In this document: positions 1 through 64,000 of the stretch, one piece after another | How positions within the stretch are numbered: position 1 is the first letter of the stretch | Layout of the letters: each line of letters begins with the position of its first letter | Assembly: GCF_000813745.1 (NCBI RefSeq) | Contig: NZ_JWLC01000005.1 | Span: 62,001-126,000 of the forward strand | Length of the DNA stretch: 64,000 nt | Direction: 5' to 3' | DNA from: Leisingera sp. ANG-M1 | GTDB lineage: Bacteria; Pseudomonadota; Alphaproteobacteria; Rhodobacterales; Rhodobacteraceae | Notes under the pieces: generated by a model | What the model saw: only the letters and a program-made list of their open reading frames with translations | Database searches by the model: none | What the model was told of the DNA's origin: nothing | Position numbers and translations under genes: made by a program

Positions 1-62
1 GACGGCAACAGCGGCTCTTTCAGGCCGCATCCCTGATTGGCACGGGCAGGGGGCGGACGGCA

Positions 63-112
63 ATAAACCCAAGGCCAGCAGGCATAAACCTTTGGCGTGA
101 AGGGCATAAACC
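63..112 (+). repeat. Three phased ATAAACC direct repeats
   Basis: ATAAACC occurs at 63-69, 84-90 and 106-112, each followed by a short C/T-rich stretch and GG. The spacing of 21 and 22 bp is about two helical turns, so a protein could bind all copies on one DNA face. The binding protein is unknown. Confidence 0.5.
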
Positions 113-359
113 TTGGATATATGCCGGGGTGAGCGCCCCTTAATCGCCGGGACCGGCATTAAGCGGGCCGCCATGTGAGGGGGCAGGCAAGCCGCCAAAA
201 AACATTGCCTCGCCATTCCCAAGTCAGCTTCGCCAAGCCGGTGAATGGTTTCCCGCAAGAACTGCATCCAGCACACCCCGCCGGTTTCAGTCCGTCCGAA
301 AACTGCAATCCAAGGCTGGCGCCATCCACCGCGGGTACAGTTTTCTGCCGGAATGTTAT

Positions 360-371
360 ATTGTCGACAAT
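360..371. promoter_or_regulatory. Palindromic operator ATTGTCGACAAT, probable GntR site
   Basis: This is a perfect 12-bp palindrome about 90 bp before the TAXI receptor gene. The core TTGTCGACAA is repeated at 7124-7133, just upstream of the GntR-family gene that closes the cluster. A site shared by operon and regulator is the usual arrangement for FCD-type GntR proteins. That this regulator binds it is inference. Confidence 0.65.
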
Positions 372-389
372 CCAACAGTATTGTGATAG
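361..389 (+). promoter_or_regulatory. Candidate sigma-70 promoter of the TAXI-TRAP operon
   Basis: A -35-like TTGTCG at 361-366 and a -10-like TGATAG at 384-389 are separated by 17 bp. The operator palindrome at 360-371 covers the -35 element, which suggests repression by blocking RNA polymerase. Confidence 0.45.
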
Positions 390-458
390 AACGCCCATGC
401 TGCACCAAGGGTGACAACCGCAAGGTAATCTGGCTTGCGCCACCAAGAGGAGGAAAAC

Positions 459-1454
459 ATGAAGAAAAACAGAAAATTCGGCGCGAATCTCAGGCGCCGG
501 GCCACGGCGGCGGTGCTGGCAGCAGGTCTGGCTGCGCCCGGAGCGGCAATGGCAGAAGAAACCTTTCTGACAATTGGCACCGCCGGTGTTACCGGCATCT
601 ATTATGCTGTTGGCGGCGGTATTTGCCGGCTGGTCAACAAGGGACGCAAGGATCACGGCATCCGCTGCTCGGTCGAAAGCACCGGCGGCTCGGTCTACAA
701 CCTCAAGACCATCCGCGCGGGCGAGCTGGAAATGGGCACGGTGCAGTCGGACTGGCAGTTCCATGCCTACCACGGTTCCAGCGTGTTTGAAGAAGACGGC
801 GCCAACCCCGATCTGCGCTCGGTGTTCTCGCTGCATCCCGACACGGTGATCATCGCCGCGCGCCAGGACACCGGCATCCAGAAACTGGATGACCTGAAAG
901 GCAAGACCGTGAACCTGGGCAATCCGGGCTCCGGTACCCGCGCCACCGCCGATGTTCTGGTCGATGCGCTGGGCTGGAGCCACAGCGATTTCGGTCTGGT
1001 GACGGAGCTGAAATCGGCCGAGCAGTCGGCGGCGCTGTGCGACGGCAACATCGACGCCTTCCTGATGGTCGCGGGCAACCCGGTCGCCAACGTGCTGGAG
1101 GCTGCCACCACCTGCGATATCAACATCATTCCGGTTGTGGGCGAAGCCGTCGACAAGCTGGTCGAAAGCAAGTCCTTCCTGGGCCATGTGACGATTCCCG
1201 GCGGGCTGTACCGCGGTGTCGATGAAGGCGTGCCGTCCTATGGCCTGTCGGCTACTTTCGTGACCTCGGCTGAGATTGACGACGAGGTTGTCTATCAGAT
1301 GGTCAAAGCGGTTTTCGACAACTTCGATACCTTCAAGGGGATGCACCCGTCGTTTGCCAACCTGGACAAGCAGCTGATGGTCTCCCAGGGCCTGACCGCG
1401 CCGCTGCACCCGGGCGCCGAGCGGTATTACCGCGAAGCCGGCCTGATCAAGTAA
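459..1454 (+). CDS. TAXI-family TRAP transporter solute-binding protein
   Basis: Periplasmic receptor of a tripartite ATP-independent transporter, 331 residues, which delivers its ligand to the membrane permease encoded at 3382. Residues 1-32 form a signal peptide with a basic N-terminus, a hydrophobic stretch and an AMA cleavage site. Near residue 40 the GTAGVTGIYYAVGGG stretch matches the TAXI family signature. The ATG at 459 is chosen because AGGAGG lies just upstream; an in-frame upstream GTG at 435 would spoil the signal peptide. It is first in an operon with a class IV aminotransferase, ProC and the fused permease, which points to an amino acid or related nitrogen compound as ligand. 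The ligand itself cannot be read from sequence. Confidence 0.93.
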   Translation: MKKNRKFGANLRRRATAAVLAAGLAAPGAAMAEETFLTIGTAGVTGIYYAVGGGICRLVNKGRKDHGIRCSVESTGGSVYNLKTIRAGELEMGTVQSDWQFHAYHGSSVFEEDGANPDLRSVFSLHPDTVIIAARQDTGIQKLDDLKGKTVNLGNPGSGTRATADVLVDALGWSHSDFGLVTELKSAEQSAALCDGNIDAFLMVAGNPVANVLEAATTCDINIIPVVGEAVDKLVESKSFLGHVTIPGGLYRGVDEGVPSYGLSATFVTSAEIDDEVVYQMVKAVFDNFDTFKGMHPSFANLDKQLMVSQGLTAPLHPGAERYYREAGLIK

Positions 1455-1571
1455 GAGCAGTGCCCGGGGCTTCCACCGGCCCCGGTACCGAAGGGAGAGG
1501 CCTTCCGGCCCCCGCTTCCAGGAATGCCCGCTTGCGGGCGGGCATTCACCCTTTCCGCCATCAATAGAGCG

Positions 1572-2507
1572 ATGAGTCCAATGTCTGAAGCTGCCCACAG
1601 CCACTCCACCCATGACGCCGAAGAAGATATCCGCAACCGCGATATCAAGATCTATGTGAACGGTGACATCGTGCACCGGGACGAGGCCAAGGTGTCGGTC
1701 TATGACTCGGGCTTCATGCTGGGCGACGGCATGTGGGAAGGCCTGCGGCTCTATAACGGCAAATGGGCCTTTTTCGACGAGCACATGGACCGGCTCTACA
1801 ACAGCTGCAAATCTGTCTCGATCGACATCGGCCTGACCAAGGAGGAGCTGCTGGAGGCGATGAACCGCACCGCGGCGGCCAATGGCATGACCAGCGACGC
1901 CCATTGCCGGCTGATGATCAGCCGCGGCCGCAAGGCCAAGCCGTTCCAGCACCCCGGTCTGTCGCGGTTCGGTCCGACCATCGTGATCATCGTCGAGCAC
2001 TCCAAGCCGAAATCCAGCCTGCACAGCGCGGGCATCCGCCTGGCCACGGTGCCTCAGGTGCGCGGGCTGCCGATGAGCCAGGATGCGAAATACAACAGCC
2101 ATTCCAAGCTGAACTGCGTGATTGCCTGCCTGCAGGCTGAGCAGGCCGGTGCTGACGAGGCGCTGATGCTGGATCCCAATGGCTTTGTGAACACCACCAA
2201 CGCCTGCAATTTCTTCATCGTGCGCCGCGGCGCGGTTTGGACCTCGACCGGCGATTATTGCATGAACGGGGTGACCCGCCAGAAAGTAATCGACCTGTGC
2301 CGCCAGGATGGCATCCCGGTGTTTGAGAAGAACTACTCGCTGTATGAGGCCTATGGTGCGGACGAGGCGTTTCTGACCGGCACTTTCGGAGCGCAGACGC
2401 CAGTGGCCTCAATCGACGGCAAAACCATCGGTAATGGCGAACGTCCTGTGATGGCGCGGCTGCAGGAGCTCTACAAGGAGCTGGTCCGCGGGAACACCGC
2501 AGGCTGA
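1572..2507 (+). CDS. Class IV (fold type IV) PLP aminotransferase
   Basis: PLP enzyme of the branched-chain / D-amino acid aminotransferase superfamily, about 311 residues. Family features are the SVYDSGFMLGDGMWEGLR stretch near the N-terminus and a DAKYNSHSKLN segment, whose first lysine is the likely Schiff-base residue. Position VNTTNACNFF corresponds to the usual V-x-E-G-S-x-S-N region. The glutamate that normally contacts the PLP ring nitrogen therefore appears to be threonine. ATGs at 1572 and 1581 are both possible starts; an upstream frame from 1524 lacks a ribosome site. It lies between the TAXI receptor and proC, so it probably deaminates the imported compound. Substrate and stereochemistry are unknown. 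Confidence 0.85.
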   Translation: MSPMSEAAHSHSTHDAEEDIRNRDIKIYVNGDIVHRDEAKVSVYDSGFMLGDGMWEGLRLYNGKWAFFDEHMDRLYNSCKSVSIDIGLTKEELLEAMNRTAAANGMTSDAHCRLMISRGRKAKPFQHPGLSRFGPTIVIIVEHSKPKSSLHSAGIRLATVPQVRGLPMSQDAKYNSHSKLNCVIACLQAEQAGADEALMLDPNGFVNTTNACNFFIVRRGAVWTSTGDYCMNGVTRQKVIDLCRQDGIPVFEKNYSLYEAYGADEAFLTGTFGAQTPVASIDGKTIGNGERPVMARLQELYKELVRGNTAG

Positions 2508-2517
2508 GGATCCTGAC

Positions 2518-3333
2518 ATGCTAGAGACTATCGGGACGCTGCTGCTGGTTGGCTGCGGCAAGATGGGCAGTGCGCTGCTGCGCGGCTGGCTGGAGGCGGG
2601 GCTGAAGCCTTCGCAGGTGTCGGTGATCGACCCGCACCCCTCGAACTGGCTGCTGGGGCTGGCGGAACAAGGACTGGTGCTGAACCAGCCGCCTCAGCAG
2701 GCGCCGGATGTGGCGGTGATCGCCACCAAGCCGCAGATCATGCAGGACGCAGTGCCGGGGCTGAAGGGCTTCGGCGGCGGCAGAACGCTGTTTTTGTCGA
2801 TTGCCGCGGGCACGATGATCTCTGCCTTTGAGGACATGCTGGGCGCAGGCACGCCGGTGGTGCGGGCGATGCCCAATACGCCGGCCGCCATTGGCCAAGG
2901 CGTCAGCGGCATTGTTGGCAATGCCGCCGCGCGGGCGCAGATGCCGCTGGCGGAGGCGCTGATGCGTGCCGCGGGCCAGGTGGTTCTGCTCGATAACGAA
3001 GAGCAAATGCATGCGGTCACGGCGCTGTCCGGCTCCGGCCCGGCCTATGTCTTTGCGATGACCGAGGCGCTGATCTCTGCCGGCCAGGCCGCGGGATTGA
3101 GCGCGGACATGGCGCGCGGGCTGGCGGTGGCGATGGTGGCGGGCTCGGGCCAGCTGATGGCGCAGACCGGCGAAGAGCCGAGAGAACTGCGCCGCCAAGT
3201 GACTTCGTCCAATGGCACCACGGCGGCCGGGCTGGCGGTGCTCCAGCAAGAGCAAAACGGAATTGCCGATCTGATCCAAAAGACCGTTGAAGCGGCAAAA
3301 GCCAGGTCGGTTGAACTGGCAGCCGGCCCCTGA
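2518..3333 (+). CDS. proC: Pyrroline-5-carboxylate reductase
   Basis: NAD(P)H-dependent reduction of delta-1-pyrroline-5-carboxylate to proline; 271 residues, normal family length. The N-terminal nucleotide-binding stretch reads LLLVGCGKMGSALLRGWLEAG. The conserved AMPNTPAAIGQGVSGI and ALSGSGPAYVF segments are both present. GAGGA lies 7 bases before the ATG at 2518, and only 10 bases separate it from the aminotransferase. A proC in a transporter operon rather than with housekeeping genes suggests it reduces a cyclic imine made by the neighbouring transaminase. A role in ordinary proline synthesis cannot be excluded, because a second ProC-like gene lies at 28167. Confidence 0.9.
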   Translation: MLETIGTLLLVGCGKMGSALLRGWLEAGLKPSQVSVIDPHPSNWLLGLAEQGLVLNQPPQQAPDVAVIATKPQIMQDAVPGLKGFGGGRTLFLSIAAGTMISAFEDMLGAGTPVVRAMPNTPAAIGQGVSGIVGNAAARAQMPLAEALMRAAGQVVLLDNEEQMHAVTALSGSGPAYVFAMTEALISAGQAAGLSADMARGLAVAMVAGSGQLMAQTGEEPRELRRQVTSSNGTTAAGLAVLQQEQNGIADLIQKTVEAAKARSVELAAGP

Positions 3334-3381
3334 CGGGCCGCCGCGCAGGGGCATGGCCCAAGCCAAACAGGGGAGGCTGAC

Positions 3382-5997
3382 GTGGTAAAGGACACCGTAG
3401 AGACCCGCGAATTCACCGAGGCGCAGCTGCAGGAGCTGGTGGCCTCGTCCGATGCGGGCGCGCGCAGCCCGGCCGGAGCGGTCGGCACATTGATGGCGGT
3501 GACGGCCGTCACCTGGTCGCTGTTCCAGGTGATACTGGCGTCGCCGGTAGTGAACCACCTGCTGCCCGCTGATGTGATCAACAACTCACGCCAGTTCCAT
3601 CTTACCTTTGCCATCTTTCTGGCGTTTCTGGCTTATCCTGCGTTCAAGTCCAGCCCGCGCAGGTACGTTCCGCTGCAGGATTGGGGGCTGGCGCTGGCGG
3701 GCGGCTTTGCGGCCATCTATGGCTATCTGTTCTACGAAAAGATCGTCCGGGCCGGCGGTATCGCCGATGACACCGACAAGCTGGTTGCCTTGGCCGGGCT
3801 GTTGCTGCTGTTCGAGGCCGCGCGCCGGGCGCTGGGGCCTGCAATGGCCGTCATTGCCTCGGTGTTCCTGGCCTATATCTTCTTTGGCTCTTCGGAATAC
3901 GTACCCGAGGTGATCCGCTGGAAGGGCGCCTCGCTGACCAAAGCGATGAGCCATCTGTGGACCACCTCCGAAGGCGTCTTTGGCCTGCCGCTGAGCGTTT
4001 CGACTAAATTTGTCTTCCTCTTTGTCCTGTTCGGCGCCCTCTTGGAGAAGGCGGGCGCAGGCAACTATTTCATCAAGCTCGCCTTTGGTGCGCTTGGCCA
4101 TCTGCGCGGCGGCCCGGCCAAGGCGGCGGTGGTCGGCTCGGCAGCGACAGGGCTGATTTCGGGTTCGTCGATTGCCAACGTGGTGACCACCGGCACTTTC
4201 ACCATCCCGCTGATGAAGCGGGTGGGCTTCACCTCGGAGCAGGCCGGTTCGGTCGAAGTGGCGAGTTCCGTCAACGGCCAGATCATGCCGCCGGTGATGG
4301 GGGCTGCGGCCTTCCTGATGGTGGAATATGTCGGCATTCCTTACGTGCAAGTGATCACGCACGCGTTTGTACCGGCTGCGATTTCCTATGTGGCGCTGGT
4401 CTATATCGTGCATCTGGAGGCGGTGAAGCGGAACATGCCGGTGCTGGGCAGCCGGGCGGTGCCGGTGGCCCATACCATCGGCGGCATGTTTGCTTTCTTC
4501 GCGGGCTTTGCGCTGCTGTGCTATGCGATGAAATACCCGGTTGCCATGGTCACCTCGCTGGTGCCGGAGGGCGCGGGCTGGGTCCTACCGGTGATGCTGG
4601 GGCTGGCCTATGCAGGCCTGCTGGCCATCGCCGCGCGGCAGCCGGATCTGGAGACCGATGATCCCAACGCCAGGGAAGTCCGTCTGCCGGTGGTCTCCGA
4701 GATCTACAAGAGCGGGCTGTATTACCTGCTGCCGATCATCGTGCTGGTCTATTTCCTGATGATCGAGCAGAAATCGCCAGGCCTCTCGGCTTTCTGGGCC
4801 ACTATGCTGCTGTTTTTCATCCTGCTGACGCAGAAACCGCTGAAGGCGTTCCTGCGCGGCCAGTTAGATTACGGCGATCAGCTGCGCAGCGGACTGCGGG
4901 ACGTAGTCGCCGGCCTGATCGACGGGGCCCGCAACATGACGGGCATTGCCCTCGCCACTGCCACTGCCGGGGTGATTGTCGGCACCGTGACCCTGACAGG
5001 GGTTGGCCAGGTGATGGCGGATCTGGTGGAGTTCCTGTCCGGCGGCAACCTGATTGCGATGCTGCTGTTGGTCGGTTTCCTGTCGCTGTTCTTAGGGATG
5101 GGGCTGCCGACCACGGCGAACTATATTGTTGTGAGCTCCTTGCTAGCTGCTGTGGTGGTCGAACTTGGCGCCCAGGCCGGCCTGGTGGTGCCGCTGATCG
5201 CGGTGCATCTGTTTGTCTTCTACTTCGGCATCATGGCTGATGTGACCCCGCCGGTGGGGCTGGCCAGCTTTGCCGCGGCCGCAGTGTCGGGCGGCGATGC
5301 GATCCGCACCGGCTTCACAGCGTTCTTCTACAGCTTGCGCACCGTGGCGCTGCCGTTTGTGTTCATTTTCAACACCGACCTTTTGCTGATTGATGTCACC
5401 CTGTGGCAGGGCTTTTTCATCTTCATCATCGCCTCGATCGCCATTCTTGTGTTCACTGCGGGCACCATGGGCTGGTTCATCACCCGCAGCCGCCTCTATG
5501 AGAGCTTACTGCTGGTGCTGATTTCCTTTGCCCTGTTCCGACCGGATTTCTTCCATGACCGGATCGAGCCGCCCTTTGTGCAGCACGAAGCGGCAATGCT
5601 GGAGCAGCTGCTGGGCGAGGCCGCGGAAGGCGACGAGATCCGCGTGGAGGTGAACGGTCCGGATTTCGACACGCTGGAGCTGAAGGATCTGACGGTGAAG
5701 ATCGACGTGCCTGCCGGGGCCTCGGGCGCCGAACGGCTGGGCAAGCTGGGTCTTTTGCTGCTGGCCGAGGACGGCCAGGTGAAGCTGGAGGAACCCTTTG
5801 GCGGCACCCCGTTCTTTGGCCCGCTCAGTAAGTTCGACTTCTACGCCGATGATCCGGTGGTGGTGAAATCGGTACTGATCACGGCGGACCGGCTGCCCAA
5901 GGAGCTGGTCTATTTCCCGGCGCTTCTGCTGCTTGGCCTGATTGCCCTGATGCAGCAGCGCCGTGCCCGGCGGCAGGCAGAGGAGGTGCCGGCATGA
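3382..5997 (+). CDS. TAXI-type TRAP transporter fused permease (4TM/12TM) with DUF3394 tail
   Basis: Membrane component of the TRAP system, 871 residues, with small and large permease domains fused in one chain as is usual for TAXI systems. The first 150 residues hold the DctQ-like helices. The DctM-like domain follows, with typical segments such as SGSSIANVVTTGTFTIPLMKR and GMGLPTTANYIVVSSLLA. After about residue 690 a soluble region and a final membrane helix match the DUF3394 extension. Start is GTG at 3382 after GGGAGG. It uses an ion gradient to import the ligand of the receptor at 459. Its stop overlaps the start of a decayed UspA gene. Confidence 0.93.
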   Translation: MVKDTVETREFTEAQLQELVASSDAGARSPAGAVGTLMAVTAVTWSLFQVILASPVVNHLLPADVINNSRQFHLTFAIFLAFLAYPAFKSSPRRYVPLQDWGLALAGGFAAIYGYLFYEKIVRAGGIADDTDKLVALAGLLLLFEAARRALGPAMAVIASVFLAYIFFGSSEYVPEVIRWKGASLTKAMSHLWTTSEGVFGLPLSVSTKFVFLFVLFGALLEKAGAGNYFIKLAFGALGHLRGGPAKAAVVGSAATGLISGSSIANVVTTGTFTIPLMKRVGFTSEQAGSVEVASSVNGQIMPPVMGAAAFLMVEYVGIPYVQVITHAFVPAAISYVALVYIVHLEAVKRNMPVLGSRAVPVAHTIGGMFAFFAGFALLCYAMKYPVAMVTSLVPEGAGWVLPVMLGLAYAGLLAIAARQPDLETDDPNAREVRLPVVSEIYKSGLYYLLPIIVLVYFLMIEQKSPGLSAFWATMLLFFILLTQKPLKAFLRGQLDYGDQLRSGLRDVVAGLIDGARNMTGIALATATAGVIVGTVTLTGVGQVMADLVEFLSGGNLIAMLLLVGFLSLFLGMGLPTTANYIVVSSLLAAVVVELGAQAGLVVPLIAVHLFVFYFGIMADVTPPVGLASFAAAAVSGGDAIRTGFTAFFYSLRTVALPFVFIFNTDLLLIDVTLWQGFFIFIIASIAILVFTAGTMGWFITRSRLYESLLLVLISFALFRPDFFHDRIEPPFVQHEAAMLEQLLGEAAEGDEIRVEVNGPDFDTLELKDLTVKIDVPAGASGAERLGKLGLLLLAEDGQVKLEEPFGGTPFFGPLSKFDFYADDPVVVKSVLITADRLPKELVYFPALLLLGLIALMQQRRARRQAEEVPA

Positions 5998-6345
5998 CCA
6001 GATGCATTTACTGTGCGATTGATGTTTTGCATCCCGATCAGGACAAGCAAGCGCTGGAGGAGGCCGTCCCGCAGGCCTGGCCAACATGGCCGGCTCGCGG
6101 AAGAGGCCCGAATCCGGATTAGCGGTCTGGTCGCTGGCCTGCTGGGCGAAGAGCCGGAACGGAAGCTGCGCAGGATCGTGGCGACCGGTTCTGCCTATGA
6201 GCAGATCCTGTAGGTGGTGGAGACAACCTGCTGCGGGCTGAACGTGATCGGGGCGCATAAACCGGGCTGCCAGGATTGCCTGCAAGGGCCCAATTCCGCC
6301 CAGTTGGTGCGCCGCGCGCAATGCTCAGTATATGTCGTGAGATGA
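5994..6345 (+). pseudogene. Decayed universal stress protein (UspA) gene
   Basis: The ATG at 5994 overlaps the permease stop and opens a UspA-like N-terminus (IYCAIDVLHPDQDKQALEEA) that ends at TAG 6120-6122. In another frame a UspA middle and C-terminus continue from about 6105. That frame carries an in-frame TAG at 6211-6213, and then a clear UspA ending with VIGAHKPGCQD, LVRRAQCSVYVVR and TGA at 6343-6345. One frameshift, one nonsense codon and a total span shorter than the usual 140 codons show a broken gene. UspA proteins partner with TRAP permeases (TeaD with TeaABC), so this operon has probably lost its regulatory subunit. Sequencing error could explain one lesion but hardly both plus the length loss. 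Confidence 0.8.
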
Positions 6346-6385
6346 CAGGGCAGGGGCGGATTGCGGGCCGCACTTGGCCACCTGC

Positions 6386-7057
6386 CTATTCCTCGGGCAG
6401 GGCGGTCAGTGCCTGTTTCATGCCCTGGCGCATGTGGTGGGTCAGGTGCTCAAGCATCGCGTCCAGATCACCGCCGCAGGCCAGCGACACATAGTTATCA
6501 TGCGCATCGCGCTGCGGCCCGGAGCGTGCATGGGCTTGCTGGTGAATGGTGAAATAAAAGCTCAGATTTGGCCGCAGCTGGCTCCAGCTTTTCTGCAGGA
6601 GCGAGTGGTCCGAAACCTCGTAGCACCAGCTATGCAGCACCAACTCCCGCTCGATGGCCTCCTGCGGGCTGCAGCCATCGTCAATCACGCTGGTCAGGCT
6701 GAGGTTGCGTGCCCGCAGGTCCTCCAGATTGGCTTTGGTTCGCTTGCCCCAGCATTCCTGAAAGGCAAATTTCTCAAGCGCCAGCCGCAGCGAATAAAGC
6801 TCCTCGATATCGCGCTTGGTCACGCCGCGCACAAAGATCCCGGTGTAGGGTTTGCTGACCAGCAGCCCCATTTCCACCAGATCCCGGATCGCCTCGCGCA
6901 AGGGGCCGCGGCTAATCCCCAGCGCCTTGGCCAGCCCGGTTTCTGTCAGCCGCTCCCCTTTGCCCAGCTGCCCGGAGATGATGAGGGTTTTCAACTCATC
7001 CACGGTCTGTTCGCGCAGGGTCCTGGTCTCAATCGGCTTTAAATTGGCTAGCGGCAT
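6386..7057 (-). CDS. GntR-family regulator, FCD subfamily
   Basis: Ligand-controlled DNA-binding protein of 223 residues. Residues about 10-78 form the winged helix (LREQTVDELKTLIISGQL to LVSKPYTGIFV). Residues about 85-215 are an all-helical FCD domain with the C-terminal acidic and histidine residues that normally hold a metal or carboxylate ligand (GGDLDAMLEHLTHHM). It is convergent with the TAXI-TRAP operon. A palindrome in its own promoter at 7123-7134 matches the operator of that operon, so it probably controls both. Confidence 0.9.
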   Translation of the reverse strand: MPLANLKPIETRTLREQTVDELKTLIISGQLGKGERLTETGLAKALGISRGPLREAIRDLVEMGLLVSKPYTGIFVRGVTKRDIEELYSLRLALEKFAFQECWGKRTKANLEDLRARNLSLTSVIDDGCSPQEAIERELVLHSWCYEVSDHSLLQKSWSQLRPNLSFYFTIHQQAHARSGPQRDAHDNYVSLACGGDLDAMLEHLTHHMRQGMKQALTALPEE

Positions 7058-7122
7058 GTGTCAGGAAACGTCCCGGTTCTGATGCAAGAGATATTCAAAG
7101 ATGATTGTATCATAGGCTGTGC

Positions 7123-7134
7123 TTTGTCGACAAT
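7123..7134. promoter_or_regulatory. Second copy of the GntR-type operator
   Basis: TTTGTCGACAAT shares 11 of 12 bases with the site at 360-371, including the perfect TTGTCGACAA core. It lies 66 bases upstream of the gntR start, consistent with autoregulation. Confidence 0.65.
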
Positions 7135-7383
7135 GCAGCAATCCGAGCGGCGGATTTGGTGAAGCTGCCAAAGTGCCTAGCCCCAATTCCATCGGTGGGT
7201 TCGGATTATCCGATTCGTTTCAAAATGCATAACCGCAGGCGGCCTGCCGCCGCCTCAACGCGGATGTTCGAGCCGGGGCAATCGAACAGTTCGTCTGGAT
7301 GGAGCGGACTATGGCAACCTTTACCTGTGTGAGAACGTGCTGCCCAAATAAAGGTTAATGCCAGGGCCAGCGCCTGAACGACA

Positions 7384-7416
7384 AAGGGCGGAGCATTGTG
7401 TCCCGCCCTTATTTTT
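7384..7416. terminator. Factor-independent terminator downstream of nrdJ
   Basis: Stem AAGGGCGG 7384-7391 pairs with CCGCCCTT 7403-7410 around an 11-base loop. A T-rich run follows on the plus strand, and TTTGT follows on the minus strand. It lies about 90 bases past the nrdJ stop, so minus-strand termination of nrdJ is the likely role. Confidence 0.55.
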
Positions 7417-7500
7417 ATGGCTCATTTTTTTAATCCGGAAACCGGTTGGTGTGAGTTCCGGAAAAGGCATGGTTTGCCCGGCAACAGCAGCTTCAGCCGG

Positions 7501-9786
7501 TCATCCGCACTTGGAGTGGCCGCAGCTGCGGCAGGTCATGCAGCCCTCGACCATCTGCATGTCGAACTGGCCGCAGCTGGGGCAAGCTTTGCCGCGCGGT
7601 GCGTTCAGGTTCACCACCTCTGCCTGCGGGTCGGACTTCAGGCCCATGCCTTCACCTTCCAGGAAGCCGGTCTTAACCATATGGGTCTCGATCACACCGC
7701 CGATCGCGGCCAGGATTGAGGGGATGTACTTGCCCTGTACCCAGGCGCCGCCGCGCGGATCGAACACTGCCTTCAGTTCCTCGACAACAAAAGACACATC
7801 GCCGCCGCGGCGGAACACGGCCGAGATCATCCGCGTCAGCGCCAGCGTCCAGGCGTAATGCTCCATATTCTTGGAGTTGATGAACACCTCGAACGGGCGG
7901 CGGTGGCCGTTGATGATGATGTCGTTGATGGTCAGGTAGATCGCGTGCTCGCTGTCCGGCCACTTCAGCTTGTAGGTATGGCCCTCCAGCGACTGCGGGC
8001 GGTCCAGAGGTTCGGACATGTAAACCACTTCCGCGCTGTCGCTCTCATGCGGTGCCTGCGCGGTCTCGCCCGGCGCGGTGTCGGCGCTTTCGCTCACCGA
8101 CAGGACCGAGCCGGTCACGTCGTTCGGGCGATAGGTGGTGCAGCCTTTGCAGCCCTGATCCCACGCCTGCATGTAGACATCCTTGAAGGCGTCAAAGGAG
8201 ATGTCTTCCGGGCAGTTGATGGTCTTGGAGATCGACGAGTCGATCCATTTCTGCGCCGCCGCCTGCATTTTGACATGGGCCGCGGGGGACAGGGTCTGGG
8301 CGTTCACGAAATAGTCCGGCAGCTTGGCATCGGCGCCGAATTTCTCGCGGTACATCTGCACCGCGTAATCCACCACTTCCTCTTCGGTGCGCGAACCGTC
8401 CTTCTGCAGAACCTTGCGGGTGTAAGCATAGGCAAACACCGGCTCGATACCCGAAGACACGTTGCCTGCGTAGAGAGAGATGGTGCCGGTCGGTGCGATG
8501 GAGGTGAGCAGAGCATTGCGGATACCGTGCTCGCGGATCGCGTCGCGGACGTCGTCATCCATGTTCAGCATGTTGCCGGAGTTGAGATACGCCTCGGCAT
8601 CAAACAGCGGGAAGGCGCCCTTTTCCTTGGCAAGCTCCACCGACGCCAGATAGGCGGCGCGGGCGATACCGTGCAGCCATTCGTCGGTCTGACGCGCCGC
8701 CTCGTCGGAACCGTATTCCAGGCCCAGCATCAAGAGCGCGTCGGCGAGGCCGGTGACACCCAGGCCGATCCGGCGCTTGTTCTGCGCTTCCTGCGCCTGC
8801 GCTTCCAGAGGAAATTTCGACACATCGACAACATTGTCCATCATGCGGACTGCAGTAGCGACGAGCTCCTGCATGGCAGCCTGGTCCAGCTGTGCGTCTT
8901 TTTCGAACGGATTTGCCACCAGCCGTGCCATGTTGATCGAGCCCAGCAGGCAGGCGCCATAAGGCGGCAGCGGCTGCTCGCCGCAGGGGTTGGTGGCGCA
9001 GATGTTCTCAACGTAGCTCAGGTTGTTGGCCTTGTTGATGCGATCGATGAAGATCACGCCCGGCTCGGCATAATCATAGGTCGCCTGCATGATCTTGTTC
9101 CACAGATCGCGCGCCTCGACGGTGTGGTACACCTTGCTGTCGAATTGCAGCTCCCAGGAGCCGTCTGCCTTCACCGCTTCCATGAAATCATCGGTGACCA
9201 GCACCGACATGTTGAACATGCGCAGGCGGGCCGGGTCGGATTTCGCGGTGATGAACTGCTCGATATCCGGGTGGTCGCAGCGCATGGTGGCCATCATCGC
9301 ACCGCGGCGCGAGCCTGCCGACATGATGGTGCGGCACATTGCATCCCAGACATCCATAAACGACAGCGGGCCGGAGGCATCTGCCGCTACGCCTTTCACA
9401 TCGGCGCCGCGCGGCCGGATGGTTGAAAAGTCATAACCGATGCCGCCGCCCTGCTGCATGGTCAGCGCCGCTTCTTTCAGCATGTCGAAGATCCCCGACA
9501 TGCTGTCCGGCACAGTGCCCATCACAAAGCAGTTGAACAGGGTGACCTGCCGCGCGGTGCCGGCACCTGCGGTGATCCGGCCTGCAGGCAGGTATTTGAA
9601 ATCCTCCAGCGCGCCAAAGAACTTGTCTTCCCAGGCCGCCGGGTCTTTCTCCGCCCGTGCCAGGTCGCGTGCAATCCGCCGCCAGCTGTCTTCGACGGTC
9701 ACATCGATCGGCGTGCCATCGGCCTGCTTGAAACGGTACTTCATATCCCAGATCTGCTCGGCGATGGGGGCAGCAAAGCGGCTCAT
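7501..9786 (-). CDS. nrdJ: Adenosylcobalamin-dependent (class II) ribonucleotide reductase
   Basis: Reduces ribonucleotides to deoxyribonucleotides using an AdoCbl-generated thiyl radical; 761 residues. The substrate-site cysteine is in LFNCFVMG, followed by the MQQGGGIGYDFSTIRPRGADVKG stretch. The radical-site N-x-C-x-E motif is NPCGE in ENICATNPCGEQPLPP. The C-terminus ends in a cysteine-rich tail with several Cys-x-x-Cys pairs (CPSCGQFDMQMVEGCMTCRSC), expected for the shuttle thiols or a zinc site. It stands alone on the minus strand; class II enzymes need no partner subunit and work with or without oxygen. Candidate DnaA boxes lie upstream. I see no cobalamin riboswitch. Confidence 0.96.
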   Translation of the reverse strand: MSRFAAPIAEQIWDMKYRFKQADGTPIDVTVEDSWRRIARDLARAEKDPAAWEDKFFGALEDFKYLPAGRITAGAGTARQVTLFNCFVMGTVPDSMSGIFDMLKEAALTMQQGGGIGYDFSTIRPRGADVKGVAADASGPLSFMDVWDAMCRTIMSAGSRRGAMMATMRCDHPDIEQFITAKSDPARLRMFNMSVLVTDDFMEAVKADGSWELQFDSKVYHTVEARDLWNKIMQATYDYAEPGVIFIDRINKANNLSYVENICATNPCGEQPLPPYGACLLGSINMARLVANPFEKDAQLDQAAMQELVATAVRMMDNVVDVSKFPLEAQAQEAQNKRRIGLGVTGLADALLMLGLEYGSDEAARQTDEWLHGIARAAYLASVELAKEKGAFPLFDAEAYLNSGNMLNMDDDVRDAIREHGIRNALLTSIAPTGTISLYAGNVSSGIEPVFAYAYTRKVLQKDGSRTEEEVVDYAVQMYREKFGADAKLPDYFVNAQTLSPAAHVKMQAAAQKWIDSSISKTINCPEDISFDAFKDVYMQAWDQGCKGCTTYRPNDVTGSVLSVSESADTAPGETAQAPHESDSAEVVYMSEPLDRPQSLEGHTYKLKWPDSEHAIYLTINDIIINGHRRPFEVFINSKNMEHYAWTLALTRMISAVFRRGGDVSFVVEELKAVFDPRGGAWVQGKYIPSILAAIGGVIETHMVKTGFLEGEGMGLKSDPQAEVVNLNAPRGKACPSCGQFDMQMVEGCMTCRSCGHSKCG

Positions 9787-9900
9787 GTCATGGTCCTTTG
9801 AGTCGTATAGGCGTCTTTGGGTCGCAAATGGCAGAGGCGCTGTACCGGAGTTTACCCGGCAGCGAATCCGTCATTCGTTAAGGCTTTCTTGCAGTAAAAG

Positions 9901-9909
9901 CGTGGATAA
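9901..9909 (-). promoter_or_regulatory. DnaA-box-like 9-mer upstream of nrdJ
   Basis: CGTGGATAA matches TGTGGATAA, the complement of TTATCCACA, at 8 of 9 positions. It lies 115 bp before the nrdJ start. See also 9984-9992. Confidence 0.4.
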
Positions 9910-9983
9910 ACACAATACCTTGAAGTCAGGGTTCCGTAAACTACTATATACTGTCGAAACTATGGACGACTCTGTGGGGAACC

Positions 9984-9992
9984 TGTGGATAA
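9984..9992 (-). promoter_or_regulatory. Perfect DnaA box overlapping the DUF1489 start
   Basis: TGTGGATAA is an exact 9/9 DnaA box. A weaker TGTGGGGAA (7/9) precedes it at 9973-9981, and an 8/9 box lies at 9901-9909. The perfect box covers the candidate GTG start at 9985. Confidence 0.5.
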
Positions 9993-10416
9993 GCGCGTGA
10001 ACCTTGTGAAGCTTTCGGTGGGCACCGAGAGCGTCGAAAGCCTGATGGCCTGGCAGGAGATGCGCCGGAAAGAATTGCCGGAAGGATTGCCGCGGCATGT
10101 CACCCGCATGTGGCCCAAGCGCGAGGCGGAAATCCTCAACGGCGGCTCGATCTATTGGGTGATCAAGGGGCTGATCCAATGCCGCCAGCGGGTACTGCGG
10201 ATGGACGAGGTCATCGGCGAAGACGGCATCCGCCGCTGCGCCATCATCCTTGATCCGGAGCTGCACCGCACCCACACCGCACCCAAACGCCCGTTCCAGG
10301 GCTGGCGTTATCTGAAAGCCGGAGAGTCTCCGGCGGATCTGCCGGCCGGCAAGCAGCAGGAAGAGCCGCTGCCGCCGGAACTGTCTCAGGCACTGGCCGA
10401 GATTGGCGTGATCTGA
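9985..10416 (+). CDS. DUF1489 family protein
   Basis: Conserved alphaproteobacterial protein of about 143 residues; the family function is unknown. The N-terminus VNLVKLSVGTESVESLMAWQ and the central tryptophan-containing stretches match the DUF1489 pattern. No signal peptide or membrane helix is visible, so it is probably cytoplasmic. Start could be GTG at 9985 (poor spacing to GGGGA) or GTG at 9997; the second gives the more typical N-terminus. It is divergent from nrdJ, and the shared 200-bp region carries DnaA-box-like sequences. Confidence 0.85.
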   Translation: MDKRVNLVKLSVGTESVESLMAWQEMRRKELPEGLPRHVTRMWPKREAEILNGGSIYWVIKGLIQCRQRVLRMDEVIGEDGIRRCAIILDPELHRTHTAPKRPFQGWRYLKAGESPADLPAGKQQEEPLPPELSQALAEIGVI

Positions 10417-10470
10417 TCAGCTGCCGGCGCAGGCATGGCGGCTTCCGGGCGCGTCCGGGCGTCGAAACAA

Positions 10471-10514
10471 TTTTGCGTCAGATATCCAGGCGCAAAAGTA
10501 TCATTTTTGTTTTC
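10471..10514 (+). terminator. Terminator of the DUF1489 gene
   Basis: TTTTGCG 10471-10477 pairs with CGCAAAA 10491-10497 around a 13-base loop. The U-rich stretch TCATTTTTGTTTT follows. It lies about 55 bp after the stop. Confidence 0.6.
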
Positions 10515-10560
10515 GGGCCGGGTAGGGCAGGCGGTGCAGCGATAGCTGCCGAAGCAGCCG

Positions 10561-11007
10561 CTAGACACTGGATAGCAGAATACTGGTCTCGCTGTTCATG
10601 ACGCCGTCGATCAGCCGCACTTCACGCAGGACCCGGTCAAAGTCCTGCAGGCTGGCAACGGTGATCTCCGCGATCAGATCCCACTTGCCGCTGGTCGTGT
10701 GCATCATTGTCAACTCCGGCAGACCGCGCATTCTGCGGATCACCTGCGAGGTGTTCTTGCCCATTACCTCGATCATCATGATGGCGCGGATCTGGTCGGC
10801 TTCATAATCATCCCGCACCCGCGCAGTGAACCCCAGCAGCGCGCCGCTCTCCAGCAGCCGGTCGAGCCGGGTCTGCACGGTGCCGCGCGACAACCCCATG
10901 ATCTCGGCCAGCTTCGATACCGGGGCACGGCCGTCCTTGCGCAACAGGCTGATCAGCAGCCGGTCGTGATCGTCGAAGATGTGCTTGGCATTGCTGTGCT
11001 GTTTCAT
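10561..11007 (-). CDS. Lrp/AsnC-family regulator
   Basis: Feast/famine-type regulator of 148 residues. The N-terminal helix-turn-helix (LLISLLRKDGRAPVSKLAEIMGLSRGTVQTRLDRL) occupies about residues 13-55. A C-terminal RAM (amino-acid sensing) domain follows. Start ATG 11007 has AGGA at good spacing; an extension to 11043 lacks one. It is divergent from ornithine cyclodeaminase and the CtlX-like gene. A near-ideal palindrome at 11040-11057 lies between them. It most likely senses an arginine-family amino acid and switches the divergent pair; the ligand is inference. Confidence 0.92.
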   Translation of the reverse strand: MKQHSNAKHIFDDHDRLLISLLRKDGRAPVSKLAEIMGLSRGTVQTRLDRLLESGALLGFTARVRDDYEADQIRAIMMIEVMGKNTSQVIRRMRGLPELTMMHTTSGKWDLIAEITVASLQDFDRVLREVRLIDGVMNSETSILLSSV

Positions 11008-11039
11008 CGTGGTTCCTGCAAAGTGCTGAGACTGGCTGA

Positions 11040-11057
11040 TCAATTTGTATAAATTGA
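11040..11057. promoter_or_regulatory. Lrp-type operator palindrome in the divergent promoter
   Basis: TCAATTT, GTAT, AAATTGA: perfect 7-bp arms around 4 bases in an AT-rich island. It lies 33 bp before the lrp start and about 90 bp before ornithine cyclodeaminase. Symmetric AT-centred sites are typical of Lrp/AsnC proteins. Confidence 0.6.
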
Positions 11058-11147
11058 GAGAGCAAAACTTAGCAGACTTTAGATTTTCAATGCAATCTGT
11101 CTAAGGAATGCTGGCGGCAGGTCATGAATGAAATACAGGATGACACC

Positions 11148-12218
11148 ATGTCTGCACCCGTCCCTTCGGAACGCGCTTATGTTCCCTTTGTCAGCGTCGA
11201 CAGCATGATGCAGCTGATCCACCGGATTGGAATTGAACAGATGCTGGCTGGCATTGCCGCCTATATCGAAGAGGATTTCCGCCGCTGGGAGCTGTTCGAC
11301 AAAACACCGCGCGTCGCGGCCCATTCCAAGGAGGGTGTGATCGAACTGATGCCGACCTCGGACGGCATCACCTACGGGTTCAAATACGTGAACGGCCACC
11401 CCAAAAATACCAAGGAGGGTCTGCAGACGGTGACGGCCTTCGGGCTGCTGGCGGATGTTTACACCGGCTACCCGGTTCTGCTAACCGAAATGACCGTGCT
11501 GACAGCCTTGCGCACAGCGGCCACCTCGGCAGTGGTGGCAAAGCATCTGGCCCCCAAGGGCGCCCGCACTATGGCAATGATCGGCAACGGCGCACAGTCG
11601 GAATTCCAGGCCCTGGCGATGAAAAAGATCTGCGGCATCGACAGCCTGCGTCTTTATGACATTGACCCTCAGGCCACTGCCAAACTGCTGCGTAATCTCG
11701 AGGGGCAGGGCTTCTCCCTTGTGGTCTGCGCCAGCGCCGAAGAGGCGGTCCAAGGGGCAGAGATCATCACCACCTGCACCGCGGACAAGCAAAACGCCAC
11801 CGTGCTGAATGACAATATGGTCGGCGCCGGTGTGCACATCAACGCCATTGGCGGCGATTGCCACGGCAAGACCGAACTGGCCCGCGCGATCCTGAGCCGC
11901 GCCGATGTCTTCGTCGAATATCCGCCGCAGACCCGGATCGAAGGTGAAATCCAGCAGATGCCCGAAGATTTCCCGGTGACTGAAATATGGCAGGTCATCA
12001 CCGGCCAGGCGGCCGGGCGCATTGATGACCGCCAGATCACCCTGTTTGACGGGGTAGGCTTCGCCACCGAGGATTTCTCAGCCCTGCGTTACGTCCGCGA
12101 TCAACTAAGTGGCACCGGGCTCTATCAAAACCTCGACATGCTCGCTGATCCGGATGACCCGCGCGACCTGTTCGGCATGGTGCAGCGCGCGGCCCCTGCG
12201 GCGGAGGAAACAGCATGA
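11148..12218 (+). CDS. Ornithine cyclodeaminase family protein
   Basis: NAD-dependent conversion of ornithine to proline plus ammonia is the family's named reaction; alanine dehydrogenase and mu-crystallin relatives share the fold. About 356 residues. The substrate-loop region MTVLTALRTAATSAVVAKHLAPK and the Rossmann segment RTMAMIGNGAQSEFQ are typical. INAIGGDCHGKTEL supplies the conserved catalytic-aspartate region. ATG 11148 is favoured by AGGA at 7 bases; an in-frame ATG at 11124 is also possible. The stop overlaps the ctlX-like gene (ATGA), so the two are translationally coupled and probably form an arginine/citrulline/ornithine route to proline. Confidence 0.88.
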   Translation: MSAPVPSERAYVPFVSVDSMMQLIHRIGIEQMLAGIAAYIEEDFRRWELFDKTPRVAAHSKEGVIELMPTSDGITYGFKYVNGHPKNTKEGLQTVTAFGLLADVYTGYPVLLTEMTVLTALRTAATSAVVAKHLAPKGARTMAMIGNGAQSEFQALAMKKICGIDSLRLYDIDPQATAKLLRNLEGQGFSLVVCASAEEAVQGAEIITTCTADKQNATVLNDNMVGAGVHINAIGGDCHGKTELARAILSRADVFVEYPPQTRIEGEIQQMPEDFPVTEIWQVITGQAAGRIDDRQITLFDGVGFATEDFSALRYVRDQLSGTGLYQNLDMLADPDDPRDLFGMVQRAAPAAEETA

Positions 12219-13150
12219 TCCGGTCTTCCGTACAGGCGCCCGGCGCGGTGGTGATGGTGCGCCCGCATCATTTCACCGTGAATACCGAAACCGCCGCCGA
12301 CAATGCGTTTCAAGCGGTAGTGACGGCCAAGGACGGGGAAGAGGCCGAGTACGCCCGGCGCGCCTACGCGGAACACTCCCGCGCGGTTGAGGTTCTGCGA
12401 GAGCACGGCGTCCGCGTACATGTGTTCGAAGGCGAAGACCCCACCACGCCCGATTGCGTCTTTCCCAATAACTGGTTCTCAACCCACGCCGGTGGCCATG
12501 TGGCGGTCTATCCGATGAAGGCCAAAAACCGGCGGCTGGAGCGGCGCCAGGACATCCTGGAGATGCTCAAATCCGAATACCGGGTGCAGGACATCATCGA
12601 CTATTCGGGGCTGGAGCCGGACGGACTGTTTCTGGAAGGCACCGGGGCAATGGTTCTCGACCACATCAACCGGGTGGCCTATGCGGTGGCCAGCGACCGC
12701 ACCAACCCGGTGGCGCTGGAACGCTTCTGCACCCATTTCAACTTTGAACCGATGGTGTTCGAGGCGCAGGACGGGCAGGGCACGTCTGTATACCACACCA
12801 ATGTCCTGATGTGCATCGGCACCGGTTTTGCCATGATCGGCAGCGGCATGATCGCCGATCCCGCCCGACGGGCTGAGGTCCTGGCCCGGCTGGGGGAAAC
12901 CGGCCGGAATGTGATCGACCTCACCGAGGCTCAGATCGCCGGGTTTGCAGGCAACGCCATCGAGCTGATGGGTTCGGAGGGCCCGATCCTGGCACTGTCG
13001 CAGGCAGCCTTTGAAGTGCTGACACCGGAACAGCGCAGCCGCATCGAAGCCCATGCGAAACTGGTGCCGCTAGAGATCCCCACCATCGAAATGGCAGGTG
13101 GCTCCGTGCGCTGCACCATTGCCGGCATCCACCTGGCCAGCCGCGGCTGA
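12215..13150 (+). CDS. ctlX: CtlX-like guanidino/ureido hydrolase (amidinotransferase fold)
   Basis: Member of the guanidino-group-modifying superfamily (arginine deiminase, DDAH and relatives), 311 residues. MVRPHHFTVNTETAADNAF and VFPNNWFSTHAGGHVAVYPM match the subgroup named CtlX, citrulline utilisation hydrolase. Likely catalytic residues are the histidine in SVYHTNVLMCIG and the cysteine in GGSVRCTIAGIH near the C-terminus. It is coupled to ornithine cyclodeaminase by a 4-base overlap. This fits hydrolysis of citrulline or arginine to ornithine followed by cyclisation to proline. The exact substrate is inferred from family and neighbour. Confidence 0.8.
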   Translation: MIRSSVQAPGAVVMVRPHHFTVNTETAADNAFQAVVTAKDGEEAEYARRAYAEHSRAVEVLREHGVRVHVFEGEDPTTPDCVFPNNWFSTHAGGHVAVYPMKAKNRRLERRQDILEMLKSEYRVQDIIDYSGLEPDGLFLEGTGAMVLDHINRVAYAVASDRTNPVALERFCTHFNFEPMVFEAQDGQGTSVYHTNVLMCIGTGFAMIGSGMIADPARRAEVLARLGETGRNVIDLTEAQIAGFAGNAIELMGSEGPILALSQAAFEVLTPEQRSRIEAHAKLVPLEIPTIEMAGGSVRCTIAGIHLASRG

Positions 13151-13489
13151 GGATTGCTGCGAAGATAGGCCCGTTTCTAACCTGAGCGGGCCTCATTTTG
13201 CTGCCGGAGCAGGCAAGCTCAACGGTTTTGGAGTCGCGCTGTCATCCGTCAATACATACGGGTTGCGCTGCCCCTAAACTGTTTAGAGGTTCGCCATTAT
13301 GGCTCTGGGCTGGGCTTCGATCATCCCGGCGGTAACCTCCGCTCCGTTCTAAGCGCCAAAGGGTATTGCGTCATATCCTCTGGAGGCTTTCGGCAGGCAG
13401 CTTACGTCCACGACAATCGTGTTCACCGGGATCGCGCTGGAGGACTTTGTCCGCACGTCTGCCAGGCAGCGCAATAACGCCTTATTGGA
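13151..13489. other. 339-bp intergenic region after ctlX
   Basis: It begins with the ctlX terminator at 13167-13200. The rest has no supported gene. One frame, 13299-13493, reads through 65 codons with a single stop at 13350-13352 and no ribosome site. It could be the ruin of a small gene, but I recognise nothing in it. Confidence 0.5.
13167..13200 (+). terminator. Terminator of the ocd-ctlX operon
   Basis: AGGCCCG 13167-13173 pairs with CGGGCCT 13187-13193 around a 13-base loop, followed by CATTTTG. It lies 17 bases past the ctlX stop. Confidence 0.6.
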
Positions 13490-14422
13490 TTAGGCTGATG
13501 CGCGCTCGGAGGACGCTGAAACGCCGTATCTGCGCCGGTAGGCGCGGGCAAAGCTCTCCGGGTTTTCGAAGCCGCAAAGGCTGGAAATCTCTCCGATACG
13601 CAGGCTGGAGTTGAGCAGCAGGTTGCGGGCTTCGCCGAGCCGCAGATTGCGGTAGTAAGCGGCGGGCGTTTCTTTCAGGTGATGTTTGAAAAGCCGCCCC
13701 AAAGTCCAAAGCGGAACCCCGGCCCGGGCAGCAATTTCAGCCACGGGTACCGGTTGATCCAAAGTGGCGATCATCAGATCCACTGCTTTGGCCAGGCTGC
13801 GGTCCAGCCGCGCCAGAGACGTATCGGTCAGCAGCCGCTGCTGCGGGCCGCCGTGCTTGGTTGGCCGGTAGGTGAGGATCTCGGCCACCCGGTCTGCCAG
13901 CTGCCGCCCGTTGAAATGCTCGATCAGCCCCAGCGTCATGTCAAAGGTGGCGACCCCGCCCGCGCTGGAGCAGCGGTTGCCGGAGACATCGAACAGCCGG
14001 TCGGCAAACATCTCTGCACCGAATTTCTCGCGGTAGCCGCGCAGCGCCTCGAAATGCACCGCAGCAGGGCGGCGGCTGAGCAGCCCGGCCTCGGCAAAGA
14101 TCAGCGCGCCGGTGTCGACGCATCCCATCACCGCACCTTCGCGCGCGCGTCGTTTGAGCCAGCTGAGCAAAGGCCCGGCGACGGCGCTTTCGGGGTGGTA
14201 GGAGGACAAGAGCAGCACCACATCCGCCTTGCTGCGGTCCAATGCTTCGGTGGGGATTTCAATGCCGCTCGAGCTGGTCAGGTAACCGCCCTCCACCGAG
14301 AGGAACCGCCAGCGCCACAGCGTATCCGCGCTTTCGCGGTTGGCCACCCGCAGCGGCTCGGTCACCAGGGTGAGTGACAGGATCGGGAAGTTTCCGGTCA
14401 GGATAATGTCGGCTTGCGGCAT
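13490..14422 (-). CDS. GlxA-type AraC-family regulator (DJ-1/PfpI plus AraC domains)
   Basis: Transcription activator of 310 residues. Residues about 1-185 form a DJ-1/PfpI-like ligand domain. The C-terminal 100 residues hold two AraC helix-turn-helix motifs (VPVAEIAARAGVPLWTLGRLFKHHLKETPAAYYRNLRLGEARNLLL and IGEISSLCGFENPESFARAYRRRYG). This architecture is shared with CdhR, GbdR and ArgR, regulators of carnitine, glycine betaine and arginine catabolism in Pseudomonas. It is divergent from a gamma-butyrobetaine dioxygenase-like operon, so a betaine-responsive activator is the best guess. A paired repeat at 14451-14501 is a likely target. Confidence 0.9.
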   Translation of the reverse strand: MPQADIILTGNFPILSLTLVTEPLRVANRESADTLWRWRFLSVEGGYLTSSSGIEIPTEALDRSKADVVLLLSSYHPESAVAGPLLSWLKRRAREGAVMGCVDTGALIFAEAGLLSRRPAAVHFEALRGYREKFGAEMFADRLFDVSGNRCSSAGGVATFDMTLGLIEHFNGRQLADRVAEILTYRPTKHGGPQQRLLTDTSLARLDRSLAKAVDLMIATLDQPVPVAEIAARAGVPLWTLGRLFKHHLKETPAAYYRNLRLGEARNLLLNSSLRIGEISSLCGFENPESFARAYRRRYGVSASSERASA

Positions 14423-14450
14423 GGAGCCTCGTGGCAGTTTGTCAATTTAC

Positions 14451-14501
14451 GTTAGAAAGTTGCAAAACCTGGTCAAGCGTTTTTGATGCACGGTTTCTAA
14501 C
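14451..14501. promoter_or_regulatory. Inverted GTTAGAAA / TTTCTAAC pair, likely GlxA-regulator operator
   Basis: Perfect 8-bp arms at 14451-14458 and 14494-14501 lie in the 104-bp divergent promoter. Their centres are 43 bp apart, about four helical turns. An AraC-type dimer could therefore bind both on one face and loop the DNA. The right arm is about 25 bp before the dioxygenase start. Confidence 0.55.
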
Positions 14502-14526
14502 ATCCTCTGCCAGTGGAGGAGAGAAC

Positions 14527-15714
14527 ATGACCGAGCTGCCTTGGACGCCGGACTTCGATGTCTGGCCGATCGACCACCATGCCGGGCGTTTGCAGCACAC
14601 GGGCGAGGCGCTGGAGGTAACCTGGTCGGATGGCCAAACCAGCCAGCACCACGTGCTGCTGCTGCGCGAAAACAGCCCCGATGGGGCAACGATCCATCCC
14701 AAAGCAAGGGAGATGTGCATCTCTCCGAACGGTATTGTCGCCGATGTCGCCATCACCGGGGCCGGGATCCTGGACAGCGGCGCGGTGGAGGTGCGTTTCT
14801 CCGATGGCACCACCAGCGCCTATCACCCCGGCTGGCTGCGCGGTACGGCTTGGTTCGGAGAGGAGGAGCCTGCGCCGCCAATCCTATGGCGGGGCGAGGA
14901 TCTGATGGAGCCGCTGACCTTTAATGGCCCCGAGGCATTGGAGAACCCGCGCGTCTTTCTGCAATGGCTGGAGGCTTTGCGCGATTACGGCGTGGCCAGG
15001 CTGCGCGGTCTGCCGCAGCAGGACGGACTGCTGGAGGAGATCGTCACCCGCATCGGCCCGGTCCGCGAAAGCAACTTTGGCCGCCAGTATGTGCTGGAGA
15101 TCAAGGACGATCCCGACAGCCAGGCCTTCACGCCCGATAAGCTGCTTCAGCATATCGACATGCCGACACGCGAAACCCCGCACGGGCTGCAGTTCCTTTA
15201 CACCCGCAGCAACACCGCCACCGGTGGCGAGGGAATTTACGTCGACGCTTTTCAGGTCGCGGAAGACATGCGCGAGGAGGAACCGGAGCATTTCCATTCT
15301 CTGGTGACGGACGTCTGGGAATACTCGAACCGCGCCCGCCGCTCGGACTATCGCGCCAGCGGCCCGGTGGTGGAGACCGATGCCAAGGGCAGCATCACCG
15401 GTGTGCGCTACAACACCTTTCTGCGGGCGCCCCTGAAGGCGCCGCTGGAGGTGCAGGCCCGCGCCTACAAGGCTTACCGCGCCTTTTGCGCCCGGGCGCA
15501 GGATCCGCGCTACGAGATGGTGTTCCGCTACGAGCCGGGTGACCTCCTGGCCTTCGACAACCGCCGCGCGCTGCACGGGCGAGCGGGGTATGACGCAAAG
15601 GGCGGCACGCGGCTCATCGAGGGGATCTACTCCGACCGCGACGACCTGCATTCGCGCATCCGCACTTTGAAACGGCAGTTCCGGGCCGAGGCCGAGCAGG
15701 AGGCGCAGTCATGA
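14527..15714 (+). CDS. Gamma-butyrobetaine dioxygenase-like Fe(II)/2-oxoglutarate oxygenase
   Basis: 395 residues: an N-terminal DUF971-like domain (about 15-105) and a TauD-type double-stranded beta-helix. Iron ligands are H209 and D211 (LLQHIDMPTRE) and H350 (ALHGRAGY), with the 2-oxoglutarate arginine expected shortly after. In gamma-butyrobetaine hydroxylase the N-terminal domain binds zinc through Cys-x-Cys-x-x-Cys and His. Here the equivalent stretch LLLRENSPDGATIHPK has S50, D52 and T55, so the zinc cysteines are lost. GGAGGAG precedes ATG 14527. It is first in a five-gene operon. The substrate is probably a trimethylammonium or betaine compound; carnitine formation is possible but unproven. 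Confidence 0.87.
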   Translation: MTELPWTPDFDVWPIDHHAGRLQHTGEALEVTWSDGQTSQHHVLLLRENSPDGATIHPKAREMCISPNGIVADVAITGAGILDSGAVEVRFSDGTTSAYHPGWLRGTAWFGEEEPAPPILWRGEDLMEPLTFNGPEALENPRVFLQWLEALRDYGVARLRGLPQQDGLLEEIVTRIGPVRESNFGRQYVLEIKDDPDSQAFTPDKLLQHIDMPTRETPHGLQFLYTRSNTATGGEGIYVDAFQVAEDMREEEPEHFHSLVTDVWEYSNRARRSDYRASGPVVETDAKGSITGVRYNTFLRAPLKAPLEVQARAYKAYRAFCARAQDPRYEMVFRYEPGDLLAFDNRRALHGRAGYDAKGGTRLIEGIYSDRDDLHSRIRTLKRQFRAEAEQEAQS

Positions 15715-16850
15715 TCCCCGACAAAATGGCTGCCGTGCATCTGACCGGCTACGGCGGGCTGGAGTGCCTGCATTACCGCACCGATGTGCCGGTGCCGCAG
15801 CCCGGACCCGGCGAGGTGCTGGTCCGGGTGACCGCCGCAGGCATGAACAACACCGACATCAACACCCGCACAGGCTGGTACAATGCCGGCGTTGGCGACG
15901 GCACCACCGAGGCTGGCGGCCAAGCGGGCTTTGGTGTCGACGAAGGCGGCATGGGCGACTGGGCCGGCGACATCCGCTTCCCGCGCATCCAAGGAGCGGA
16001 CTGTGTGGGGTGCATTGCCGCCGTGGGACAGGGAGTGGACCCGGCCCGCATCGGCGAGCGGGTGGTTTGCGCCCCTTACCTCTACGATCCAGAAGACCCG
16101 GAGTGGCTGGAGAACGCGGGTTTTCTGGGCTCGGAATACGACGGCGCCTTTGCCCAGTTCACCAGGCTGCCCGCGCGCAACGCTGTGACGGTAGCGGATG
16201 ACCTGCCGTTCACGGACGCGCAGCTGGCGACGCTGCCCTGTTCCGGCGGCACCGCGATGAACATGATGCTGATGGCCGGGCTCAAGGCTGGCGACGTGGT
16301 TCTGGTTACCGGAGCTTCGGGCGGAGTCGGCACCTTCCTTATTCAGATCGCCAAGCACTACGGCGCCGAAGTGGCGGCGGTCTGCAGCGCCTCCAAGGCG
16401 GATGAGGTGCGGGCCATCGGAGCAGATCATGTGATCGGTCGCGCCGCCGCGGATCACGCAAGCGCGGCCCTGGCCGCCACTGGGGGCCGCAAGTTCACCC
16501 TGATCGCCGATGTGGTGGGCGGGGAGCGCTTCGCCGAGTACCTCTCACTGCTGAAACGCGGCGGCCGCTATGTCACCGCAGGTGCCATTGCCGGGCCGAA
16601 TGTGACTCTCGATCTGCGCACGCTCTACCTCAAGAACCTCAGCTTCTTCGGCTCCACCGCCTACCTGCAGGAGACCTTTCCGCGGCTCATGGAAATCCTG
16701 CATGCGGGCGGGCTGAAACCGGCTGTCGCCGCCGCCCGGCCACTGTCTGAAATCGCCGCCGCGCAGGAGGCATTCCTGCAGAAACACCATGTGGGCAGCA
16801 TGGTGCTGATCCCGCCGCAGCAGGCCCTGGCCCAGGAGGACCGGACATGA
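15711..16850 (+). CDS. MDR-superfamily alcohol dehydrogenase / quinone oxidoreductase-like
   Basis: Medium-chain dehydrogenase/reductase of 379 residues. The GroES-like N-terminus is PGPGEVLVRVTAAGMNNTDINTRTGWY. The Rossmann nucleotide-binding motif is VVLVTGASGGVGTFLIQIAKHYGAEVAAV. An insertion at about residues 60-95 precedes the FPRIQGADCVGCIAAVG segment, which keeps D and C but lacks the usual G-H-E motif of zinc alcohol dehydrogenases. A zinc-free quinone oxidoreductase-like or crotonyl-CoA reductase-like mechanism is therefore possible. It overlaps both neighbours by 4 bases. Probably it oxidises or reduces an intermediate of the betaine route. Confidence 0.85.
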   Translation: MIPDKMAAVHLTGYGGLECLHYRTDVPVPQPGPGEVLVRVTAAGMNNTDINTRTGWYNAGVGDGTTEAGGQAGFGVDEGGMGDWAGDIRFPRIQGADCVGCIAAVGQGVDPARIGERVVCAPYLYDPEDPEWLENAGFLGSEYDGAFAQFTRLPARNAVTVADDLPFTDAQLATLPCSGGTAMNMMLMAGLKAGDVVLVTGASGGVGTFLIQIAKHYGAEVAAVCSASKADEVRAIGADHVIGRAAADHASAALAATGGRKFTLIADVVGGERFAEYLSLLKRGGRYVTAGAIAGPNVTLDLRTLYLKNLSFFGSTAYLQETFPRLMEILHAGGLKPAVAAARPLSEIAAAQEAFLQKHHVGSMVLIPPQQALAQEDRT

Positions 16851-17962
16851 AGATCACCAAGTTGACCGTCTACCGCGTGGTGCTGGACAAATGGGGCGTC
16901 GAGACCCGCTATACCAAAACCCTGAACATGGAGATCCCGCTGGAAACCACCGTGCTGCGGATCGACACCAGCGAGGGGCTGACCGGCTGGGGCGAGACCA
17001 TGACCGCGCCCTCCTACTACCTGCCGACCTCGCCGCAGGCGGCCCGCGCGGGGATTGAGCTGATCGCGCCCGCACTGCTGGGGCAGGACCCGCTGAACCA
17101 CCGCGCCCGGATGGAGGACATCCGCTTTGCTATGCGCGGCCACAAGCCCACCAAATCGGTGATCGATATGGCGCTGTGGGACCTGCAGGGCAAGGCGCGC
17201 GGGCTGCCGCTGGTCGACCTCTGGGGCGGCCGGGTGGTCGAGGACATGCCGGTTCTGTGCCTGGTGAACACCGCTTCGCCTGAAGAGCAGGTGGCACAGA
17301 TTGAGGAATTCCGCGCCCAGGGCTACAAGCTGTTCCAGATCAAGATCGGCTATGGCAGCCCGCAGCTGGAAGTTGCCCGCATCCGTGCCTGCCAGCAGGC
17401 CATGCGCGAGGATGAGCGTTGCTGGTTCGACGTGAACCGCGCCTGGACCGTGGATCAGGCGATGCAGGTGATGCCGCTGGTGCGCGACCTGGCACCGCTG
17501 ATCGAGCAGCCCTGCGAGACCTACGAGCAGTGCCGCACTGTTGCCCGCCACACCGGCATGGGGCTGATGCTGGACGAAGCAATCGAGGATCAGGACAGCT
17601 TCATCCGCGCCGCCAAGGACGGGGTGATCAATGCCGCGGTGCTCAAGATGGGCTGCACCGGCGGCATCTCCGAACACCGCCATCTGGTGGAGACCGGCTT
17701 GCGTCTCGGCATCCCGATGCGGATCGAGGATTTCTACGGCACCGGCCTGACCCTGGCAGCGGTCTCCCACTTGGCGCAGGGGCTGCCGGCGGCGGCAACT
17801 TTTGGCCTCTATGACTACCACCTGCCCGCGGTGCCTGTGGTGAAGAACCCGTTCCCGGTGGTGAAAGGCCGGGTGAAGGTCCCGGAAGACTGCGCGCCGG
17901 GCCTCGGTGTTGAGGTCGATCCGGAGGTGCTGGGCGATCCGGTGGCGGAGTACAGCCTGTGA
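16847..17962 (+). CDS. Mandelate racemase / muconate lactonizing enzyme family protein
   Basis: Enolase-superfamily enzyme of 371 residues that abstracts a proton alpha to a carboxylate. Metal ligands appear as D in WFDVNRAW, E in LIEQPCE and D in MLDEAIED. The first base region is LFQIKIG, so the KxK pair has Q in place of its first lysine. The opposite-face lysine is in AAVLKMGCTGGIS. Overall form resembles the hydroxyproline betaine epimerase / cis-3-hydroxyproline dehydratase groups. It overlaps the alcohol dehydrogenase and the CoA ligase genes. Epimerisation or dehydration of a betaine-type acid fits the context; the substrate is not determined by sequence. Confidence 0.88.
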   Translation: MKITKLTVYRVVLDKWGVETRYTKTLNMEIPLETTVLRIDTSEGLTGWGETMTAPSYYLPTSPQAARAGIELIAPALLGQDPLNHRARMEDIRFAMRGHKPTKSVIDMALWDLQGKARGLPLVDLWGGRVVEDMPVLCLVNTASPEEQVAQIEEFRAQGYKLFQIKIGYGSPQLEVARIRACQQAMREDERCWFDVNRAWTVDQAMQVMPLVRDLAPLIEQPCETYEQCRTVARHTGMGLMLDEAIEDQDSFIRAAKDGVINAAVLKMGCTGGISEHRHLVETGLRLGIPMRIEDFYGTGLTLAAVSHLAQGLPAAATFGLYDYHLPAVPVVKNPFPVVKGRVKVPEDCAPGLGVEVDPEVLGDPVAEYSL

Positions 17963-20073
17963 CCAAGGCGGACCGTTTGAAACGGATGCTGAACCCGGCC
18001 CGGGTGGCCTGGTTCGGCGGCGGCGGAATTGCGCCTGCAATCGACTACATGAAGGCCAATGGCTTCGCCGGAGAGGCCATCGCAGTGAACCCAAAGCGGG
18101 CGGAAATTGCTGGACTGCCCTGTGTGCCCTCGGCTGCGGACCTTCCTTGGGCACCAGACGTTGCTGTCCTGGTGATCCCCAAGGAAGCCGTGATCGAAAC
18201 CGTGCGCGCCCTGTCGGAACAGGGCTGCGGCGGGGTGGTCTGCATCACCTCTGGCTTCTCGGAAAGCGCCGATGGCGTGGCGCGGCAAACAGAGATGATC
18301 GAGGCCGCCGGAGAGATGCCGGTGATCGGCCCCAACTGCCCGGGCATTGCCAATTTCCTGGATGGGAATGCCTTCATGATGGATCACTTCGGCAATCATT
18401 CGCCCGGCAAAGGCGTGGCGGTGATCTCCAACGGCGGGGCCTACCTGAGCGACCTTGGCTGCGCCGACCGTTCGCAGCCCATCGCCTATATGATCGGCCT
18501 TGGCAATCAGGCGATGGTGAGCGTCGCCGACATGCTGGATGCGGTGCTGGACGATGCCCGGGTGACGGCGGTGAATGTCTATTTCGAGGGCATTGCCGAT
18601 GTTGGAAAACTCTCGCAGGCTGCTGCCAAGGCCGCCGGCAAGGGCATTCCGGTGGTGGCCATCAAAGGCGGCCGCAGCGAGGCAGGCACCCGCGCCGCGC
18701 AGTCGCATACAGCGTCTTTGTCGGGTGATGCGGCAGTGGCCTCAGCCCTGTTCCGCCGCTTTGGCTGGATCGAAGTAACGACACCCTCGGAAGCCATCGA
18801 AACCGTCAAGATGCTGAACTTCACGCCCATCCCCAAGGGCTTGAAAACCGGTTTCATCACCTCCTCAGGCTCTTATGCGGTGCTGGGCGGCGATATTGCC
18901 GAGAAGGCGGGCTTGCAGATGGTGCCGCCCTCGGCAGAGGTTGCTCCGGCCATTGACGCGGCGCTGCCTGCCTATGTCGGCCCTGCCAACCCTTTGGATA
19001 TCTCCGACGCCCATGGCTGGCCGCAGGGTGATCAGCTGCCGATCTACCAGGCCTTTGCGCAGGATGATTACGATCTCTTTGCCCAGGTGATGTGCTACCC
19101 GCCTGAAAGCGGCTGGGACATGTCGACCTGGGACGCCACCACCGGCGCTTTGGCCGAGGCCAAAGGGAACCGTCCGGCGGCCTTCGTCAACACCCTGGCC
19201 GAGGCGCTGCCACGCGAAGCCCGCGACCGGATGATTGCCAGCGGCATGGCACCTTTGCAGGGGATCGAGGACGGTTTGCGCGCGGTGGCCCATGCGGCGC
19301 GCTATGGGAAATCTCGCGTCGATCTGAACCCGGAAGTCATGATTTTGAACGCTGAGAGCAGCGCCCGGCCTGGCGGGGGGGAAGCGCAGCGCCCGCCCCG
19401 AGGAGGACGGGCCGGGCGCTGCCTGGCCGATCTGCCGGGCGGGACGCTGAGTGAAGCAGAGGCAAAACTCTGGCTTGCCGAAGCAGGATTGGATGTGCCG
19501 CGCCAATGGCTTGTGCATGGGCCGGGCGGCTTGCCTGAGATCCCCTGCACCTGCGCCGTGAAAGCCATCGTGCCGGGTCTGCTGCACAAGACCGAGGCGG
19601 GCGCTGTCGCGCTGAACATTGCGCCGGAAGACCTGTCTGCTGCAATCAGCGCCATGGCAGAACGCCTCGCTGAACAAAATCTTGAGGCCGAAGGCTTCCT
19701 GATCGAGGAAATGATCCAGGATCCCGTTGGCGAACTGCTTGTCGGCATCCGCCATGTGCCGGGCATCGGCCTCACCCTGACGCTGGCCATTGGCGGCATT
19801 GCGGTGGAGCTGATGCAGGACACCGCCACTCTGATCCTGCCCGCACCGCGCGCCGATATCGAAGCAGCCCTGAGGGGCCTGAAACTGGCGCCGCTGATCC
19901 TCGGCTACCGGGGACGGCCTGCGGCTGACCTTGCCGCCGCTCTGAATGCCATCGAGGCGCTTTGCGCCTTTGCTGCGGAACACCCCGAAATCGCAGAGCT
20001 GGAAGTGAACCCGCTGCTGCTCACCCAAACCCGCGCGGTTATTGCCGATGCGGTCCTGACCCTGAAAGGCTGA
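17959..20073 (+). CDS. ADP-forming acyl-CoA synthetase family protein
   Basis: 704 residues: an NDP-forming CoA ligase with an N-terminal CoA-binding Rossmann domain, two flavodoxin-like succinyl-CoA-ligase domains and a C-terminal ATP-grasp domain (about 495-704, including LHKTEAGAVALNI and ELEVNPLLL). The expected phospho-histidine of the second domain lies in AAQSHTASLSGD. Start is GTG at 17959, overlapping the previous stop. A glycine- and arginine-rich linker at about residues 470-485 joins the halves. It probably activates a carboxylate such as carnitine or its epimer to the CoA ester used by the hydratase encoded next. Confidence 0.88.
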   Translation: MTKADRLKRMLNPARVAWFGGGGIAPAIDYMKANGFAGEAIAVNPKRAEIAGLPCVPSAADLPWAPDVAVLVIPKEAVIETVRALSEQGCGGVVCITSGFSESADGVARQTEMIEAAGEMPVIGPNCPGIANFLDGNAFMMDHFGNHSPGKGVAVISNGGAYLSDLGCADRSQPIAYMIGLGNQAMVSVADMLDAVLDDARVTAVNVYFEGIADVGKLSQAAAKAAGKGIPVVAIKGGRSEAGTRAAQSHTASLSGDAAVASALFRRFGWIEVTTPSEAIETVKMLNFTPIPKGLKTGFITSSGSYAVLGGDIAEKAGLQMVPPSAEVAPAIDAALPAYVGPANPLDISDAHGWPQGDQLPIYQAFAQDDYDLFAQVMCYPPESGWDMSTWDATTGALAEAKGNRPAAFVNTLAEALPREARDRMIASGMAPLQGIEDGLRAVAHAARYGKSRVDLNPEVMILNAESSARPGGGEAQRPPRGGRAGRCLADLPGGTLSEAEAKLWLAEAGLDVPRQWLVHGPGGLPEIPCTCAVKAIVPGLLHKTEAGAVALNIAPEDLSAAISAMAERLAEQNLEAEGFLIEEMIQDPVGELLVGIRHVPGIGLTLTLAIGGIAVELMQDTATLILPAPRADIEAALRGLKLAPLILGYRGRPAADLAAALNAIEALCAFAAEHPEIAELEVNPLLLTQTRAVIADAVLTLKG

Positions 20074-20076
20074 GAC

Positions 20077-20898
20077 ATGACCGACTATTCCCATCTGATC
20101 TACGAAGTAGACGCCGACCATATCTGCTGGCTGACGCTGAACCGGCCGGAAAAGCTCAATGCGATGAACCTCAAGCTGATCGCTGAATTGCAAGCCGGGC
20201 TGGAGCGCGCGGATGCGGATGACGACGTCAATGTGATCGTGATCCAGGGCGCCGGCCGGGGCTTCTGCGCCGGTCATGATCTGGACGAGGACGCGGAGGA
20301 GGACCGCACCTCAATCTATGAATACCGCGCCCATTACTTCAAGCAGTTCGAGGAGTTCACAACTCCCTGGCGGGTGACCAAGCCGGTGATTGCATCCGTG
20401 AACTCCATCGCCATCGGCAAAGGGTTTGAACTCAGCCTGTTCTGCGACATCACCATCGCCTCGGACGATACCCGCATCGGCTATAACGAGGTGCGCTATG
20501 GCATCTCCGGCCACTGCATGTTCCTGCCCTGGCTGGTGAACATGAAGACCGCCAAGGACCTGCTGCTGACGGGGCGTGAGCTGACTGCGGCTGAAGCCAA
20601 GGAGATGGGGCTGATCACCGATGTGGTGCCGCTGGAAGAGCTGAAGGAGGCGACCCACAAAAAGGCGCTGCTGATGGCCCGCATGCCGCGGGAGATGCAG
20701 CGGATGCACAAGATGTATTTGAACAAGGTCTATGAGATGCAGGGCCTGCGCACTGCCACTGATTATTATCTGGAGCAGGTGGCCATCATGGGGGCAAACC
20801 CGGTGCCGGAGTATGAAGAGTTCTCGAAGTCGACGATCGAAAAAGGGCTGAAGGCAACTCTGAAGGAAGCCAATGCGCGCTATGAGGGGCTGGATTGA
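20077..20898 (+). CDS. Enoyl-CoA hydratase/isomerase (carnitinyl-CoA dehydratase-like)
   Basis: Crotonase-fold enzyme of 273 residues. The oxyanion-hole segments are GAGRGFCAGHDLDED and NSIAIGKGFELSLFCDITIA, and the R-x-G-Y-N-E-V-R-Y-G-I-S-G-H stretch follows. The second oxyanion region has K-G-F in place of the usual A-x-G-G-G. It is last in the five-gene operon, 3 bases after the CoA synthetase stop. This fits hydration or dehydration of the CoA thioester. CaiD-type activity is an inference from context. Confidence 0.87.
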   Translation: MTDYSHLIYEVDADHICWLTLNRPEKLNAMNLKLIAELQAGLERADADDDVNVIVIQGAGRGFCAGHDLDEDAEEDRTSIYEYRAHYFKQFEEFTTPWRVTKPVIASVNSIAIGKGFELSLFCDITIASDDTRIGYNEVRYGISGHCMFLPWLVNMKTAKDLLLTGRELTAAEAKEMGLITDVVPLEELKEATHKKALLMARMPREMQRMHKMYLNKVYEMQGLRTATDYYLEQVAIMGANPVPEYEEFSKSTIEKGLKATLKEANARYEGLD

Positions 20899-21071
20899 GA
20901 CCTCCCGCCCAATTGCGGCGGGGGGCTCCCGCCCGTTTCCGGTGCTCCTCTGGAGCACCGTCACCCGTTGGGCCCGGCGCCGCGCTGGCGCGCGGCGGAC
21001 CGGTCAGCAGGGCTGACCGGATGTTTCGCGTGCGAAACATTGGGGCAGAGGTGCTGACTTATAGGAGGCCG
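20899..21071. other. Convergent intergenic region with three perfect hairpins
   Basis: Between converging genes lie three inverted repeats with 9-bp perfect arms: 20940-20960, 21000-21020 and 21021-21040. The last two touch. They probably work as bidirectional terminators, though none has a T-run. The third resembles a ParB parS site with altered spacing. Confidence 0.6.
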
Positions 21072-22568
21072 TTACCGGCCTTCGATTTCGCCTAGGATCT
21101 TGTTGCGCTGGATTTTGCCCGAGGGGCCCTTGGGCAGCTCCGGCAGAAAGTGGACCTCATCCGGCGATTTGAATTTCCCAAGCTGGCTGTGGCAGATCTC
21201 GATCAGCTCCAGCGGCGTCAGGCTGGAGCCGTTGCGAATCTTGACGGCTGCTTCCACCGTCTCTCCGTAGCTCGCGCAGGGGCGTCCGAAGGCCGCGGCC
21301 TCGATTACGTCGGGGTGGGAATAGAGCGCCTCGTCAATCTCGCGCGGGGCGATGTTCTCGCCGCCTTTGATGATCAGTTCCTTCAGGCGGCCGGTGACAA
21401 AGACATAGCCGTCGGCGTCGATGCGGCCCAGGTCGCCGGTGCGCAGCCAGCCGTCTGCGGTGAAGGTGCCCGCGGTGGCCTCGGGATTGCTGAGGTACTC
21501 CATCATCACATTGGGACCGCGCACCGCCAGCTCGCCTTCGCTGCCGTCGGTGACAGGGTTCTGATTGGCGTCCAGGATGGCGATCTCATTGCCATAGGCG
21601 ATGCCGGGGGAACCGATCTTGCGGATGCCCGGAGGCAGCGGGTTTGACAGGATCTGGGCGGCGGTCTCGGTGAGGCCCATGGTCTCGATGATGGGCATGC
21701 CGAAGCGGTCCTCAAAGGCGCGCTGCACATCCGGAGCCAGCGCCGAGGAGGCGGAGCGGCCGAAACGGATGCGAGCGCGGGTGCTGTCGACCGGGTCGAG
21801 GTCCGAGTGCAAGAGGTGCGAGATGATGGTGGGGACCACCGAGAACCATGTGGCTTGCGACCAGCCCGCATGGGCCCAGAACCGGCTGGCGGAGAAACGT
21901 TCGCACATGGCCAGCGAACCGCCGGAGATCAGCGTGCCCATCACCGTCACACAGAGGCCGTTGATATGGTAGATTGGCAAGACACAGAGACCGCGGTCCT
22001 GGGGGGTGAGCTCATGCGCGACGGCGGTGGTCCAGCCGCCTGCCAGCAGGCTTGCGTGGGAATGCACTACGCCTTTGGGGCGGCCGGTGGTGCCGGAGGT
22101 GTACATCAGCAAAGCGTGGTCGCCGGCAGAGAGCGGGTGCAGCTCTGCCGGCGGACCACCAGTTGCTGCCTGCCTGTCGAAAGGGGAGATGGAAGACAGG
22201 TCGGCAGTCTGCTCGAACAGGTCTGTCTGGCTGGCGTGCACAAAGGCAAAGCGGGCGCCGCTGTGCTGCAGGGCGTAAGACACCGCGCTGTTGCCTGCGA
22301 CCAGGTTGATCATGGTGGCGCGGAAGCCACCGTAGAGAACGCCGAACAGGCACTCCAGCGCCTCGCGGCCATTGGGGTGCAGGATGGCGACGCTTTCGCC
22401 CTTGGAAATGCCCTTGGCGGTCAGCGCGCGGGCGATGTTCCGGGCGGTGTCGCGCAGCTCGGGCCAGCTGAGGTCGGGCGCGCCGTCGGGGAAGACAAAG
22501 CCGGTGCCGCCTTCCTCTGCGCGTGTGTTGAGCCAGTCGCGGATGGTTCCTTTGGGCGGTTCCATCAT
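21072..22568 (-). CDS. sauT: Sulfoacetate--CoA ligase (AMP-forming)
   Basis: Acyl-adenylate-forming ligase, 498 residues, which activates a carboxylate with ATP and CoA. The P-loop motif is LLMYTSGTTGRPKGVVHSH. The hinge GWLRTGDLGRIDADGYVFVTGRLKELIIKGGENI and the C-terminal lysine of GPSGKIQRNKIL are all present. The general family is broad. The sulfoacetate assignment rests on the 4-base overlap with sauS, whose acylating dehydrogenase would use sulfoacetyl-CoA, and on the attached TTT transporter. In Cupriavidus necator the pair SauT-SauS converts sulfoacetate to sulfoacetaldehyde. Confidence 0.8.
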   Translation of the reverse strand: MMEPPKGTIRDWLNTRAEEGGTGFVFPDGAPDLSWPELRDTARNIARALTAKGISKGESVAILHPNGREALECLFGVLYGGFRATMINLVAGNSAVSYALQHSGARFAFVHASQTDLFEQTADLSSISPFDRQAATGGPPAELHPLSAGDHALLMYTSGTTGRPKGVVHSHASLLAGGWTTAVAHELTPQDRGLCVLPIYHINGLCVTVMGTLISGGSLAMCERFSASRFWAHAGWSQATWFSVVPTIISHLLHSDLDPVDSTRARIRFGRSASSALAPDVQRAFEDRFGMPIIETMGLTETAAQILSNPLPPGIRKIGSPGIAYGNEIAILDANQNPVTDGSEGELAVRGPNVMMEYLSNPEATAGTFTADGWLRTGDLGRIDADGYVFVTGRLKELIIKGGENIAPREIDEALYSHPDVIEAAAFGRPCASYGETVEAAVKIRNGSSLTPLELIEICHSQLGKFKSPDEVHFLPELPKGPSGKIQRNKILGEIEGR

Positions 22569-23986
22569 TGGTCCGCCTCCGCCCAGTAGCCGGCAAAGAT
22601 GTCTTCCAGCGCCGGTTCGCAGGAGGGGATTTCGCGCACGATCTTGGTGCTCTGCACGAAGTGGCGCCAGTTGAGGTTGGTGTCGATCGAATTGCCGCCC
22701 CAGCTGCCGCAGCCCATCGACAGGGAAAACGGCATTCCATTGGTGAAGGCGCCGCCGGTGGCAAAGGTATGGGCCTGGTTGACGATCACCCGGCAGGTGG
22801 GCATGTCGCGGCCCATTTGCACCGCGCGTTCGTTCCGGGCGGTGTGAATGCCGATGGAGTGGCCTGCGCCTTGGTGGGCGAGAATACGGGATGCGGTGGC
22901 TTTGGCCTCTGCGAAATCCGCCGAGCGATAGACGGCCAGAATTCGGCTTAGCTTTTCGCCGGAGAGCGGGTGGTCCGGGCCGATGCCCTTGGTTTCGATA
23001 GCCAGGAATTTGGTACCTGCGGGGACTTTGCCGGACATATCCAGCGCAGTCAGCATCTTGCCGGCGTCCTGGGCGATGACTTCGCGGTTCAGATGGCCAT
23101 CGGGCCAGAGCTTAGCGATGATGCCAGCGGCTTCTGCTTCGGGCACCAGTGCGCCGCCTTCCTGGGCAAGCGCGGCGATGAACTGCTCATAAATGGCATC
23201 CACCACCACCACGGAGTTTTCCGAGGAACAGGAAGTGGCGTTATCGAAGGTCTTGGAGGCGGTGATCTTGGCCGCGGCATCCGCCAGGTTTGCGGTCTCA
23301 TCCACGATCACGGTCACATTGCCGGCACCGACCGCCACGGCTGGCGTGCCGCAGGACTGGGCGCGGTCGACGTTGTTCTGGCTGCCGGTGCAGATCACCC
23401 GGTCCGCGGCCTCCATCAGCGCCTGGGTCTTGGCCTTGGAGCCGGGGGCGGGGATCATCTGCACCAAATCCGGGTCCAAGCCCAGCTTGGCGAATTCATC
23501 ATGGATATAGGAAAGCAGCAACTCGCAGGAGGCCACGCCCTTGGGCGAGGGGGCCACAACGATGGCATTGCCGCCTTTCAGCGCGTTGATGATGTTGTTG
23601 GCAGGCGTCGCTGCCGGATTGGTCGAGGGGACAACGGCGCCGATCACGCCGATGGGGCGCATGATCTCGGTGATGCCGGTTTCAGGATCGTCGCTGATAA
23701 TGCCGTGGGTCTTAACACCCGCGATGTCGCGCAGCAGGCCCAGCGTCTTGCGGTGGTTCTTGGTGATCTTGTCCGCCACATTGCCGAGGCCGGTGGTTTC
23801 CACCGCCAGTTCGGCCAGGGCGCGGTTGCGGGTGGGTTCCATGATGGCCCAGCCTGCTGCCAAAGCTGCCTTGTCATAAAGCGCCTGGCTGCCGCCTGCC
23901 TCAAAGGCCTGCTGGGCGGTGCGGGCGCGCGCCACGATCTGTTCCACCTCGGCGATGCCGGAGGCGAGTGCGTCCTGAGCGGTCAT
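22565..23986 (-). CDS. sauS: Sulfoacetaldehyde dehydrogenase (acylating)
   Basis: CoA-dependent aldehyde dehydrogenase-fold enzyme of 473 residues. It reduces sulfoacetyl-CoA to sulfoacetaldehyde with release of CoA. The catalytic cysteine is in FDNATSCSSENSVVVVD. The IGVIGAVVPSTNPAATPANNIINALKGGNAIVV segment and the C-terminal MGCGSWGGNSIDTNLNWRHFVQ stretch are characteristic of the acylating group shared with AdhE-type enzymes and typical of SauS. The product would be cleaved by sulfoacetaldehyde acetyltransferase (Xsc), which is not in this window. It is the middle gene of an operon with the TTT transporter upstream and sauT downstream. Confidence 0.87.
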   Translation of the reverse strand: MTAQDALASGIAEVEQIVARARTAQQAFEAGGSQALYDKAALAAGWAIMEPTRNRALAELAVETTGLGNVADKITKNHRKTLGLLRDIAGVKTHGIISDDPETGITEIMRPIGVIGAVVPSTNPAATPANNIINALKGGNAIVVAPSPKGVASCELLLSYIHDEFAKLGLDPDLVQMIPAPGSKAKTQALMEAADRVICTGSQNNVDRAQSCGTPAVAVGAGNVTVIVDETANLADAAAKITASKTFDNATSCSSENSVVVVDAIYEQFIAALAQEGGALVPEAEAAGIIAKLWPDGHLNREVIAQDAGKMLTALDMSGKVPAGTKFLAIETKGIGPDHPLSGEKLSRILAVYRSADFAEAKATASRILAHQGAGHSIGIHTARNERAVQMGRDMPTCRVIVNQAHTFATGGAFTNGMPFSLSMGCGSWGGNSIDTNLNWRHFVQSTKIVREIPSCEPALEDIFAGYWAEADQ

Positions 23987-24005
23987 GTCTTTCCTCGATT
24001 GATTG

Positions 24006-24030
24006 TCCGGGGCAGGGGCGCTGCCCCGGA
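24006..24030 (-). other. Perfect intra-operon hairpin between receptor gene and sauS
   Basis: TCCGGGGCAG 24006-24015 pairs with CTGCCCCGGA 24021-24030 around a 5-base loop. It lies in the 66-base gap between the receptor stop and the sauS start, with no T-run. Such GC-rich hairpins often protect upstream mRNA from decay and so raise receptor output over enzyme output. Confidence 0.55.
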
Positions 24031-24052
24031 GGGTTTCGGCCGGAGGGGGGGA

Positions 24053-25012
24053 TCAGAGCCCGGCCAGAAGTTCTTTCAGCGTTTGTTCGCGTGCGGCCCA
24101 CATCTCTTTGACCTCGTCACGGGTCATGATGTGCATGGGCGAGCCGCCGGCCTGCATCTTCTTGGCGACGCGCGGGTTGGCAAACATCTCAGGCACGGTG
24201 GCGGCAAGCTCGTCGATCACCTCTTGCGGTGTGCCCTTGGGCACCATCACGCCGCGGAAATTGACCGAGGAGTTGTCTACGTCCAAGCCTTGCTCCTGCA
24301 TGGTGGGGACGTCGGGCAGGAAGTCCGAGCGGTGCAGGTCGGCGACGCCGAGGATTTTCACACTGCCAGCCTCCTGCGCGCGGAAGGCATCGGACAGGTT
24401 GTTGATCCCGCCCATAACTTCACCGGCGATCACGGCCTTCATCGCTGCTGCGCCGCCGCCTTTGGTGGGGATATAGGCCATCTTCACGCCTGCCGCCTTT
24501 TCGATCTGCAGCGCGGCGATGTGGTGGCCAACAAACAGGCCGGCGCCCGAGAAGGTGAGCTTGCCCGGGTTCTCCTTGGCGTGGGCGACCACATCCGCCA
24601 TGGAGTTGAAGGGGCTGTCAGCCGCCACAACAAAGACTGCCGGGTCGGCGCCCCAGTTGGCGATGGGCTCAAAGCTGTCGGCGGAATAGGACACACCGCC
24701 TTTGATCGACTGGGCGATGAAGTGCGGCACGTTGTAGGCCGCCAGGGTGTAGCCGTCCGGATCAGCTTGCGTTGCAAACCAGTTCCAGCCGACACGGCCG
24801 CCGGCGCCGGGCTTGTTGATGATGGCGATGGGCATCCCCAGCGCGTCCTCGTTGCCCGCGGTCATGGTGACGATCCGGGCCTGGAAGTCGGTGGCCCCGC
24901 CGGCCCCGTAAGAGACCATCATCAGGATCGGCCGTTCCGGATACTCCTCAGCCATGGCGGTGCCTGCCAGGCCCATCAGCGCTATGGCGGCGCTTGCAAT
25001 CAGTTTCTTCAT
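24053..25012 (-). CDS. TTT (TctC/Bug-type) periplasmic binding protein, probable sulfoacetate receptor
   Basis: Secreted receptor of a tripartite tricarboxylate-type transporter, 319 residues. Residues 1-21 are a signal peptide ending TAMA, before EEYPERPI. The signature MVSYGAGGATDFQAR near residue 35 and the GVMVPKGTPQEVIDEL segment are typical of Bug proteins. GGAGG precedes ATG 25012; the longer frame to 25069 has no ribosome site. Gene order receptor, TctB-like and TctA-like upstream, sauS and sauT downstream indicates uptake of sulfoacetate. The ligand is inferred from this linkage only. Confidence 0.9.
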   Translation of the reverse strand: MKKLIASAAIALMGLAGTAMAEEYPERPILMMVSYGAGGATDFQARIVTMTAGNEDALGMPIAIINKPGAGGRVGWNWFATQADPDGYTLAAYNVPHFIAQSIKGGVSYSADSFEPIANWGADPAVFVVAADSPFNSMADVVAHAKENPGKLTFSGAGLFVGHHIAALQIEKAAGVKMAYIPTKGGGAAAMKAVIAGEVMGGINNLSDAFRAQEAGSVKILGVADLHRSDFLPDVPTMQEQGLDVDNSSVNFRGVMVPKGTPQEVIDELAATVPEMFANPRVAKKMQAGGSPMHIMTRDEVKEMWAAREQTLKELLAGL

Positions 25013-25052
25013 TTTCTTCTCCTCCCTATTGATTTCGGACCGGTTTTGCCGG

Positions 25053-25508
25053 TCAGAACAGAATTTCACGCGGCGTGTAGACGCTCAGCAGTTTGGCAAA
25101 GAGGCCGTACATCACTGCCACGAACACGGCGGTGATCACGGCCCGCTTGACCCAGGTTTTGCCCTCGGAATGCGGCGCCGGGTCGTAGAGCGACAGCAGG
25201 ATGAAAAAGGCGATGGCGGTGGCGGTGTAGAACCCCAGCGCCTTGGCGGCCCAGAAAACATAGACCGTCATCACGGCCAGCCCGGGCACCATGCTGATGA
25301 ACATGGTGCGTGAGATGCCCGAGCCGACTTTGCTGAGGCCCAGAACCGCCTTGCCGAAAGTCCAGCCCGCCAGCACCACAAAGACGGATGCAATCAGGCG
25401 CGGGAACAGGAAGGCTTCGGCGGGGGATTGCGTATAGCTGACCCAGGTCACCCAGATGCCAACTGCGAACACAAGGCCGGAGCCAAGGATGTGCTGAGAC
25501 CGGTTCAT
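25053..25508 (-). CDS. TTT transporter small membrane subunit (TctB-like)
   Basis: 151 residues with four predicted membrane helices (about 7-25, 33-55, 74-100, 122-140), the normal layout of TctB. The short helix-1 motif GSGLVFAVGIWVTW is followed by the conserved PAEAFLFPRLIA. Its ATG at 25506-25508 overlaps the TctA stop. It works with the TctA-like permease and the receptor encoded on either side. Confidence 0.88.
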   Translation of the reverse strand: MNRSQHILGSGLVFAVGIWVTWVSYTQSPAEAFLFPRLIASVFVVLAGWTFGKAVLGLSKVGSGISRTMFISMVPGLAVMTVYVFWAAKALGFYTATAIAFFILLSLYDPAPHSEGKTWVKRAVITAVFVAVMYGLFAKLLSVYTPREILF

Positions 25509-27016
25509 GCCTGCGCCTCCTCTTTGGTGGTATGGCGGCGGGTCCGCAGCTCCATCCAGGCCGAGTAGGCGATGGAGGCGACGACCACGGCGATCAGGAA
25601 GATGTTCAGCCCGCCGGACAGGAAGTAGCTGGCCTTGCCCACTGTGGCGTCGGCGATCATGCCGCCCTGGATGAAGTTCGACTCCGCGATCGGCCCCAGG
25701 ATCAGCCCCAGAACCAGCGGTGCGGCAGAGAAGCCGAAACGCTCCAGGAAATACATGCCGATGCCAAGGCAGGCCATGACATAGACATCGCCCATCGAGC
25801 TTTGCACCGAGTAAGCGCCGAAGACGGAGAGGGCGAGCACGATGGCAGCCATCACCGATTGCGGCACCTGGGCGACACGGGCGGCAAGCCCTGCCACGTA
25901 GAGGCCGAAGAGGCACATCAGAACCTGGCCCACCAGCATCGAGTTGATGAAGGTCCAAGCCACATCCGGGTGATTGTCGAACAGGTCGGAGCCCGGGAAG
26001 ATGCCGTGGATCAGCAGCCCGCCCAGCAGCACCGCAGCGGTGGGGCTGCCGGGGATCGACAGTGTCAGCAGCGGCACCAGCGAGGGGCCGACCATGGCGT
26101 TATTGGCGGATTCCGCGGCAATCACGCCTTCGCTGTGGCCCTGGCCGAACTTCTCCTTCTCTGAGGAGAACTTCTTAGTCTGGTCATAAGCCACCAGCCC
26201 GGCAATCTGGCCGCCAACGCCGGGGATCAGACCGATGATGGAGCCGGTGATGGTGCCGATGCCCAGGGCACGCGGGCGGCGCAGCAGTTCTTTGGTCGCG
26301 TCGAGGACCGAGTGTTTCTGCACTTCGATCACCTCGGCACCGCTCGCGCGGCGGCCCTTGGCGAACATGGTCAGCACTTGCGGGATGGCAAACAGGCCGA
26401 TGAGGGCTGCAATGATGTTGATGCCGCCGCCGAGCGACGGGTGGAAGATAAAGCGCTGGGCGCCCATGATGTCGTCAAAGCCGATGGTCGCCAGCCACAA
26501 TCCGATGCAGCCGGACAGCAGGCCTTTGACCACAGAGGCCGAGTCGAGCGAGCCGATCACCGTGACTCCCAGAATGGCCAGCCAGAACAGATGCGAGGGG
26601 CCAAAAGCCAGCGCCCATTGCGCCAGAACTGGGGTCAGGAAAATGAGCAGCAGCACGCCGAAGATGCCACCCACGGCTGAGGCGAGGAAGGACAGCTGCA
26701 GCGCCTTGGCGCCTTTGCCCTGCTTGGCCATCTTGTGGCCGTCCAGTGTTGTGGCGATGTTGGCAGGGGCGCCGGGGATCTTCAGCAGGATCGCGCTGAC
26801 CGCGCCGCCTGCCACGGTGGATGTATAGGCGGCTCCCAAGAGGATCAGGCCCTGAACCGCTTCCAGATGGAAGGTGAAGGGGATCAGCAGCGCCACTGCC
26901 ATGGTGGGGGAAAGCCCCGGGGTCGCCCCCAGGATCAGCCCGCCAATCGTGCCGCCCAGAAGCAGCAGGAATGACAGCGGTGAGAATACGTCTCCGAAGT
27001 AAAATATGAAGTCCAT
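25505..27016 (-). CDS. TTT transporter large permease (TctA-like)
   Basis: Integral membrane protein of 503 residues with about 12 helices. The family signature GLILGATPGLSPTMAVALLIPFTF lies at about residues 25-48, and a second related motif GIGTITGSIIGLIPGVGGQIAG at about 250-275. ATG 27016 is preferred over the frame open to 27094, because MDFIFYFGDVFSPLSF matches the usual TctA start. First gene of the minus-strand sulfoacetate operon. A LacI-type operator lies 75-90 bp upstream. Confidence 0.92.
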   Translation of the reverse strand: MDFIFYFGDVFSPLSFLLLLGGTIGGLILGATPGLSPTMAVALLIPFTFHLEAVQGLILLGAAYTSTVAGGAVSAILLKIPGAPANIATTLDGHKMAKQGKGAKALQLSFLASAVGGIFGVLLLIFLTPVLAQWALAFGPSHLFWLAILGVTVIGSLDSASVVKGLLSGCIGLWLATIGFDDIMGAQRFIFHPSLGGGINIIAALIGLFAIPQVLTMFAKGRRASGAEVIEVQKHSVLDATKELLRRPRALGIGTITGSIIGLIPGVGGQIAGLVAYDQTKKFSSEKEKFGQGHSEGVIAAESANNAMVGPSLVPLLTLSIPGSPTAAVLLGGLLIHGIFPGSDLFDNHPDVAWTFINSMLVGQVLMCLFGLYVAGLAARVAQVPQSVMAAIVLALSVFGAYSVQSSMGDVYVMACLGIGMYFLERFGFSAAPLVLGLILGPIAESNFIQGGMIADATVGKASYFLSGGLNIFLIAVVVASIAYSAWMELRTRRHTTKEEAQA

Positions 27017-27089
27017 TCGGGGCCTCCCAACCCGGCTGATCGCGCTTTTGCTTTTGTTGACAAAACAGGTTAGGCCATGAAAATAGTAT

Positions 27090-27103
27090 TGCAAACGTTT
27101 TCA
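27090..27103. promoter_or_regulatory. LacI-family operator TGCAAACGTTTTCA
   Basis: A 14-bp site centred on the perfect 8-bp palindrome AAACGTTT (27093-27100), with outer TG and CA. It fits the general LacI/CcpA pattern TG-N-AANCGNTNNCA. It sits in the 113-bp divergent promoter, 74 bp before the permease start and 27 bp before the lacI-type start. Confidence 0.7.
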
Positions 27104-27129
27104 TAAATTCTGCCAGAGGAGGGGAGATT

Positions 27130-28152
27130 ATGACGCCAAAACAAAAGGGTAACGTGGATATTGTTGCGGTTGCCAGGGCCGCCAAAGTGTCACCCTCCAC
27201 GGTGTCGCGCACCTTCAATCACCCCGATCTGGTGAGCCCGGCGACTCGCAAGAAGATCAATCGCGCGGTGCAGAAACTGGGCTATGTCAGGAACCGCGCC
27301 GCGCAGATGATGCATGGCAAACGATCGGGCACCATCGGGCTGGTGGTGCCGACCATCAACCACGCGATTTTTGCCGAGGTGATCCAGGCGTTTTCGGATG
27401 CCATCGACCAGGCCGGGTTTACATTGCTGCTGGCCTCGCACGGTTACGATCTGGACCGGGAATATGCGATGGTGCGCAAGCTGATGGAGCACCGGGTCGA
27501 CGGGGTGGCGCTGATCGGGCTGGAGCACTCCGACGCCACCGCCCGGCTGATCGCGCAGCAGGAGACGCCTGCGATGGCGATCTGGAACTACGCAGAGGAG
27601 TCGGAGCTGCCCTGCGTCGGTGCTGACAACAGGCAGGCGGGCCGGATGGCGGCTGAGCATCTGCTGCAGCTGGGGCACCGGGACATCGGCCTGATCTTCC
27701 CCGACACCCGCGGCAATGACCGGGCCCGCCACCGGCTGACTGCGGCAGTGGAAGCTCTTGAAACCCATGGCATTTCCGTGCCGGACGAACGGAAGTCCGA
27801 GGCGCCCTACAGTGTCTCCCAGGCCAAACAGGCCGCCCTGGAGCTGCTCTCCGGACCGTCGCGTCCAACGGCCTTGTTGTGCGGCAACGACGTGATCGCC
27901 CAGGGCGCCCTCTACGGGGCGCAGAAATGCGGACTGAAAGTGCCGCAGGACCTATCGATCATGGGGATCGGCGACTTCAAGGGCTCGGCAGATATCGAGC
28001 CGAGCCTCACCACGGTGCGGATCCCGGCGGAAACCATCGGCACGCTCGCAGGCGAGCGGTTCACCAGCTATATCACCTCGGAGGCGCCGGAGATGTTCAA
28101 ACTGTGCTGTGAGCTTGAACCTATCCTGCGCGGCACCACCGGACGGATTTGA
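27130..28152 (+). CDS. LacI-family regulator of the sulfoacetate genes
   Basis: 340 residues. The N-terminal LacI helix-turn-helix and hinge helix occupy about residues 8-62 (VDIVAVARAAKVSPSTVSRTFNHPDLVSPATRKKINRAVQKLGY). A periplasmic-binding-protein-like ligand domain follows (GLVVPTINHAIFAEVIQAFSDAI, LLCGNDVIAQGALYGAQKCG). GGAGGGGAG lies before ATG 27130. Divergent from the TTT-sauS-sauT operon with a consensus-like operator between. It probably represses the operon until sulfoacetate or a derived compound appears. It is followed at 14 bases by a ProC-like gene. Confidence 0.93.
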   Translation: MTPKQKGNVDIVAVARAAKVSPSTVSRTFNHPDLVSPATRKKINRAVQKLGYVRNRAAQMMHGKRSGTIGLVVPTINHAIFAEVIQAFSDAIDQAGFTLLLASHGYDLDREYAMVRKLMEHRVDGVALIGLEHSDATARLIAQQETPAMAIWNYAEESELPCVGADNRQAGRMAAEHLLQLGHRDIGLIFPDTRGNDRARHRLTAAVEALETHGISVPDERKSEAPYSVSQAKQAALELLSGPSRPTALLCGNDVIAQGALYGAQKCGLKVPQDLSIMGIGDFKGSADIEPSLTTVRIPAETIGTLAGERFTSYITSEAPEMFKLCCELEPILRGTTGRI

Positions 28153-28166
28153 GGAGGGCAGGGGGC

Positions 28167-28943
28167 ATGAAATTCGGCTTTATCGGAACCGGCGTGATCA
28201 CCGAGGCCATCGTGACCGGCCTGCTGAAGCAGGAGGGGGCAGCGCATGAGTTCCTGTTGTCCGAGCGCAGCCGCGCGGTTTCGGCACGGCTGGCGGTGGC
28301 TTCGGCTCAGGTGCAGATCGCCACGGATAATCAGGAGATTGCAGATCAGGCAGATGTTTTGTTCCTTGCGGTGCTGCCGCAGGTTGCGGAAGAGGTGCTG
28401 CAGCCATTGCAATTCAGGGCAGGCCAGAAAGTGGTCAGCCTGATTGCAACCGTGACCCATGAACGGCTGCGGGAATGGATCGGCGCGGATGTGGAGCTCA
28501 CCCGTGCCATCCCGCTGCCCGCAGTGGCTGAGCGGCGCGGGGTGACGGTGCTTTACCCGCAGGACCGGGTGCTATCCGGATTGTTTGCCGGGCTTGGAAC
28601 GGCTGTTACGGCAAAGACAGTTGAAGAATTTGACGCTTATGCCGCCGCCAGCGCCCTGATGGGCACCTATTTCGGCGTGCTTGAAACCGCAGCAGGCTGG
28701 CTGGCGGCTCAAGGCTGCTCCGAAGAGGGTGCGCAGGCCTATTTGACGGGTGTCTTCAGCGGGCTGGCAAAGCGGGCTGAGGCAGATGCCGGCAGCAGTT
28801 TCAGCGCCCTGCGTGAAGGGCACTCAACCCCGGGCGGGCTGAACGAGCAGCTGTTCCGGGTTTTTGACAGCGCAGGCGGCAGCAAGGCTTTGACTGAAGG
28901 GCTGGAGAGTGTCGCGGCCCGGCTGCAGGCGGCCAAATCATAG
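28167..28943 (+). CDS. ProC-like NAD(P)-binding oxidoreductase
   Basis: 258 residues, related to pyrroline-5-carboxylate reductase. The N-terminal Rossmann motif is MKFGFIGTGVITEAIVTGLL. A central LTRAIPLPAVAERRGVTVL stretch replaces the usual R-x-M-P-N-T-P, and a C-terminal helical dimer domain (LREGHSTPGGLNEQLFRVF) has the H-x-T-P-G-G-x-x-E form of this subgroup. It differs enough from the ProC at 2518 that another imine or carbonyl substrate is likely. GGAGGGCAGGGGG lies before ATG 28167. It is co-transcribed with the LacI regulator, an odd partner for sulfoacetate degradation. Confidence 0.82.
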   Translation: MKFGFIGTGVITEAIVTGLLKQEGAAHEFLLSERSRAVSARLAVASAQVQIATDNQEIADQADVLFLAVLPQVAEEVLQPLQFRAGQKVVSLIATVTHERLREWIGADVELTRAIPLPAVAERRGVTVLYPQDRVLSGLFAGLGTAVTAKTVEEFDAYAAASALMGTYFGVLETAAGWLAAQGCSEEGAQAYLTGVFSGLAKRAEADAGSSFSALREGHSTPGGLNEQLFRVFDSAGGSKALTEGLESVAARLQAAKS

Positions 28944-28949
28944 GCCTTT

Positions 28950-29837
28950 TCAGGCCGGCAGATCAGCGGACAGATCGCAGGACCGGATAAAGGTGCAGCA
29001 CTCCTCTGTCAGCACGGCAAAACGGCTGCGCTCTCGCTGATAGAGGTAAACCTCCCGCTTGTCCGGCAGATCGGCGATGGGGCGGAAGGCGGTGGTTTCC
29101 GGCATGAAACGGGCCACGGTCTGCGGCAGCACCGTCACCCATTTGCCGGTCCGCACCATGGTGATCAGCGAGTGGGTGTTGTGGATCGTTACATCGGCGG
29201 AGCCGCTGGCCGCGACAAAACGTTCGTTCCGGATCAGATCGCACAGCGCATTGCGCACAAAGGACGCGCCGGCGATGTCGGCGATCACCGGCGGATGCTT
29301 CTGCAGCACCAGAGGGTGGTCGGTGGAGCAGACCAGCCCGAAACGGTCCTCGAACAGCGGCACGGCCTTGACGCCGTTGACCGGGTGATAACCCGAGGCG
29401 ATGCCGATGTCCGCCTTGCCTTCGGCCAGGGCATCCAGAACCTGCTGGGTGTCGGTATCGCGCAGCTCGACCTTCAGGCCCGGGTAGCGTTCGGTCATAT
29501 GCTCCAGCACCGCGGGGAAGACCAGCGCCGCGACAGACGGCACCGAGACAATGCGGATCAGCCCGTGGATCGCCTCGGCCGCCATCTCGATGCTCTGCAC
29601 TGTTTGATCGAATTGGCGCACCTGTTTCTGGGCCAGTTCAAAGACTTGCTCCCCCAGCGGCGACAGCTGGTTCTTGCGCTCACCCTCGAACAGCTTCTTG
29701 CCCAGATGCTCCTCCATCTGTTTCAGCGTCATCGAGACAGCAGATTGGGTGCGGCCCAGCCTGTTGGCCGCTTCGGAGAGGTTGCCGGTCTGCGCCACGG
29801 TGCAGAAGGCGCGCAGCATTTCGATCTTCAAAGGCAT
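28950..29837 (-). CDS. LysR-family regulator
   Basis: 295 residues. The winged helix-turn-helix occupies residues about 3-62 (MLRAFCTVAQTGNLSEAANRLGRTQSAVSMTLKQMEEHLGKKLFEGERKNQLSPLG). A two-lobed periplasmic-binding-type effector domain follows. It is convergent with the ProC-like gene, 6 bases away, and divergent from the aldehyde dehydrogenase operon. Tandem TTCAGTTT repeats lie in the shared promoter. It most likely activates the catabolic operon at 29944-37782. Confidence 0.9.
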   Translation of the reverse strand: MPLKIEMLRAFCTVAQTGNLSEAANRLGRTQSAVSMTLKQMEEHLGKKLFEGERKNQLSPLGEQVFELAQKQVRQFDQTVQSIEMAAEAIHGLIRIVSVPSVAALVFPAVLEHMTERYPGLKVELRDTDTQQVLDALAEGKADIGIASGYHPVNGVKAVPLFEDRFGLVCSTDHPLVLQKHPPVIADIAGASFVRNALCDLIRNERFVAASGSADVTIHNTHSLITMVRTGKWVTVLPQTVARFMPETTAFRPIADLPDKREVYLYQRERSRFAVLTEECCTFIRSCDLSADLPA

Positions 29838-29840
29838 GGC

Positions 29841-29869
29841 TTCAGTTTTGTTGAAGTTTCTTTCAGTTT
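29841..29869 (+). promoter_or_regulatory. Tandem TTCAGTTT repeats, probable LysR binding region
   Basis: TTCAGTTT at 29841-29848 and again at 29862-29869, exactly 21 bp (two helical turns) apart, both followed by TTGA-like bases. They sit just upstream of the LysR start on one side and about 75 bp before the aldehyde dehydrogenase start on the other. Confidence 0.45.
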
Positions 29870-29943
29870 ATTGAGTTTGACTGATGTGTCCCGCGGAGTC
29901 CATCCTGCTGCAAACCTGAATTTCAGCATCTGGGGCCCGTACC

Positions 29944-31389
29944 GTGACCAAACTGAACCTGATTGCCGGCGAATGGCTGGCTGGCGAAAGCGAAATCGAA
30001 AACCGCAACCCGTCGGATCTGAGCGATCTGGTCGGCATGTTTGCCCAGGCCAGCAGCGACCAGCTGGAAGCGACACTGGATCAGGCGCAGATCGCACAGC
30101 GCGAATGGGCAGCCTACGGTCTGGAGCGCAGGCAGGCGGTTCTGATGAACATCGGCAACGAGCTGATGGCGCGCGCCGAAGAGCTGGGCACACTTCTCTC
30201 CCGCGAGGAAGGCAAGCCGCTGGCTGAGGGCAAAGGTGAAGTCTATCGGGCAGGACAGTTCTTTACCTACTACGCCGCCGAATGCCTGCGCCAGATCGGT
30301 GAAAACGCCGACTCCGTGCGCCCGGACATCGAAGTCGACGTGCGGCGCGAGGCGGTGGGCGTTGTCGCCATCATCTCGCCCTGGAACTTCCCGACCGCAA
30401 CCGCGTCCTGGAAAATCGCGCCGGCGCTGTGCTACGGCAACGCCGTTGTCTGGAAGCCCGCCAACATCACCCCGGCGTCTGCTGTTGCCCTGACCGAGAT
30501 CATCGAACGCCAGGATATCCCCAAAGGTCTGTTCTCGCTGGTCATGGGTTCCGGCCGCTCGATCGGCCAGCGTCTGGTCGAAAGCCCCAAGGTGAACGCC
30601 ATTTCCTTCACCGGCTCGGTGCCGGTGGGCAAGGGGATTGCCGCCGCAGCCATCCAGAACCTGACCAAGGTGCAAATGGAGATGGGCTCCAAGAACGCGC
30701 TGGCCGTCATGGACGACGCCGATCTGGATCTGGCTGTTTCCCTGGCGCTGGGCGGCGCCTTTGGCGGCACCGGACAGAAATGCACCGCCTCCTCCCGGCT
30801 CGTGGTCCACGCGGCCGTGCACGACGCCTTTGTTGAGAAACTGGTGGCAGGCGCACAGGCGATGAAAGTGGGCCACGCGCTGGAAGCAGGCGTGCAGATG
30901 GGTCCCGTGGTCAGCGGGCAGCAGCTGAACGAAAACCTGGCTTATGTGGACCTGGGCACATCCGAAGGCGCGGAACTGGCCTGCGGCGGCCAGCGCCTGG
31001 AGATGCCGACCGAAGGCTTCTACATGTCGCCGGGCGTGTTCCTGAACACCACCAACGACATGCGCATCAACCGCGAGGAAATGTTCGCGCCGCTGACCTC
31101 GGTGATCAAGGTCGGCAGCTATGACGAAGCGCTGTCTGTAGTGAACGACACCAACTTCGGGCTGACCTCGGGCATCGTCACCCAGTCGCTGGCGCGCGCT
31201 ACCCACTTCCGCCGCAACGCGCGCACCGGTGTGGTGACCGTCAACCTGCCGACCGCAGGCACCGACTACCACGTGCCCTTCGGCGGCCGCGGCGACAGCT
31301 CCTATGGCCCGCGCGAGCAAGGCAAGGCGGCGGCGGAATTCTACACCACCGTCAAGACCGCCTACATCAGCGCCGGCAAGCCGGTCTGA
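29944..31389 (+). CDS. NAD(P)-dependent aldehyde dehydrogenase (semialdehyde dehydrogenase-like)
   Basis: 481 residues, oxidises an aldehyde to a carboxylate. Motifs include PWNFPTATASWKIAPALCYGNAVVWKPA, the NAD-site FTGS near residue 222, the catalytic glutamate in MEMGSKNA, and the catalytic cysteine C280 in GTGQKCTASSR. It resembles alpha-ketoglutaric semialdehyde and succinate semialdehyde dehydrogenases. Start is GTG at 29944. It heads a same-strand run with the M19-like, 562-residue, DUF3726, Ldh-like and BCCT genes, so it probably oxidises a chain-opened semialdehyde. A 167-base gap with several inverted repeats separates it from the next gene, which could have its own promoter. Confidence 0.9.
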   Translation: MTKLNLIAGEWLAGESEIENRNPSDLSDLVGMFAQASSDQLEATLDQAQIAQREWAAYGLERRQAVLMNIGNELMARAEELGTLLSREEGKPLAEGKGEVYRAGQFFTYYAAECLRQIGENADSVRPDIEVDVRREAVGVVAIISPWNFPTATASWKIAPALCYGNAVVWKPANITPASAVALTEIIERQDIPKGLFSLVMGSGRSIGQRLVESPKVNAISFTGSVPVGKGIAAAAIQNLTKVQMEMGSKNALAVMDDADLDLAVSLALGGAFGGTGQKCTASSRLVVHAAVHDAFVEKLVAGAQAMKVGHALEAGVQMGPVVSGQQLNENLAYVDLGTSEGAELACGGQRLEMPTEGFYMSPGVFLNTTNDMRINREEMFAPLTSVIKVGSYDEALSVVNDTNFGLTSGIVTQSLARATHFRRNARTGVVTVNLPTAGTDYHVPFGGRGDSSYGPREQGKAAAEFYTTVKTAYISAGKPV

Positions 31390-31556
31390 TCAAGGAACCC
31401 TGGCAGCGCCGTGCAGCCGGCCTGCCAGTTTACCGAAGCGCCCGTCCTGCCTCTCTCCGTCAAACCGGAGGTTTGCCTTTGGCAAAACGCGGCGGGCGCC
31501 ACTTGCCCTTTGCCTGAAAGTGGCCGGGCGCTGGATTTGAAAACCGAGGTGCATGA

Positions 31557-32540
31557 ATGACCGGATACCGTATCGACTGCCTGCAATATGCCAACTGGTC
31601 CGAGAAGATCTTCCGCCAGCTGCGGACAGGCAACGTGGACGCGATCCATGTCACCATTGCCTATCACGAGAACTTCCGCGAGACGGTTCTGAATTTCGAG
31701 AAGTGGAACCGCTGGTTCGAGCAGTACCCGGACCTGATCATGAAGGGGCAGTGGGCCTCGGACATCGACAAGGCCCGCGAAACGGGGCGCACCGCGGTGT
31801 TCTTTGGCTTCCAGAATCCTTCGCCGATGGAAGACGACATCGGCCTGGTCGAGATCCTGCACACCCTGGGTGCACGGTTTATGCAGCTCACCTACAACAA
31901 CCAGTCGCTGCTGGCGACCGGCTGCTACGAGGCAGAGGATCCCGGCATCACCCGCATGGGCAAGCAGGTGATCAAGGAGATGAACCGGGTCGGCCTGATT
32001 GTGGACATGAGCCATTCCGCCGACCGCTCCACCATCGAGGCGGCCGAGATCTCCACCCGCCCGATCGCCATCACCCATGCCAACCCGCATGAGTGGTCGC
32101 CGGCCCTGCGCAACAAGAAAGACGATGTGCTGCGCGCGGTCACCGGCCATGGCGGCATGCTGGGTTTCTCGGTCTATCCGCACCACCTCAAGGACAAGTC
32201 AGACTGCACTCTGCAGAGCTTCTGCGAGATGATTGCCCGTACTGCTGAAAAGTACGGGACCGGGCACCTCGGCATCGGCACCGACCTTTGCCAGGACCAG
32301 CCCGACAGCGTCGTGGAATGGATGCGGGTCGGCCGCTGGAGCAAGGAAATCGACTACGGCGAAGGATCAGCCGCCGCTCCGGGTTTTCCGGAAATGCCCA
32401 GCTGGTTCCAGGACAACCGCGACTTTGGAAACATCGAAGAGGGCCTTCGCGCGACGGGCATGAACGATGAGGAAGTCAGCGGCATCATGGGCGGGAACTG
32501 GTACCGGTTCTTTGCCGAAAACTTTGGCCCCAAAGGATAG
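31557..32540 (+). CDS. M19 (membrane dipeptidase-like) family protein with altered metal site
   Basis: 327 residues with the renal-dipeptidase TIM barrel. In classical M19 enzymes an N-terminal H-x-D plus a glutamate bind one zinc, and two later histidines the other. Here the N-terminus reads RIDCLQYAN, with L9 and Y11 where H and D belong, and the glutamate position is Q86 in FFGFQNP. The later ligands remain: H153 in DMSHS, H174 in THAN and D243 in GTDL. The enzyme is thus unlikely to be an ordinary dinuclear dipeptidase. From memory, a similar GFQN-type relative sits beside dimethylglycine demethylase genes in Pseudomonas. A betaine-pathway role fits the BCCT transporter downstream. Confidence 0.87.
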   Translation: MTGYRIDCLQYANWSEKIFRQLRTGNVDAIHVTIAYHENFRETVLNFEKWNRWFEQYPDLIMKGQWASDIDKARETGRTAVFFGFQNPSPMEDDIGLVEILHTLGARFMQLTYNNQSLLATGCYEAEDPGITRMGKQVIKEMNRVGLIVDMSHSADRSTIEAAEISTRPIAITHANPHEWSPALRNKKDDVLRAVTGHGGMLGFSVYPHHLKDKSDCTLQSFCEMIARTAEKYGTGHLGIGTDLCQDQPDSVVEWMRVGRWSKEIDYGEGSAAAPGFPEMPSWFQDNRDFGNIEEGLRATGMNDEEVSGIMGGNWYRFFAENFGPKG

Positions 32541-32545
32541 GCTTT

Positions 32546-34234
32546 ATGGAAACAACCGCGCAGACAACGATATCAAGACGGGACCCGGCGCAGGTGATGC
32601 GCCTCAGCCGGCTCGGCTCTTTGCATCAGTGCCGCCTCAGCTTCATGCGGGTGCTGACACGGCGCATGGCCGAGGAGAACTGGAGCTTCTCCCGGCCCAA
32701 GTTTGATATCGATGCCAAGGGTGTTGGTGTTGCGGTCTATACCGCCACCGGCCCCGCGCGGTCTTATTCCCTCGTGGCCTTTGCCCATGATCTGCCGCCC
32801 GAGATGCGCTCGGACCGGGTGATCGCCACCGCCTGGGACGCAACCTTTGCCCTGTTCGACGGGGTGCCCACTGAGGCTGACATTGAGCGGCTGTCGAAGA
32901 ACGTACCCTACCAGGAAGCGGGCCGGGTCAGCGGCAGCGAGCTGTCGCTGTCGCGGGCCAACCGTTCGGTGCGGCTGTGGGCGCATGTGGTGGAGTGCCT
33001 TTCTGAAGGGCGCCAGCCCGACCCGGCGCAGATCGAAAGCGTCGGCTACCTGATGCGCACCACCGCGGTCTACGGCTCCGGCAAGTTCGGCGCCGCGGAC
33101 CGGGACATCATCGCGGACCGCGCAGAGATGAAGGGTCCGTTCCAGGCCGAGATGCTGTCGGTTTTCCTGACACGCGCCTTTGTCCGCGACCTGGTTGAGC
33201 ATATGGCCCGCGCCAGAGGCGGCGATCAGGCGGCGCGGATGGCACCCGAGACTGCCCGGCAGCTGGGCATCGGCAACTCCACCGGCTTGGGCATGGCGCC
33301 CTACATCGTTAACCACCCGGTGCTGTTCAACAACTGGATTGCCGCGCGGGAAGAAGCGATTGCCCGGGTGCGCTCGGTCGAGACCGCCACGGGCGAAGAG
33401 GCCGCCTGTTTCCGCAGGATGCTGCGGCGGAGCGAGATTTCCGCCGCGCGCTGGCGCTCGGAGCACCCGGTGCAGGTGGAAAAACTGGCGGCGCTGGCCA
33501 AGGATCTGGAGGCGCTGGCGGCTTGGGTGGCCGCGGATGATTTGCTGAATGACCGCCCCTGGGACCGGCTGATCCGCTGGAGCGAAGCGGAATTGAGCCT
33601 GGAGGGGCAGGAGCTGGCCGCCTCGCTCATTTTGGAGCCTTATGGGGAACTGGTGGATGAGCTGGCGCCCTCAATGGCCGACCATAACAAGGACGCCTTC
33701 GTAATTGACGGTTCCATGCCGGTGTCCAAGCTGCGCGGCCTGATCGCCGAAAGTTTCGGCTGGGCGCTGGATCTGGACTGGGACGCGCGCGAGAACTGTG
33801 CCCGCGCCTGGTATGTCTCGGAAGAGAAGCTGGAGCCGCGCATGGGCGAGCGCTTTGAGGAGCCGATCTCGGAATACGAACAGCCGCTGGCCCCGGCACG
33901 CGATGCAGCTCTTGCCCATGCGGCGCTGGCGGACTGGGACGCGGACGAGCTCATTGCCGGCTTCCTGCTGCGTCACCCCGAACACCGCCACACCGTGCGC
34001 CGGGCGCAGATGAGCCAGGTGGCACCCTATGGCGAGATCCGCAGCAACACCATCAGCGACCGCGTGCTGCCGATCGACATGCTGCGGGCAAAGCTGTCGT
34101 TCTTCGGCGCCACCCATTTCGACCCGCGCTCGGACCGCTGGGTGCGGATCTGCATGTATGCGGGCGCGCCTTACCCGGAGGGCCTGACCACCGCCAACTC
34201 CGACCTGTGGGTGTATCCGGAGGCAGAGCAATGA
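32546..34234 (+). CDS. Unrecognised 562-residue protein of the betaine-like operon
   Basis: I do not recognise a domain. The protein has no signal peptide or clear membrane helix and is rich in Arg, Glu and Ala, so it looks cytoplasmic and mostly helical. A conserved-looking patch NSTGLGMAPYIVNHPVLFNNWIAAREEAIARV lies near residue 245. The C-terminal SNTISDRVLPIDMLRAKLSFFGATHFDPRSDRWVRICMYAGAPYPEGLTTANSDLWVYP has the density of a functional site. AAAGGA precedes ATG 32546. It starts 5 bases after the M19-like stop, and its own stop overlaps the DUF3726 gene, so it belongs to the same pathway or complex. Its role is unknown. Confidence 0.85.
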   Translation: METTAQTTISRRDPAQVMRLSRLGSLHQCRLSFMRVLTRRMAEENWSFSRPKFDIDAKGVGVAVYTATGPARSYSLVAFAHDLPPEMRSDRVIATAWDATFALFDGVPTEADIERLSKNVPYQEAGRVSGSELSLSRANRSVRLWAHVVECLSEGRQPDPAQIESVGYLMRTTAVYGSGKFGAADRDIIADRAEMKGPFQAEMLSVFLTRAFVRDLVEHMARARGGDQAARMAPETARQLGIGNSTGLGMAPYIVNHPVLFNNWIAAREEAIARVRSVETATGEEAACFRRMLRRSEISAARWRSEHPVQVEKLAALAKDLEALAAWVAADDLLNDRPWDRLIRWSEAELSLEGQELAASLILEPYGELVDELAPSMADHNKDAFVIDGSMPVSKLRGLIAESFGWALDLDWDARENCARAWYVSEEKLEPRMGERFEEPISEYEQPLAPARDAALAHAALADWDADELIAGFLLRHPEHRHTVRRAQMSQVAPYGEIRSNTISDRVLPIDMLRAKLSFFGATHFDPRSDRWVRICMYAGAPYPEGLTTANSDLWVYPEAEQ

Positions 34235-34860
34235 GCTTTTCCCTGAACGAAGTGGAAGCCACCGCCAAACGCGCCGCCCGCGGTGCCGGCTATGACTGGG
34301 GACTGGCCGAGGAAGCCTCAAAAGCCACCCGCTGGCTTTGCGCACAGGGGCTCGATGGTGCAGCCGTGCTGGCCGGGCTGTTGGAAGGCGGCTTTGCCGC
34401 AAACCTGCCTGCCCATGTGCCGCAAAACCTGAGCGGCAGCTGGCAGGCTGATGCGCTGCTCTGCCCGCTGGCAACCGGCGCCGCCCTTTCGGATTGCGCT
34501 ATGCGCCTGCAACAGGCGCCGCAGGCCATGGGGCCGATTGCGCAGCCTGCGTTCATCCTGCCCTTTGCTGCCTTGGCCGCACGCCGTCTTGGCGCCTGTG
34601 TCACCATCGAAGGCGAGGGCTTTCAAGCCGTTACCGACGGCAGCGTACTGCAGGTCGAAGGCACTCTGCCGGATACCGCTGCCAGCCTGACCATACGCGC
34701 AGAGGGCAGCCTGCCTGCTTCCGCTCCGCTCGCCACCCGCGCTGAACCGGAGGAGGCGGGTTGGGCCGTGCTCAACCGTTTTGCCCATAAAACCTATGCT
34801 CCGGCGACCGAGGAGTCGCGCCTCTTGGGCGCGGGTGCCGGGCTGTCGGACAACGACTGA
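34231..34860 (+). CDS. DUF3726 family protein
   Basis: 209 residues, start ATG 34231 overlapping the preceding stop (ATGA). The N-terminus MSFSLNEVEATAKRAARGAGYDWGLAEEASKATRWLCAQGLDG matches the DUF3726 pattern. The family function is not known to me. No signal peptide or membrane helices. It is followed after 12 bases by an Ldh-family oxidoreductase. Tight coupling on both sides suggests a subunit or accessory protein of the 562-residue gene product. Confidence 0.85.
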   Translation: MSFSLNEVEATAKRAARGAGYDWGLAEEASKATRWLCAQGLDGAAVLAGLLEGGFAANLPAHVPQNLSGSWQADALLCPLATGAALSDCAMRLQQAPQAMGPIAQPAFILPFAALAARRLGACVTIEGEGFQAVTDGSVLQVEGTLPDTAASLTIRAEGSLPASAPLATRAEPEEAGWAVLNRFAHKTYAPATEESRLLGAGAGLSDND

Positions 34861-34872
34861 AGAGGCCCCGAT

Positions 34873-35883
34873 ATGACCGAAACCAAAACCATGACCCTCG
34901 CCGAGATCGAGGACCTGTCCTTCCGCGCCCTGGTGGCAGCAGGCACGTCCGAGGCCAATGCCCGGCCGCTGGCCGTTGCCACTGCGGCGACCGAAGCCGA
35001 CGGTGTGGCCAGCCACGGCCTGGCCTATATCCCGATTTATGCCGAGCACGTGCAGTGCGGCAAAGTGGATGGTCAGGCGGCTCCGGTGCTGACCCGCCCG
35101 CGTCCCGGCGTTGTGGCGGTGGATGCGGCCACTGGCTTTGCCCATGCCGCCATCGATATGGGCTTTGAGGCCCTGACCGAAGCAGCGCGCGCACAGGGCG
35201 TTGCGGTTCTGGCGATCCGCAACAGCTATAACTGCGGCGTTCTGGGCTATCACACCGCCCGCCTGGCCCGCGCCGGGCTGGTGGGTCTCGGCTTCACCAA
35301 TGCGCCGGCTTCGATCGCACCGTCGGGCGGCAAAAAGCCGGTTGTCGGCACCAACCCGTTCTCGATTGCAGTGCCGGGTGCGGATGGCGAGCCGGAGCTG
35401 CTGATCGACCAGAGCGCCAGCACCATCGCCAAAAGCGAAGTCATGAAGCACGCCCGCGAAGGCAAGGAAATCCCGCTGGGCTGGGCGTTGGATGCTGATG
35501 GCAACCCGACCACCGACCCCAACGCTGGCCTCAAAGGCTCGATGGCGCCGTCGGGCGGCTACAAGGGCGTCGGTGTCGCGCTGCTCACCGAAATCATGGC
35601 TGCGGCGCTGACCGGCGCAAAGCTCGGCATCAACGCTTCGCCCTTCTCGGGCACGGCAGGCGGCCCGCCGAAAACCGGCCAAATGTTCATCGCAATCGAC
35701 CCGGGAGCGACATCAGATGACGCTTTTGGTGCCGGATTGGCCGGGATCGTGGAAGCGGTGCGCGGCCAGGCTGGCGCACACCTGCCCGGAGACGGGCGGC
35801 GGGCAAAGCGCTTGCAGGCCCGTCAAGAAGGCGTCGCGGTCAACGTGGCAACGCTGCAAAAGATCGAGGCCCTGCTGGGCTGA
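34873..35883 (+). CDS. Ldh-family (malate/L-lactate/ureidoglycolate dehydrogenase-type) oxidoreductase
   Basis: NAD(P)-dependent oxidoreductase of 336 residues with the non-Rossmann Ldh fold. The catalytic histidine lies in DGVASHGLAYIP. The segment NSYNCGVLGYHTARLA stands where relatives have a histidine-glycine pair, and NAPASIAPSGGKKPVVGTNPFSIAVPG is typical. The family includes delta-1-piperideine/pyrroline-2-carboxylate reductases that reduce cyclic imines, as well as hydroxy-acid dehydrogenases. Beside a BCCT transporter and a semialdehyde dehydrogenase, imine reduction or N-alkyl amino acid chemistry is the attractive reading, but it is inference. Confidence 0.88.
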   Translation: MTETKTMTLAEIEDLSFRALVAAGTSEANARPLAVATAATEADGVASHGLAYIPIYAEHVQCGKVDGQAAPVLTRPRPGVVAVDAATGFAHAAIDMGFEALTEAARAQGVAVLAIRNSYNCGVLGYHTARLARAGLVGLGFTNAPASIAPSGGKKPVVGTNPFSIAVPGADGEPELLIDQSASTIAKSEVMKHAREGKEIPLGWALDADGNPTTDPNAGLKGSMAPSGGYKGVGVALLTEIMAAALTGAKLGINASPFSGTAGGPPKTGQMFIAIDPGATSDDAFGAGLAGIVEAVRGQAGAHLPGDGRRAKRLQARQEGVAVNVATLQKIEALLG

Positions 35884-35891
35884 CGCCAATC

Positions 35892-35935
35892 CCGGCGGTT
35901 CCGCAAGCCGCCGGAAACCCCGCACCTCGGTGCGG
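35892..35935 (+). other. Two tandem hairpins between Ldh-like and BCCT genes
   Basis: CCGGCGG 35892-35898 pairs with CCGCCGG 35908-35914, and CCGCAC 35920-35925 pairs with GTGCGG 35930-35935 over a CTCG loop. No T-run follows, so attenuation or mRNA stabilisation is more likely than full termination. Confidence 0.5.
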
Positions 35936-35958
35936 CACGTGCGAATGGGAGGAAACGC

Positions 35959-37782
35959 ATGTCAGTAAAACAACCGTTTACCGACTTGGAGATTAAGACG
36001 TCTCCAAGCGGTTTTTATCAAGGGCACAGCCTTGAGATTGCCTTGCTCAGCAAGGGGATCATGGTCGCCTTGGTTCTCTGGGCACTGGTCTGGCCGGCAA
36101 ACGCCACGGGCGTGCTGGGCAGCCTCAACTGGCGTATCCTTGAGGATTTCAACGCCTTCTACATCATCATCGTAGGTTTCTTCGCCTTTTTCCTGTTTGT
36201 GGTCGCCGCATTGCCGCAAACCGGTAAGCGGATCATGGGGGGACCGGGCCAAGGCAAAGAGTTCTCGGACTTTTCCTGGTTCTCGATGATGTTCGGCGCC
36301 GGTCTGGGTGTCGGCCTGATGGTTTTTGCAACCGCCGAGCCGCTGGGCCTGTGGGGTTCCAACCCTGTGGTTCTGGCACAGGAAGTCGTTGGCAACACCG
36401 AAGAAGCGGTGCAGTCGGGCTTCCGCTATACTTTCCTGCACTATGGTTTCCACGCCTGGGCAATTTATGTGGTGACCGGCCTGTCGCTGGCTTACTACGC
36501 CTATACCCGTGACATGCCGCTGACCATCCGCACCGCGCTGACCCCGCTGTTCGGCAAGCTGATGAACGGCTTCCTGGGCCATGTCGTGGACGTGCTGGGC
36601 GTTGTTGCAACCATCCTGGGCGTCTCCGTCACCATCGGCTTCGGCGTGTCCCAGTTTGTGGACGGCGTCTATGCTATCACCGGCATGGAATGGATGATGG
36701 ACATGAGCGGCGATGCGCCTGCTCCGGGAACTGTTGGCCTGCTGTCCGGCCTGTTCGCAATTATGGGCCTGTCGATCATTTCGGCTGTATCCGGCGTTGG
36801 CCGCGGCGTGAAGTATCTGTCGAACCTGAACCTGGTTCTGTCGATCATCCTGCTGCTGACCTTCGTGGTTTTCGGCTCTTTCATGTTCGCCATGACCACC
36901 TATGCCTCGGCATTTGTTGACTACATCCTGCACTTTGTCTCGCTGAGCTTCGGCGCTTACGGTCCGCAGTCCGCAGCTGACTTTGCAGCAGCCCTTCCGG
37001 CAGACGCCGCACCCTACGCAGATGCTCTGCGCGGCGGCGCAACCAATGCCTGGGGGTCCTTCGACGGCTTCAAATCCGGCCTGGAAGGCGAAGCTGCTGC
37101 CCTGTCCGACGACGTTCTGGCGGCAACCTATGCAGCTGGTGAAGCACAGCGACAGTTCGGCTGGCAGGCTGGCTGGACCACCTTCTACTGGGCTTGGTGG
37201 ATCGCGTTCTCGCCCTTCGTTGGCCTGTTCCTGGCGCGCATTTCCCGCGGTCGTTCTGTGCGTGAGTTCATCGTGGGCTGCGTGTTCGCACCGGCGCTGG
37301 TCTGCTTTGCCTGGATGACCATCCTGGGCGGCACCGCCATCGATCTGGAACTGACCGGCGGCGCAGAAGGCGCAATCATCGGCGCATCGAACACCGCCAA
37401 GCTGTTCGTGACCCTGGGCCAGATGATCGACGGCGGCCTGCTGTCCGGCATCACCATCATGTGTGTTGTGCTGATCATGACCTTCCTGGTCACCTCGGCT
37501 GACTCCGGCATCCTGGTGATGAACACCATCATGTCCGGCGGCGACCAGAACATCGGCAACAAGCACAAGATCGTTTGGGGCCTGATCCTGACCGCGGTGA
37601 TCGGCACCCTGCTGTTCGCAGGCAAGCAGAACGGCGGAGCCGATCCGATGGAAGCGCTGAAAAGCGCGATGATCATCGGCGCGCTGCCGTTCACCATGGT
37701 GATGGGCCTGATGTGCGTGTCCCTGGCCAAAGCGCTGTTCCGTGACGGACAGCGTGAAAAGGCTGCAGCTCCGGCTGAATAA
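35959..37782 (+). CDS. BCCT-family betaine/carnitine/choline transporter
   Basis: Secondary transporter for zwitterionic quaternary ammonium compounds, 607 residues with about 12 helices. The helix-8 signature is present as WTTFYWAWWIAFSPFVGLFLARISRGR, and GLGVGLMVFATAEPLGLWG represents the second family motif. An extra loop of roughly 60 residues (around 340-395, alanine-rich) sits between helices 7 and 8. GGGAGG precedes ATG 35959. Last gene of the 29944-37782 block and followed by a strong terminator. Its presence is the main clue that the operon handles an N-methylated, betaine-type substrate. Confidence 0.93.
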   Translation: MSVKQPFTDLEIKTSPSGFYQGHSLEIALLSKGIMVALVLWALVWPANATGVLGSLNWRILEDFNAFYIIIVGFFAFFLFVVAALPQTGKRIMGGPGQGKEFSDFSWFSMMFGAGLGVGLMVFATAEPLGLWGSNPVVLAQEVVGNTEEAVQSGFRYTFLHYGFHAWAIYVVTGLSLAYYAYTRDMPLTIRTALTPLFGKLMNGFLGHVVDVLGVVATILGVSVTIGFGVSQFVDGVYAITGMEWMMDMSGDAPAPGTVGLLSGLFAIMGLSIISAVSGVGRGVKYLSNLNLVLSIILLLTFVVFGSFMFAMTTYASAFVDYILHFVSLSFGAYGPQSAADFAAALPADAAPYADALRGGATNAWGSFDGFKSGLEGEAAALSDDVLAATYAAGEAQRQFGWQAGWTTFYWAWWIAFSPFVGLFLARISRGRSVREFIVGCVFAPALVCFAWMTILGGTAIDLELTGGAEGAIIGASNTAKLFVTLGQMIDGGLLSGITIMCVVLIMTFLVTSADSGILVMNTIMSGGDQNIGNKHKIVWGLILTAVIGTLLFAGKQNGGADPMEALKSAMIIGALPFTMVMGLMCVSLAKALFRDGQREKAAAPAE

Positions 37783-37808
37783 AACACGGCTTTCCTTGTA
37801 AAGCGCAG

Positions 37809-37838
37809 GGCCGGGGGGCGAATGTCCCCCGGCCTTTT
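37809..37838 (+). terminator. Terminator of the BCCT operon
   Basis: GGCCGGGGG 37809-37817 pairs perfectly with CCCCCGGCC 37826-37834 around 8 bases, followed by TTTT. It abuts the stop codon of the converging LysR gene. Confidence 0.85.
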
Positions 37839-38770
37839 CAATTGGTATTGGCGGTGCTGCCGTCCTGGGCCTCCAGCTTGAACCATTTCAGCATCCGTTC
37901 CAGCGTGCCGCTGCTTTTGCCCAGCGGGCGGTGCTGCAGGAAATAGCTGTGCGCGCGGTCCGACACCGTTGGCCCCAGCCGCAGCACCTCGCCGCGGGCC
38001 AGCGCGTCATCCACGATGCCGGTCCAGCCCAGCCCGACGCCTTCGCCGCGGCGCACGGATTGCAGCAGGAAAGGGTAAGCGTCGAATTCGGCCGAGGGGT
38101 CAAGCCGCGGCGGCGTCAGACCGGTCAGGATGAACCAGCTCTCCCAGGTCAGAAAATTCGAGGCGCCGGGATCGAAGTGCAGAAACAGCTCCGGCGGCAG
38201 GCTTGAGATGCCGAATGCGGCCTCGGGGTGTTCCCTCAGGAACTCGGGACTGCAGATCGGGAAGGTCTCCGCCGGGATCAGCGGGAAATAGGGGCGGTCT
38301 GGCATCCGCGACGGGTCCCAGACCACCGCCGCATCCAGGCGCGACAGGTCGATGTCGCCCAGCTGGTCGGTGGTCACCACCCGCACACGGCTGCCGCCAA
38401 GGTGTGTGCGCAGGTCCGAGTAGCGCGGCATCAGCCATTGATCGGCAAATCCGAAGGTGCAGGCCAAGGTCACCTCGCCCGGATCGGGGGCGGCCAGTAC
38501 CTCGCTCCAGGCCTGATCCACATGGCCCAGTCCCAGCGCCACCGCATCGGCTAGTCTTGCGGCATTGGCAGTGGGCGTGATCCGGTTGTTGTTGCGCTCA
38601 AACAGCGGCTGGCGCAGCCGGTCCTCCAGCGTTGCGATATGGCGCGAGACCGCGGGTTGGCTGAGGCCCAGTTCGGTAGCGGCGCGTGAGAGACTGGCAT
38701 GGCGCACAGCGACCTCCAGCACCATCAGGGCATTCAGCGAACCGGCAGTGGGGCGTATCATGAGTTCCAT
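37838..38770 (-). CDS. LysR-family regulator (GcvA-like subgroup)
   Basis: 310 residues. The helix-turn-helix lies at about 12-70 (SLNALMVLEVAVRHASLSRAATELGLSQPAVSRHIATLEDRLRQPLFERNNN), with a substrate domain after it. The form resembles GcvA and regulators of choline or glycine betaine genes. It is divergent from the tandem CoA-transferase gene and convergent with the BCCT operon, so it could control either. The divergent CoA-transferase is the more usual target. Confidence 0.9.
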   Translation of the reverse strand: MELMIRPTAGSLNALMVLEVAVRHASLSRAATELGLSQPAVSRHIATLEDRLRQPLFERNNNRITPTANAARLADAVALGLGHVDQAWSEVLAAPDPGEVTLACTFGFADQWLMPRYSDLRTHLGGSRVRVVTTDQLGDIDLSRLDAAVVWDPSRMPDRPYFPLIPAETFPICSPEFLREHPEAAFGISSLPPELFLHFDPGASNFLTWESWFILTGLTPPRLDPSAEFDAYPFLLQSVRRGEGVGLGWTGIVDDALARGEVLRLGPTVSDRAHSYFLQHRPLGKSSGTLERMLKWFKLEAQDGSTANTN

Positions 38771-38842
38771 CAGGAAATATTAGGGACTGCATATGTTTTT
38801 GACCAGTGGATATTGCCGGGGGCCAAGATAATCTGTGGCGGA

Positions 38843-41344
38843 ATGACCTATCCAATGGACAACAGGCGAGACTATCCCATGCCGCAGCGCCCCCTTTCCC
38901 ACATTCGCGTTCTCGACTTCGGCCATTACCTGGCCGGCCCCCTGACCGGCATGATGCTGGCTGACATGGGCGCCGAGGTGATCCGCATCACCCCGCCCGG
39001 CGGCACCGGCTTTGACGGCCCGGCCTTCGACATGCTGTCGCGGGGCAAGCAGACACTGGAGCTGGACCTGAAATCGGACGAGGGCCGCGCCACCGCCATC
39101 GAACTGGCCAAACGCGCAGATGTGGTGATCGAGAACTTCCGCCCCGGTGTAATGAGCCGCCTCGGCCTGGGGCCCGAGGTGCTGCGCGCCGCCAATGATC
39201 AGCTGGTTTATCTTTCGATGCCGGGCTTTGCCTCCACTGATGCGGAACTGGCGGACCTGCCGGCCTGGGAGGCGGTCATCGCGGCCTACACCGGCCAGTT
39301 CACCGACATGGGGCTGAACCGCCGCCTGATGGGCATCAACCCGTCCTTCTCGCCGCTGACTCTGGCCTCGGCCTATGGCGCGAGCTTCGGCGCCATGTCG
39401 GTGCTCTTTGCCTTGAACGCGCGGGAACAGAACGGCGGCGACCACATCGAAGTGCCGCTGGCCGCCGCGCTGCTGGAAGGGCTGGTCTATAACTGCGAGC
39501 AGATCGAAGACTACCCCGAACGCTACAAATCCCCGCGCGAGGTGGAGCTGGACCGGCGCGAGGCCGAAGGCCTACCGATGAACCTGGCGTTTGAGGAGCT
39601 GTCGGAATTCCTCGACCCGTTCTACCGCACCTACACCTGCGCCGATGGGCGCGGTTTCTATGTGGTGAGCGGCTCGGTCGCCACCCACCCGCGCCGGGTG
39701 CTGGAGACTTTGGGACTGAAGGAGCTGGCCGACGAGCTGCCGGATTTCTCCGCCTATCTGGACACCAAGGACTGGCCCGCGGAATGGTCGATGCGCAATT
39801 ACCCGGTGGGGCCGTCCGACCGCGAACGCGTGTCCACGGCGATGAAACAGGCCTTCCTCACTAAGCCCTCGCATGAATGGGAAGAGCTGTTCGGCACCGC
39901 CAAGGCGCCCGCTACCGCACAGCGCTTCACCAAGGAATGGCTGCATGACCCGCATGCTTTGGCCTCCGGGCTGATCCTGCAGGTAGAGGACGCCAAACAC
40001 GGGCTGATGCAGCAAATGGGCAATGTGGCCTGGCTGTCCGGCGATGAGGCAGCCGCGCAGAAATCCAGCGCGGCGGAGGCGGATCTGGCGGCGCTGCTGG
40101 CGGAACCTGAACGCGGCGGCGCCAGCAGCCGGGAGGGCTGGGGCTGGCTCGACGGGCTCAAGGTTGTCGACCTCACCAATGTGATCGCCGGGCCGACCAT
40201 CGGCTCGACCCTGGCCCGCTATGGTGCCGAGCTGACCCTAGTGCAGGCGGTGGAGCCGTCGGTGGACCCTTGGAACACTGTTGTCTTCGGCATCCACGCG
40301 CAGCGCGGCAAGGAGAGCATCCTGCTGAACCTGCGCACCGATGAAGGGCAGGAGGCGCTGGCACGGCTGATTGCGGATGCGGATGTCGTCACCATGAACG
40401 GCACCGACGAGCAGCGCGACAAACTTGGCCTTTCGCCGGAGCGGCTGGCCGCGATCAACCCGCGCCTGATCCTGGTGCAGCTGGATGCCTTTGGCGGCCC
40501 GATGCGCGGACCGAAATCCGACCACCTCGGCTATGATGACCTGGCGCAGGCGGCCACCGGCGTGATGGTGCGTTTTGGCGGCGGCATGGAGACGCCCGAG
40601 GAACACGCCCATTTCGGCACCATTGACGTGCTCACAGGCTTCTGCGCCTGTGTAGCGCTCGGCGGCGCGCTGCTGCGGCTCAAGGAAACCGGCAAGGGCG
40701 GCGTGGCGCGCGCTTCGCTGGCAGGCGCCGGCAACCTGATCCAGGCGCAGTTCATGTATGACCACGAGGACCGGACGCCCTTCGACGAACCCTCGGGCCG
40801 GGGCGCCTTGGGATGGGGGCCGTTCTACCACTGCTACCAGGCAGCCGACGCCTGGTTCTTCTTCGCCGCCCCCACCGAGCGCGGCGCTGCGCTGGCGCGG
40901 GTGCCGGAACTGGCGGATCTGGCGGAACTGCCGGAAGAGCAATTGCATGCGGCCCTGTCAGACCGTTTTGCGGCACGGCCGCTTGCCCATTGGCGTGCAG
41001 CCTTCGCCGAAAGCTCAGCTGCCGCGGTGCCGCTGTCCTCGCTGCACGAAACCCGCGACGCGGCGCTGCAGCTGGAAAGCGAAGGCAGCATCGATCTGTC
41101 TGAGGCCACTTTCCGGGTGATCCGCCACGACCAGCACCCGATGGGCCGCTGGTGCGATTTGGTGGCGCCCAATGCGGTGCGCCCGCAGGCAGGCCGCATC
41201 AGCATCCCCGGCCCGGCGCCGAAATACGGCGAGCACACACGGGCAATCCTGGCACGGCTGGGCTATTCCGAAGACCAGGCCAATGCGATGATCGCCAGCG
41301 GCTCTGCAGGCGAAAGCTGGTCGGAGAAATACATGCCTGAATGA
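38843..41344 (+). CDS. Tandem family III (CaiB/BaiF) CoA-transferase
   Basis: About 833 residues containing two CaiB-type units. The first runs from HIRVLDFGHYLAGPLTGMMLADMGAEVIRI, the second from LDGLKVVDLTNVIAGPTIGSTLARYGAELTLV at about residue 435. The catalytic aspartate of family III enzymes appears in the second unit (HFGTIDVLTGF, about D595). The matching region of the first unit reads LTLASAYGASFGAM, without the aspartate. The C-terminal unit is therefore the likely catalytic one. Starts at 38843, 38855 or 38879 are all possible. It transfers CoA between carboxylic acids; a carnitine- or betaine-type acid fits the neighbourhood but is unproven. Confidence 0.88.
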   Translation: MTYPMDNRRDYPMPQRPLSHIRVLDFGHYLAGPLTGMMLADMGAEVIRITPPGGTGFDGPAFDMLSRGKQTLELDLKSDEGRATAIELAKRADVVIENFRPGVMSRLGLGPEVLRAANDQLVYLSMPGFASTDAELADLPAWEAVIAAYTGQFTDMGLNRRLMGINPSFSPLTLASAYGASFGAMSVLFALNAREQNGGDHIEVPLAAALLEGLVYNCEQIEDYPERYKSPREVELDRREAEGLPMNLAFEELSEFLDPFYRTYTCADGRGFYVVSGSVATHPRRVLETLGLKELADELPDFSAYLDTKDWPAEWSMRNYPVGPSDRERVSTAMKQAFLTKPSHEWEELFGTAKAPATAQRFTKEWLHDPHALASGLILQVEDAKHGLMQQMGNVAWLSGDEAAAQKSSAAEADLAALLAEPERGGASSREGWGWLDGLKVVDLTNVIAGPTIGSTLARYGAELTLVQAVEPSVDPWNTVVFGIHAQRGKESILLNLRTDEGQEALARLIADADVVTMNGTDEQRDKLGLSPERLAAINPRLILVQLDAFGGPMRGPKSDHLGYDDLAQAATGVMVRFGGGMETPEEHAHFGTIDVLTGFCACVALGGALLRLKETGKGGVARASLAGAGNLIQAQFMYDHEDRTPFDEPSGRGALGWGPFYHCYQAADAWFFFAAPTERGAALARVPELADLAELPEEQLHAALSDRFAARPLAHWRAAFAESSAAAVPLSSLHETRDAALQLESEGSIDLSEATFRVIRHDQHPMGRWCDLVAPNAVRPQAGRISIPGPAPKYGEHTRAILARLGYSEDQANAMIASGSAGESWSEKYMPE

Positions 41345-41373
41345 GCTGGGATTTCCGTCTGCGGGAAACAGGG

Positions 41374-41405
41374 AGGGGCGTCCTGGCCGGGCGCCCCTTT
41401 GTCTT
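41374..41405 (+). terminator. Terminator of the CoA-transferase gene
   Basis: AGGGGCG 41374-41380 pairs with CGCCCCT 41392-41398 around 11 bases, followed by TTGTCTTT. Confidence 0.7.
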
Positions 41406-41563
41406 TGCGGGAATTGCATGGAATGGGCAATTCTCTGCCGCAAAAGGCGTACAACTTCCGGTTTCTGGATTGAAATGTGAAACCGTAATATACTGACGTC
41501 TCATGCCGAATAAGCTTGCAGCCGGGCCTTGGGAGGGGCCGGGCGGCGGTGAAAGGGGGCGGG

Positions 41564-42394
41564 ATGCTGATTGCGATCGTGCTTGTGCTGATCGTGGCGG
41601 GATCTGTCGCGTTCCATCTGTACAGTCCGTGGTGGTGGACGCCGATCGCGTCGAATTGGGACTATATCGACAACACGCTGGTCATAACCTTCTGGATCAC
41701 CGGCGCCGTGTTTGCGGCGGTGATCCTGTTTATGGCTTATTGTGTGGGGAAGTACCGGCACCGGCCGGGGCACCGGGCGGAATTCGATCCGGAAAACAAG
41801 AAGCTGGAATGGTGGCTGACCGGCGTGACTGCCGTGGGGGTGGCAGCGATGCTGGTGCCTGGGCTGTTTGTCTGGCACCAGTTCGTCACCGTGCCTGACG
41901 AAGCCACCGAGCTTGAGGTCTTCGGCCAGCAGTGGAGCTGGGCCTATCGGCTGCCCGGCGAGGACGGGGTGCTGGGCACTGCGGATGCGGAATGGGTGGA
42001 TGGCGAAAACCCTCTGGGCATCAACCCGCACGACCGGTTCGGCAAGGATGACATCATCGTCGAGGGCGGCGAGGTCTATCTGCCGGTGGATCAGCCGGTG
42101 AAGCTGCTGCTGCGCTCGATCGACGTCCTGCACAATTTCTACGTGCCCGAGTTCCGCGCCAAGATGGATATGGTGCCGGGCATGGTCACCTATATCTGGT
42201 TCACCCCGACCCGCACCGGCGCCTTTGAAGTGCTCTGCGCCGAATATTGCGGCACCGCGCATCCGTTCATGCGCGGCTATGTCACCGTGGTGGAGCAAGA
42301 GGAATACCAGGAGTGGCTGCAGGAGCAGCTGACTTTTGAGGAATACGCCGGCAACGCCCGGGCAAGCGCCCCGGTGCAACTGGCGGAGAACTGA
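41564..42394 (+). CDS. coxM: Cytochrome c oxidase subunit II (CoxM-like)
   Basis: 276 residues with N-terminal membrane helices (about 2-20, 38-60, 83-104) and a periplasmic cupredoxin domain. The CuA ligands are complete: H190 in VLHNFYVP, then C225, E227, C229, H233 and M236 in CAEYCGTAHPFM. It receives electrons from cytochrome c. No lipobox and no fused cytochrome c domain. AAAGGGGGCGGG lies before ATG 41564. Gene order II, I, III-like, III, IV resembles the alternative coxMNOP oxidase of Bradyrhizobium rather than the main aa3 locus. Confidence 0.93.
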   Translation: MLIAIVLVLIVAGSVAFHLYSPWWWTPIASNWDYIDNTLVITFWITGAVFAAVILFMAYCVGKYRHRPGHRAEFDPENKKLEWWLTGVTAVGVAAMLVPGLFVWHQFVTVPDEATELEVFGQQWSWAYRLPGEDGVLGTADAEWVDGENPLGINPHDRFGKDDIIVEGGEVYLPVDQPVKLLLRSIDVLHNFYVPEFRAKMDMVPGMVTYIWFTPTRTGAFEVLCAEYCGTAHPFMRGYVTVVEQEEYQEWLQEQLTFEEYAGNARASAPVQLAEN

Positions 42395-42507
42395 CCGGCA
42401 CCGCGCCGGACACATAGGCCTGACCGGGCCGCCCCCCTTCTGCGGCCCCGATGGCCCGGCGTGCTGATTGCCGCCGGACTGGGGAGGAAACACGGGAGGA
42501 GGAAGGA

Positions 42508-44280
42508 ATGGTAGACCGCGGTTCTGACGAACAGATGCAGCTGCCGCCGCGAGAGGTGGCCGATGTTATGCCGCCGCATGCACACAGCTGGATCGGCAAA
42601 TATGTCTTCTCGCAGGACGCCAAATACATCGCCATCCAGTATTCCGGCACCGCTGTGGCCATCGGTCTGGTGGCGCTGGTGATGTCCTGGCTGATGCGGC
42701 TGCAGTTGGGATTTCCCGGCACCTTCGACTTCATCACGCCTGAGGCCTACTACCAGTTCGTCACCATGCACGGGATGATCATGGTGATCTACCTGCTGAC
42801 CGCGATCTTCCTCGGCGGTTTCGGCAACTACCTGATCCCGCTGATGGTCGGCGCCCGCGACATGGTGTTCCCCTTCGTCAATATGCTCAGCTACTGGATC
42901 TATCTGCTGGCGGTGCTGGTGCTGGTTGCCAGCTTCTTTGTCCCCGGCGGCCCCACCGGCGCCGGCTGGACGCTCTACCCGCCGCAAGCCATCCTCTCCG
43001 GCACCCCCGGCGGCGCCCAAAGCGGCATCATCCTGATGCTGCTGTCGCTCATTCTCTTCATCATTGGCTTCACAATGGGCGGGCTGAACTATGCGGTGAC
43101 CGTGCTGCAGGCGCGCACCCGCGGCATGACGATGATGCGGCTGCCGCTAACGGTCTGGGGCATCTTCACCGCCACTGTCATGGCGCTTTTGGCTTTCCCG
43201 GCCTTGTTTGTCGCCTGCGTGATGATGCTGTTCGACCGTCTGCTGGGCACCTCTTTCTTCATGCCAACCCTGGTCGAGCTCGGCGAAAAGCTCAGCTACG
43301 GCGGCGGCAGCCCGATTGCCTTCCAGCACCTGTTCTGGTTCTTCGGCCACCCCGAGGTCTATATCGTGGCGCTGCCTGCCTTTGGCATCGTCTCCGACCT
43401 GATTGCCGTGCATGCGCGCAAGAACGTGTTCGGCTACCGGATGATGGTCTGGGCCATCGTCATCATCGGCGCGCTCAGCTTCATTGTCTGGGCGCACCAT
43501 ATGTATGTCTCGGGCATGCATCCGTGGTTCGGCTTCTTCTTTGCCACCACCACGCTGATTATCGCCATTCCAACCGCGATCAAGGTCTACAACTGGGTGC
43601 TGACGCTGTGGAAGGGCGACATTCACCTGACCATTCCGATGCTGTTTGCGCTTGGGTTCATCGTGACCTTTGTGAACGGCGGGCTGACGGGGCTGTTCCT
43701 CGGCAACGTGGTGGTTGATGTGCCGCTCTCGGACACGATGTTCGTGGTCGCCCATTTCCACATGGTCATGGGGGTTGCACCGATCATGGTAATCTTCGGC
43801 GCGATCTACCACTGGTACCCCAAGATGACCGGCCGCATGCTGAACGAAGCGATGGGCCATATCCATTTCTGGGTCACCTTTATCGGCGCCTATGCGGTGT
43901 TCTTCCCGATGCATTACGTGGGCCTCGTTGGCGTGCCGCGGCGCTACTTCGAGATCGGCGAGCCCGATTTCCTGACTGCACCGGTGGATGGGCTGAACGC
44001 TTTTATCTCCTCCGCGGCGCTGATCGTGGGGGCCGTGCAGGTGCTGTTCCTGTTCAACATCTTCTGGAGCCTGCGCCACGGGCGCGCGTCCGGCGGCAAT
44101 CCCTGGCGGGCAACTTCGCTGGAGTGGCAGACGCCAGAAACCCCGCCAAGGCACGGCAATTGGGAGGAACTGCCCAATGTCTACCGCTGGGCCTATGACT
44201 ACAGCGTGCCCGGTGCGCCCGAGGATTACATCGCCCAGAACGATCCCTGGGTCTCAAACAGTGAGGACACACGGCTGTGA
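42508..44280 (+). CDS. coxN: Cytochrome c oxidase subunit I (CoxN-like)
   Basis: 590 residues, 12-helix haem-copper oxidase core that reduces oxygen to water. The low-spin haem histidine is in VTMHGMIMV. CuB and the Tyr-His cross-link motif are in FWFFGHPEVYIVALPAFG with the proton-channel glutamate. WAHHMYVSGMHPWF supplies two more CuB histidines, and FVVAHFHMVMG the remaining haem ligands. The G-H-P-E-V-Y form places it in type A1. GGAGGAAGGA precedes ATG 42508. It overlaps the next gene by 4 bases. Confidence 0.95.
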   Translation: MVDRGSDEQMQLPPREVADVMPPHAHSWIGKYVFSQDAKYIAIQYSGTAVAIGLVALVMSWLMRLQLGFPGTFDFITPEAYYQFVTMHGMIMVIYLLTAIFLGGFGNYLIPLMVGARDMVFPFVNMLSYWIYLLAVLVLVASFFVPGGPTGAGWTLYPPQAILSGTPGGAQSGIILMLLSLILFIIGFTMGGLNYAVTVLQARTRGMTMMRLPLTVWGIFTATVMALLAFPALFVACVMMLFDRLLGTSFFMPTLVELGEKLSYGGGSPIAFQHLFWFFGHPEVYIVALPAFGIVSDLIAVHARKNVFGYRMMVWAIVIIGALSFIVWAHHMYVSGMHPWFGFFFATTTLIIAIPTAIKVYNWVLTLWKGDIHLTIPMLFALGFIVTFVNGGLTGLFLGNVVVDVPLSDTMFVVAHFHMVMGVAPIMVIFGAIYHWYPKMTGRMLNEAMGHIHFWVTFIGAYAVFFPMHYVGLVGVPRRYFEIGEPDFLTAPVDGLNAFISSAALIVGAVQVLFLFNIFWSLRHGRASGGNPWRATSLEWQTPETPPRHGNWEELPNVYRWAYDYSVPGAPEDYIAQNDPWVSNSEDTRL

Positions 44281-44975
44281 CGGTCATCCTCGCCTTCCTG
44301 GCGCTGGTCGCCCTGGCTGCGGGCCTGTGGCTGTCGCAGCAGCATCTGGCCTCTAAGCCCTGGCTGGAAACCGGGATTGCTCCGCTGGCGGGCCACGGCC
44401 CGGGCAAGGCGCCGGGCTTCATCTTCATCGTCGTGTTCCTGGCGGTGGTGGGCGGGCTGTTTGCCATGCTCGGCAGCGCTTTTGTCATGCAGATCGACGA
44501 GACCCCTTGGGAGCTGGTGCCGCTGCCTACCCGGGTCTGGCTGAACACCGGGCTGCTGCTTTTGGCGAGCCTCTTTCTGCAATTTGTGGTGATCTCGGCC
44601 CGGGCCGGCACCGCGCGCTGGCTCAATGCCAGCTTGATTTCCGCCAGCATCGCCACACTCGCCTTTCTGGCGGGGCAGGCGCAGGTGTGGATTGAACTCA
44701 CTGCGGGCGGCTACCGGCTCGACGGCACCCCGGCGGCGAGCTTCTTCTATCTGATCACCGGCCTGCACGGGCTGCATATGCTGGGCGGCATCGTCGCGCT
44801 GGCATGGGTGGCACTGCGCCACGCCGGGGCAGGGGACGTCAAGGCGCTGCTGCCGGGGGTGCGGCTTTGCGCGCTCTACTGGCACACGCTTCTGGCGTTT
44901 TGGCTGATGCTGTTTGCGCTGCTGCAGGGCTGGGGCAACGCGTTTCTGGCGCTCTGCCGCGCCGCCGTGGGTTAA
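44277..44975 (+). CDS. coxO: Cytochrome c oxidase subunit III-like protein, first copy (CoxO-like)
   Basis: 232 residues with about seven helices, GTG start at 44277 overlapping the subunit I stop. The C-terminal FFYLITGLHGLHMLGGIVALAWVALRHAG and LYWHTLLAFWLMLFALLQG are subunit III signatures. The N-terminal part is divergent. Together with the following gene it gives two subunit III-like proteins in one operon, as in coxO-coxP. Confidence 0.85.
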   Translation: MTVILAFLALVALAAGLWLSQQHLASKPWLETGIAPLAGHGPGKAPGFIFIVVFLAVVGGLFAMLGSAFVMQIDETPWELVPLPTRVWLNTGLLLLASLFLQFVVISARAGTARWLNASLISASIATLAFLAGQAQVWIELTAGGYRLDGTPAASFFYLITGLHGLHMLGGIVALAWVALRHAGAGDVKALLPGVRLCALYWHTLLAFWLMLFALLQGWGNAFLALCRAAVG

Positions 44976-44987
44976 GGGAGGGGAGAG

Positions 44988-45704
44988 ATGGAGAGCAAAC
45001 TTCAAGGCCAGGACCAGACGCTGCTGCAGCAGGGGCACAGCGGCTTTGCCGCCGACTGGGGGTCGGACCAGCGGGTGTTCAAGAAGGTCTCCTGGGGCAA
45101 GGCGATGATGTGGATTCTGCTGCTCAGCGATACCTTCATCTTTGCCTGTTTCCTGGTCGCCTATCTGACCGCCCGCAGCTCCACCACCGTTGAATGGCCC
45201 AATGCGAGCGAGGTCTTTGCCCTGCATATCGGCGGCGCCAACCTGCCGCTGATCCTGATTGCCATCATGACCTTTGTGCTGATCACCTCCTCCGGCACCA
45301 TGGCGATGGCCGTCAACTGTGCCTACCGGAAGGCGCGCAAGGCTACAGCTCTTCTGATGCTGGCCACCGCCGCGCTGGGCGCGGCATTTGTCGGCATGCA
45401 GGCGTTTGAATGGTCTAAGCTGATCTCCGAAGGCGTGCGCCCCTGGGGCAACCCCTGGGGGGCCGAGCAGTTCGGCGCCAGCTTCTTCATGATCACCGGC
45501 TTTCACGGTACCCATGTCACCATCGGCGTGATCTTCCTGATCATCGTGGCCCTCAAGGTCTGGCGCGGGGAATTCGACCGCGATCAGCGCAGCTGGATGT
45601 CGGCAGGCAACGGCGACTACGAGGCAGTCGAGATCATGGGGCTCTACTGGCACTTCGTCGACCTGGTCTGGGTCTTCATCTTTGCATTCTTCTATCTGTG
45701 GTAG
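44988..45704 (+). CDS. coxP: Cytochrome c oxidase subunit III, second copy (CoxP-like)
   Basis: 238 residues with several membrane helices. The canonical subunit III segments are present: GASFFMITGFHGTHVTIGVIFLI and EIMGLYWHFVDLVWVFIFAFFYLW. An N-terminal SDTFIFACFLVAYLTAR stretch is also typical. GGGAGG precedes ATG 44988. It supports stable proton pumping by the core oxidase. Confidence 0.9.
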   Translation: MESKLQGQDQTLLQQGHSGFAADWGSDQRVFKKVSWGKAMMWILLLSDTFIFACFLVAYLTARSSTTVEWPNASEVFALHIGGANLPLILIAIMTFVLITSSGTMAMAVNCAYRKARKATALLMLATAALGAAFVGMQAFEWSKLISEGVRPWGNPWGAEQFGASFFMITGFHGTHVTIGVIFLIIVALKVWRGEFDRDQRSWMSAGNGDYEAVEIMGLYWHFVDLVWVFIFAFFYLW

Positions 45705-45713
45705 GGGGCCGCC

Positions 45714-46085
45714 ATGACTGACACACCGCACGCAATGGAGACCAGCGCCATGGCACATGACGAAGGGCAGCAGCATCCGATCAAACTCTACTTCGTGGTC
45801 TGGGTGCTGCTGTTCGTGCTCAGCGCCGCGTCCTACTGGGTGGACTATGCCCAGCTGCAGGGGCTGCTGCGCTGGAGCCTGATCCTGATCTTCATGACCC
45901 TGAAGGCCGGGCTGATCATTGCCGTGTTCATGCATATGGCCTGGGAGCGGCTGGCGCTGATCTATGCCATCCTGCTGCCGCCCTTGGCGATGATCGGCCT
46001 CTTGGCGATCCTGATCATCGAGTCGGATTACACAGCTGAGACCCGTGTGATCGAATTCGGACAGGGGGCGGCCGCCGCAGAGTAA
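45714..46085 (+). CDS. Cytochrome c oxidase subunit IV-like protein
   Basis: 123 residues with three membrane helices (about 22-42, 52-75, 82-102) and the LKAGLIIAVFMHM stretch of the prokaryotic subunit IV / CyoD-like family. It closes the oxidase operon 9 bases after subunit III and probably helps CuB assembly or stability. Confidence 0.87.
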   Translation: MTDTPHAMETSAMAHDEGQQHPIKLYFVVWVLLFVLSAASYWVDYAQLQGLLRWSLILIFMTLKAGLIIAVFMHMAWERLALIYAILLPPLAMIGLLAILIIESDYTAETRVIEFGQGAAAAE

Positions 46086-46260
46086 TAAACCCAGACGTCA
46101 ATTCCACCCCCGTCCGGCCGGCAGGCCGGGCTGCGCCCGTCCCGCGCCTCCAAGGGGCGGGCGCCACATTTCCGTTTTTCTCCCTTCGGCAATTTCGGGC
46201 AGGCGCAAAGGAAAGACGCCCCGGTTTCCCGGAGCGCCCTGTGACTGTAGGGGAGTTGGC
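46086..46260. other. Convergent region between oxidase operon and katG
   Basis: GC-rich inverted repeats around 46135-46170 precede a T-rich stretch and could end the oxidase operon. The katG terminator lies at 46213-46239. No gene is visible. Confidence 0.5.
46213..46239 (-). terminator. katG terminator
   Basis: Read on the minus strand, GGGCGCTCCGG and CCGGGGCGTC pair through a GAAA tetraloop with one G-T wobble, followed by TTTCCTTT. It lies 22 bases past the katG stop. Confidence 0.65.
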
Positions 46261-48630
<2,370 letters not shown>

Positions 48631-48678
48631 CTAGCAGGGAAAATTCATTGGCTTAAGTTGCATTTTTTCATCGCCGTG

Positions 48679-48693
48679 ATAGGAAAATCCTAT
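48679..48693. promoter_or_regulatory. OxyR-type element ATAG-N7-CTAT overlapping the oxyR start
   Basis: ATAG 48679-48682 and CTAT 48690-48693 flank seven bases, exactly one unit of the OxyR recognition pattern. The last two bases belong to the oxyR ATG (48692-48694). This suggests autoregulation at the start codon. Confidence 0.6.
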
Positions 48694-49609
48694 GATTAAC
48701 GTGACCCTCCGCCAAATGCGCTATTTCGAGGCGCTGGCCCAGCACCGCCATTTCGGCCGCGCCGCCGAGGCCTGCGCTGTGTCGCAGCCCGCTTTGTCTG
48801 TTCAGATCAAGGAATTGGAGGAGGTTCTTGGGGTGCAGCTGGTGGAACGCACCGCCCGCCAGGTCCGGTTGACCAGCTTTGGCGAGGACCTTGCCATGCG
48901 GGTGCGCGGCATCCTGCGCTCGGTGGATGAGCTGGGCGAGCTGGCCCGGGCCTCGCGCGAGGGGCTCGCCGGGCGGCTGCGGATCGGGGTGATTCCCACC
49001 ATCGCGCCGTATCTGCTGCCGTCGATTGTCGGCAACCTGGCGCAGCAGCACCCCGAGGCTGACATCCGCGTGCGTGAAACAGTGACGCCCAAACTGCTGG
49101 AGGAACTGGGGGAGGGGCGGCTGGACACGGCCATCGTGGCGCTGCCGGTCTCGGAACCGGCGTTCGAGGAAGTGGCGCTGTTTGCTGAGGACTTCGTGCT
49201 GGTGCGCCCGGGAGATGACGCGGGCAAACCGGTGCCAGGGCCCGAGGGCCTGCGCGAAATGCGGCTTTTACTGCTGGAGGAGGGGCACTGCTTCCGCGAT
49301 CAGGCTCTGTCTTTCTGCAACATGCAATCAGCTGCCCCGCGCGAGCTGCTGGACGGCAGCTCGCTGTCGACCCTGGTGCAGATGGTGAGTGCGGGGATCG
49401 GGGTCACGCTGATTCCCGAAATGGCGGTTCCGGTCGAGACCCGCTCGGCGGAGGTTTCGGTTGCACGCTTCCGCGACCCGCAGCCGACGCGCACCATCGG
49501 CATGATCTGGCGCCGCAGCAATCCCTTGGCGCGGCAGCTGACACAGGTGGCCGAAGTTGTGCGCCATTCGGCTGAGGTGCTGCGCTCCAGCTATATTCCA
49601 TTGGGGTAG
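48692..49609 (+). CDS. oxyR: Hydrogen-peroxide sensing regulator OxyR
   Basis: LysR-family regulator of 305 residues. The DNA-binding domain begins TLRQMRYFEALAQHRHFGRAAEACAVSQPALSVQIKELE. The redox cysteines C200 and C209 in EEGHCFRDQALSFC align with C199 and C208 of E. coli OxyR, so disulfide switching is expected. It is divergent from katG, which it should activate when peroxide is present. No ribosome site stands out before the ATG, since the OxyR-type palindrome occupies that space. Confidence 0.95.
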   Translation: MINVTLRQMRYFEALAQHRHFGRAAEACAVSQPALSVQIKELEEVLGVQLVERTARQVRLTSFGEDLAMRVRGILRSVDELGELARASREGLAGRLRIGVIPTIAPYLLPSIVGNLAQQHPEADIRVRETVTPKLLEELGEGRLDTAIVALPVSEPAFEEVALFAEDFVLVRPGDDAGKPVPGPEGLREMRLLLLEEGHCFRDQALSFCNMQSAAPRELLDGSSLSTLVQMVSAGIGVTLIPEMAVPVETRSAEVSVARFRDPQPTRTIGMIWRRSNPLARQLTQVAEVVRHSAEVLRSSYIPLG

Positions 49610-49764
49610 CACGCGGATCGGCCGGTGTTGAGCGGCGCCTCTGCAGCGCCGCAGTGAAGGCTTGCACGCTGCCCCTGTCATGCAACCTGCATGAGGTTTG
49701 ATGCGTAAATGGCACGCTCACAACCATTTTATGGTGCTACTGTTTCCGCTGGAACAGCGCTTTG

Positions 49765-49779
49765 TTAACGTTTCGTTAA
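49765..49779. promoter_or_regulatory. CtrA-type site TTAA-N7-TTAA
   Basis: TTAA 49765-49768, seven bases, TTAA 49776-49779: an exact match to the CtrA core, and also an inverted repeat TTAACG/CGTTAA. It lies 31 bp before the Hint-domain gene. CtrA is the alphaproteobacterial response regulator for motility, gene transfer agents and surface functions in roseobacters. Confidence 0.55.
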
Positions 49780-49810
49780 TAATAATGAACTGAAGCAGGC
49801 ATACAGGCAG

Positions 49811-50872
49811 ATGAAAACGGGCTTTCGTGGCACGTTTGTTGTTTCCTGGTCGCAAACCGAGATCGACGGCCTTCCGGCCGCGCCGGTTGACGCTCTGGAT
49901 GTGGGGGCGGCTTGGTCCTGGCACGGCGACGCTGTGCGGGTGGACGGGCCGGCAGGGCTATTGCGGCTGGATATGGCAAATGGCGAGGCAGATTTGCGCC
50001 GCCGGGCAGCGCGCTCGGTGCGCCGGCTGGTCGGTGCAGCCGTTCAGAACCGGATCGATGTTGAGGCGGTCGAGGTGGACGAACCGCTGCTCGACAGCAG
50101 TTTCGTGGTCACCAACGGGGTGCAGAGTTTCACCGTCACACTGATCGAAGTGGGGCCGGGGCAGCGGCCGCTGCTGATGTTTGTAGATGAACTGCCGCCG
50201 CGCGGCGCCGACCTGTGGGTGGTGCATCACTCGCTGGGGTCTGTTCATGCTGACCGTCCCCAGGGCGAATCCGGGGTGATCTGCTTTACCCCTGGCACCT
50301 TGATCGCCACGCCCGGCGGCCCGAAGCGGGTTGAGCAGCTGCGCGAAGGTGAAAAGGTCCAGACCCGCGACAATGGCGCTCAGGAAATCCTGTGGATCGG
50401 TTCGCGCCGGATCAGCGGCGCCCGGCTGTTTGTGATGCCGCGGCTGCGCCCGGTCCGCATCCATGCGGGCGCTTTGGGCATCGACCGGCCGGAGCAGGAA
50501 CTGCTGGTTTCTCCCGACCACCGGATGCTGCTGCGCGGTGACCGGATGCAGGCGCTGTTCAACACCCCTGAGGTGCTAGTGGCCGCCGGCGATCTGGTCA
50601 ATGGCCGCACCATCCTGCCGGACGCCTCTGTGCGCGAGGTGACCTACATCCATATCATGCTGGCCAACCACCAGGTGCTTTGGGCCAACGGGGTCGAAAC
50701 CGAAAGCTTCCACCCGTCCAACGCCGCACTCACGGCCCTTGGCGACAGCGACCGGGCACGGCTCTTCAGCCTGCAGCCGGAACTTGCGCGCAATCCGCTC
50801 GCCTACGGTGCCTATGCACGCCGCAACCTCAGCGCCTCCGAGGCGGCGATTCTCGGCCACGAGGCGGCCTGA
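49811..50872 (+). CDS. Hint-domain (Hint_2) protein
   Basis: 353 residues. The first 150 residues are a variable beta-rich domain. A Hint (Hedgehog/intein) module starts at C158 in GVICFTPGTLIATPGGPKRVEQL, continues through LVSPDHRMLLRGDRMQALF, and ends near HIMLANHQVLWANGVETESFHP. Such Hint_2 proteins are abundant in Rhodobacteraceae and are thought to be exported or self-processing; function is unknown. No classical signal peptide is seen, so a C-terminal or type I secretion route is possible. A CtrA-type site just upstream suggests link to surface or cell-cycle programmes. Confidence 0.85.
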   Translation: MKTGFRGTFVVSWSQTEIDGLPAAPVDALDVGAAWSWHGDAVRVDGPAGLLRLDMANGEADLRRRAARSVRRLVGAAVQNRIDVEAVEVDEPLLDSSFVVTNGVQSFTVTLIEVGPGQRPLLMFVDELPPRGADLWVVHHSLGSVHADRPQGESGVICFTPGTLIATPGGPKRVEQLREGEKVQTRDNGAQEILWIGSRRISGARLFVMPRLRPVRIHAGALGIDRPEQELLVSPDHRMLLRGDRMQALFNTPEVLVAAGDLVNGRTILPDASVREVTYIHIMLANHQVLWANGVETESFHPSNAALTALGDSDRARLFSLQPELARNPLAYGAYARRNLSASEAAILGHEAA

Positions 50873-50960
50873 AGCTTTACCCTTTCCGGCCCGGGCGCTA
50901 TTCAGTGCGCGGGCCATTGCAGTTTCTGCGGATTTTCCCGCAAAACCCGGCAGCGCTGTG

Positions 50961-50988
50961 TTGACTCTGCCCTATCCCCCTATATAAG
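50961..50988 (+). promoter_or_regulatory. Promoter of rpsD
   Basis: TTGACT at 50961-50966 and TATAAG at 50983-50988 with 16 bp between them; a good sigma-70 pair about 100 bp before the S4 start. Confidence 0.65.
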
Positions 50989-51010
50989 CGCGGCTTCATT
51001 GGTGTTGGTG

Positions 51011-51084
51011 GCCCCCGCAAGGGGATGCCTGTCATGGGGGAGACCTCAAGAGGACAACGCCCTTCGAAACCATAAACGAAGGAG
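51011..51084 (+). promoter_or_regulatory. Structured rpsD leader with a buried ribosome site
   Basis: CCCC at 51013-51016 can pair with GGGG 51021-51024 over a GCAA tetraloop, or the CCCCC run at 51012-51016 can pair with GGGGG 51036-51040; the two folds exclude each other. Further down, CCTTCG 51061-51066 pairs with CGAAGG 51077-51082 and captures most of the AAGGAG ribosome site. The layout suggests translational feedback by S4. Confidence 0.5.
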
Positions 51085-51091
51085 ATCAGCC

Positions 51092-51712
51092 GTGACCAAA
51101 CGCACGTCTGCCAAGTACAAAATCGACCGCCGCATGGGCGAAAACATCTGGGGCCGTCCGAAGTCCCCGGTCAACCGCCGCGACTACGGCCCGGGCCAGC
51201 ACGGCCAGCGCCGCAAGGGCAAACTGTCCGACTTCGGCATCCAGCTGCGCGCCAAGCAGAAGCTGAAAGGCTACTACGGCGACCTGACCGAAAAGCAGTT
51301 CCGCCGCATCTATGGCGAAGCCGTCCGTGTGACCGGCGACACCGGTGAAAACCTGATCGGCCTGCTCGAGCGCCGCCTGGACGCCGTTGTTTACCGCGCC
51401 AAGTTCGTGGCCACCGTCTTTGCGGCCCGCCAGTTCGTGAACCACGGCCACGTGACCGTGAACGGCAAGCGCGTGAACATCCCCTCCTACCGCGTCAAAG
51501 AAGGCGATGTGATCGAGGTCCGCGACAAGTCCAAGCAGATGGTTGCCCTGCTGGAAGCCACTCAGCTGGCCGAGCGCGACGTGCCGGATTACATTGAAGC
51601 CGACCACTCCAAAATGAAAGCGACCTTCGTGCGCACCCCCGCTCTGGGCGACGTGCCGTACCCGGTTGTGATGGAGCCGAACCTGGTCGTCGAATTCTAC
51701 GCCAAGAACTAA
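51092..51712 (+). CDS. rpsD: 30S ribosomal protein S4
   Basis: Primary 16S rRNA-binding protein of the small subunit, 206 residues, exact family length. The N-terminal [20 protein letters not shown] and the S4 RNA-binding fold at about residues 95-160 ([48 protein letters not shown]) are clear. Start is GTG at 51092 with AAGGAG 7 bases before. It stands alone, not in the alpha operon, and has its own promoter, leader and terminator. Confidence 0.98.
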
Positions 51713-51739
51713 GCCGCTGCTCGCAGGGCAAGAGGCTGG

Positions 51740-51769
51740 AAGGGCTGTCCCATGGGGCAGCCCTTTTCC
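51740..51769 (+). terminator. rpsD terminator
   Basis: AAGGGCTG 51740-51747 pairs with CAGCCCTT 51758-51765, with further possible pairing inside the loop, followed by TT and CC. It starts 27 bases after the stop. Confidence 0.75.
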
Positions 51770-51851
51770 GTTGCGGCGGCGGCAGCGCAAAAGCCGGTAG
51801 CCCTGGGCCGCGCCAGCCACTATCCTGCCCGAAAACGACAGGGAGTGACTG

Positions 51852-52424
51852 ATGAAAACCATTTTGAAGGCTGCCGCCGCATGCGCCGTACTGACGCTTG
51901 CCGCCGCTGCAAACGCAGCGCCGCTGAAACTGGCCCCGGCAGACCCGCAACCCTCTGGCGTGCAGCCGGGCTTGTCTGTGGTCTACGCCTATCCCCACGA
52001 TGTGAAGACACTGGCCGAGGCCTCCTCAGCGCTGAAAATCTCCAGCGAGCCGGGCCTGCCTCTCGCCGGTCTCGACAACCGCGACACCGAAGAGGGCGAG
52101 AATACCCTGACCTCCAAGCGGGCGCTCAATGTGGTGGCGCGGATCACCGGTTACGTGAAGCTGGATCAGCCTGGTATCCATAACATCGACTTCCTGACCA
52201 ACGACGGGCTACGCGCCAGTATCGGCGGCCAGGTCGTGGGAGAGTTCGACGGCCGCCAGTCCTGCGACAGCACCATCCTGACAGAGGTCGAAGTGCCTTC
52301 CGCCGGCTGGTATCCGGTCGACATCCTCTACTTCCAGCGCCAGGGCACCGCCTGCCTGCACATGCGCATGGGCCCGGACGGCAAGCGCCCGAAATGGATG
52401 AAGGACAGCGCCTTCGGCCACTAA
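51852..52424 (+). CDS. Secreted PA14-like domain protein
   Basis: 190 residues. Residues 1-22 are a signal peptide (MKTILKAAAACAVLTLAAAANA) with an ANA cleavage site. The mature part is a single beta-sandwich with PA14-like features: GYVKLDQPGIHNIDFLTNDGLRASIGGQVVGEFDGRQ and VPSAGWYPVDILYFQRQGTACLHM. PA14 modules bind carbohydrates or act in surface enzymes. It stands alone after rpsD, with AGGGAG before ATG 51852. Periplasmic or extracellular; substrate unknown. Confidence 0.8.
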   Translation: MKTILKAAAACAVLTLAAAANAAPLKLAPADPQPSGVQPGLSVVYAYPHDVKTLAEASSALKISSEPGLPLAGLDNRDTEEGENTLTSKRALNVVARITGYVKLDQPGIHNIDFLTNDGLRASIGGQVVGEFDGRQSCDSTILTEVEVPSAGWYPVDILYFQRQGTACLHMRMGPDGKRPKWMKDSAFGH

Positions 52425-52442
52425 GGCTTCGCTGCTTCTTTC

Positions 52443-52485
52443 TGGTCCAAATTACCCCGGGGGCGAGGCCGCAGGCCGAGGCGGC
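52443..52485. repeat. Intergenic hairpin repeat, copy 1
   Basis: GGTCCAAATTACCCCGGG then a GAGGCC/GGCC hairpin. It resembles the element at 59188-59224 (CCAAAATATCC then GCGAGGC/GCCTCGC). Both follow a gene 3' end. Similar CCAAAAT-plus-hairpin elements seem common in this bacterial group. Confidence 0.4.
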
Positions 52486-52508
52486 AGCGCCCCCTCCTTT
52501 TGGGTGCG

Positions 52509-52970
52509 CTACAACGGCAGCACCCGCCCCTCGGCAATCGCCTCCATCGCAAAGTAGGAGGTCACGCTGTCCAGCTCGACGCCGGAAATCAGCCGCTGAT
52601 AGACCCGGTCATAGCTGGCCATGTCCTGGGTCACCACTTTCAGCTGGTAATCGTAATCGCCGCCGATGCGGTGGAAATCCACGACTTCGGGGATTGCCAG
52701 CACATGGCGGCGGAAGGATTGCAGCCAATCCGCCGAGTGGTGCCGGGTGCGCAAAAGCACAAACACCACCAGATCCAGCCCCAGCTGCTTGCGGTCCAGC
52801 CGCGCGGTGGACCCCTGCAGCAGCCCGCTGTCATTCAGCGCCTTCAGCCGCCGCCAGCAGGCGTTCTGAGACAAGCCGACCTGGTCGGCCAGCTCCCGTT
52901 GCGACAGGCTGGCATCCTGCTGCAGCGCACGCAGAATCGCCCTGTCAATCTGATCGATTGATTTGCTCAT
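52509..52970 (-). CDS. Lrp/AsnC-family regulator
   Basis: 153 residues. The N-terminal winged helix is IDRAILRALQQDASLSQRELADQVGLSQNACWRRLKALNDSG, and a C-terminal RAM domain carries RIGGDYDYQLKVVTQDMASYDRVYQRLI. ATG 52970 is used; an upstream GTG at 52988 has no support. Divergent from a class V aminotransferase across 104 bp, so it probably regulates that gene in response to an amino acid. Confidence 0.92.
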   Translation of the reverse strand: MSKSIDQIDRAILRALQQDASLSQRELADQVGLSQNACWRRLKALNDSGLLQGSTARLDRKQLGLDLVVFVLLRTRHHSADWLQSFRRHVLAIPEVVDFHRIGGDYDYQLKVVTQDMASYDRVYQRLISGVELDSVTSYFAMEAIAEGRVLPL

Positions 52971-53074
52971 GAGTAGATCATATGACACAATTCTTCGACA
53001 AAATACTCAGTAATTGATTAAGCTTTCGCGCCTTCATCCGTTCACAATAGCTGCAGCAAAAACGGAGGCGCGGT

Positions 53075-54499
53075 ATGACCCTGGCAGCATTCAAACAAAC
53101 GATCCACCAGGCGGCCGTGGATGGCAGCATGGGCCAAAGCGTGATTGGCGACGGGATGGTGATCCCGGGCCTCGATAGCGAGGTGCCGCTGGTTTACGCC
53201 GACTATGTCGCCTCAGGCCGCGCTCTGCGCCAAGTCGAGGACTTCGTGGCACGGCAGGTGCTGCCATTCTACGCCAACTCCCATACCGAAGCCTCTTATT
53301 GCGGTACTCAAATGACCCGCCTGCGCCGAGAGGCGCGGGCTGAAATTGCCCGCATGACCGGCGCCACTGGGGATGATGCGGTGATTTTCACCGGATCGGG
53401 CGCCACCGCGGGCCTCAACCGGCTGGTCAGCCTGTTCGGCGTGAACGAGGCAGACCGGCCGGTTGTTTTCATCGGCCCTTATGAGCATCACTCCAACATC
53501 CTTCCCTGGCGCGAAAGCAAGGCTGAGGTGGTGGAAATCCCGGAAGCCCCCGGAGGCGGAGTGGATCTCGAAGCCTTGGAGCAGGCGCTGCAGGACCACG
53601 CAGGCAGCGATCTGAAAATCGGCAGTTTCTCGGCGGCCTCCAACGTGACCGGCATCATCACAGATCCGGATCCGATCAGCCGCCTGCTGCACGCCCACGG
53701 CGCGCTGGCCGTGTGGGATTATGCCGGCGGCGGGCCCTACCTGCCGATTGACATGGGGGCCAAAGGGGCCGCGCGCAAAGACGCAGTGGTGGTCTCGCCG
53801 CACAAGTTCCCGGGCGGCCCCGGCGCCTCGGGCGTACTGGTCGTCAACATTCAGGCGGTGCGCCGCCGCTGCCCCTCCTGGCCGGGAGGGGGAACGGTCA
53901 GCTTTGTTTCCCCTTGGCGGCATGAATACAGCGGCGACCTGGCGACTCGCGAGGAGGCGGGCACCCCAAATGTGATCGGCGACATCCGCGCCGCACTCGC
54001 CTTCCTGGTCAAAGAGGCCGTCGGGCAAGAGCAGATCGAAGCCCGCGAGGCCCAGTTCGCGCAAATGGCTTGGGAGGGCTGGTCCGGCAACCCGCGCCTG
54101 CGGATCCTTGGCCAGCGCGACGCGCACCGGCTGCCGATCTTCTCTTTCCTGGTCTCGGACGGGGCAGGGGCCCCGGTGCATCAGCAGCTTTTCACCCGGA
54201 TGCTGAGCGATGTCTACGGTATCCAGGCCCGCGGCGGCTGTGCCTGTGCCGGCCCTTATGCGCACCGGCTGCTGGACATCAGCCAGCCGGAATCTGAAAC
54301 GTTGTTTTCGGAGCTGCAGGCGGGTGAGGAGATGAAAAAACCCGGCTGGGTGCGGCTCAACTTCTCTTACCTGATGGAGCCGCAGACAGCGCAGTACATC
54401 ATTGACAGCGTCAACGATCTGACCCGCCGCGCGGCAGAACTGGCGCCGCGCTACAACGTTGATCCGGAAACCGCACGGTTCAAGGCGCTGGTGGCCTGA
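53075..54499 (+). CDS. Class V aminotransferase / cysteine desulfurase-like enzyme
   Basis: PLP enzyme of 474 residues with the NifS/SufS-like fold. The lysine that binds PLP is in VVSPHKFPGGPGASGVLVV, and the phosphate-site segment is FTGSGATAGLNRL. The C-terminal RGGCACAGPYAHRLLDI stretch resembles a subgroup near selenocysteine lyases, with cysteines that could carry sulfur. No SufU or SufE partner is adjacent. Divergent from an Lrp regulator, which suggests amino acid catabolism instead of iron-sulfur assembly. Substrate unknown. Confidence 0.87.
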   Translation: MTLAAFKQTIHQAAVDGSMGQSVIGDGMVIPGLDSEVPLVYADYVASGRALRQVEDFVARQVLPFYANSHTEASYCGTQMTRLRREARAEIARMTGATGDDAVIFTGSGATAGLNRLVSLFGVNEADRPVVFIGPYEHHSNILPWRESKAEVVEIPEAPGGGVDLEALEQALQDHAGSDLKIGSFSAASNVTGIITDPDPISRLLHAHGALAVWDYAGGGPYLPIDMGAKGAARKDAVVVSPHKFPGGPGASGVLVVNIQAVRRRCPSWPGGGTVSFVSPWRHEYSGDLATREEAGTPNVIGDIRAALAFLVKEAVGQEQIEAREAQFAQMAWEGWSGNPRLRILGQRDAHRLPIFSFLVSDGAGAPVHQQLFTRMLSDVYGIQARGGCACAGPYAHRLLDISQPESETLFSELQAGEEMKKPGWVRLNFSYLMEPQTAQYIIDSVNDLTRRAAELAPRYNVDPETARFKALVA

Positions 54500-54513
54500 G
54501 CCATATGGAACGT

Positions 54514-54538
54514 GTGCTTTCCCGGGGCGGGGAAGCAC
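54514..54538. repeat. GTGCTTTCCC / GGGGAAGCAC hairpin, left of the lysine-rich gene
   Basis: Arms 54514-54523 and 54529-54538 pair with one wobble over 5 bases. The right arm GGGGAAGCACC is repeated exactly at 56377-56387 on the other side of the gene at 54668. Confidence 0.6.
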
Positions 54539-54667
54539 CTCACATACCCGTGATATGTAGGTATCCGCACCGGCCGATTAAAGGGGGAAACTCTATTCTA
54601 AATCCCCCGGGACAGCGCTAACAGGCCGTGGCAGGCTTTGACTGTAGTAAAAAGTCGGAGCTGTGTT

Positions 54668-56314
54668 ATGGCCCTCAAGCTGTCCGCCCCGGTGGGCGAC
54701 AAGAAACGTATTACCAAGCCGGACCCCAAGACCGGCGAAAGCAAATTCAAACCCGTTAAGAACAATCCCGCAGACGTCGAATTGGTGCGTTTGATGCTCA
54801 AGGCGAACGGTTATTCCGTTGAGGTCAGCACCAAATGCGATGCCGGGCTGATCAAGACCATCCGGGACTTCCAGAAGAAGAAACTGGGCTTCCGCAAACC
54901 CGACGGCATTGTCGACCCCGGCATGCGCACCTGGAACGCAGGACTGCCCAAGCTGGCCGCGCAATACGCCGCGGATACCAAAGTCGAACGCGTCGAGGTC
55001 GTTGAGAACGGCAAAACCAAACTGATCACCGTGGCGGAGTATGAGGCGGGCCAGGAGGAGCTGCGCCGCAAGCTTCTGGCTAAGGCTGAGATGATGTACG
55101 GCCAGGCGGAATCATGGGTCGATTTCTGCAACGAAGTGGAAAACACCCGGCAGGGCAACGAGACTTTCCTGAACGCTTTGACGGAATTTGCCGTCAGCAT
55201 GGTCAACCACAAGACTGATCCGCCCTGGACTGCGATCCTGAATGCGCGATCCGAGGCAAGCCTGCTCAAGACGCTGACCAGCAAGAAGAAACCGGACTGG
55301 AAGAAGGTCTATAAGCAGGACGTGAAGGCCTCGAAGGCCTATAACACCGGCGGCAAGGCCTTTAAGAAATTCATCGACCAGCGCATCAGCACCGCCGGCG
55401 CCATTGTCTGGAAACTGGAAGTGGTGCGCGAGGTGTCCTTTGCCGTGGTCGAAACCTATATGACCGCCCGTCTGGTGGCGACCAAGGGCATGTCGCCGGC
55501 CAAGGCCCACGCCATTGCCGCCGCGAGCACCGAAGCGCTGAAATCCAGCGCAGGCCAGCTGGGTGAGCATCTGGCGGGCAACAAGGTGACCTGGGACGGC
55601 GCCGCCAAGAAAGTCTTCATCGACAGTTTCATTGCCGGCCTCGCAGGGGCTGCGGGCGGCAAGCTGACGGCCAAGCTTTCAGCGGGCCTGGCGGACGATC
55701 TGGCCAAGGCGGCTGCCAAAAAACTCTCGCGCGAGCTGCCCAAGAAGGCGGTGAAGGCCTTCTTTGAGAAGTTCCTGAAATCCAAGGCAGGCGAAGCCAT
55801 GGTGACCGAGGCGCTCAAGGAAACCATTGGCCTCGCCAAACCCTTGATCGAAAAGGGCCGCCCGCCCAACACCAAGGAGATCAAGGAGAGCATCGCCAAG
55901 ATTCTGACCGCAGGTATCATGTCGGCCGGTGCTGGCAAGGCGCTGGAGAAGTTCTCCTCAGGCTTCACCTCGGCGGCCGAAAAATTCCTCAAGACCAAAC
56001 TGGCGCCAGCCGCCATGGAAGGCGCGGTCAAGAAGGACCTGATCGCAAAATACGGCGTCAAGGCCACCGAGGATTTCATCAAACTGCACGGCGACGCGAT
56101 CTACGGCGAGATTGCCAAGCAGATCTCCGGCAAAACGCTCAGCAAATATGCGGGTGAGGCCTTGAACAGCTCGGACGGCTCGCAGTCGGCCGGCACCATG
56201 CAGAAGCAGGCCAACGAGGCGATGCGCAAGGACATGGAACTGCGCAAGGAGATCCAGAATATCATCATGGCAGAGGCCAAGCGCAAGATGCCCAAGACAG
56301 CAGGCGCGCATTAG
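54668..56314 (+). CDS. Lysine-rich protein with peptidoglycan-binding-like N-terminus
   Basis: 548 residues. Residues about 30-85 (VELVRLMLKANGYSVEVSTKCDAGLIKTIRDFQKKKLGFRKPDGIVDPGMRTW) match a PG_binding_1-like fold with the D-x-G-x-x-K-T, FQ and D-G-x-V-D-P features. The remainder is helical, strongly basic and rich in Lys and Ala, with a hydrophobic glycine/alanine stretch near residue 320. No signal peptide. The gene stands alone, and its codon use looks less GC-biased than that of its neighbours. A type VI or contact-dependent effector is possible, but no immunity or secretion gene is near. Start ATG 54668 follows GGAG; an upstream in-frame start at 54638 is weaker. Confidence 0.8.
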   Translation: MALKLSAPVGDKKRITKPDPKTGESKFKPVKNNPADVELVRLMLKANGYSVEVSTKCDAGLIKTIRDFQKKKLGFRKPDGIVDPGMRTWNAGLPKLAAQYAADTKVERVEVVENGKTKLITVAEYEAGQEELRRKLLAKAEMMYGQAESWVDFCNEVENTRQGNETFLNALTEFAVSMVNHKTDPPWTAILNARSEASLLKTLTSKKKPDWKKVYKQDVKASKAYNTGGKAFKKFIDQRISTAGAIVWKLEVVREVSFAVVETYMTARLVATKGMSPAKAHAIAAASTEALKSSAGQLGEHLAGNKVTWDGAAKKVFIDSFIAGLAGAAGGKLTAKLSAGLADDLAKAAAKKLSRELPKKAVKAFFEKFLKSKAGEAMVTEALKETIGLAKPLIEKGRPPNTKEIKESIAKILTAGIMSAGAGKALEKFSSGFTSAAEKFLKTKLAPAAMEGAVKKDLIAKYGVKATEDFIKLHGDAIYGEIAKQISGKTLSKYAGEALNSSDGSQSAGTMQKQANEAMRKDMELRKEIQNIIMAEAKRKMPKTAGAH

Positions 56315-56376
56315 GAAGCCAGATCCTGATGCGCTCTGCCAGCGCCGGGGGCTGCCGGGAGGGGGCGGCAGCATTT

Positions 56377-56403
56377 GGGGAAGCACCATCTTGGTGCTTC
56401 CCC
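56377..56403. repeat. Perfect GGGGAAGCACC / GGTGCTTCCCC hairpin, right of the lysine-rich gene
   Basis: Arms 56377-56387 and 56393-56403 pair over 11 bp around ATCTT. The left arm is identical to 54529-54539. It may also act as the transcription terminator, though no T-run follows. Confidence 0.65.
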
Positions 56404-56452
56404 ACCGGCGTTTGGGCCGCTATGACGGGCTGGAATTAAGGAGCCCGTAATT

Positions 56453-57538
56453 ATGACCCAACTCACACCGCAGCCCGGTATCATGGACATCGCTCTGTAC
56501 CAGGGCGGGGCTGCCCATGTGAAAGGGGTGAGCAATGTTGTGAAGCTCTCCTCGAACGAGAACCCCCTTGGCCCCAGCCCGCGCGCCATCCAGGCGATGC
56601 AGGAGGCGGCGGCCAATATGCACCGCTATCCCGGTTCGGACCACGCGGCGCTGCGGCAGGCGATCGGCGAGGTTCACGGGCTGGAGCCGGAGCAGATCAT
56701 CTGCGGCGCGGGCAGCGACGAGATCATCGCTTTCCTGTGCCAGGCCTATGCCGGCCCGGGGGATGAGGTGCTTTACACCGAACACGGCTTTGCCATGTAC
56801 CGCATCAGCGCGCTGGCGGCCGGAGCGACTCCGGTTGAGGTCAAGGAACGCGAGCGTGTAACGGACGTGGACGCGCTGCTGGCAGGCTGCACCGACAAGA
56901 CCAAACTGGTTTTCATCGCCAACCCCAACAACCCCACCGGTACCATGATCAGCGAGGCTGAGGTGGCGCGTCTGGCCGACGGCCTGCCCGAAGGCGCGCT
57001 GCTGGTTCTGGACGGCGCCTATGCGGAATATGTCGAAGGCTTTGACGCCGGCGCCGCGGTGATTGCTGCACGCAGCAACGTCTTCATGACCCGCACCTTC
57101 TCCAAGATCTACGGGCTGGGCGGTGCGCGCATCGGCTGGGGCTACGGCCCCAAGGAAATCATCAATGTGCTGAACCGGGTGCGCGGGCCGTTCAACGTCT
57201 CCAGCACTGCGCTGGCCGGGGCGGAGGCCTCGGTGCGCGATGTGGATTACGTGGACCAGTGCCGCGCCGAAAACGCCAAATGGCGTGCCTGGCTGGCGGG
57301 AGCCCTGGCTGAGCTTGGCGTGCCGTCTGATGTTTCCAGCACCAATTTCATCCTCGCGCGCTTCAGCAGCCAGGCTGAGGCCGAAGCCTGCGACAGCTAC
57401 CTGCAGTCGCAGGGGCTGATCGTGCGCCGGGTGGCGGGCTACAATCTCCCCACGGCGCTGCGCATCACCATTGGTGACGAAGCTTCCTGCCGCCGGGTAG
57501 CGGAAGGGGTGAAGGCGTTCAAAGAGGGCCGGGCATGA
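56453..57538 (+). CDS. hisC: Histidinol-phosphate aminotransferase
   Basis: Fold type I PLP enzyme of 361 residues for histidine synthesis; many bacterial homologues also transaminate aromatic keto acids. The N-terminal [18 protein letters not shown], the aspartate region [12 protein letters not shown] and the PLP-lysine segment [18 protein letters not shown] are classic. Its stop overlaps the next gene by 4 bases. That gene encodes prephenate or arogenate dehydrogenase, so a shared role in tyrosine and phenylalanine formation is likely. Confidence 0.93.
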
Positions 57539-58455
57539 GCAATCAAGTGTACGGGCGCGTGGCGCTGATCGGGCTGGGCCTGATCGCGTCCTCGATGTTC
57601 TGGGCGATCAAGCGCGCAGGCCTCGCCGGTGAAGTCACCGGCTTTGCCCGCAGCGAAGAAACCCGCGAGACCGCCCGCAAGATCGGGTTGTGCGACCGTG
57701 TCTGCGACAGCGCGCAGGAAGCGGCGCGGGGCGCCGATCTGGTGGTGCTGTGTGTACCTGTCGGTGCCATGGGCCCGGTGATGGAAGACATTGCGCCCGT
57801 ATTGAAGCCCGGCGCCACGGTTTCAGATGTGGGCTCGGTGAAACGCCATGTGATCGATGCGGTTCAGCCGCATATCCCCGAAGGCGTGCATTTCGTGCCC
57901 GCCCACCCGCTGGCAGGCACCGAGCATTCCGGCCCCGAATCCGGCTTTGCCGAGCTGTTCGACAACCGCTGGTCGCTTCTGGTGCCGGTCGAGGGCACCG
58001 ACCCGCAGGCAGTGGAACAGCTGCGCAAGCTGTGGGAAGGCATGGGCGCCAATGTTGATGTGATGGACGCTGACCACCATGACTTGGTTCTGGCCGTCAC
58101 CTCGCACACGCCGCACCTGATCGCCTATACCATGGTCGGCGTCGCGGATGACCTGCGCCGGGTGACCGACAGCGAGGTGATCAAATACTCTGCTGCCGGT
58201 TTCCGCGACTTCACCCGGATTGCCGCCTCGGACCCGACCATGTGGCGCGACGTATTCCTGACCAACAAGGATGCCACGCTGGAAATCCTGGGCCGCTTCA
58301 CCGAGGAGCTCTTTGCGCTGCAGCGGGCGATCCGCACCGGCGACGGCGAGCATTTGCACGATTATTTCACCCGCACCCGCGCCATCCGCCGCGGCATTAT
58401 CGAGGCGGGCCAGGACACGGCCGCGCCCGACTTTGGCCGGGGGCCGCAGAAGTGA
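57535..58455 (+). CDS. Prephenate/arogenate dehydrogenase (TyrA/TyrC type)
   Basis: NAD(P)-dependent oxidative decarboxylase in tyrosine synthesis, 306 residues. The Rossmann motif is [21 protein letters not shown], with G-x-G-x-x-A rather than the more frequent third glycine. [19 protein letters not shown] and [15 protein letters not shown] carry the catalytic histidine and substrate-binding residues. No chorismate mutase or ACT domain is fused. Between hisC and an extensin-family gene, overlapping both. Confidence 0.92.
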
Positions 58456-59171
58456 TCCGTGCAAGCCTGTTGCTGCTGGCAATCACATGCGCCGGTGCTG
58501 TTGCGGCCGAAAACCCGGGGCAGCAGGCCGCAGAACCGGTGGTTTTTGCAGCTCTGGCACCGTCGGTTGCAACCCTTCCGGAGCTGCCGCAGATACCTGG
58601 TGTGCAAACCCGGGAAACCAAGGTCCTGTTCGGCAGCCGCAAACGCCGCAAAGGCGCAGTTTGCGGTGATATTGATATCAAAGGCGTGGAAGCAGGCGAC
58701 ATCGCCGGCACTCTGCCGGGCTGCGGTGCCAGCGATGCGGTGCGGGTGCGCGAGATCTCAGGCGTGCGGCTCAGCCAGTCGGCGCTGATGACCTGCGGTA
58801 CCGCCAAAGCCCTGAAGAAATGGATCGGCCGCGAGGTTGAAACTGCCTTTGGCCGCCGCAACAAGGTGGTGTCCCTGCGCGTCGCCGCCCATTACGCCTG
58901 CCGCACCCGCAACAACCGTCCCGGAGCCAGGATTTCCGAGCACGGCCGGGGCAAGGCCATCGACATCTCCGGCTTCACGCTGGAGAGCGGCGAGACCATC
59001 ACGGTGCTGGACGGCTGGAAGCAGCGCAAGACCCGGCGCAAGCTGAAGAAAATCTGGAAAGCTGCTTGCGGTCCCTTCGGCACCGTGCTTGGGCCTGAAG
59101 CCGACCGCTACCACCGCGATCACTTCCATCTGGACATCGCCCGCCATCGCGGCGGCGCCTATTGCCGCTAG
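58452..59171 (+). CDS. Extensin-family (LAS-type metallopeptidase-like) secreted protein
   Basis: 239 residues, GTG start at 58452 overlapping the previous stop. Residues 1-19 are a signal peptide (ASLLLLAITCAGAVAA). The C-terminal extensin-like domain contains ISEHGRGKAIDISGF and DRYHRDHFHLDIARH. These supply the H-x6-D and H-x-H pattern of D-Ala-D-Ala/LD-carboxypeptidases, so peptidoglycan cleavage is plausible. Cysteines at several conserved places suggest disulfides. Periplasmic. The overlap with tyrosine synthesis is probably only transcriptional. Confidence 0.88.
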   Translation: MIRASLLLLAITCAGAVAAENPGQQAAEPVVFAALAPSVATLPELPQIPGVQTRETKVLFGSRKRRKGAVCGDIDIKGVEAGDIAGTLPGCGASDAVRVREISGVRLSQSALMTCGTAKALKKWIGREVETAFGRRNKVVSLRVAAHYACRTRNNRPGARISEHGRGKAIDISGFTLESGETITVLDGWKQRKTRRKLKKIWKAACGPFGTVLGPEADRYHRDHFHLDIARHRGGAYCR

Positions 59172-59477
59172 TCCTCCTTCTTCCTCTTGCCCAAAATATC
59201 CTGGAGCGCGAGGCAGAGCCTCGCATCCGAACGGCTGCTCCTGGCCCCAACGTTCTAGAAAAACCGGCCCGGCGGTCTCCCGCGCCTGAAAGTGCCCTGC
59301 GGGCCCATTACAGCCTTGGGCCGGGCGCGCTGCGCGCGCGAGGGTCTGCTGAGAAGCGCTTCAGGGGCAAACCTGCCCTGAAGCGCCTTGCCAAGTATGC
59401 TGAAGTTTGCCTGTAAAGGGTGAACGGCGCGTTGCGCCGCCGCTGCGCGGCCCTTGACAGGCCGCGTGCTGCAGGGG
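59172..59477. other. 306-bp intergenic region between converging genes
   Basis: No gene. It contains the intergenic hairpin repeat at 59188-59224, with GCGAGGC 59208-59214 pairing with GCCTCGC 59218-59224. GC-rich inverted repeats lie around 59320-59345 and 59425-59470. Bidirectional termination is the likely function. Confidence 0.55.
59188..59224. repeat. Intergenic hairpin repeat, copy 2
   Basis: TGCCCAAAATATCCTGGAG followed by a perfect 7-bp hairpin with AGA loop. Compare the element at 52443-52485. Confidence 0.4.
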
Positions 59478-60476
59478 TCAGCGGATGATCAGCCGCGGCG
59501 CCGGGCCCAAGGGCAGGGGCCCAAGGGTCACATAGCCGCCCGAGAACCCCAAGGCGATATCGAGGTTGCGTGGGTTGCCGCCGGCTCCGGCCAGAAGGCT
59601 TAGCACCCGTTCCACCGAGCTCCGCAAGGAGGGCGGCAGCACGCCGCTGCGCTCAGCCATCAGCACCAGACCGCGCCAGTTCTCCGCCTGCAGCGCGATC
59701 TCCCCCTCTGGCCGGCCGCTCTCGTCCACTGTCAGGTCTCCAGCGGCCTTGAGCCGCAGATCCCCCCAGCGGGCCTCGGCCAGTTTCAGGTTGATCCGGC
59801 GCGGTTGCGGCCGTTGCTGCTCCAGTGCCGCGCGGTCCCAGGCCGCGTCGAAATCCACCGTCATCTTCACCGTCAGCGCATCAAACGCCTCCGGCAGATC
59901 GGAACTGGCGGCAAGCAGCCGCCGCCAGGCAGCCCGCGGAGTAAACGCTCTGGCTTCGCCGCTGATGCGGTAGCGTTCGGGCGTCTCCGTCTGCACCATG
60001 CGCAGATCCAGCGCGCTGCCGCTCAGCACGGTTTCGCCGCCGCGGGCAATCTGCCACGGGGCGGAAAACAGCCCCATTTCCTCCAGCTCCAGCGCGGCAC
60101 CCGGCGCCAGCTGCAGGCTGGCCTGCAATCCTTGGGCCGTGATCACAGCAGTCTGGTCGAAATACGAGAGCCGCTGCGCCGTCTCCGGAAACCGCAAAGT
60201 CAGATGCCCCGGCCAAAGTGCCGGGTTCTCCAGCTCCAGCCAATCCGCCCGCCAGGCGGTGCCGGTGCCGGGATCTGCCAGCGTCGGGCGGGTGATCCGC
60301 GTCGCATGTTGTGAGGGATAACCGCTGGTTTCTATCCCGGCATATTCTGCTTGCCAGCCCTGCCGCTCCTGCTCAGCAAACCAGGCGGTTATGCCGGTCT
60401 TCAGCCCCCAGGCAGCGGCAGTCCAATAGAGGCTCCACAGCAGCAGAGCGGCGATCAGCAGTTTTGCCAGGCGCAT
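59478..60476 (-). CDS. DUF2125 domain protein
   Basis: 332 residues with a single N-terminal membrane anchor or signal (LAKLLIAALLLWSLYWTAAAWGL, about 3-26), followed by a large periplasmic beta-rich domain. GYPSQHATRITRPTLADPGTGTAWRADWLELENPALWPGHLTL matches the DUF2125 family, common in alphaproteobacteria and unassigned. ATG 60476 is chosen since the frame open to 60551 lacks a start signal. Divergent from the ChaC-like gene with 67 bp between. Confidence 0.86.
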   Translation of the reverse strand: MRLAKLLIAALLLWSLYWTAAAWGLKTGITAWFAEQERQGWQAEYAGIETSGYPSQHATRITRPTLADPGTGTAWRADWLELENPALWPGHLTLRFPETAQRLSYFDQTAVITAQGLQASLQLAPGAALELEEMGLFSAPWQIARGGETVLSGSALDLRMVQTETPERYRISGEARAFTPRAAWRRLLAASSDLPEAFDALTVKMTVDFDAAWDRAALEQQRPQPRRINLKLAEARWGDLRLKAAGDLTVDESGRPEGEIALQAENWRGLVLMAERSGVLPPSLRSSVERVLSLLAGAGGNPRNLDIALGFSGGYVTLGPLPLGPAPRLIIR

Positions 60477-60543
60477 CGGATAGCCTCTTTTGTCCGCAGC
60501 AGGATTGCTGTTTATAGGGGGAGAGCAGAAAGGGCCAGACAAC

Positions 60544-61074
60544 ATGACCATGTGGGTATTCGGATACGGATCGCTTCTTTGGAACCCCGGCTTCCCGGTG
60601 GCGCGGCGCGAAGTGGCGGTGCTGCACGGCTATGCGCGCTCCTTCTGCATGACGTCGATCCACCACCGCGGCACCGAGGATCACCCCGGCCTGGTGCTGG
60701 CTCTGGACGAAACCGAAGGCGCCCATTGCAAAGGGCTGGCCCTGTCGGTTGAGGCCGGCCACGAAGAACAGACCCTGGCCGAGCTGCGCGAGCGCGAGCT
60801 GATCTCCTCCGCCTATCTGGAACGCGATCTGGAGGTGGAGCTGGCGGATGGCTCGGTCGTCACCGCCGTGACCTATGTGATAGACCCGCACCACGTGCAG
60901 TATTGCGGCGGTCTCAGCCTGGAGGAGCAGGCGCAGATGATCGCCCATGCGGTTGGCGGGCGCGGGCCCAACACCGAGTATCTCTACAACACCGCCGAGC
61001 ATCTGTCCGAGATCGGCCTGGCGGACCGCGACCTCGATTGGCTGACAGGGCGGGTTCGGGAAATCACCGCATAA
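60544..61074 (+). CDS. ChaC-like gamma-glutamylcyclotransferase
   Basis: 176 residues, the size of glutathione-specific ChaC enzymes, which split glutathione into 5-oxoproline and Cys-Gly. The substrate-loop signature is WVFGYGSLLWNPGFP at the N-terminus. SIHHRGTEDHPGLVLALD and YLERDLEVELADG follow. The catalytic glutamate is expected near the E-R-E-L-I-S-S-A-Y-L-E region. ATG 60544 gives the standard N-terminus; the reading frame extends upstream without a ribosome site. Cytoplasmic glutathione turnover is the likely role. Confidence 0.88.
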   Translation: MTMWVFGYGSLLWNPGFPVARREVAVLHGYARSFCMTSIHHRGTEDHPGLVLALDETEGAHCKGLALSVEAGHEEQTLAELRERELISSAYLERDLEVELADGSVVTAVTYVIDPHHVQYCGGLSLEEQAQMIAHAVGGRGPNTEYLYNTAEHLSEIGLADRDLDWLTGRVREITA

Positions 61075-61088
61075 AGCCTTGGCGCTTT

Positions 61089-61138
61089 TGACACTTTGCT
61101 TATAGGCTGCAATCGCAATACGAGCAGCAAAAGTGTCA
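61089..61138. promoter_or_regulatory. Inverted repeat TGACACTTTGCT / AGCAAAAGTGTCA before the ExbB-like gene
   Basis: Arms at 61089-61100 and 61126-61138 match except for one extra base. The left arm overlaps a TTGACA -35-like element (61088-61093). The right arm overlaps the AGGAG ribosome site region (61138-61142). It could be an operator or a leader hairpin. Confidence 0.45.
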
Positions 61139-61151
61139 GGAGCCCGACAAG

Positions 61152-62342
61152 ATGGCGCAGCCAGACCGCAAGACCCGGCCGCAGTTCTCCCAGCCGGTGC
61201 GGCAGATCATCATGATGCTGATCGCCCTGGGGCTTTCCGGCTTTGGCGCCTTTGTGGCGCTGCCGCGGGTGCTGCCGGTGTTCGAGGCGAACCCCTGGCT
61301 CAACGGCTTTATCGTGCTGGTTTTCGTCATCGGCGTCTTGGCCTGCTTCTGGCAAGTGGTGCAGCTGATCGGTTCGGTGCGGTGGATCGAACGCTTTGCC
61401 GCCGGTGACAACCAGGAGCACCGCCGCCCGCCGTCGATGCTGGCGCCGCTGGCCTCGCTTCTTGGCTCGCGTTCTGCTCGGATGCAGCTTGGTTCAGCCT
61501 CAACCCGCTCGATCCTGGACTCGGTTGCCAATCGCGTCGACGAAGACCGCGAGATCACTCGGTATATCGTCAACCTGCTGATTTTCCTTGGACTTCTGGG
61601 CACGTTTTATGGCCTGGCCACCACCGTTCCGGCAGTGGTCGACACCATCCGCAGCCTGGCGCCGCAGGAGGGGGAAGAGGGGCTCTCGGTCTTTAACCGT
61701 CTGATGACGGGGCTAGAGGCGCAGCTGGGCGGCATGGGCGTGGCCTTTGCTTCGTCGCTCCTGGGCCTGGCCGGCTCGCTGATCGTGGGCCTGTTGGAGC
61801 TGTTTGCCGGCCACGGTCAGAACCGGTTCTACCGCGAGCTGGAGGAATGGCTGTCCTCCATCACCCGAGTCAGCTTTTCCTCGGGCGAAGACGGCGCCAG
61901 CGACAGTGGCGTGGTCTCTCAAGTGCTCGACAATATGGCCGAGCAGATGGACGCGCTGCAGATGATGTTTGCCGAAACCTCGGCGGGCCGTGCAGCGGTG
62001 GACGAGAAACTGGGCGCGCTTGTGGAAACCATCCAGGAGATGAACCGCCGCCAGGAGCACACCGGCACCATAACTGCGGCACTCGACCGCGTGGCGGTGG
62101 GTCAGGAGGCGCTGACCGAGATCCTGCGCGCGCAAGGCGAACACGGCGGCATCGACGCCGAAAGCCGGATGCGGCTGCGCTCGATCGACGTGCAGATGCT
62201 GCGCATCCTCGAGGAAATTTCGGCCGGCCGCCAGGAGAGCCTCACTGAGCTGCGCAAAGACATCGACCTTCTGGTCAAGGCCTTTGCCCGCCCGCGCGGC
62301 TTGTCCCGCGGCGGCGTGCCGGGCCGGGACGCGGGAGAGTAA
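61152..62342 (+). CDS. MotA/TolQ/ExbB-like membrane protein
   Basis: 396 residues. Four membrane helices at about 18-38, 52-75, 135-160 and 195-220, and a long coiled C-terminal tail (250-390). The DEDREITRYIVNLLIFLGLLGTFYGLATTVPAVV and GMGVAFASSLLGLAGSLIVGLLELF segments are those of the ExbB/TolQ/MotA ion-channel family. AGGAG precedes ATG 61152. The next gene, 3 bases later, encodes an OmpA/MotB-like partner. The pair would form a proton-driven, wall-anchored energy module outside flagellar or Tol loci. Function unknown. Confidence 0.87.
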   Translation: MAQPDRKTRPQFSQPVRQIIMMLIALGLSGFGAFVALPRVLPVFEANPWLNGFIVLVFVIGVLACFWQVVQLIGSVRWIERFAAGDNQEHRRPPSMLAPLASLLGSRSARMQLGSASTRSILDSVANRVDEDREITRYIVNLLIFLGLLGTFYGLATTVPAVVDTIRSLAPQEGEEGLSVFNRLMTGLEAQLGGMGVAFASSLLGLAGSLIVGLLELFAGHGQNRFYRELEEWLSSITRVSFSSGEDGASDSGVVSQVLDNMAEQMDALQMMFAETSAGRAAVDEKLGALVETIQEMNRRQEHTGTITAALDRVAVGQEALTEILRAQGEHGGIDAESRMRLRSIDVQMLRILEEISAGRQESLTELRKDIDLLVKAFARPRGLSRGGVPGRDAGE

Positions 62343-62345
62343 GCC

Positions 62346-64000
62346 ATGGCCCTCTCCCGGCGCACAGGACAGCGGTTCCAGGCCTCGATCTGGCCCGGGT
62401 TTGTCGATGCGATGACCGGCCTCCTTCTGGTGCTGATGTTTGTGCTGACCATTTTCATGGTGGTGCAGTTCGTATTGCGCGAAACCATCACAGGTCAGGA
62501 AAGCCAGCTGGATGAGCTGTCGGCCGAAGTCAGCGCGCTGGCATCCGCCCTGGGACTGGAAGAACGCGAGAACAGCCGCCTGAACGCGCGGCTGGGGGCG
62601 CTGACCTCGACGCTGAACACGGCGGAACAGGATCTGGAACAGGCGCGCAGCCTGATCACCTCATTGACCGCCGAGCGCGACCGGCAGGCAGACGAACTGG
62701 CAGAGGCCGCCAGCCGCATCACCAGTTTTGAAGCGCAGGTGGCCGCGCTGATCGCCAGCCGCGATGCCGCCCAGGCACAAATCGCAGACCTGAGCGCCGA
62801 GCGTGAAAGCCTGGAGGCGGCCCGCAGTGCGCTGCTGAGCGAGCAAGAGGCCTTGAACCTGGCCTTGGCCCAGGCCCGCGGCGAGATCGACGCCCAGGCT
62901 GAAGCAGCCCGGCTGGCTGCCGCCGAGCGCGAAGCGATGGAAGTGCTGATTGCCAGCTTGGAGGCCGAGGGGACGGCACAGGCTGGACAGATTTCTGAAT
63001 TGCAGGAGCAGCTCGGCGCCGAGGAAGCGGCCCGGTTGCTGGAGGCTGCGGCGGCCGAAGCCCTGCGCGAGCGGCTGCAGAATGCCGATGCCGAGCTCAC
63101 CGCCATGACCCTGGCGCTTGAGGCACAGCGGCAGGAGGCCGAGGATACGCTGACCCTGCTGGCCGCAGCGGAAGCGGCGAAGAAGCAGCTGGATGCGCAG
63201 CTGAGCGAGCTGGAAGCGGCCCGCGCCGGGGCGGATGCCGAAGCCGGGCAGCTCACGGCTGAGCTTGCGCAGGCCAAGGCGGCGCTGGCCGCAGCGGAAA
63301 CCCAGGCCGCAGATGCGGAAGTGCTGCGCCAGCGTTTGCTGGCCGCTGTGTCGGATCTGGAAACGGCAGAAGCCTCCGCATCGGAGCGGCTGACCCTTGC
63401 CGAAGAGCGTGCGGTGCTGCTGGCCCAGGCCCGCTCGGCATTGTCCGAAGAACAGGCGGTCTCCGAGGAGGCCCGCCGGGAAACCGCGCTGCTCAATCAG
63501 CAAGTTGCGGCTTTGCGGGAGCAGCTGGGCGGGTTGCAGGCGATCCTGGACGACTACCAGGCCCGCGACGCAGCGCAGCAGGTGCAGCTGCAGAACCTTG
63601 GCCAAGACCTGAACGCCGCGCTGGCCCGCGCGGCCTCAGAGGAACGCAAGCGCCGCCTGCTGGAAGAAGAGGAGCGTAAACGGCTGGAGGCGGAAGCCGC
63701 GCGGCTGGAAGCCGAAGCTGGCCGGCTGGCGGATGAAGCGCAGGATCTGGCGCGTTACCGCTCGGAGTTCTTCGGCCGCCTGCGCGATCTCCTGGGCACC
63801 CAGGAAGGCGTAAAGATCCAGGGCGACCGCTTTGTATTTGCCTCCGAGGTGCTGTTCGATCCAGGCAGCGCAACCCTGTCGCCGGAAGGGGAGGTGGAAA
63901 TCGCCAAGGTGGTCTCGATCCTGCAGAGCGTGGTGGCGGCAATTCCGCCGGAGATCAACTGGGTGATCCGGGTGGACGGCCATACAGATGACACACCGCT
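62346..64000 (+). CDS. OmpA/MotB-like protein with long coiled coil (partial, runs off the window)
   Basis: At least 551 residues, no stop before the window end. One N-terminal membrane helix (GFVDAMTGLLLVLMFVLTIFMVVQFVL, about 18-44) is of the MotB/ExbD kind, with an aspartate before it. About 420 residues of Ala/Glu-rich coiled coil follow. The C-terminal part begins an OmpA-type peptidoglycan-binding domain (FASEVLFDPGSATLSPEGEVEIAKV and INWVIRVDGHTDDTP). The aspartate at the helix start may take part in proton flow with the ExbB-like partner. The long coiled coil would span the periplasm. Confidence 0.88.
   Translation, partial: MALSRRTGQRFQASIWPGFVDAMTGLLLVLMFVLTIFMVVQFVLRETITGQESQLDELSAEVSALASALGLEERENSRLNARLGALTSTLNTAEQDLEQARSLITSLTAERDRQADELAEAASRITSFEAQVAALIASRDAAQAQIADLSAERESLEAARSALLSEQEALNLALAQARGEIDAQAEAARLAAAEREAMEVLIASLEAEGTAQAGQISELQEQLGAEEAARLLEAAAAEALRERLQNADAELTAMTLALEAQRQEAEDTLTLLAAAEAAKKQLDAQLSELEAARAGADAEAGQLTAELAQAKAALAAAETQAADAEVLRQRLLAAVSDLETAEASASERLTLAEERAVLLAQARSALSEEQAVSEEARRETALLNQQVAALREQLGGLQAILDDYQARDAAQQVQLQNLGQDLNAALARAASEERKRRLLEEEERKRLEAEAARLEAEAGRLADEAQDLARYRSEFFGRLRDLLGTQEGVKIQGDRFVFASEVLFDPGSATLSPEGEVEIAKVVSILQSVVAAIPPEINWVIRVDGHTDDTP

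Follow-up and report, generated by a model that had tools for sequence, protein, structure and literature searches.

The genes at positions 29944 to 37782 of the window (the whole 64,000-nucleotide stretch of DNA that was analyzed) probably form an operon for breaking down an N-methylated pyridine carboxylate. Homarine (N-methylpicolinate) is the most likely substrate, and the homarine pathway published in 2026 is probably encoded by this operon. The broader statement, that its substrate is homarine or a close N-methylpyridinium carboxylate whose breakdown ends in N-methylglutamate, is in our view very likely to hold. We read the operon this way because genes for N-methylglutamate dehydrogenase (Mgd) adjoin it in several relatives, its Ldh2-family enzyme is kin to a known imine reductase, its carriers are of the betaine type, and a RidA-like gene can replace Ldh2. 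The first-pass annotation had proposed that the operon opens and oxidizes an N-methylated, perhaps cyclic, osmolyte, with homarine as one candidate; conservation of the block, Ldh2, the carriers and the Mgd link all support that proposal. Every gene named there was found at its given coordinates, as follows.

28950 to 29837, minus strand: LysR-type regulator (Pfam HTH_1 and LysR_substrate), divergent from the operon and frequently the neighbor of the ALDH gene in relatives
29838 to 29943, no strand: LysR/ALDH intergenic region of 106 bp, presumed regulatory
29944 to 31389, plus strand: aldehyde dehydrogenase (ALDH; Pfam, 497 bits), proposed 5-semialdehyde dehydrogenase
31557 to 32540, plus strand: M19-like amidohydrolase (Pfam, 239 bits), proposed C-N (formyl or amide) hydrolase
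32546 to 34234, plus strand: U562, a 562-aa orphan without a Pfam or NCBIfam match, proposed catalytic core of ring opening
34231 to 34860, plus strand: DUF3726 protein (Pfam, 72.5 bits), proposed partner subunit of U562
34873 to 35883, plus strand: Ldh2-family oxidoreductase (Pfam Ldh_2, 308 bits), proposed N-methyl ketimine reductase forming N-methylglutamate
35959 to 37782, plus strand: BCCT transporter (Pfam, 469 bits), proposed importer

Layout and conservation of the gene block

The genes are mostly separated by short gaps or overlaps, as first annotated. Spacing runs from -4 to 75 bp (M19 to U562, 5 bp; DUF3726 to Ldh2, 12 bp; Ldh2 to BCCT, 75 bp) except for the 167 bp between ALDH and M19. 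The 4-bp overlap of U562 with DUF3726 assumes that the latter starts at ATG 34231, which from the sequence is probably the true start rather than GTG 34207, because it overlaps the U562 stop as ATGA, like most relatives; NTGA at that stop, in the frame reading DUF3726, occurs in 70 of 78 loci. No sigma-70-like site was found between 28800 and 38000, promoter and terminator scans of the locus gave hits at chance level, and Rfam had no match at gathering threshold in the whole window. A ProC-like gene at 28149-28943 was considered as an operon member and rejected, since a search at E 1e-5 of 161 related loci, about 30 of them too short to reach it, found no counterpart.

All 21 genomes of the genus carry U562, as do 91 of the 198 sampled across the family when the distant subfamily is counted, and the gene order around it is largely kept. 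Our synteny set held 131 loci, of which 16 were dropped for short flanks, leaving 66 ALDH-type loci and 49 without a close ALDH. Among these 115, M19 adjoins U562 in 110 (it is absent in three and on the other strand in two) and DUF3726 lies beside U562 in 108 (unmatched in seven). Lack of conservation as a unit, which the first-pass annotation had named as evidence against its reading, is refuted by these counts, and the genes are co-located beyond chance. The conserved unit is LysR, ALDH, M19, U562, DUF3726 and Ldh2 (or a RidA-like gene nearby), accompanied by exchangeable betaine-type transporters. Second copies of U562 near genes judged by eye to be TruA-, IleRS- or YcjX-like lack a close ALDH or Ldh2; they were rejected as instances of the same operon and are treated as a paralogous subfamily.

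Named carriers of the block include Rhodobacterales and SAR116 (L139 and L148), and the core also occurs in genomes of 1.2-1.3 Mb with stretches of 28-30% GC. Distant relatives in soil rhizobia have other accessory genes, including an aminotransferase, a succinate-semialdehyde dehydrogenase and two RidA genes, and the core is therefore not specific to homarine. The Sinorhizobium meliloti tag smb20383, which may belong to the rhizobial locus, appears in the accessible part of the literature among genes annotated for histidine and spermidine/putrescine transport.

The transporter varies in kind. We sought three types, BCCT, a second BCCT subfamily and a ProV-type ABC system; a betaine-type carrier lies nearby in 42 of the 66 ALDH-type loci and none of the three in 24, with other betaine-type carriers replacing BCCT in some relatives. 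The closest PDB entry to the BCCT protein itself is the trimethylamine transporter 8zw8.

Kinship and predicted folds of the proteins

Two of the proteins likely to open the ring, U562 and DUF3726, could be assigned to no known enzyme. That the 562-residue protein is unrecognizable was already suspected and holds at E 0.01 against both Pfam and NCBIfam. Its predicted model is confident (pLDDT 89.4, pTM 0.91) and its alignments show invariant residues. Against the PDB the whole-chain model had no convincing match: Foldseek gave nothing at E 0.001 or better, and the highest VIA Z was 4.2. Among the low-ranking rows, several were helix-grip (PR-10/START-like) proteins, which are too weak to use, and a single domain of U562 may still have a known fold.

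The DUF3726 model (pLDDT 93.9) gave a clearer picture. Its best 15 rows were all Ldh2-family proteins, with Z of 10.2-12.4 and 162-186 residues aligned at an rmsd of 3.3-4.0. Compared with these type-2 malate/lactate dehydrogenases, the predicted fold is shared, but the chain is shorter (209 aa versus 313-361), the NAD-binding domain is missing and the SHG motif was not found in the sequence. DUF3726 is thus predicted to be an Ldh2 core fold without the NAD-binding domain, which sets it apart from ordinary NAD-dependent Ldh2 enzymes. The name DUF3726 had no match in the literature searched.

Enzymes of the M19 (membrane dipeptidase) family hold two metals with an H-x-D motif, a Glu and two His. 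None of the 85 aligned M19 rows, the window's included, has H-x-D within its first 35 residues, and all 85 have Gln86 at the position aligned with the dipeptidases' Glu; His153, His174, Arg185 and Asp243 are kept in every row. By sequence the protein is homologous to the M19 family without its full metal site, which bears out the earlier remark that its N-terminal ligands are missing. The closest PDB entry is 2i5g, an 'amidohydrolase' (E 4.7e-54), which we guess may be the dipeptidase-like protein of a Pseudomonas aeruginosa pepD-dgcAB cluster. Such clusters, reported in Vibrio natriegens and P. aeruginosa as pepD, a hypothetical gene and dgcAB (dimethylglycine dehydrogenase), likewise set a dipeptidase-like gene and an unknown protein beside genes for demethylating N-methyl amino acids, but the accessible text of their description mentions neither U562 nor DUF3726 (PMC12093977).

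The best curated NCBIfam models for ALDH were the alpha-ketoglutarate-semialdehyde and 2,5-dioxovalerate dehydrogenases, at 477 and 476 bits, both below their cut-offs of 770 and 750, and its best PDB relatives are betaine-aldehyde dehydrogenases. The Ldh2 gene encodes a full-length Ldh2-family member with the SHG motif. Its closest solved relative is DpkA, the delta1-piperideine-2-carboxylate reductase / N-methyl-L-amino acid dehydrogenase 1wtj (193 bits, versus 139 for the next), in an alignment spanning residues 4-336, SHG included. The kinship to cyclic-imine reductases proposed earlier therefore stands, and we think it reasonably likely that Ldh2 acts as an imine reductase, which would be placed here, unlike DpkA, in N-methylpyridinium breakdown.

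Ldh2 and RidA never occur together in these flanked loci. The 66 ALDH-type loci comprise 33 with Ldh2, 16 with RidA, 17 with neither and none with both (Fisher 2.7e-6, relatedness ignored), and the 49 loci without a close ALDH comprise 10, 2, 37 and none, respectively. Presence was scored on the retrieved stretch, and the exclusion is therefore local. The RidA label changes at least five times on starred branches of the tree and seven times on the best tree, and an independent-pairs test of the exclusion gave a median p of 0.25, there being too few pairs for significance. A RidA route predicts methylamine release, so a GmaS-type gene (TIGR03105 over cut-off) can serve as a test; among 20 genomes it was not enriched with RidA (2/4 RidA-type, 5/11 Ldh2-type, 3/5 others), and 1 of 14 named control genomes carried it.

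The N-methylglutamate dehydrogenase link and rival substrates

Genes of the mgd type adjoin the block in six loci (L080, L091, L096, L100, L107 and L224). In Ruegeria sp. TM1040 the order is sarcosine-oxidase-like beta-delta-alpha-gamma, a helix-turn-helix regulator, LysR, ALDH, M19, BCCT, U562, DUF3726 and Ldh. A match to MgdC of at least 40% identity was found in 8 of 131 loci. Identity alone was not enough for us to call a gene 'mgd', given the seven SoxA-like paralogues in the window's genome; the label was assigned by gene neighborhood and tree. The roseobacter MgdC proteins of block loci group in a single clade (support 100/99) with the L187 copy, which lies about 2.5 kb from gmaS-mgsABC, and a paralogue near a serine hydroxymethyltransferase (SHMT) gene falls outside that clade; the gmaS, mgs and SHMT labels were assigned here from TIGR03105, gene order and sequence. 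The low-GC proteins of L225 and L229 also fall outside the roseobacter clade, which makes their Mgd links weaker, and in L226 only a fragment of an MgdC-type gene reaches into the stretch.

Across the 198 family genomes, a close-type MgdC (1,262 bits or more, our own cut-off, which lies above the point where the ranked matches ended) accompanies U562 in 41 of 91 genomes and is present in 20 of the 107 that lack U562 (p 1e-4), a cross-table that lumps both U562 subfamilies. By locus type it occurs in 16 of 25 Ldh2-type genomes, being absent from the other nine, and in none of five RidA-type genomes, lists that leave out G186 (one copy of each) and U562 genomes of unassigned type. The accessible text of PMC13390433 places mgdABCD of Ruegeria pomeroyi beside tmaR, an AraC regulator gene. 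Position and co-occurrence thus tie the block to Mgd, as a matter of linkage, not flux.

The ALDH and the Mgd linkage would also suit a different N-methylated heterocycle whose breakdown leads to N-methylglutamate. Proline betaine (stachydrine) is one example, with N-methylproline and the semialdehyde of N-methylglutamate as intermediates; other bacteria transport this compound through BCCT and ProXWV carriers, and the window has a ProC-like gene next door. However, that gene is unmatched in the 161 related loci (about 30 too short to reach it), Pfam assigns none of the operon's genes to a proline dehydrogenase, a Rieske demethylase or a dimethylglycine-dehydrogenase-like protein, and the stachydrine route should need neither an Ldh2-type imine reductase nor RidA. 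We consider such a substrate unlikely.

Breakdown of trigonelline (N-methylnicotinate, an isomer of homarine) is quite improbable. It could use the same types of carrier and the same N-methyl chemistry, and the wider family is present in plant-associated rhizobia. The tgn route of Acinetobacter depends on a two-component flavin oxygenase, and its end products are succinate semialdehyde, methylamine and formate, but no Pfam family of such oxygenases occurs among the ten open reading frames at 28149-41344, and the Mgd link would stay unexplained. Peptides or N-acyl amino acids, cleaved by a genuine dipeptidase, are the kind of unrelated substrate against which the first-pass annotation had cautioned, and deserve very little credence: public records label the M19-like gene 'membrane dipeptidase' and in Phaeobacter inhibens an ABC transporter (substrate unstated) and an amidohydrolase lie upstream of the block, but H-x-D and the aligned Glu are lost in 85 of 85 rows and the nearby carriers of the types sought (42/66 loci) are BCCT or ProV-type.

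A proposed homarine route and its significance

On the preferred homarine reading, BCCT would import the substrate, and the U562/DUF3726 pair, with M19, would open the ring between C5 and C6. M19 would cleave C6 off the nitrogen as formate, and the aldehyde of the remaining 5-oxo-2-(methylamino/imino)pentanoate would be oxidized by ALDH to 2-(methylimino)glutarate. Ldh2 would reduce the C=N bond to give N-methylglutamate, from which Mgd would remove the methyl group to yield glutamate. Where RidA stands in for Ldh2, the imine would instead be hydrolyzed to 2-oxoglutarate and methylamine. The overall balance would be homarine (C7H7NO2) + 3 H2O + O = N-methylglutamate (C6H11NO4) + formate (CH2O2), in which the ALDH and Ldh2 steps cancel. 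One net two-electron oxidation is therefore needed, which must be performed either by the U562/DUF3726/M19 core or by a protein encoded elsewhere; Pfam recognized no oxidase or oxygenase in the operon, and none of its recognized enzymes supplies this oxidation.

U562, DUF3726 and M19 are accordingly candidates for an undescribed ring-opening enzyme, and the detailed roles given to each are tentative. We give slightly less than even chances to the fuller model in which U562, as a new fold, DUF3726, as an Ldh2 fold without its NAD domain, and the metal-site-altered M19 together act as a novel type of enzyme for opening N-heteroaromatic rings. In that model its enamine/imine product would have two interchangeable fates, either reduction by Ldh2 followed by Mgd or hydrolysis by RidA, and the rhizobial relatives would use the same core on another substrate.

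A homarine catabolic pathway of environmental bacteria has been published (Nat Microbiol 2026, 11:1531-1546, as cited in PMC13390433), and the accessible text of the citing paper reports that Mgd takes part in it, as mgd genes adjoin or co-occur with the block here. The gene content of that operon was not found in the part of the literature covered by the search. The operon is reportedly named homABCDER and is said to be distributed among Rhodobacterales, SAR116 and SAR11. The gene number in that name would fit the five conserved genes plus regulator found here, and the Rhodobacterales and SAR116 carriers would fit that distribution, but in the block the transporter varies and RidA can replace Ldh2. 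We consider the two operons probably identical. Should this hold, the block would no longer be 'little-described', as the first-pass annotation had called it.

Homarine is a plankton osmolyte; within 10 h R. pomeroyi reduced it to at most 2% of the starting amount, according to the accessible text of PMC12817926. If the block is the homarine operon, U562 becomes a candidate marker gene. The puzzle of opening a stable aromatic N-methylpyridinium ring with no recognized oxygenase would narrow to three named proteins, of which DUF3726 gains a predicted fold and a proposed partner. The exchange of Ldh2 for RidA, if true, would tell strains that route the nitrogen to glutamate from those that route it to methylamine.

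A conserved operon around an orphan protein

The operon is real and conserved. Its genes, as named in the first-pass annotation, are all present at the following coordinates with the families originally given, and the start of DUF3726 is moved from 34207 to 34231.

Genes of the operon in the window
28950-29837, minus: LysR regulator, divergent (family from Pfam/NCBIfam)
29944-31389, plus: aldehyde dehydrogenase, ALDH (family from Pfam/NCBIfam)
31557-32540, plus: M19-like protein, M19 (family from Pfam/NCBIfam)
32546-34234, plus: 562-residue orphan ORF, U562
34231-34860, plus: DUF3726 protein
34873-35883, plus: Ldh2-family oxidoreductase, Ldh2 (family from Pfam/NCBIfam)
35959-37782, plus: BCCT carrier (family from Pfam/NCBIfam)

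U562 matches no Pfam or NCBIfam family at E 0.01. It was found in 21/21 genomes of the genus, 91/198 drawn from the family and 53/385 drawn from the class. A scan of named genomes confirmed at least 582 of at least 591 pattern matches, and the best 80 of these were used. Among those 80, Rhodobacteraceae/Roseobacteraceae predominate and Leisingera is closest (87%), with Roseibium, Pseudovibrio, SAR116, Granulosicoccus, Rhizobiaceae and MAGs labelled Acidimicrobiales also present. Seven Acidimicrobiales-labelled contigs (L115, L121, L123, L126, L137, L140 and L143) carry a U562 that is 59-63% identical to that of the window, which points to gene transfer into actinobacteria or to alphaproteobacterial contigs that were mis-binned.

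Conservation of the gene block, which the first-pass annotation had proposed to check by synteny, was examined in 131 loci. Of these, 80 come from the named genomes, 40 were picked by position from family genomes and 11 are others; 115 of the 131 have at least 4.5 kb on each side. In these flanked loci, the M19 homologue (110/115) and DUF3726 (108/115) lie on the same strand within 3.5 kb of U562. An NTGA motif includes the U562 stop in 72/78 loci, and the frame opened there encodes DUF3726 in 70/78, as ATGA in 56 of these. This stop/start overlap suggests that translation of the two genes is coupled and that the proteins may act in a complex.

A second LysR gene (37838-38770, minus) and a CoA-transferase family III gene lie 3' of the operon and also adjoin it in Leisingera daeponensis. 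The 881-aa ORF at 38699-41344 (plus) holds two CoA-transferase family III stretches within a single protein; because its listed start runs into the opposite-strand LysR gene, the real start is probably further inside. A ProC-like gene (28149-28943, plus), convergent with the LysR gene, scores above the NCBIfam PRK06476 (pyrroline-5-carboxylate reductase) cut-off and had no match in 161 related loci, about 30 of which are too short to reach its position. The Shinella locus L234 has a different gene annotated as P5C-reductase-like.

Proteins and a proposed homarine route

The operon most likely belongs to the homarine type published recently, and its novelty is therefore modest. A 2026 homarine study reportedly names the operon homABCDER and places it in Rhodobacterales, SAR116 and SAR11; the five genes plus LysR regulator found here presumably correspond in number to that name.

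The best solved relative of Ldh2 is delta1-piperideine-2-carboxylate reductase 1wtj (193 bits; next 139). For ALDH, the nearest models are alpha-ketoglutarate-semialdehyde and 2,5-dioxovalerate dehydrogenase, both under cut-off. M19, closest to solved structure 2i5g, indeed lacks its N-terminal metal ligands, as had been noted from the sequence: H-x-D is lost and Gln stands at the dipeptidases' Glu position, while two His, Arg185 and Asp243 are kept in 85/85. The DUF3726 sequence has no SHG; its high-confidence model (pLDDT 93.9) matched Ldh2 folds both by Foldseek and by VIA (Z 10.2-12.4), and the protein is predicted to be an Ldh2 fold without the NAD domain. The U562 model is of good confidence (pLDDT 89.4, pTM 0.91), and neither its sequence nor the fold of the whole model convincingly matched a solved structure. 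Fourteen diverse U562 members share 39 invariant residues; ten are Arg, and the set includes no His or Cys. His219 and His257 are kept in 13/14. A metal site is therefore not evident, although one may still be present.

By our formula arithmetic, the ALDH and Ldh2 steps cancel in redox, and turning homarine into N-methylglutamate and formate takes one further net two-electron oxidation. In the proposed route, U562/DUF3726 would open the ring at C5-C6, M19 would hydrolyze a C-N bond with release of formate, and ALDH would oxidize the aldehyde to leave a ketimine. Ldh2 would then reduce the ketimine to N-methylglutamate for N-methylglutamate dehydrogenase (Mgd), or a RidA-like protein would yield 2-oxoglutarate and methylamine. 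The oxidant may be an enzyme outside the operon.

Proposed exchangeable exits and varying carriers

We propose an imine or enamine intermediate, for which the mutual exclusion of Ldh2 and RidA is the strongest internal evidence. A close ALDH (50% identity or more) is present in 66 of the flanked loci; Ldh2 stands in 33 of them, a RidA-like gene in 16, neither in 17 and both in 0 (Fisher's test 2.7e-6, relatedness ignored). The RidA label must change 7 times on the U562 tree, with at least 5 of the changes at well supported branches; in a paired test Ldh2 and RidA never moved the same way, with pairs too few for significance. RidA-type genomes show no enrichment for a GmaS-type gene (2/4, versus 5/11 Ldh2-type and 3/5 others), which counts against the RidA half.

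Carriers in the same 66 loci are the window's BCCT type (13), another BCCT subfamily (18), a ProV-type ABC system (10) or both BCCT types (1), with none of the three carrier types nearby in 24. Ruegeria sp. TM1040 has the other-subfamily BCCT between M19 and U562. In a second, paralogous U562 subfamily (about 43-50% identity), the part of the block that is mainly kept is M19, U562 and a short DUF3726-like gene. Its copies at L047, L049, L056-L058, L060 and L062-L064 are 45-49% identical; their neighbours, judged by eye, are YcjX-like, TruA or IleRS genes, and these loci had no ALDH, Ldh2 or BCCT match. A more distant relative (31%) occurs on Sinorhizobium meliloti pSymB (L237, 11220-23166) in the row IclR - U562' - hypothetical - dipeptidase - ABC transporter - aminotransferase - succinate-semialdehyde dehydrogenase - RidA - RidA, where the same core probably acts on another substrate.

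A probable link to N-methylglutamate dehydrogenase

Sarcosine-oxidase-type genes, which we read as N-methylglutamate dehydrogenase mgdABCD, adjoin the operon at six loci. The four-gene set is full in TM1040 (where the annotation is of the sarcosine-oxidase type), L096 and L100; in L080, L091 and L107 fewer genes were recognised or the set is only partly within the stretch. Against models, the L096 proteins score above cut-off for SoxA and SoxB and below it for SoxD and SoxG. Alpha subunits (MgdC) of the operon-linked sets cluster (100/99) with copies from Ruegeria arenilitoris and from contig C4 of the window genome, and a paralogue near a serine hydroxymethyltransferase (SHMT) gene falls outside this clade. 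About 2.5 kb, holding a regulator gene and an AraC-like gene, separates the R. arenilitoris gene from gmaS-mgsABC; the C4 copy lies some 20 kb from gmaS-mgsABC (gmaS, mgs and SHMT are our names, from TIGR03105, gene order and sequence). The window genome has seven SoxA-like (sarcosine oxidase alpha) paralogues with differing neighbours, on contigs C4, C12, C18, C19, C20, C22 and C66.

A helix-turn-helix gene separates mgd from LysR in TM1040, and L091 has a GbdR-like AraC gene at that place. In R. pomeroyi, mgdABCD adjoins the AraC regulator gene tmaR, and Mgd is reported to function in the catabolism of homarine (PMC13390433).

Across the 198 family genomes, with both U562 subfamilies lumped, close-type MgdC (at least 1,262 bits, our cut) is present in 41/91 with U562 versus 20/107 without (p 1e-4), and in 16/25 Ldh2-type versus 0/5 RidA-type genomes. 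Two genomes (1.2 and 1.3 Mb; stretches of 28-30% GC), which look like SAR11, also have an mgd-like gene no more than about 10 kb from the M19-U562-DUF3726 core; in one of the two, just a fragment of that gene is present, at the stretch edge.

The lasting interest of the operon lies in its putative ring-opening core and its two proposed exchangeable exits, Ldh2 and RidA.
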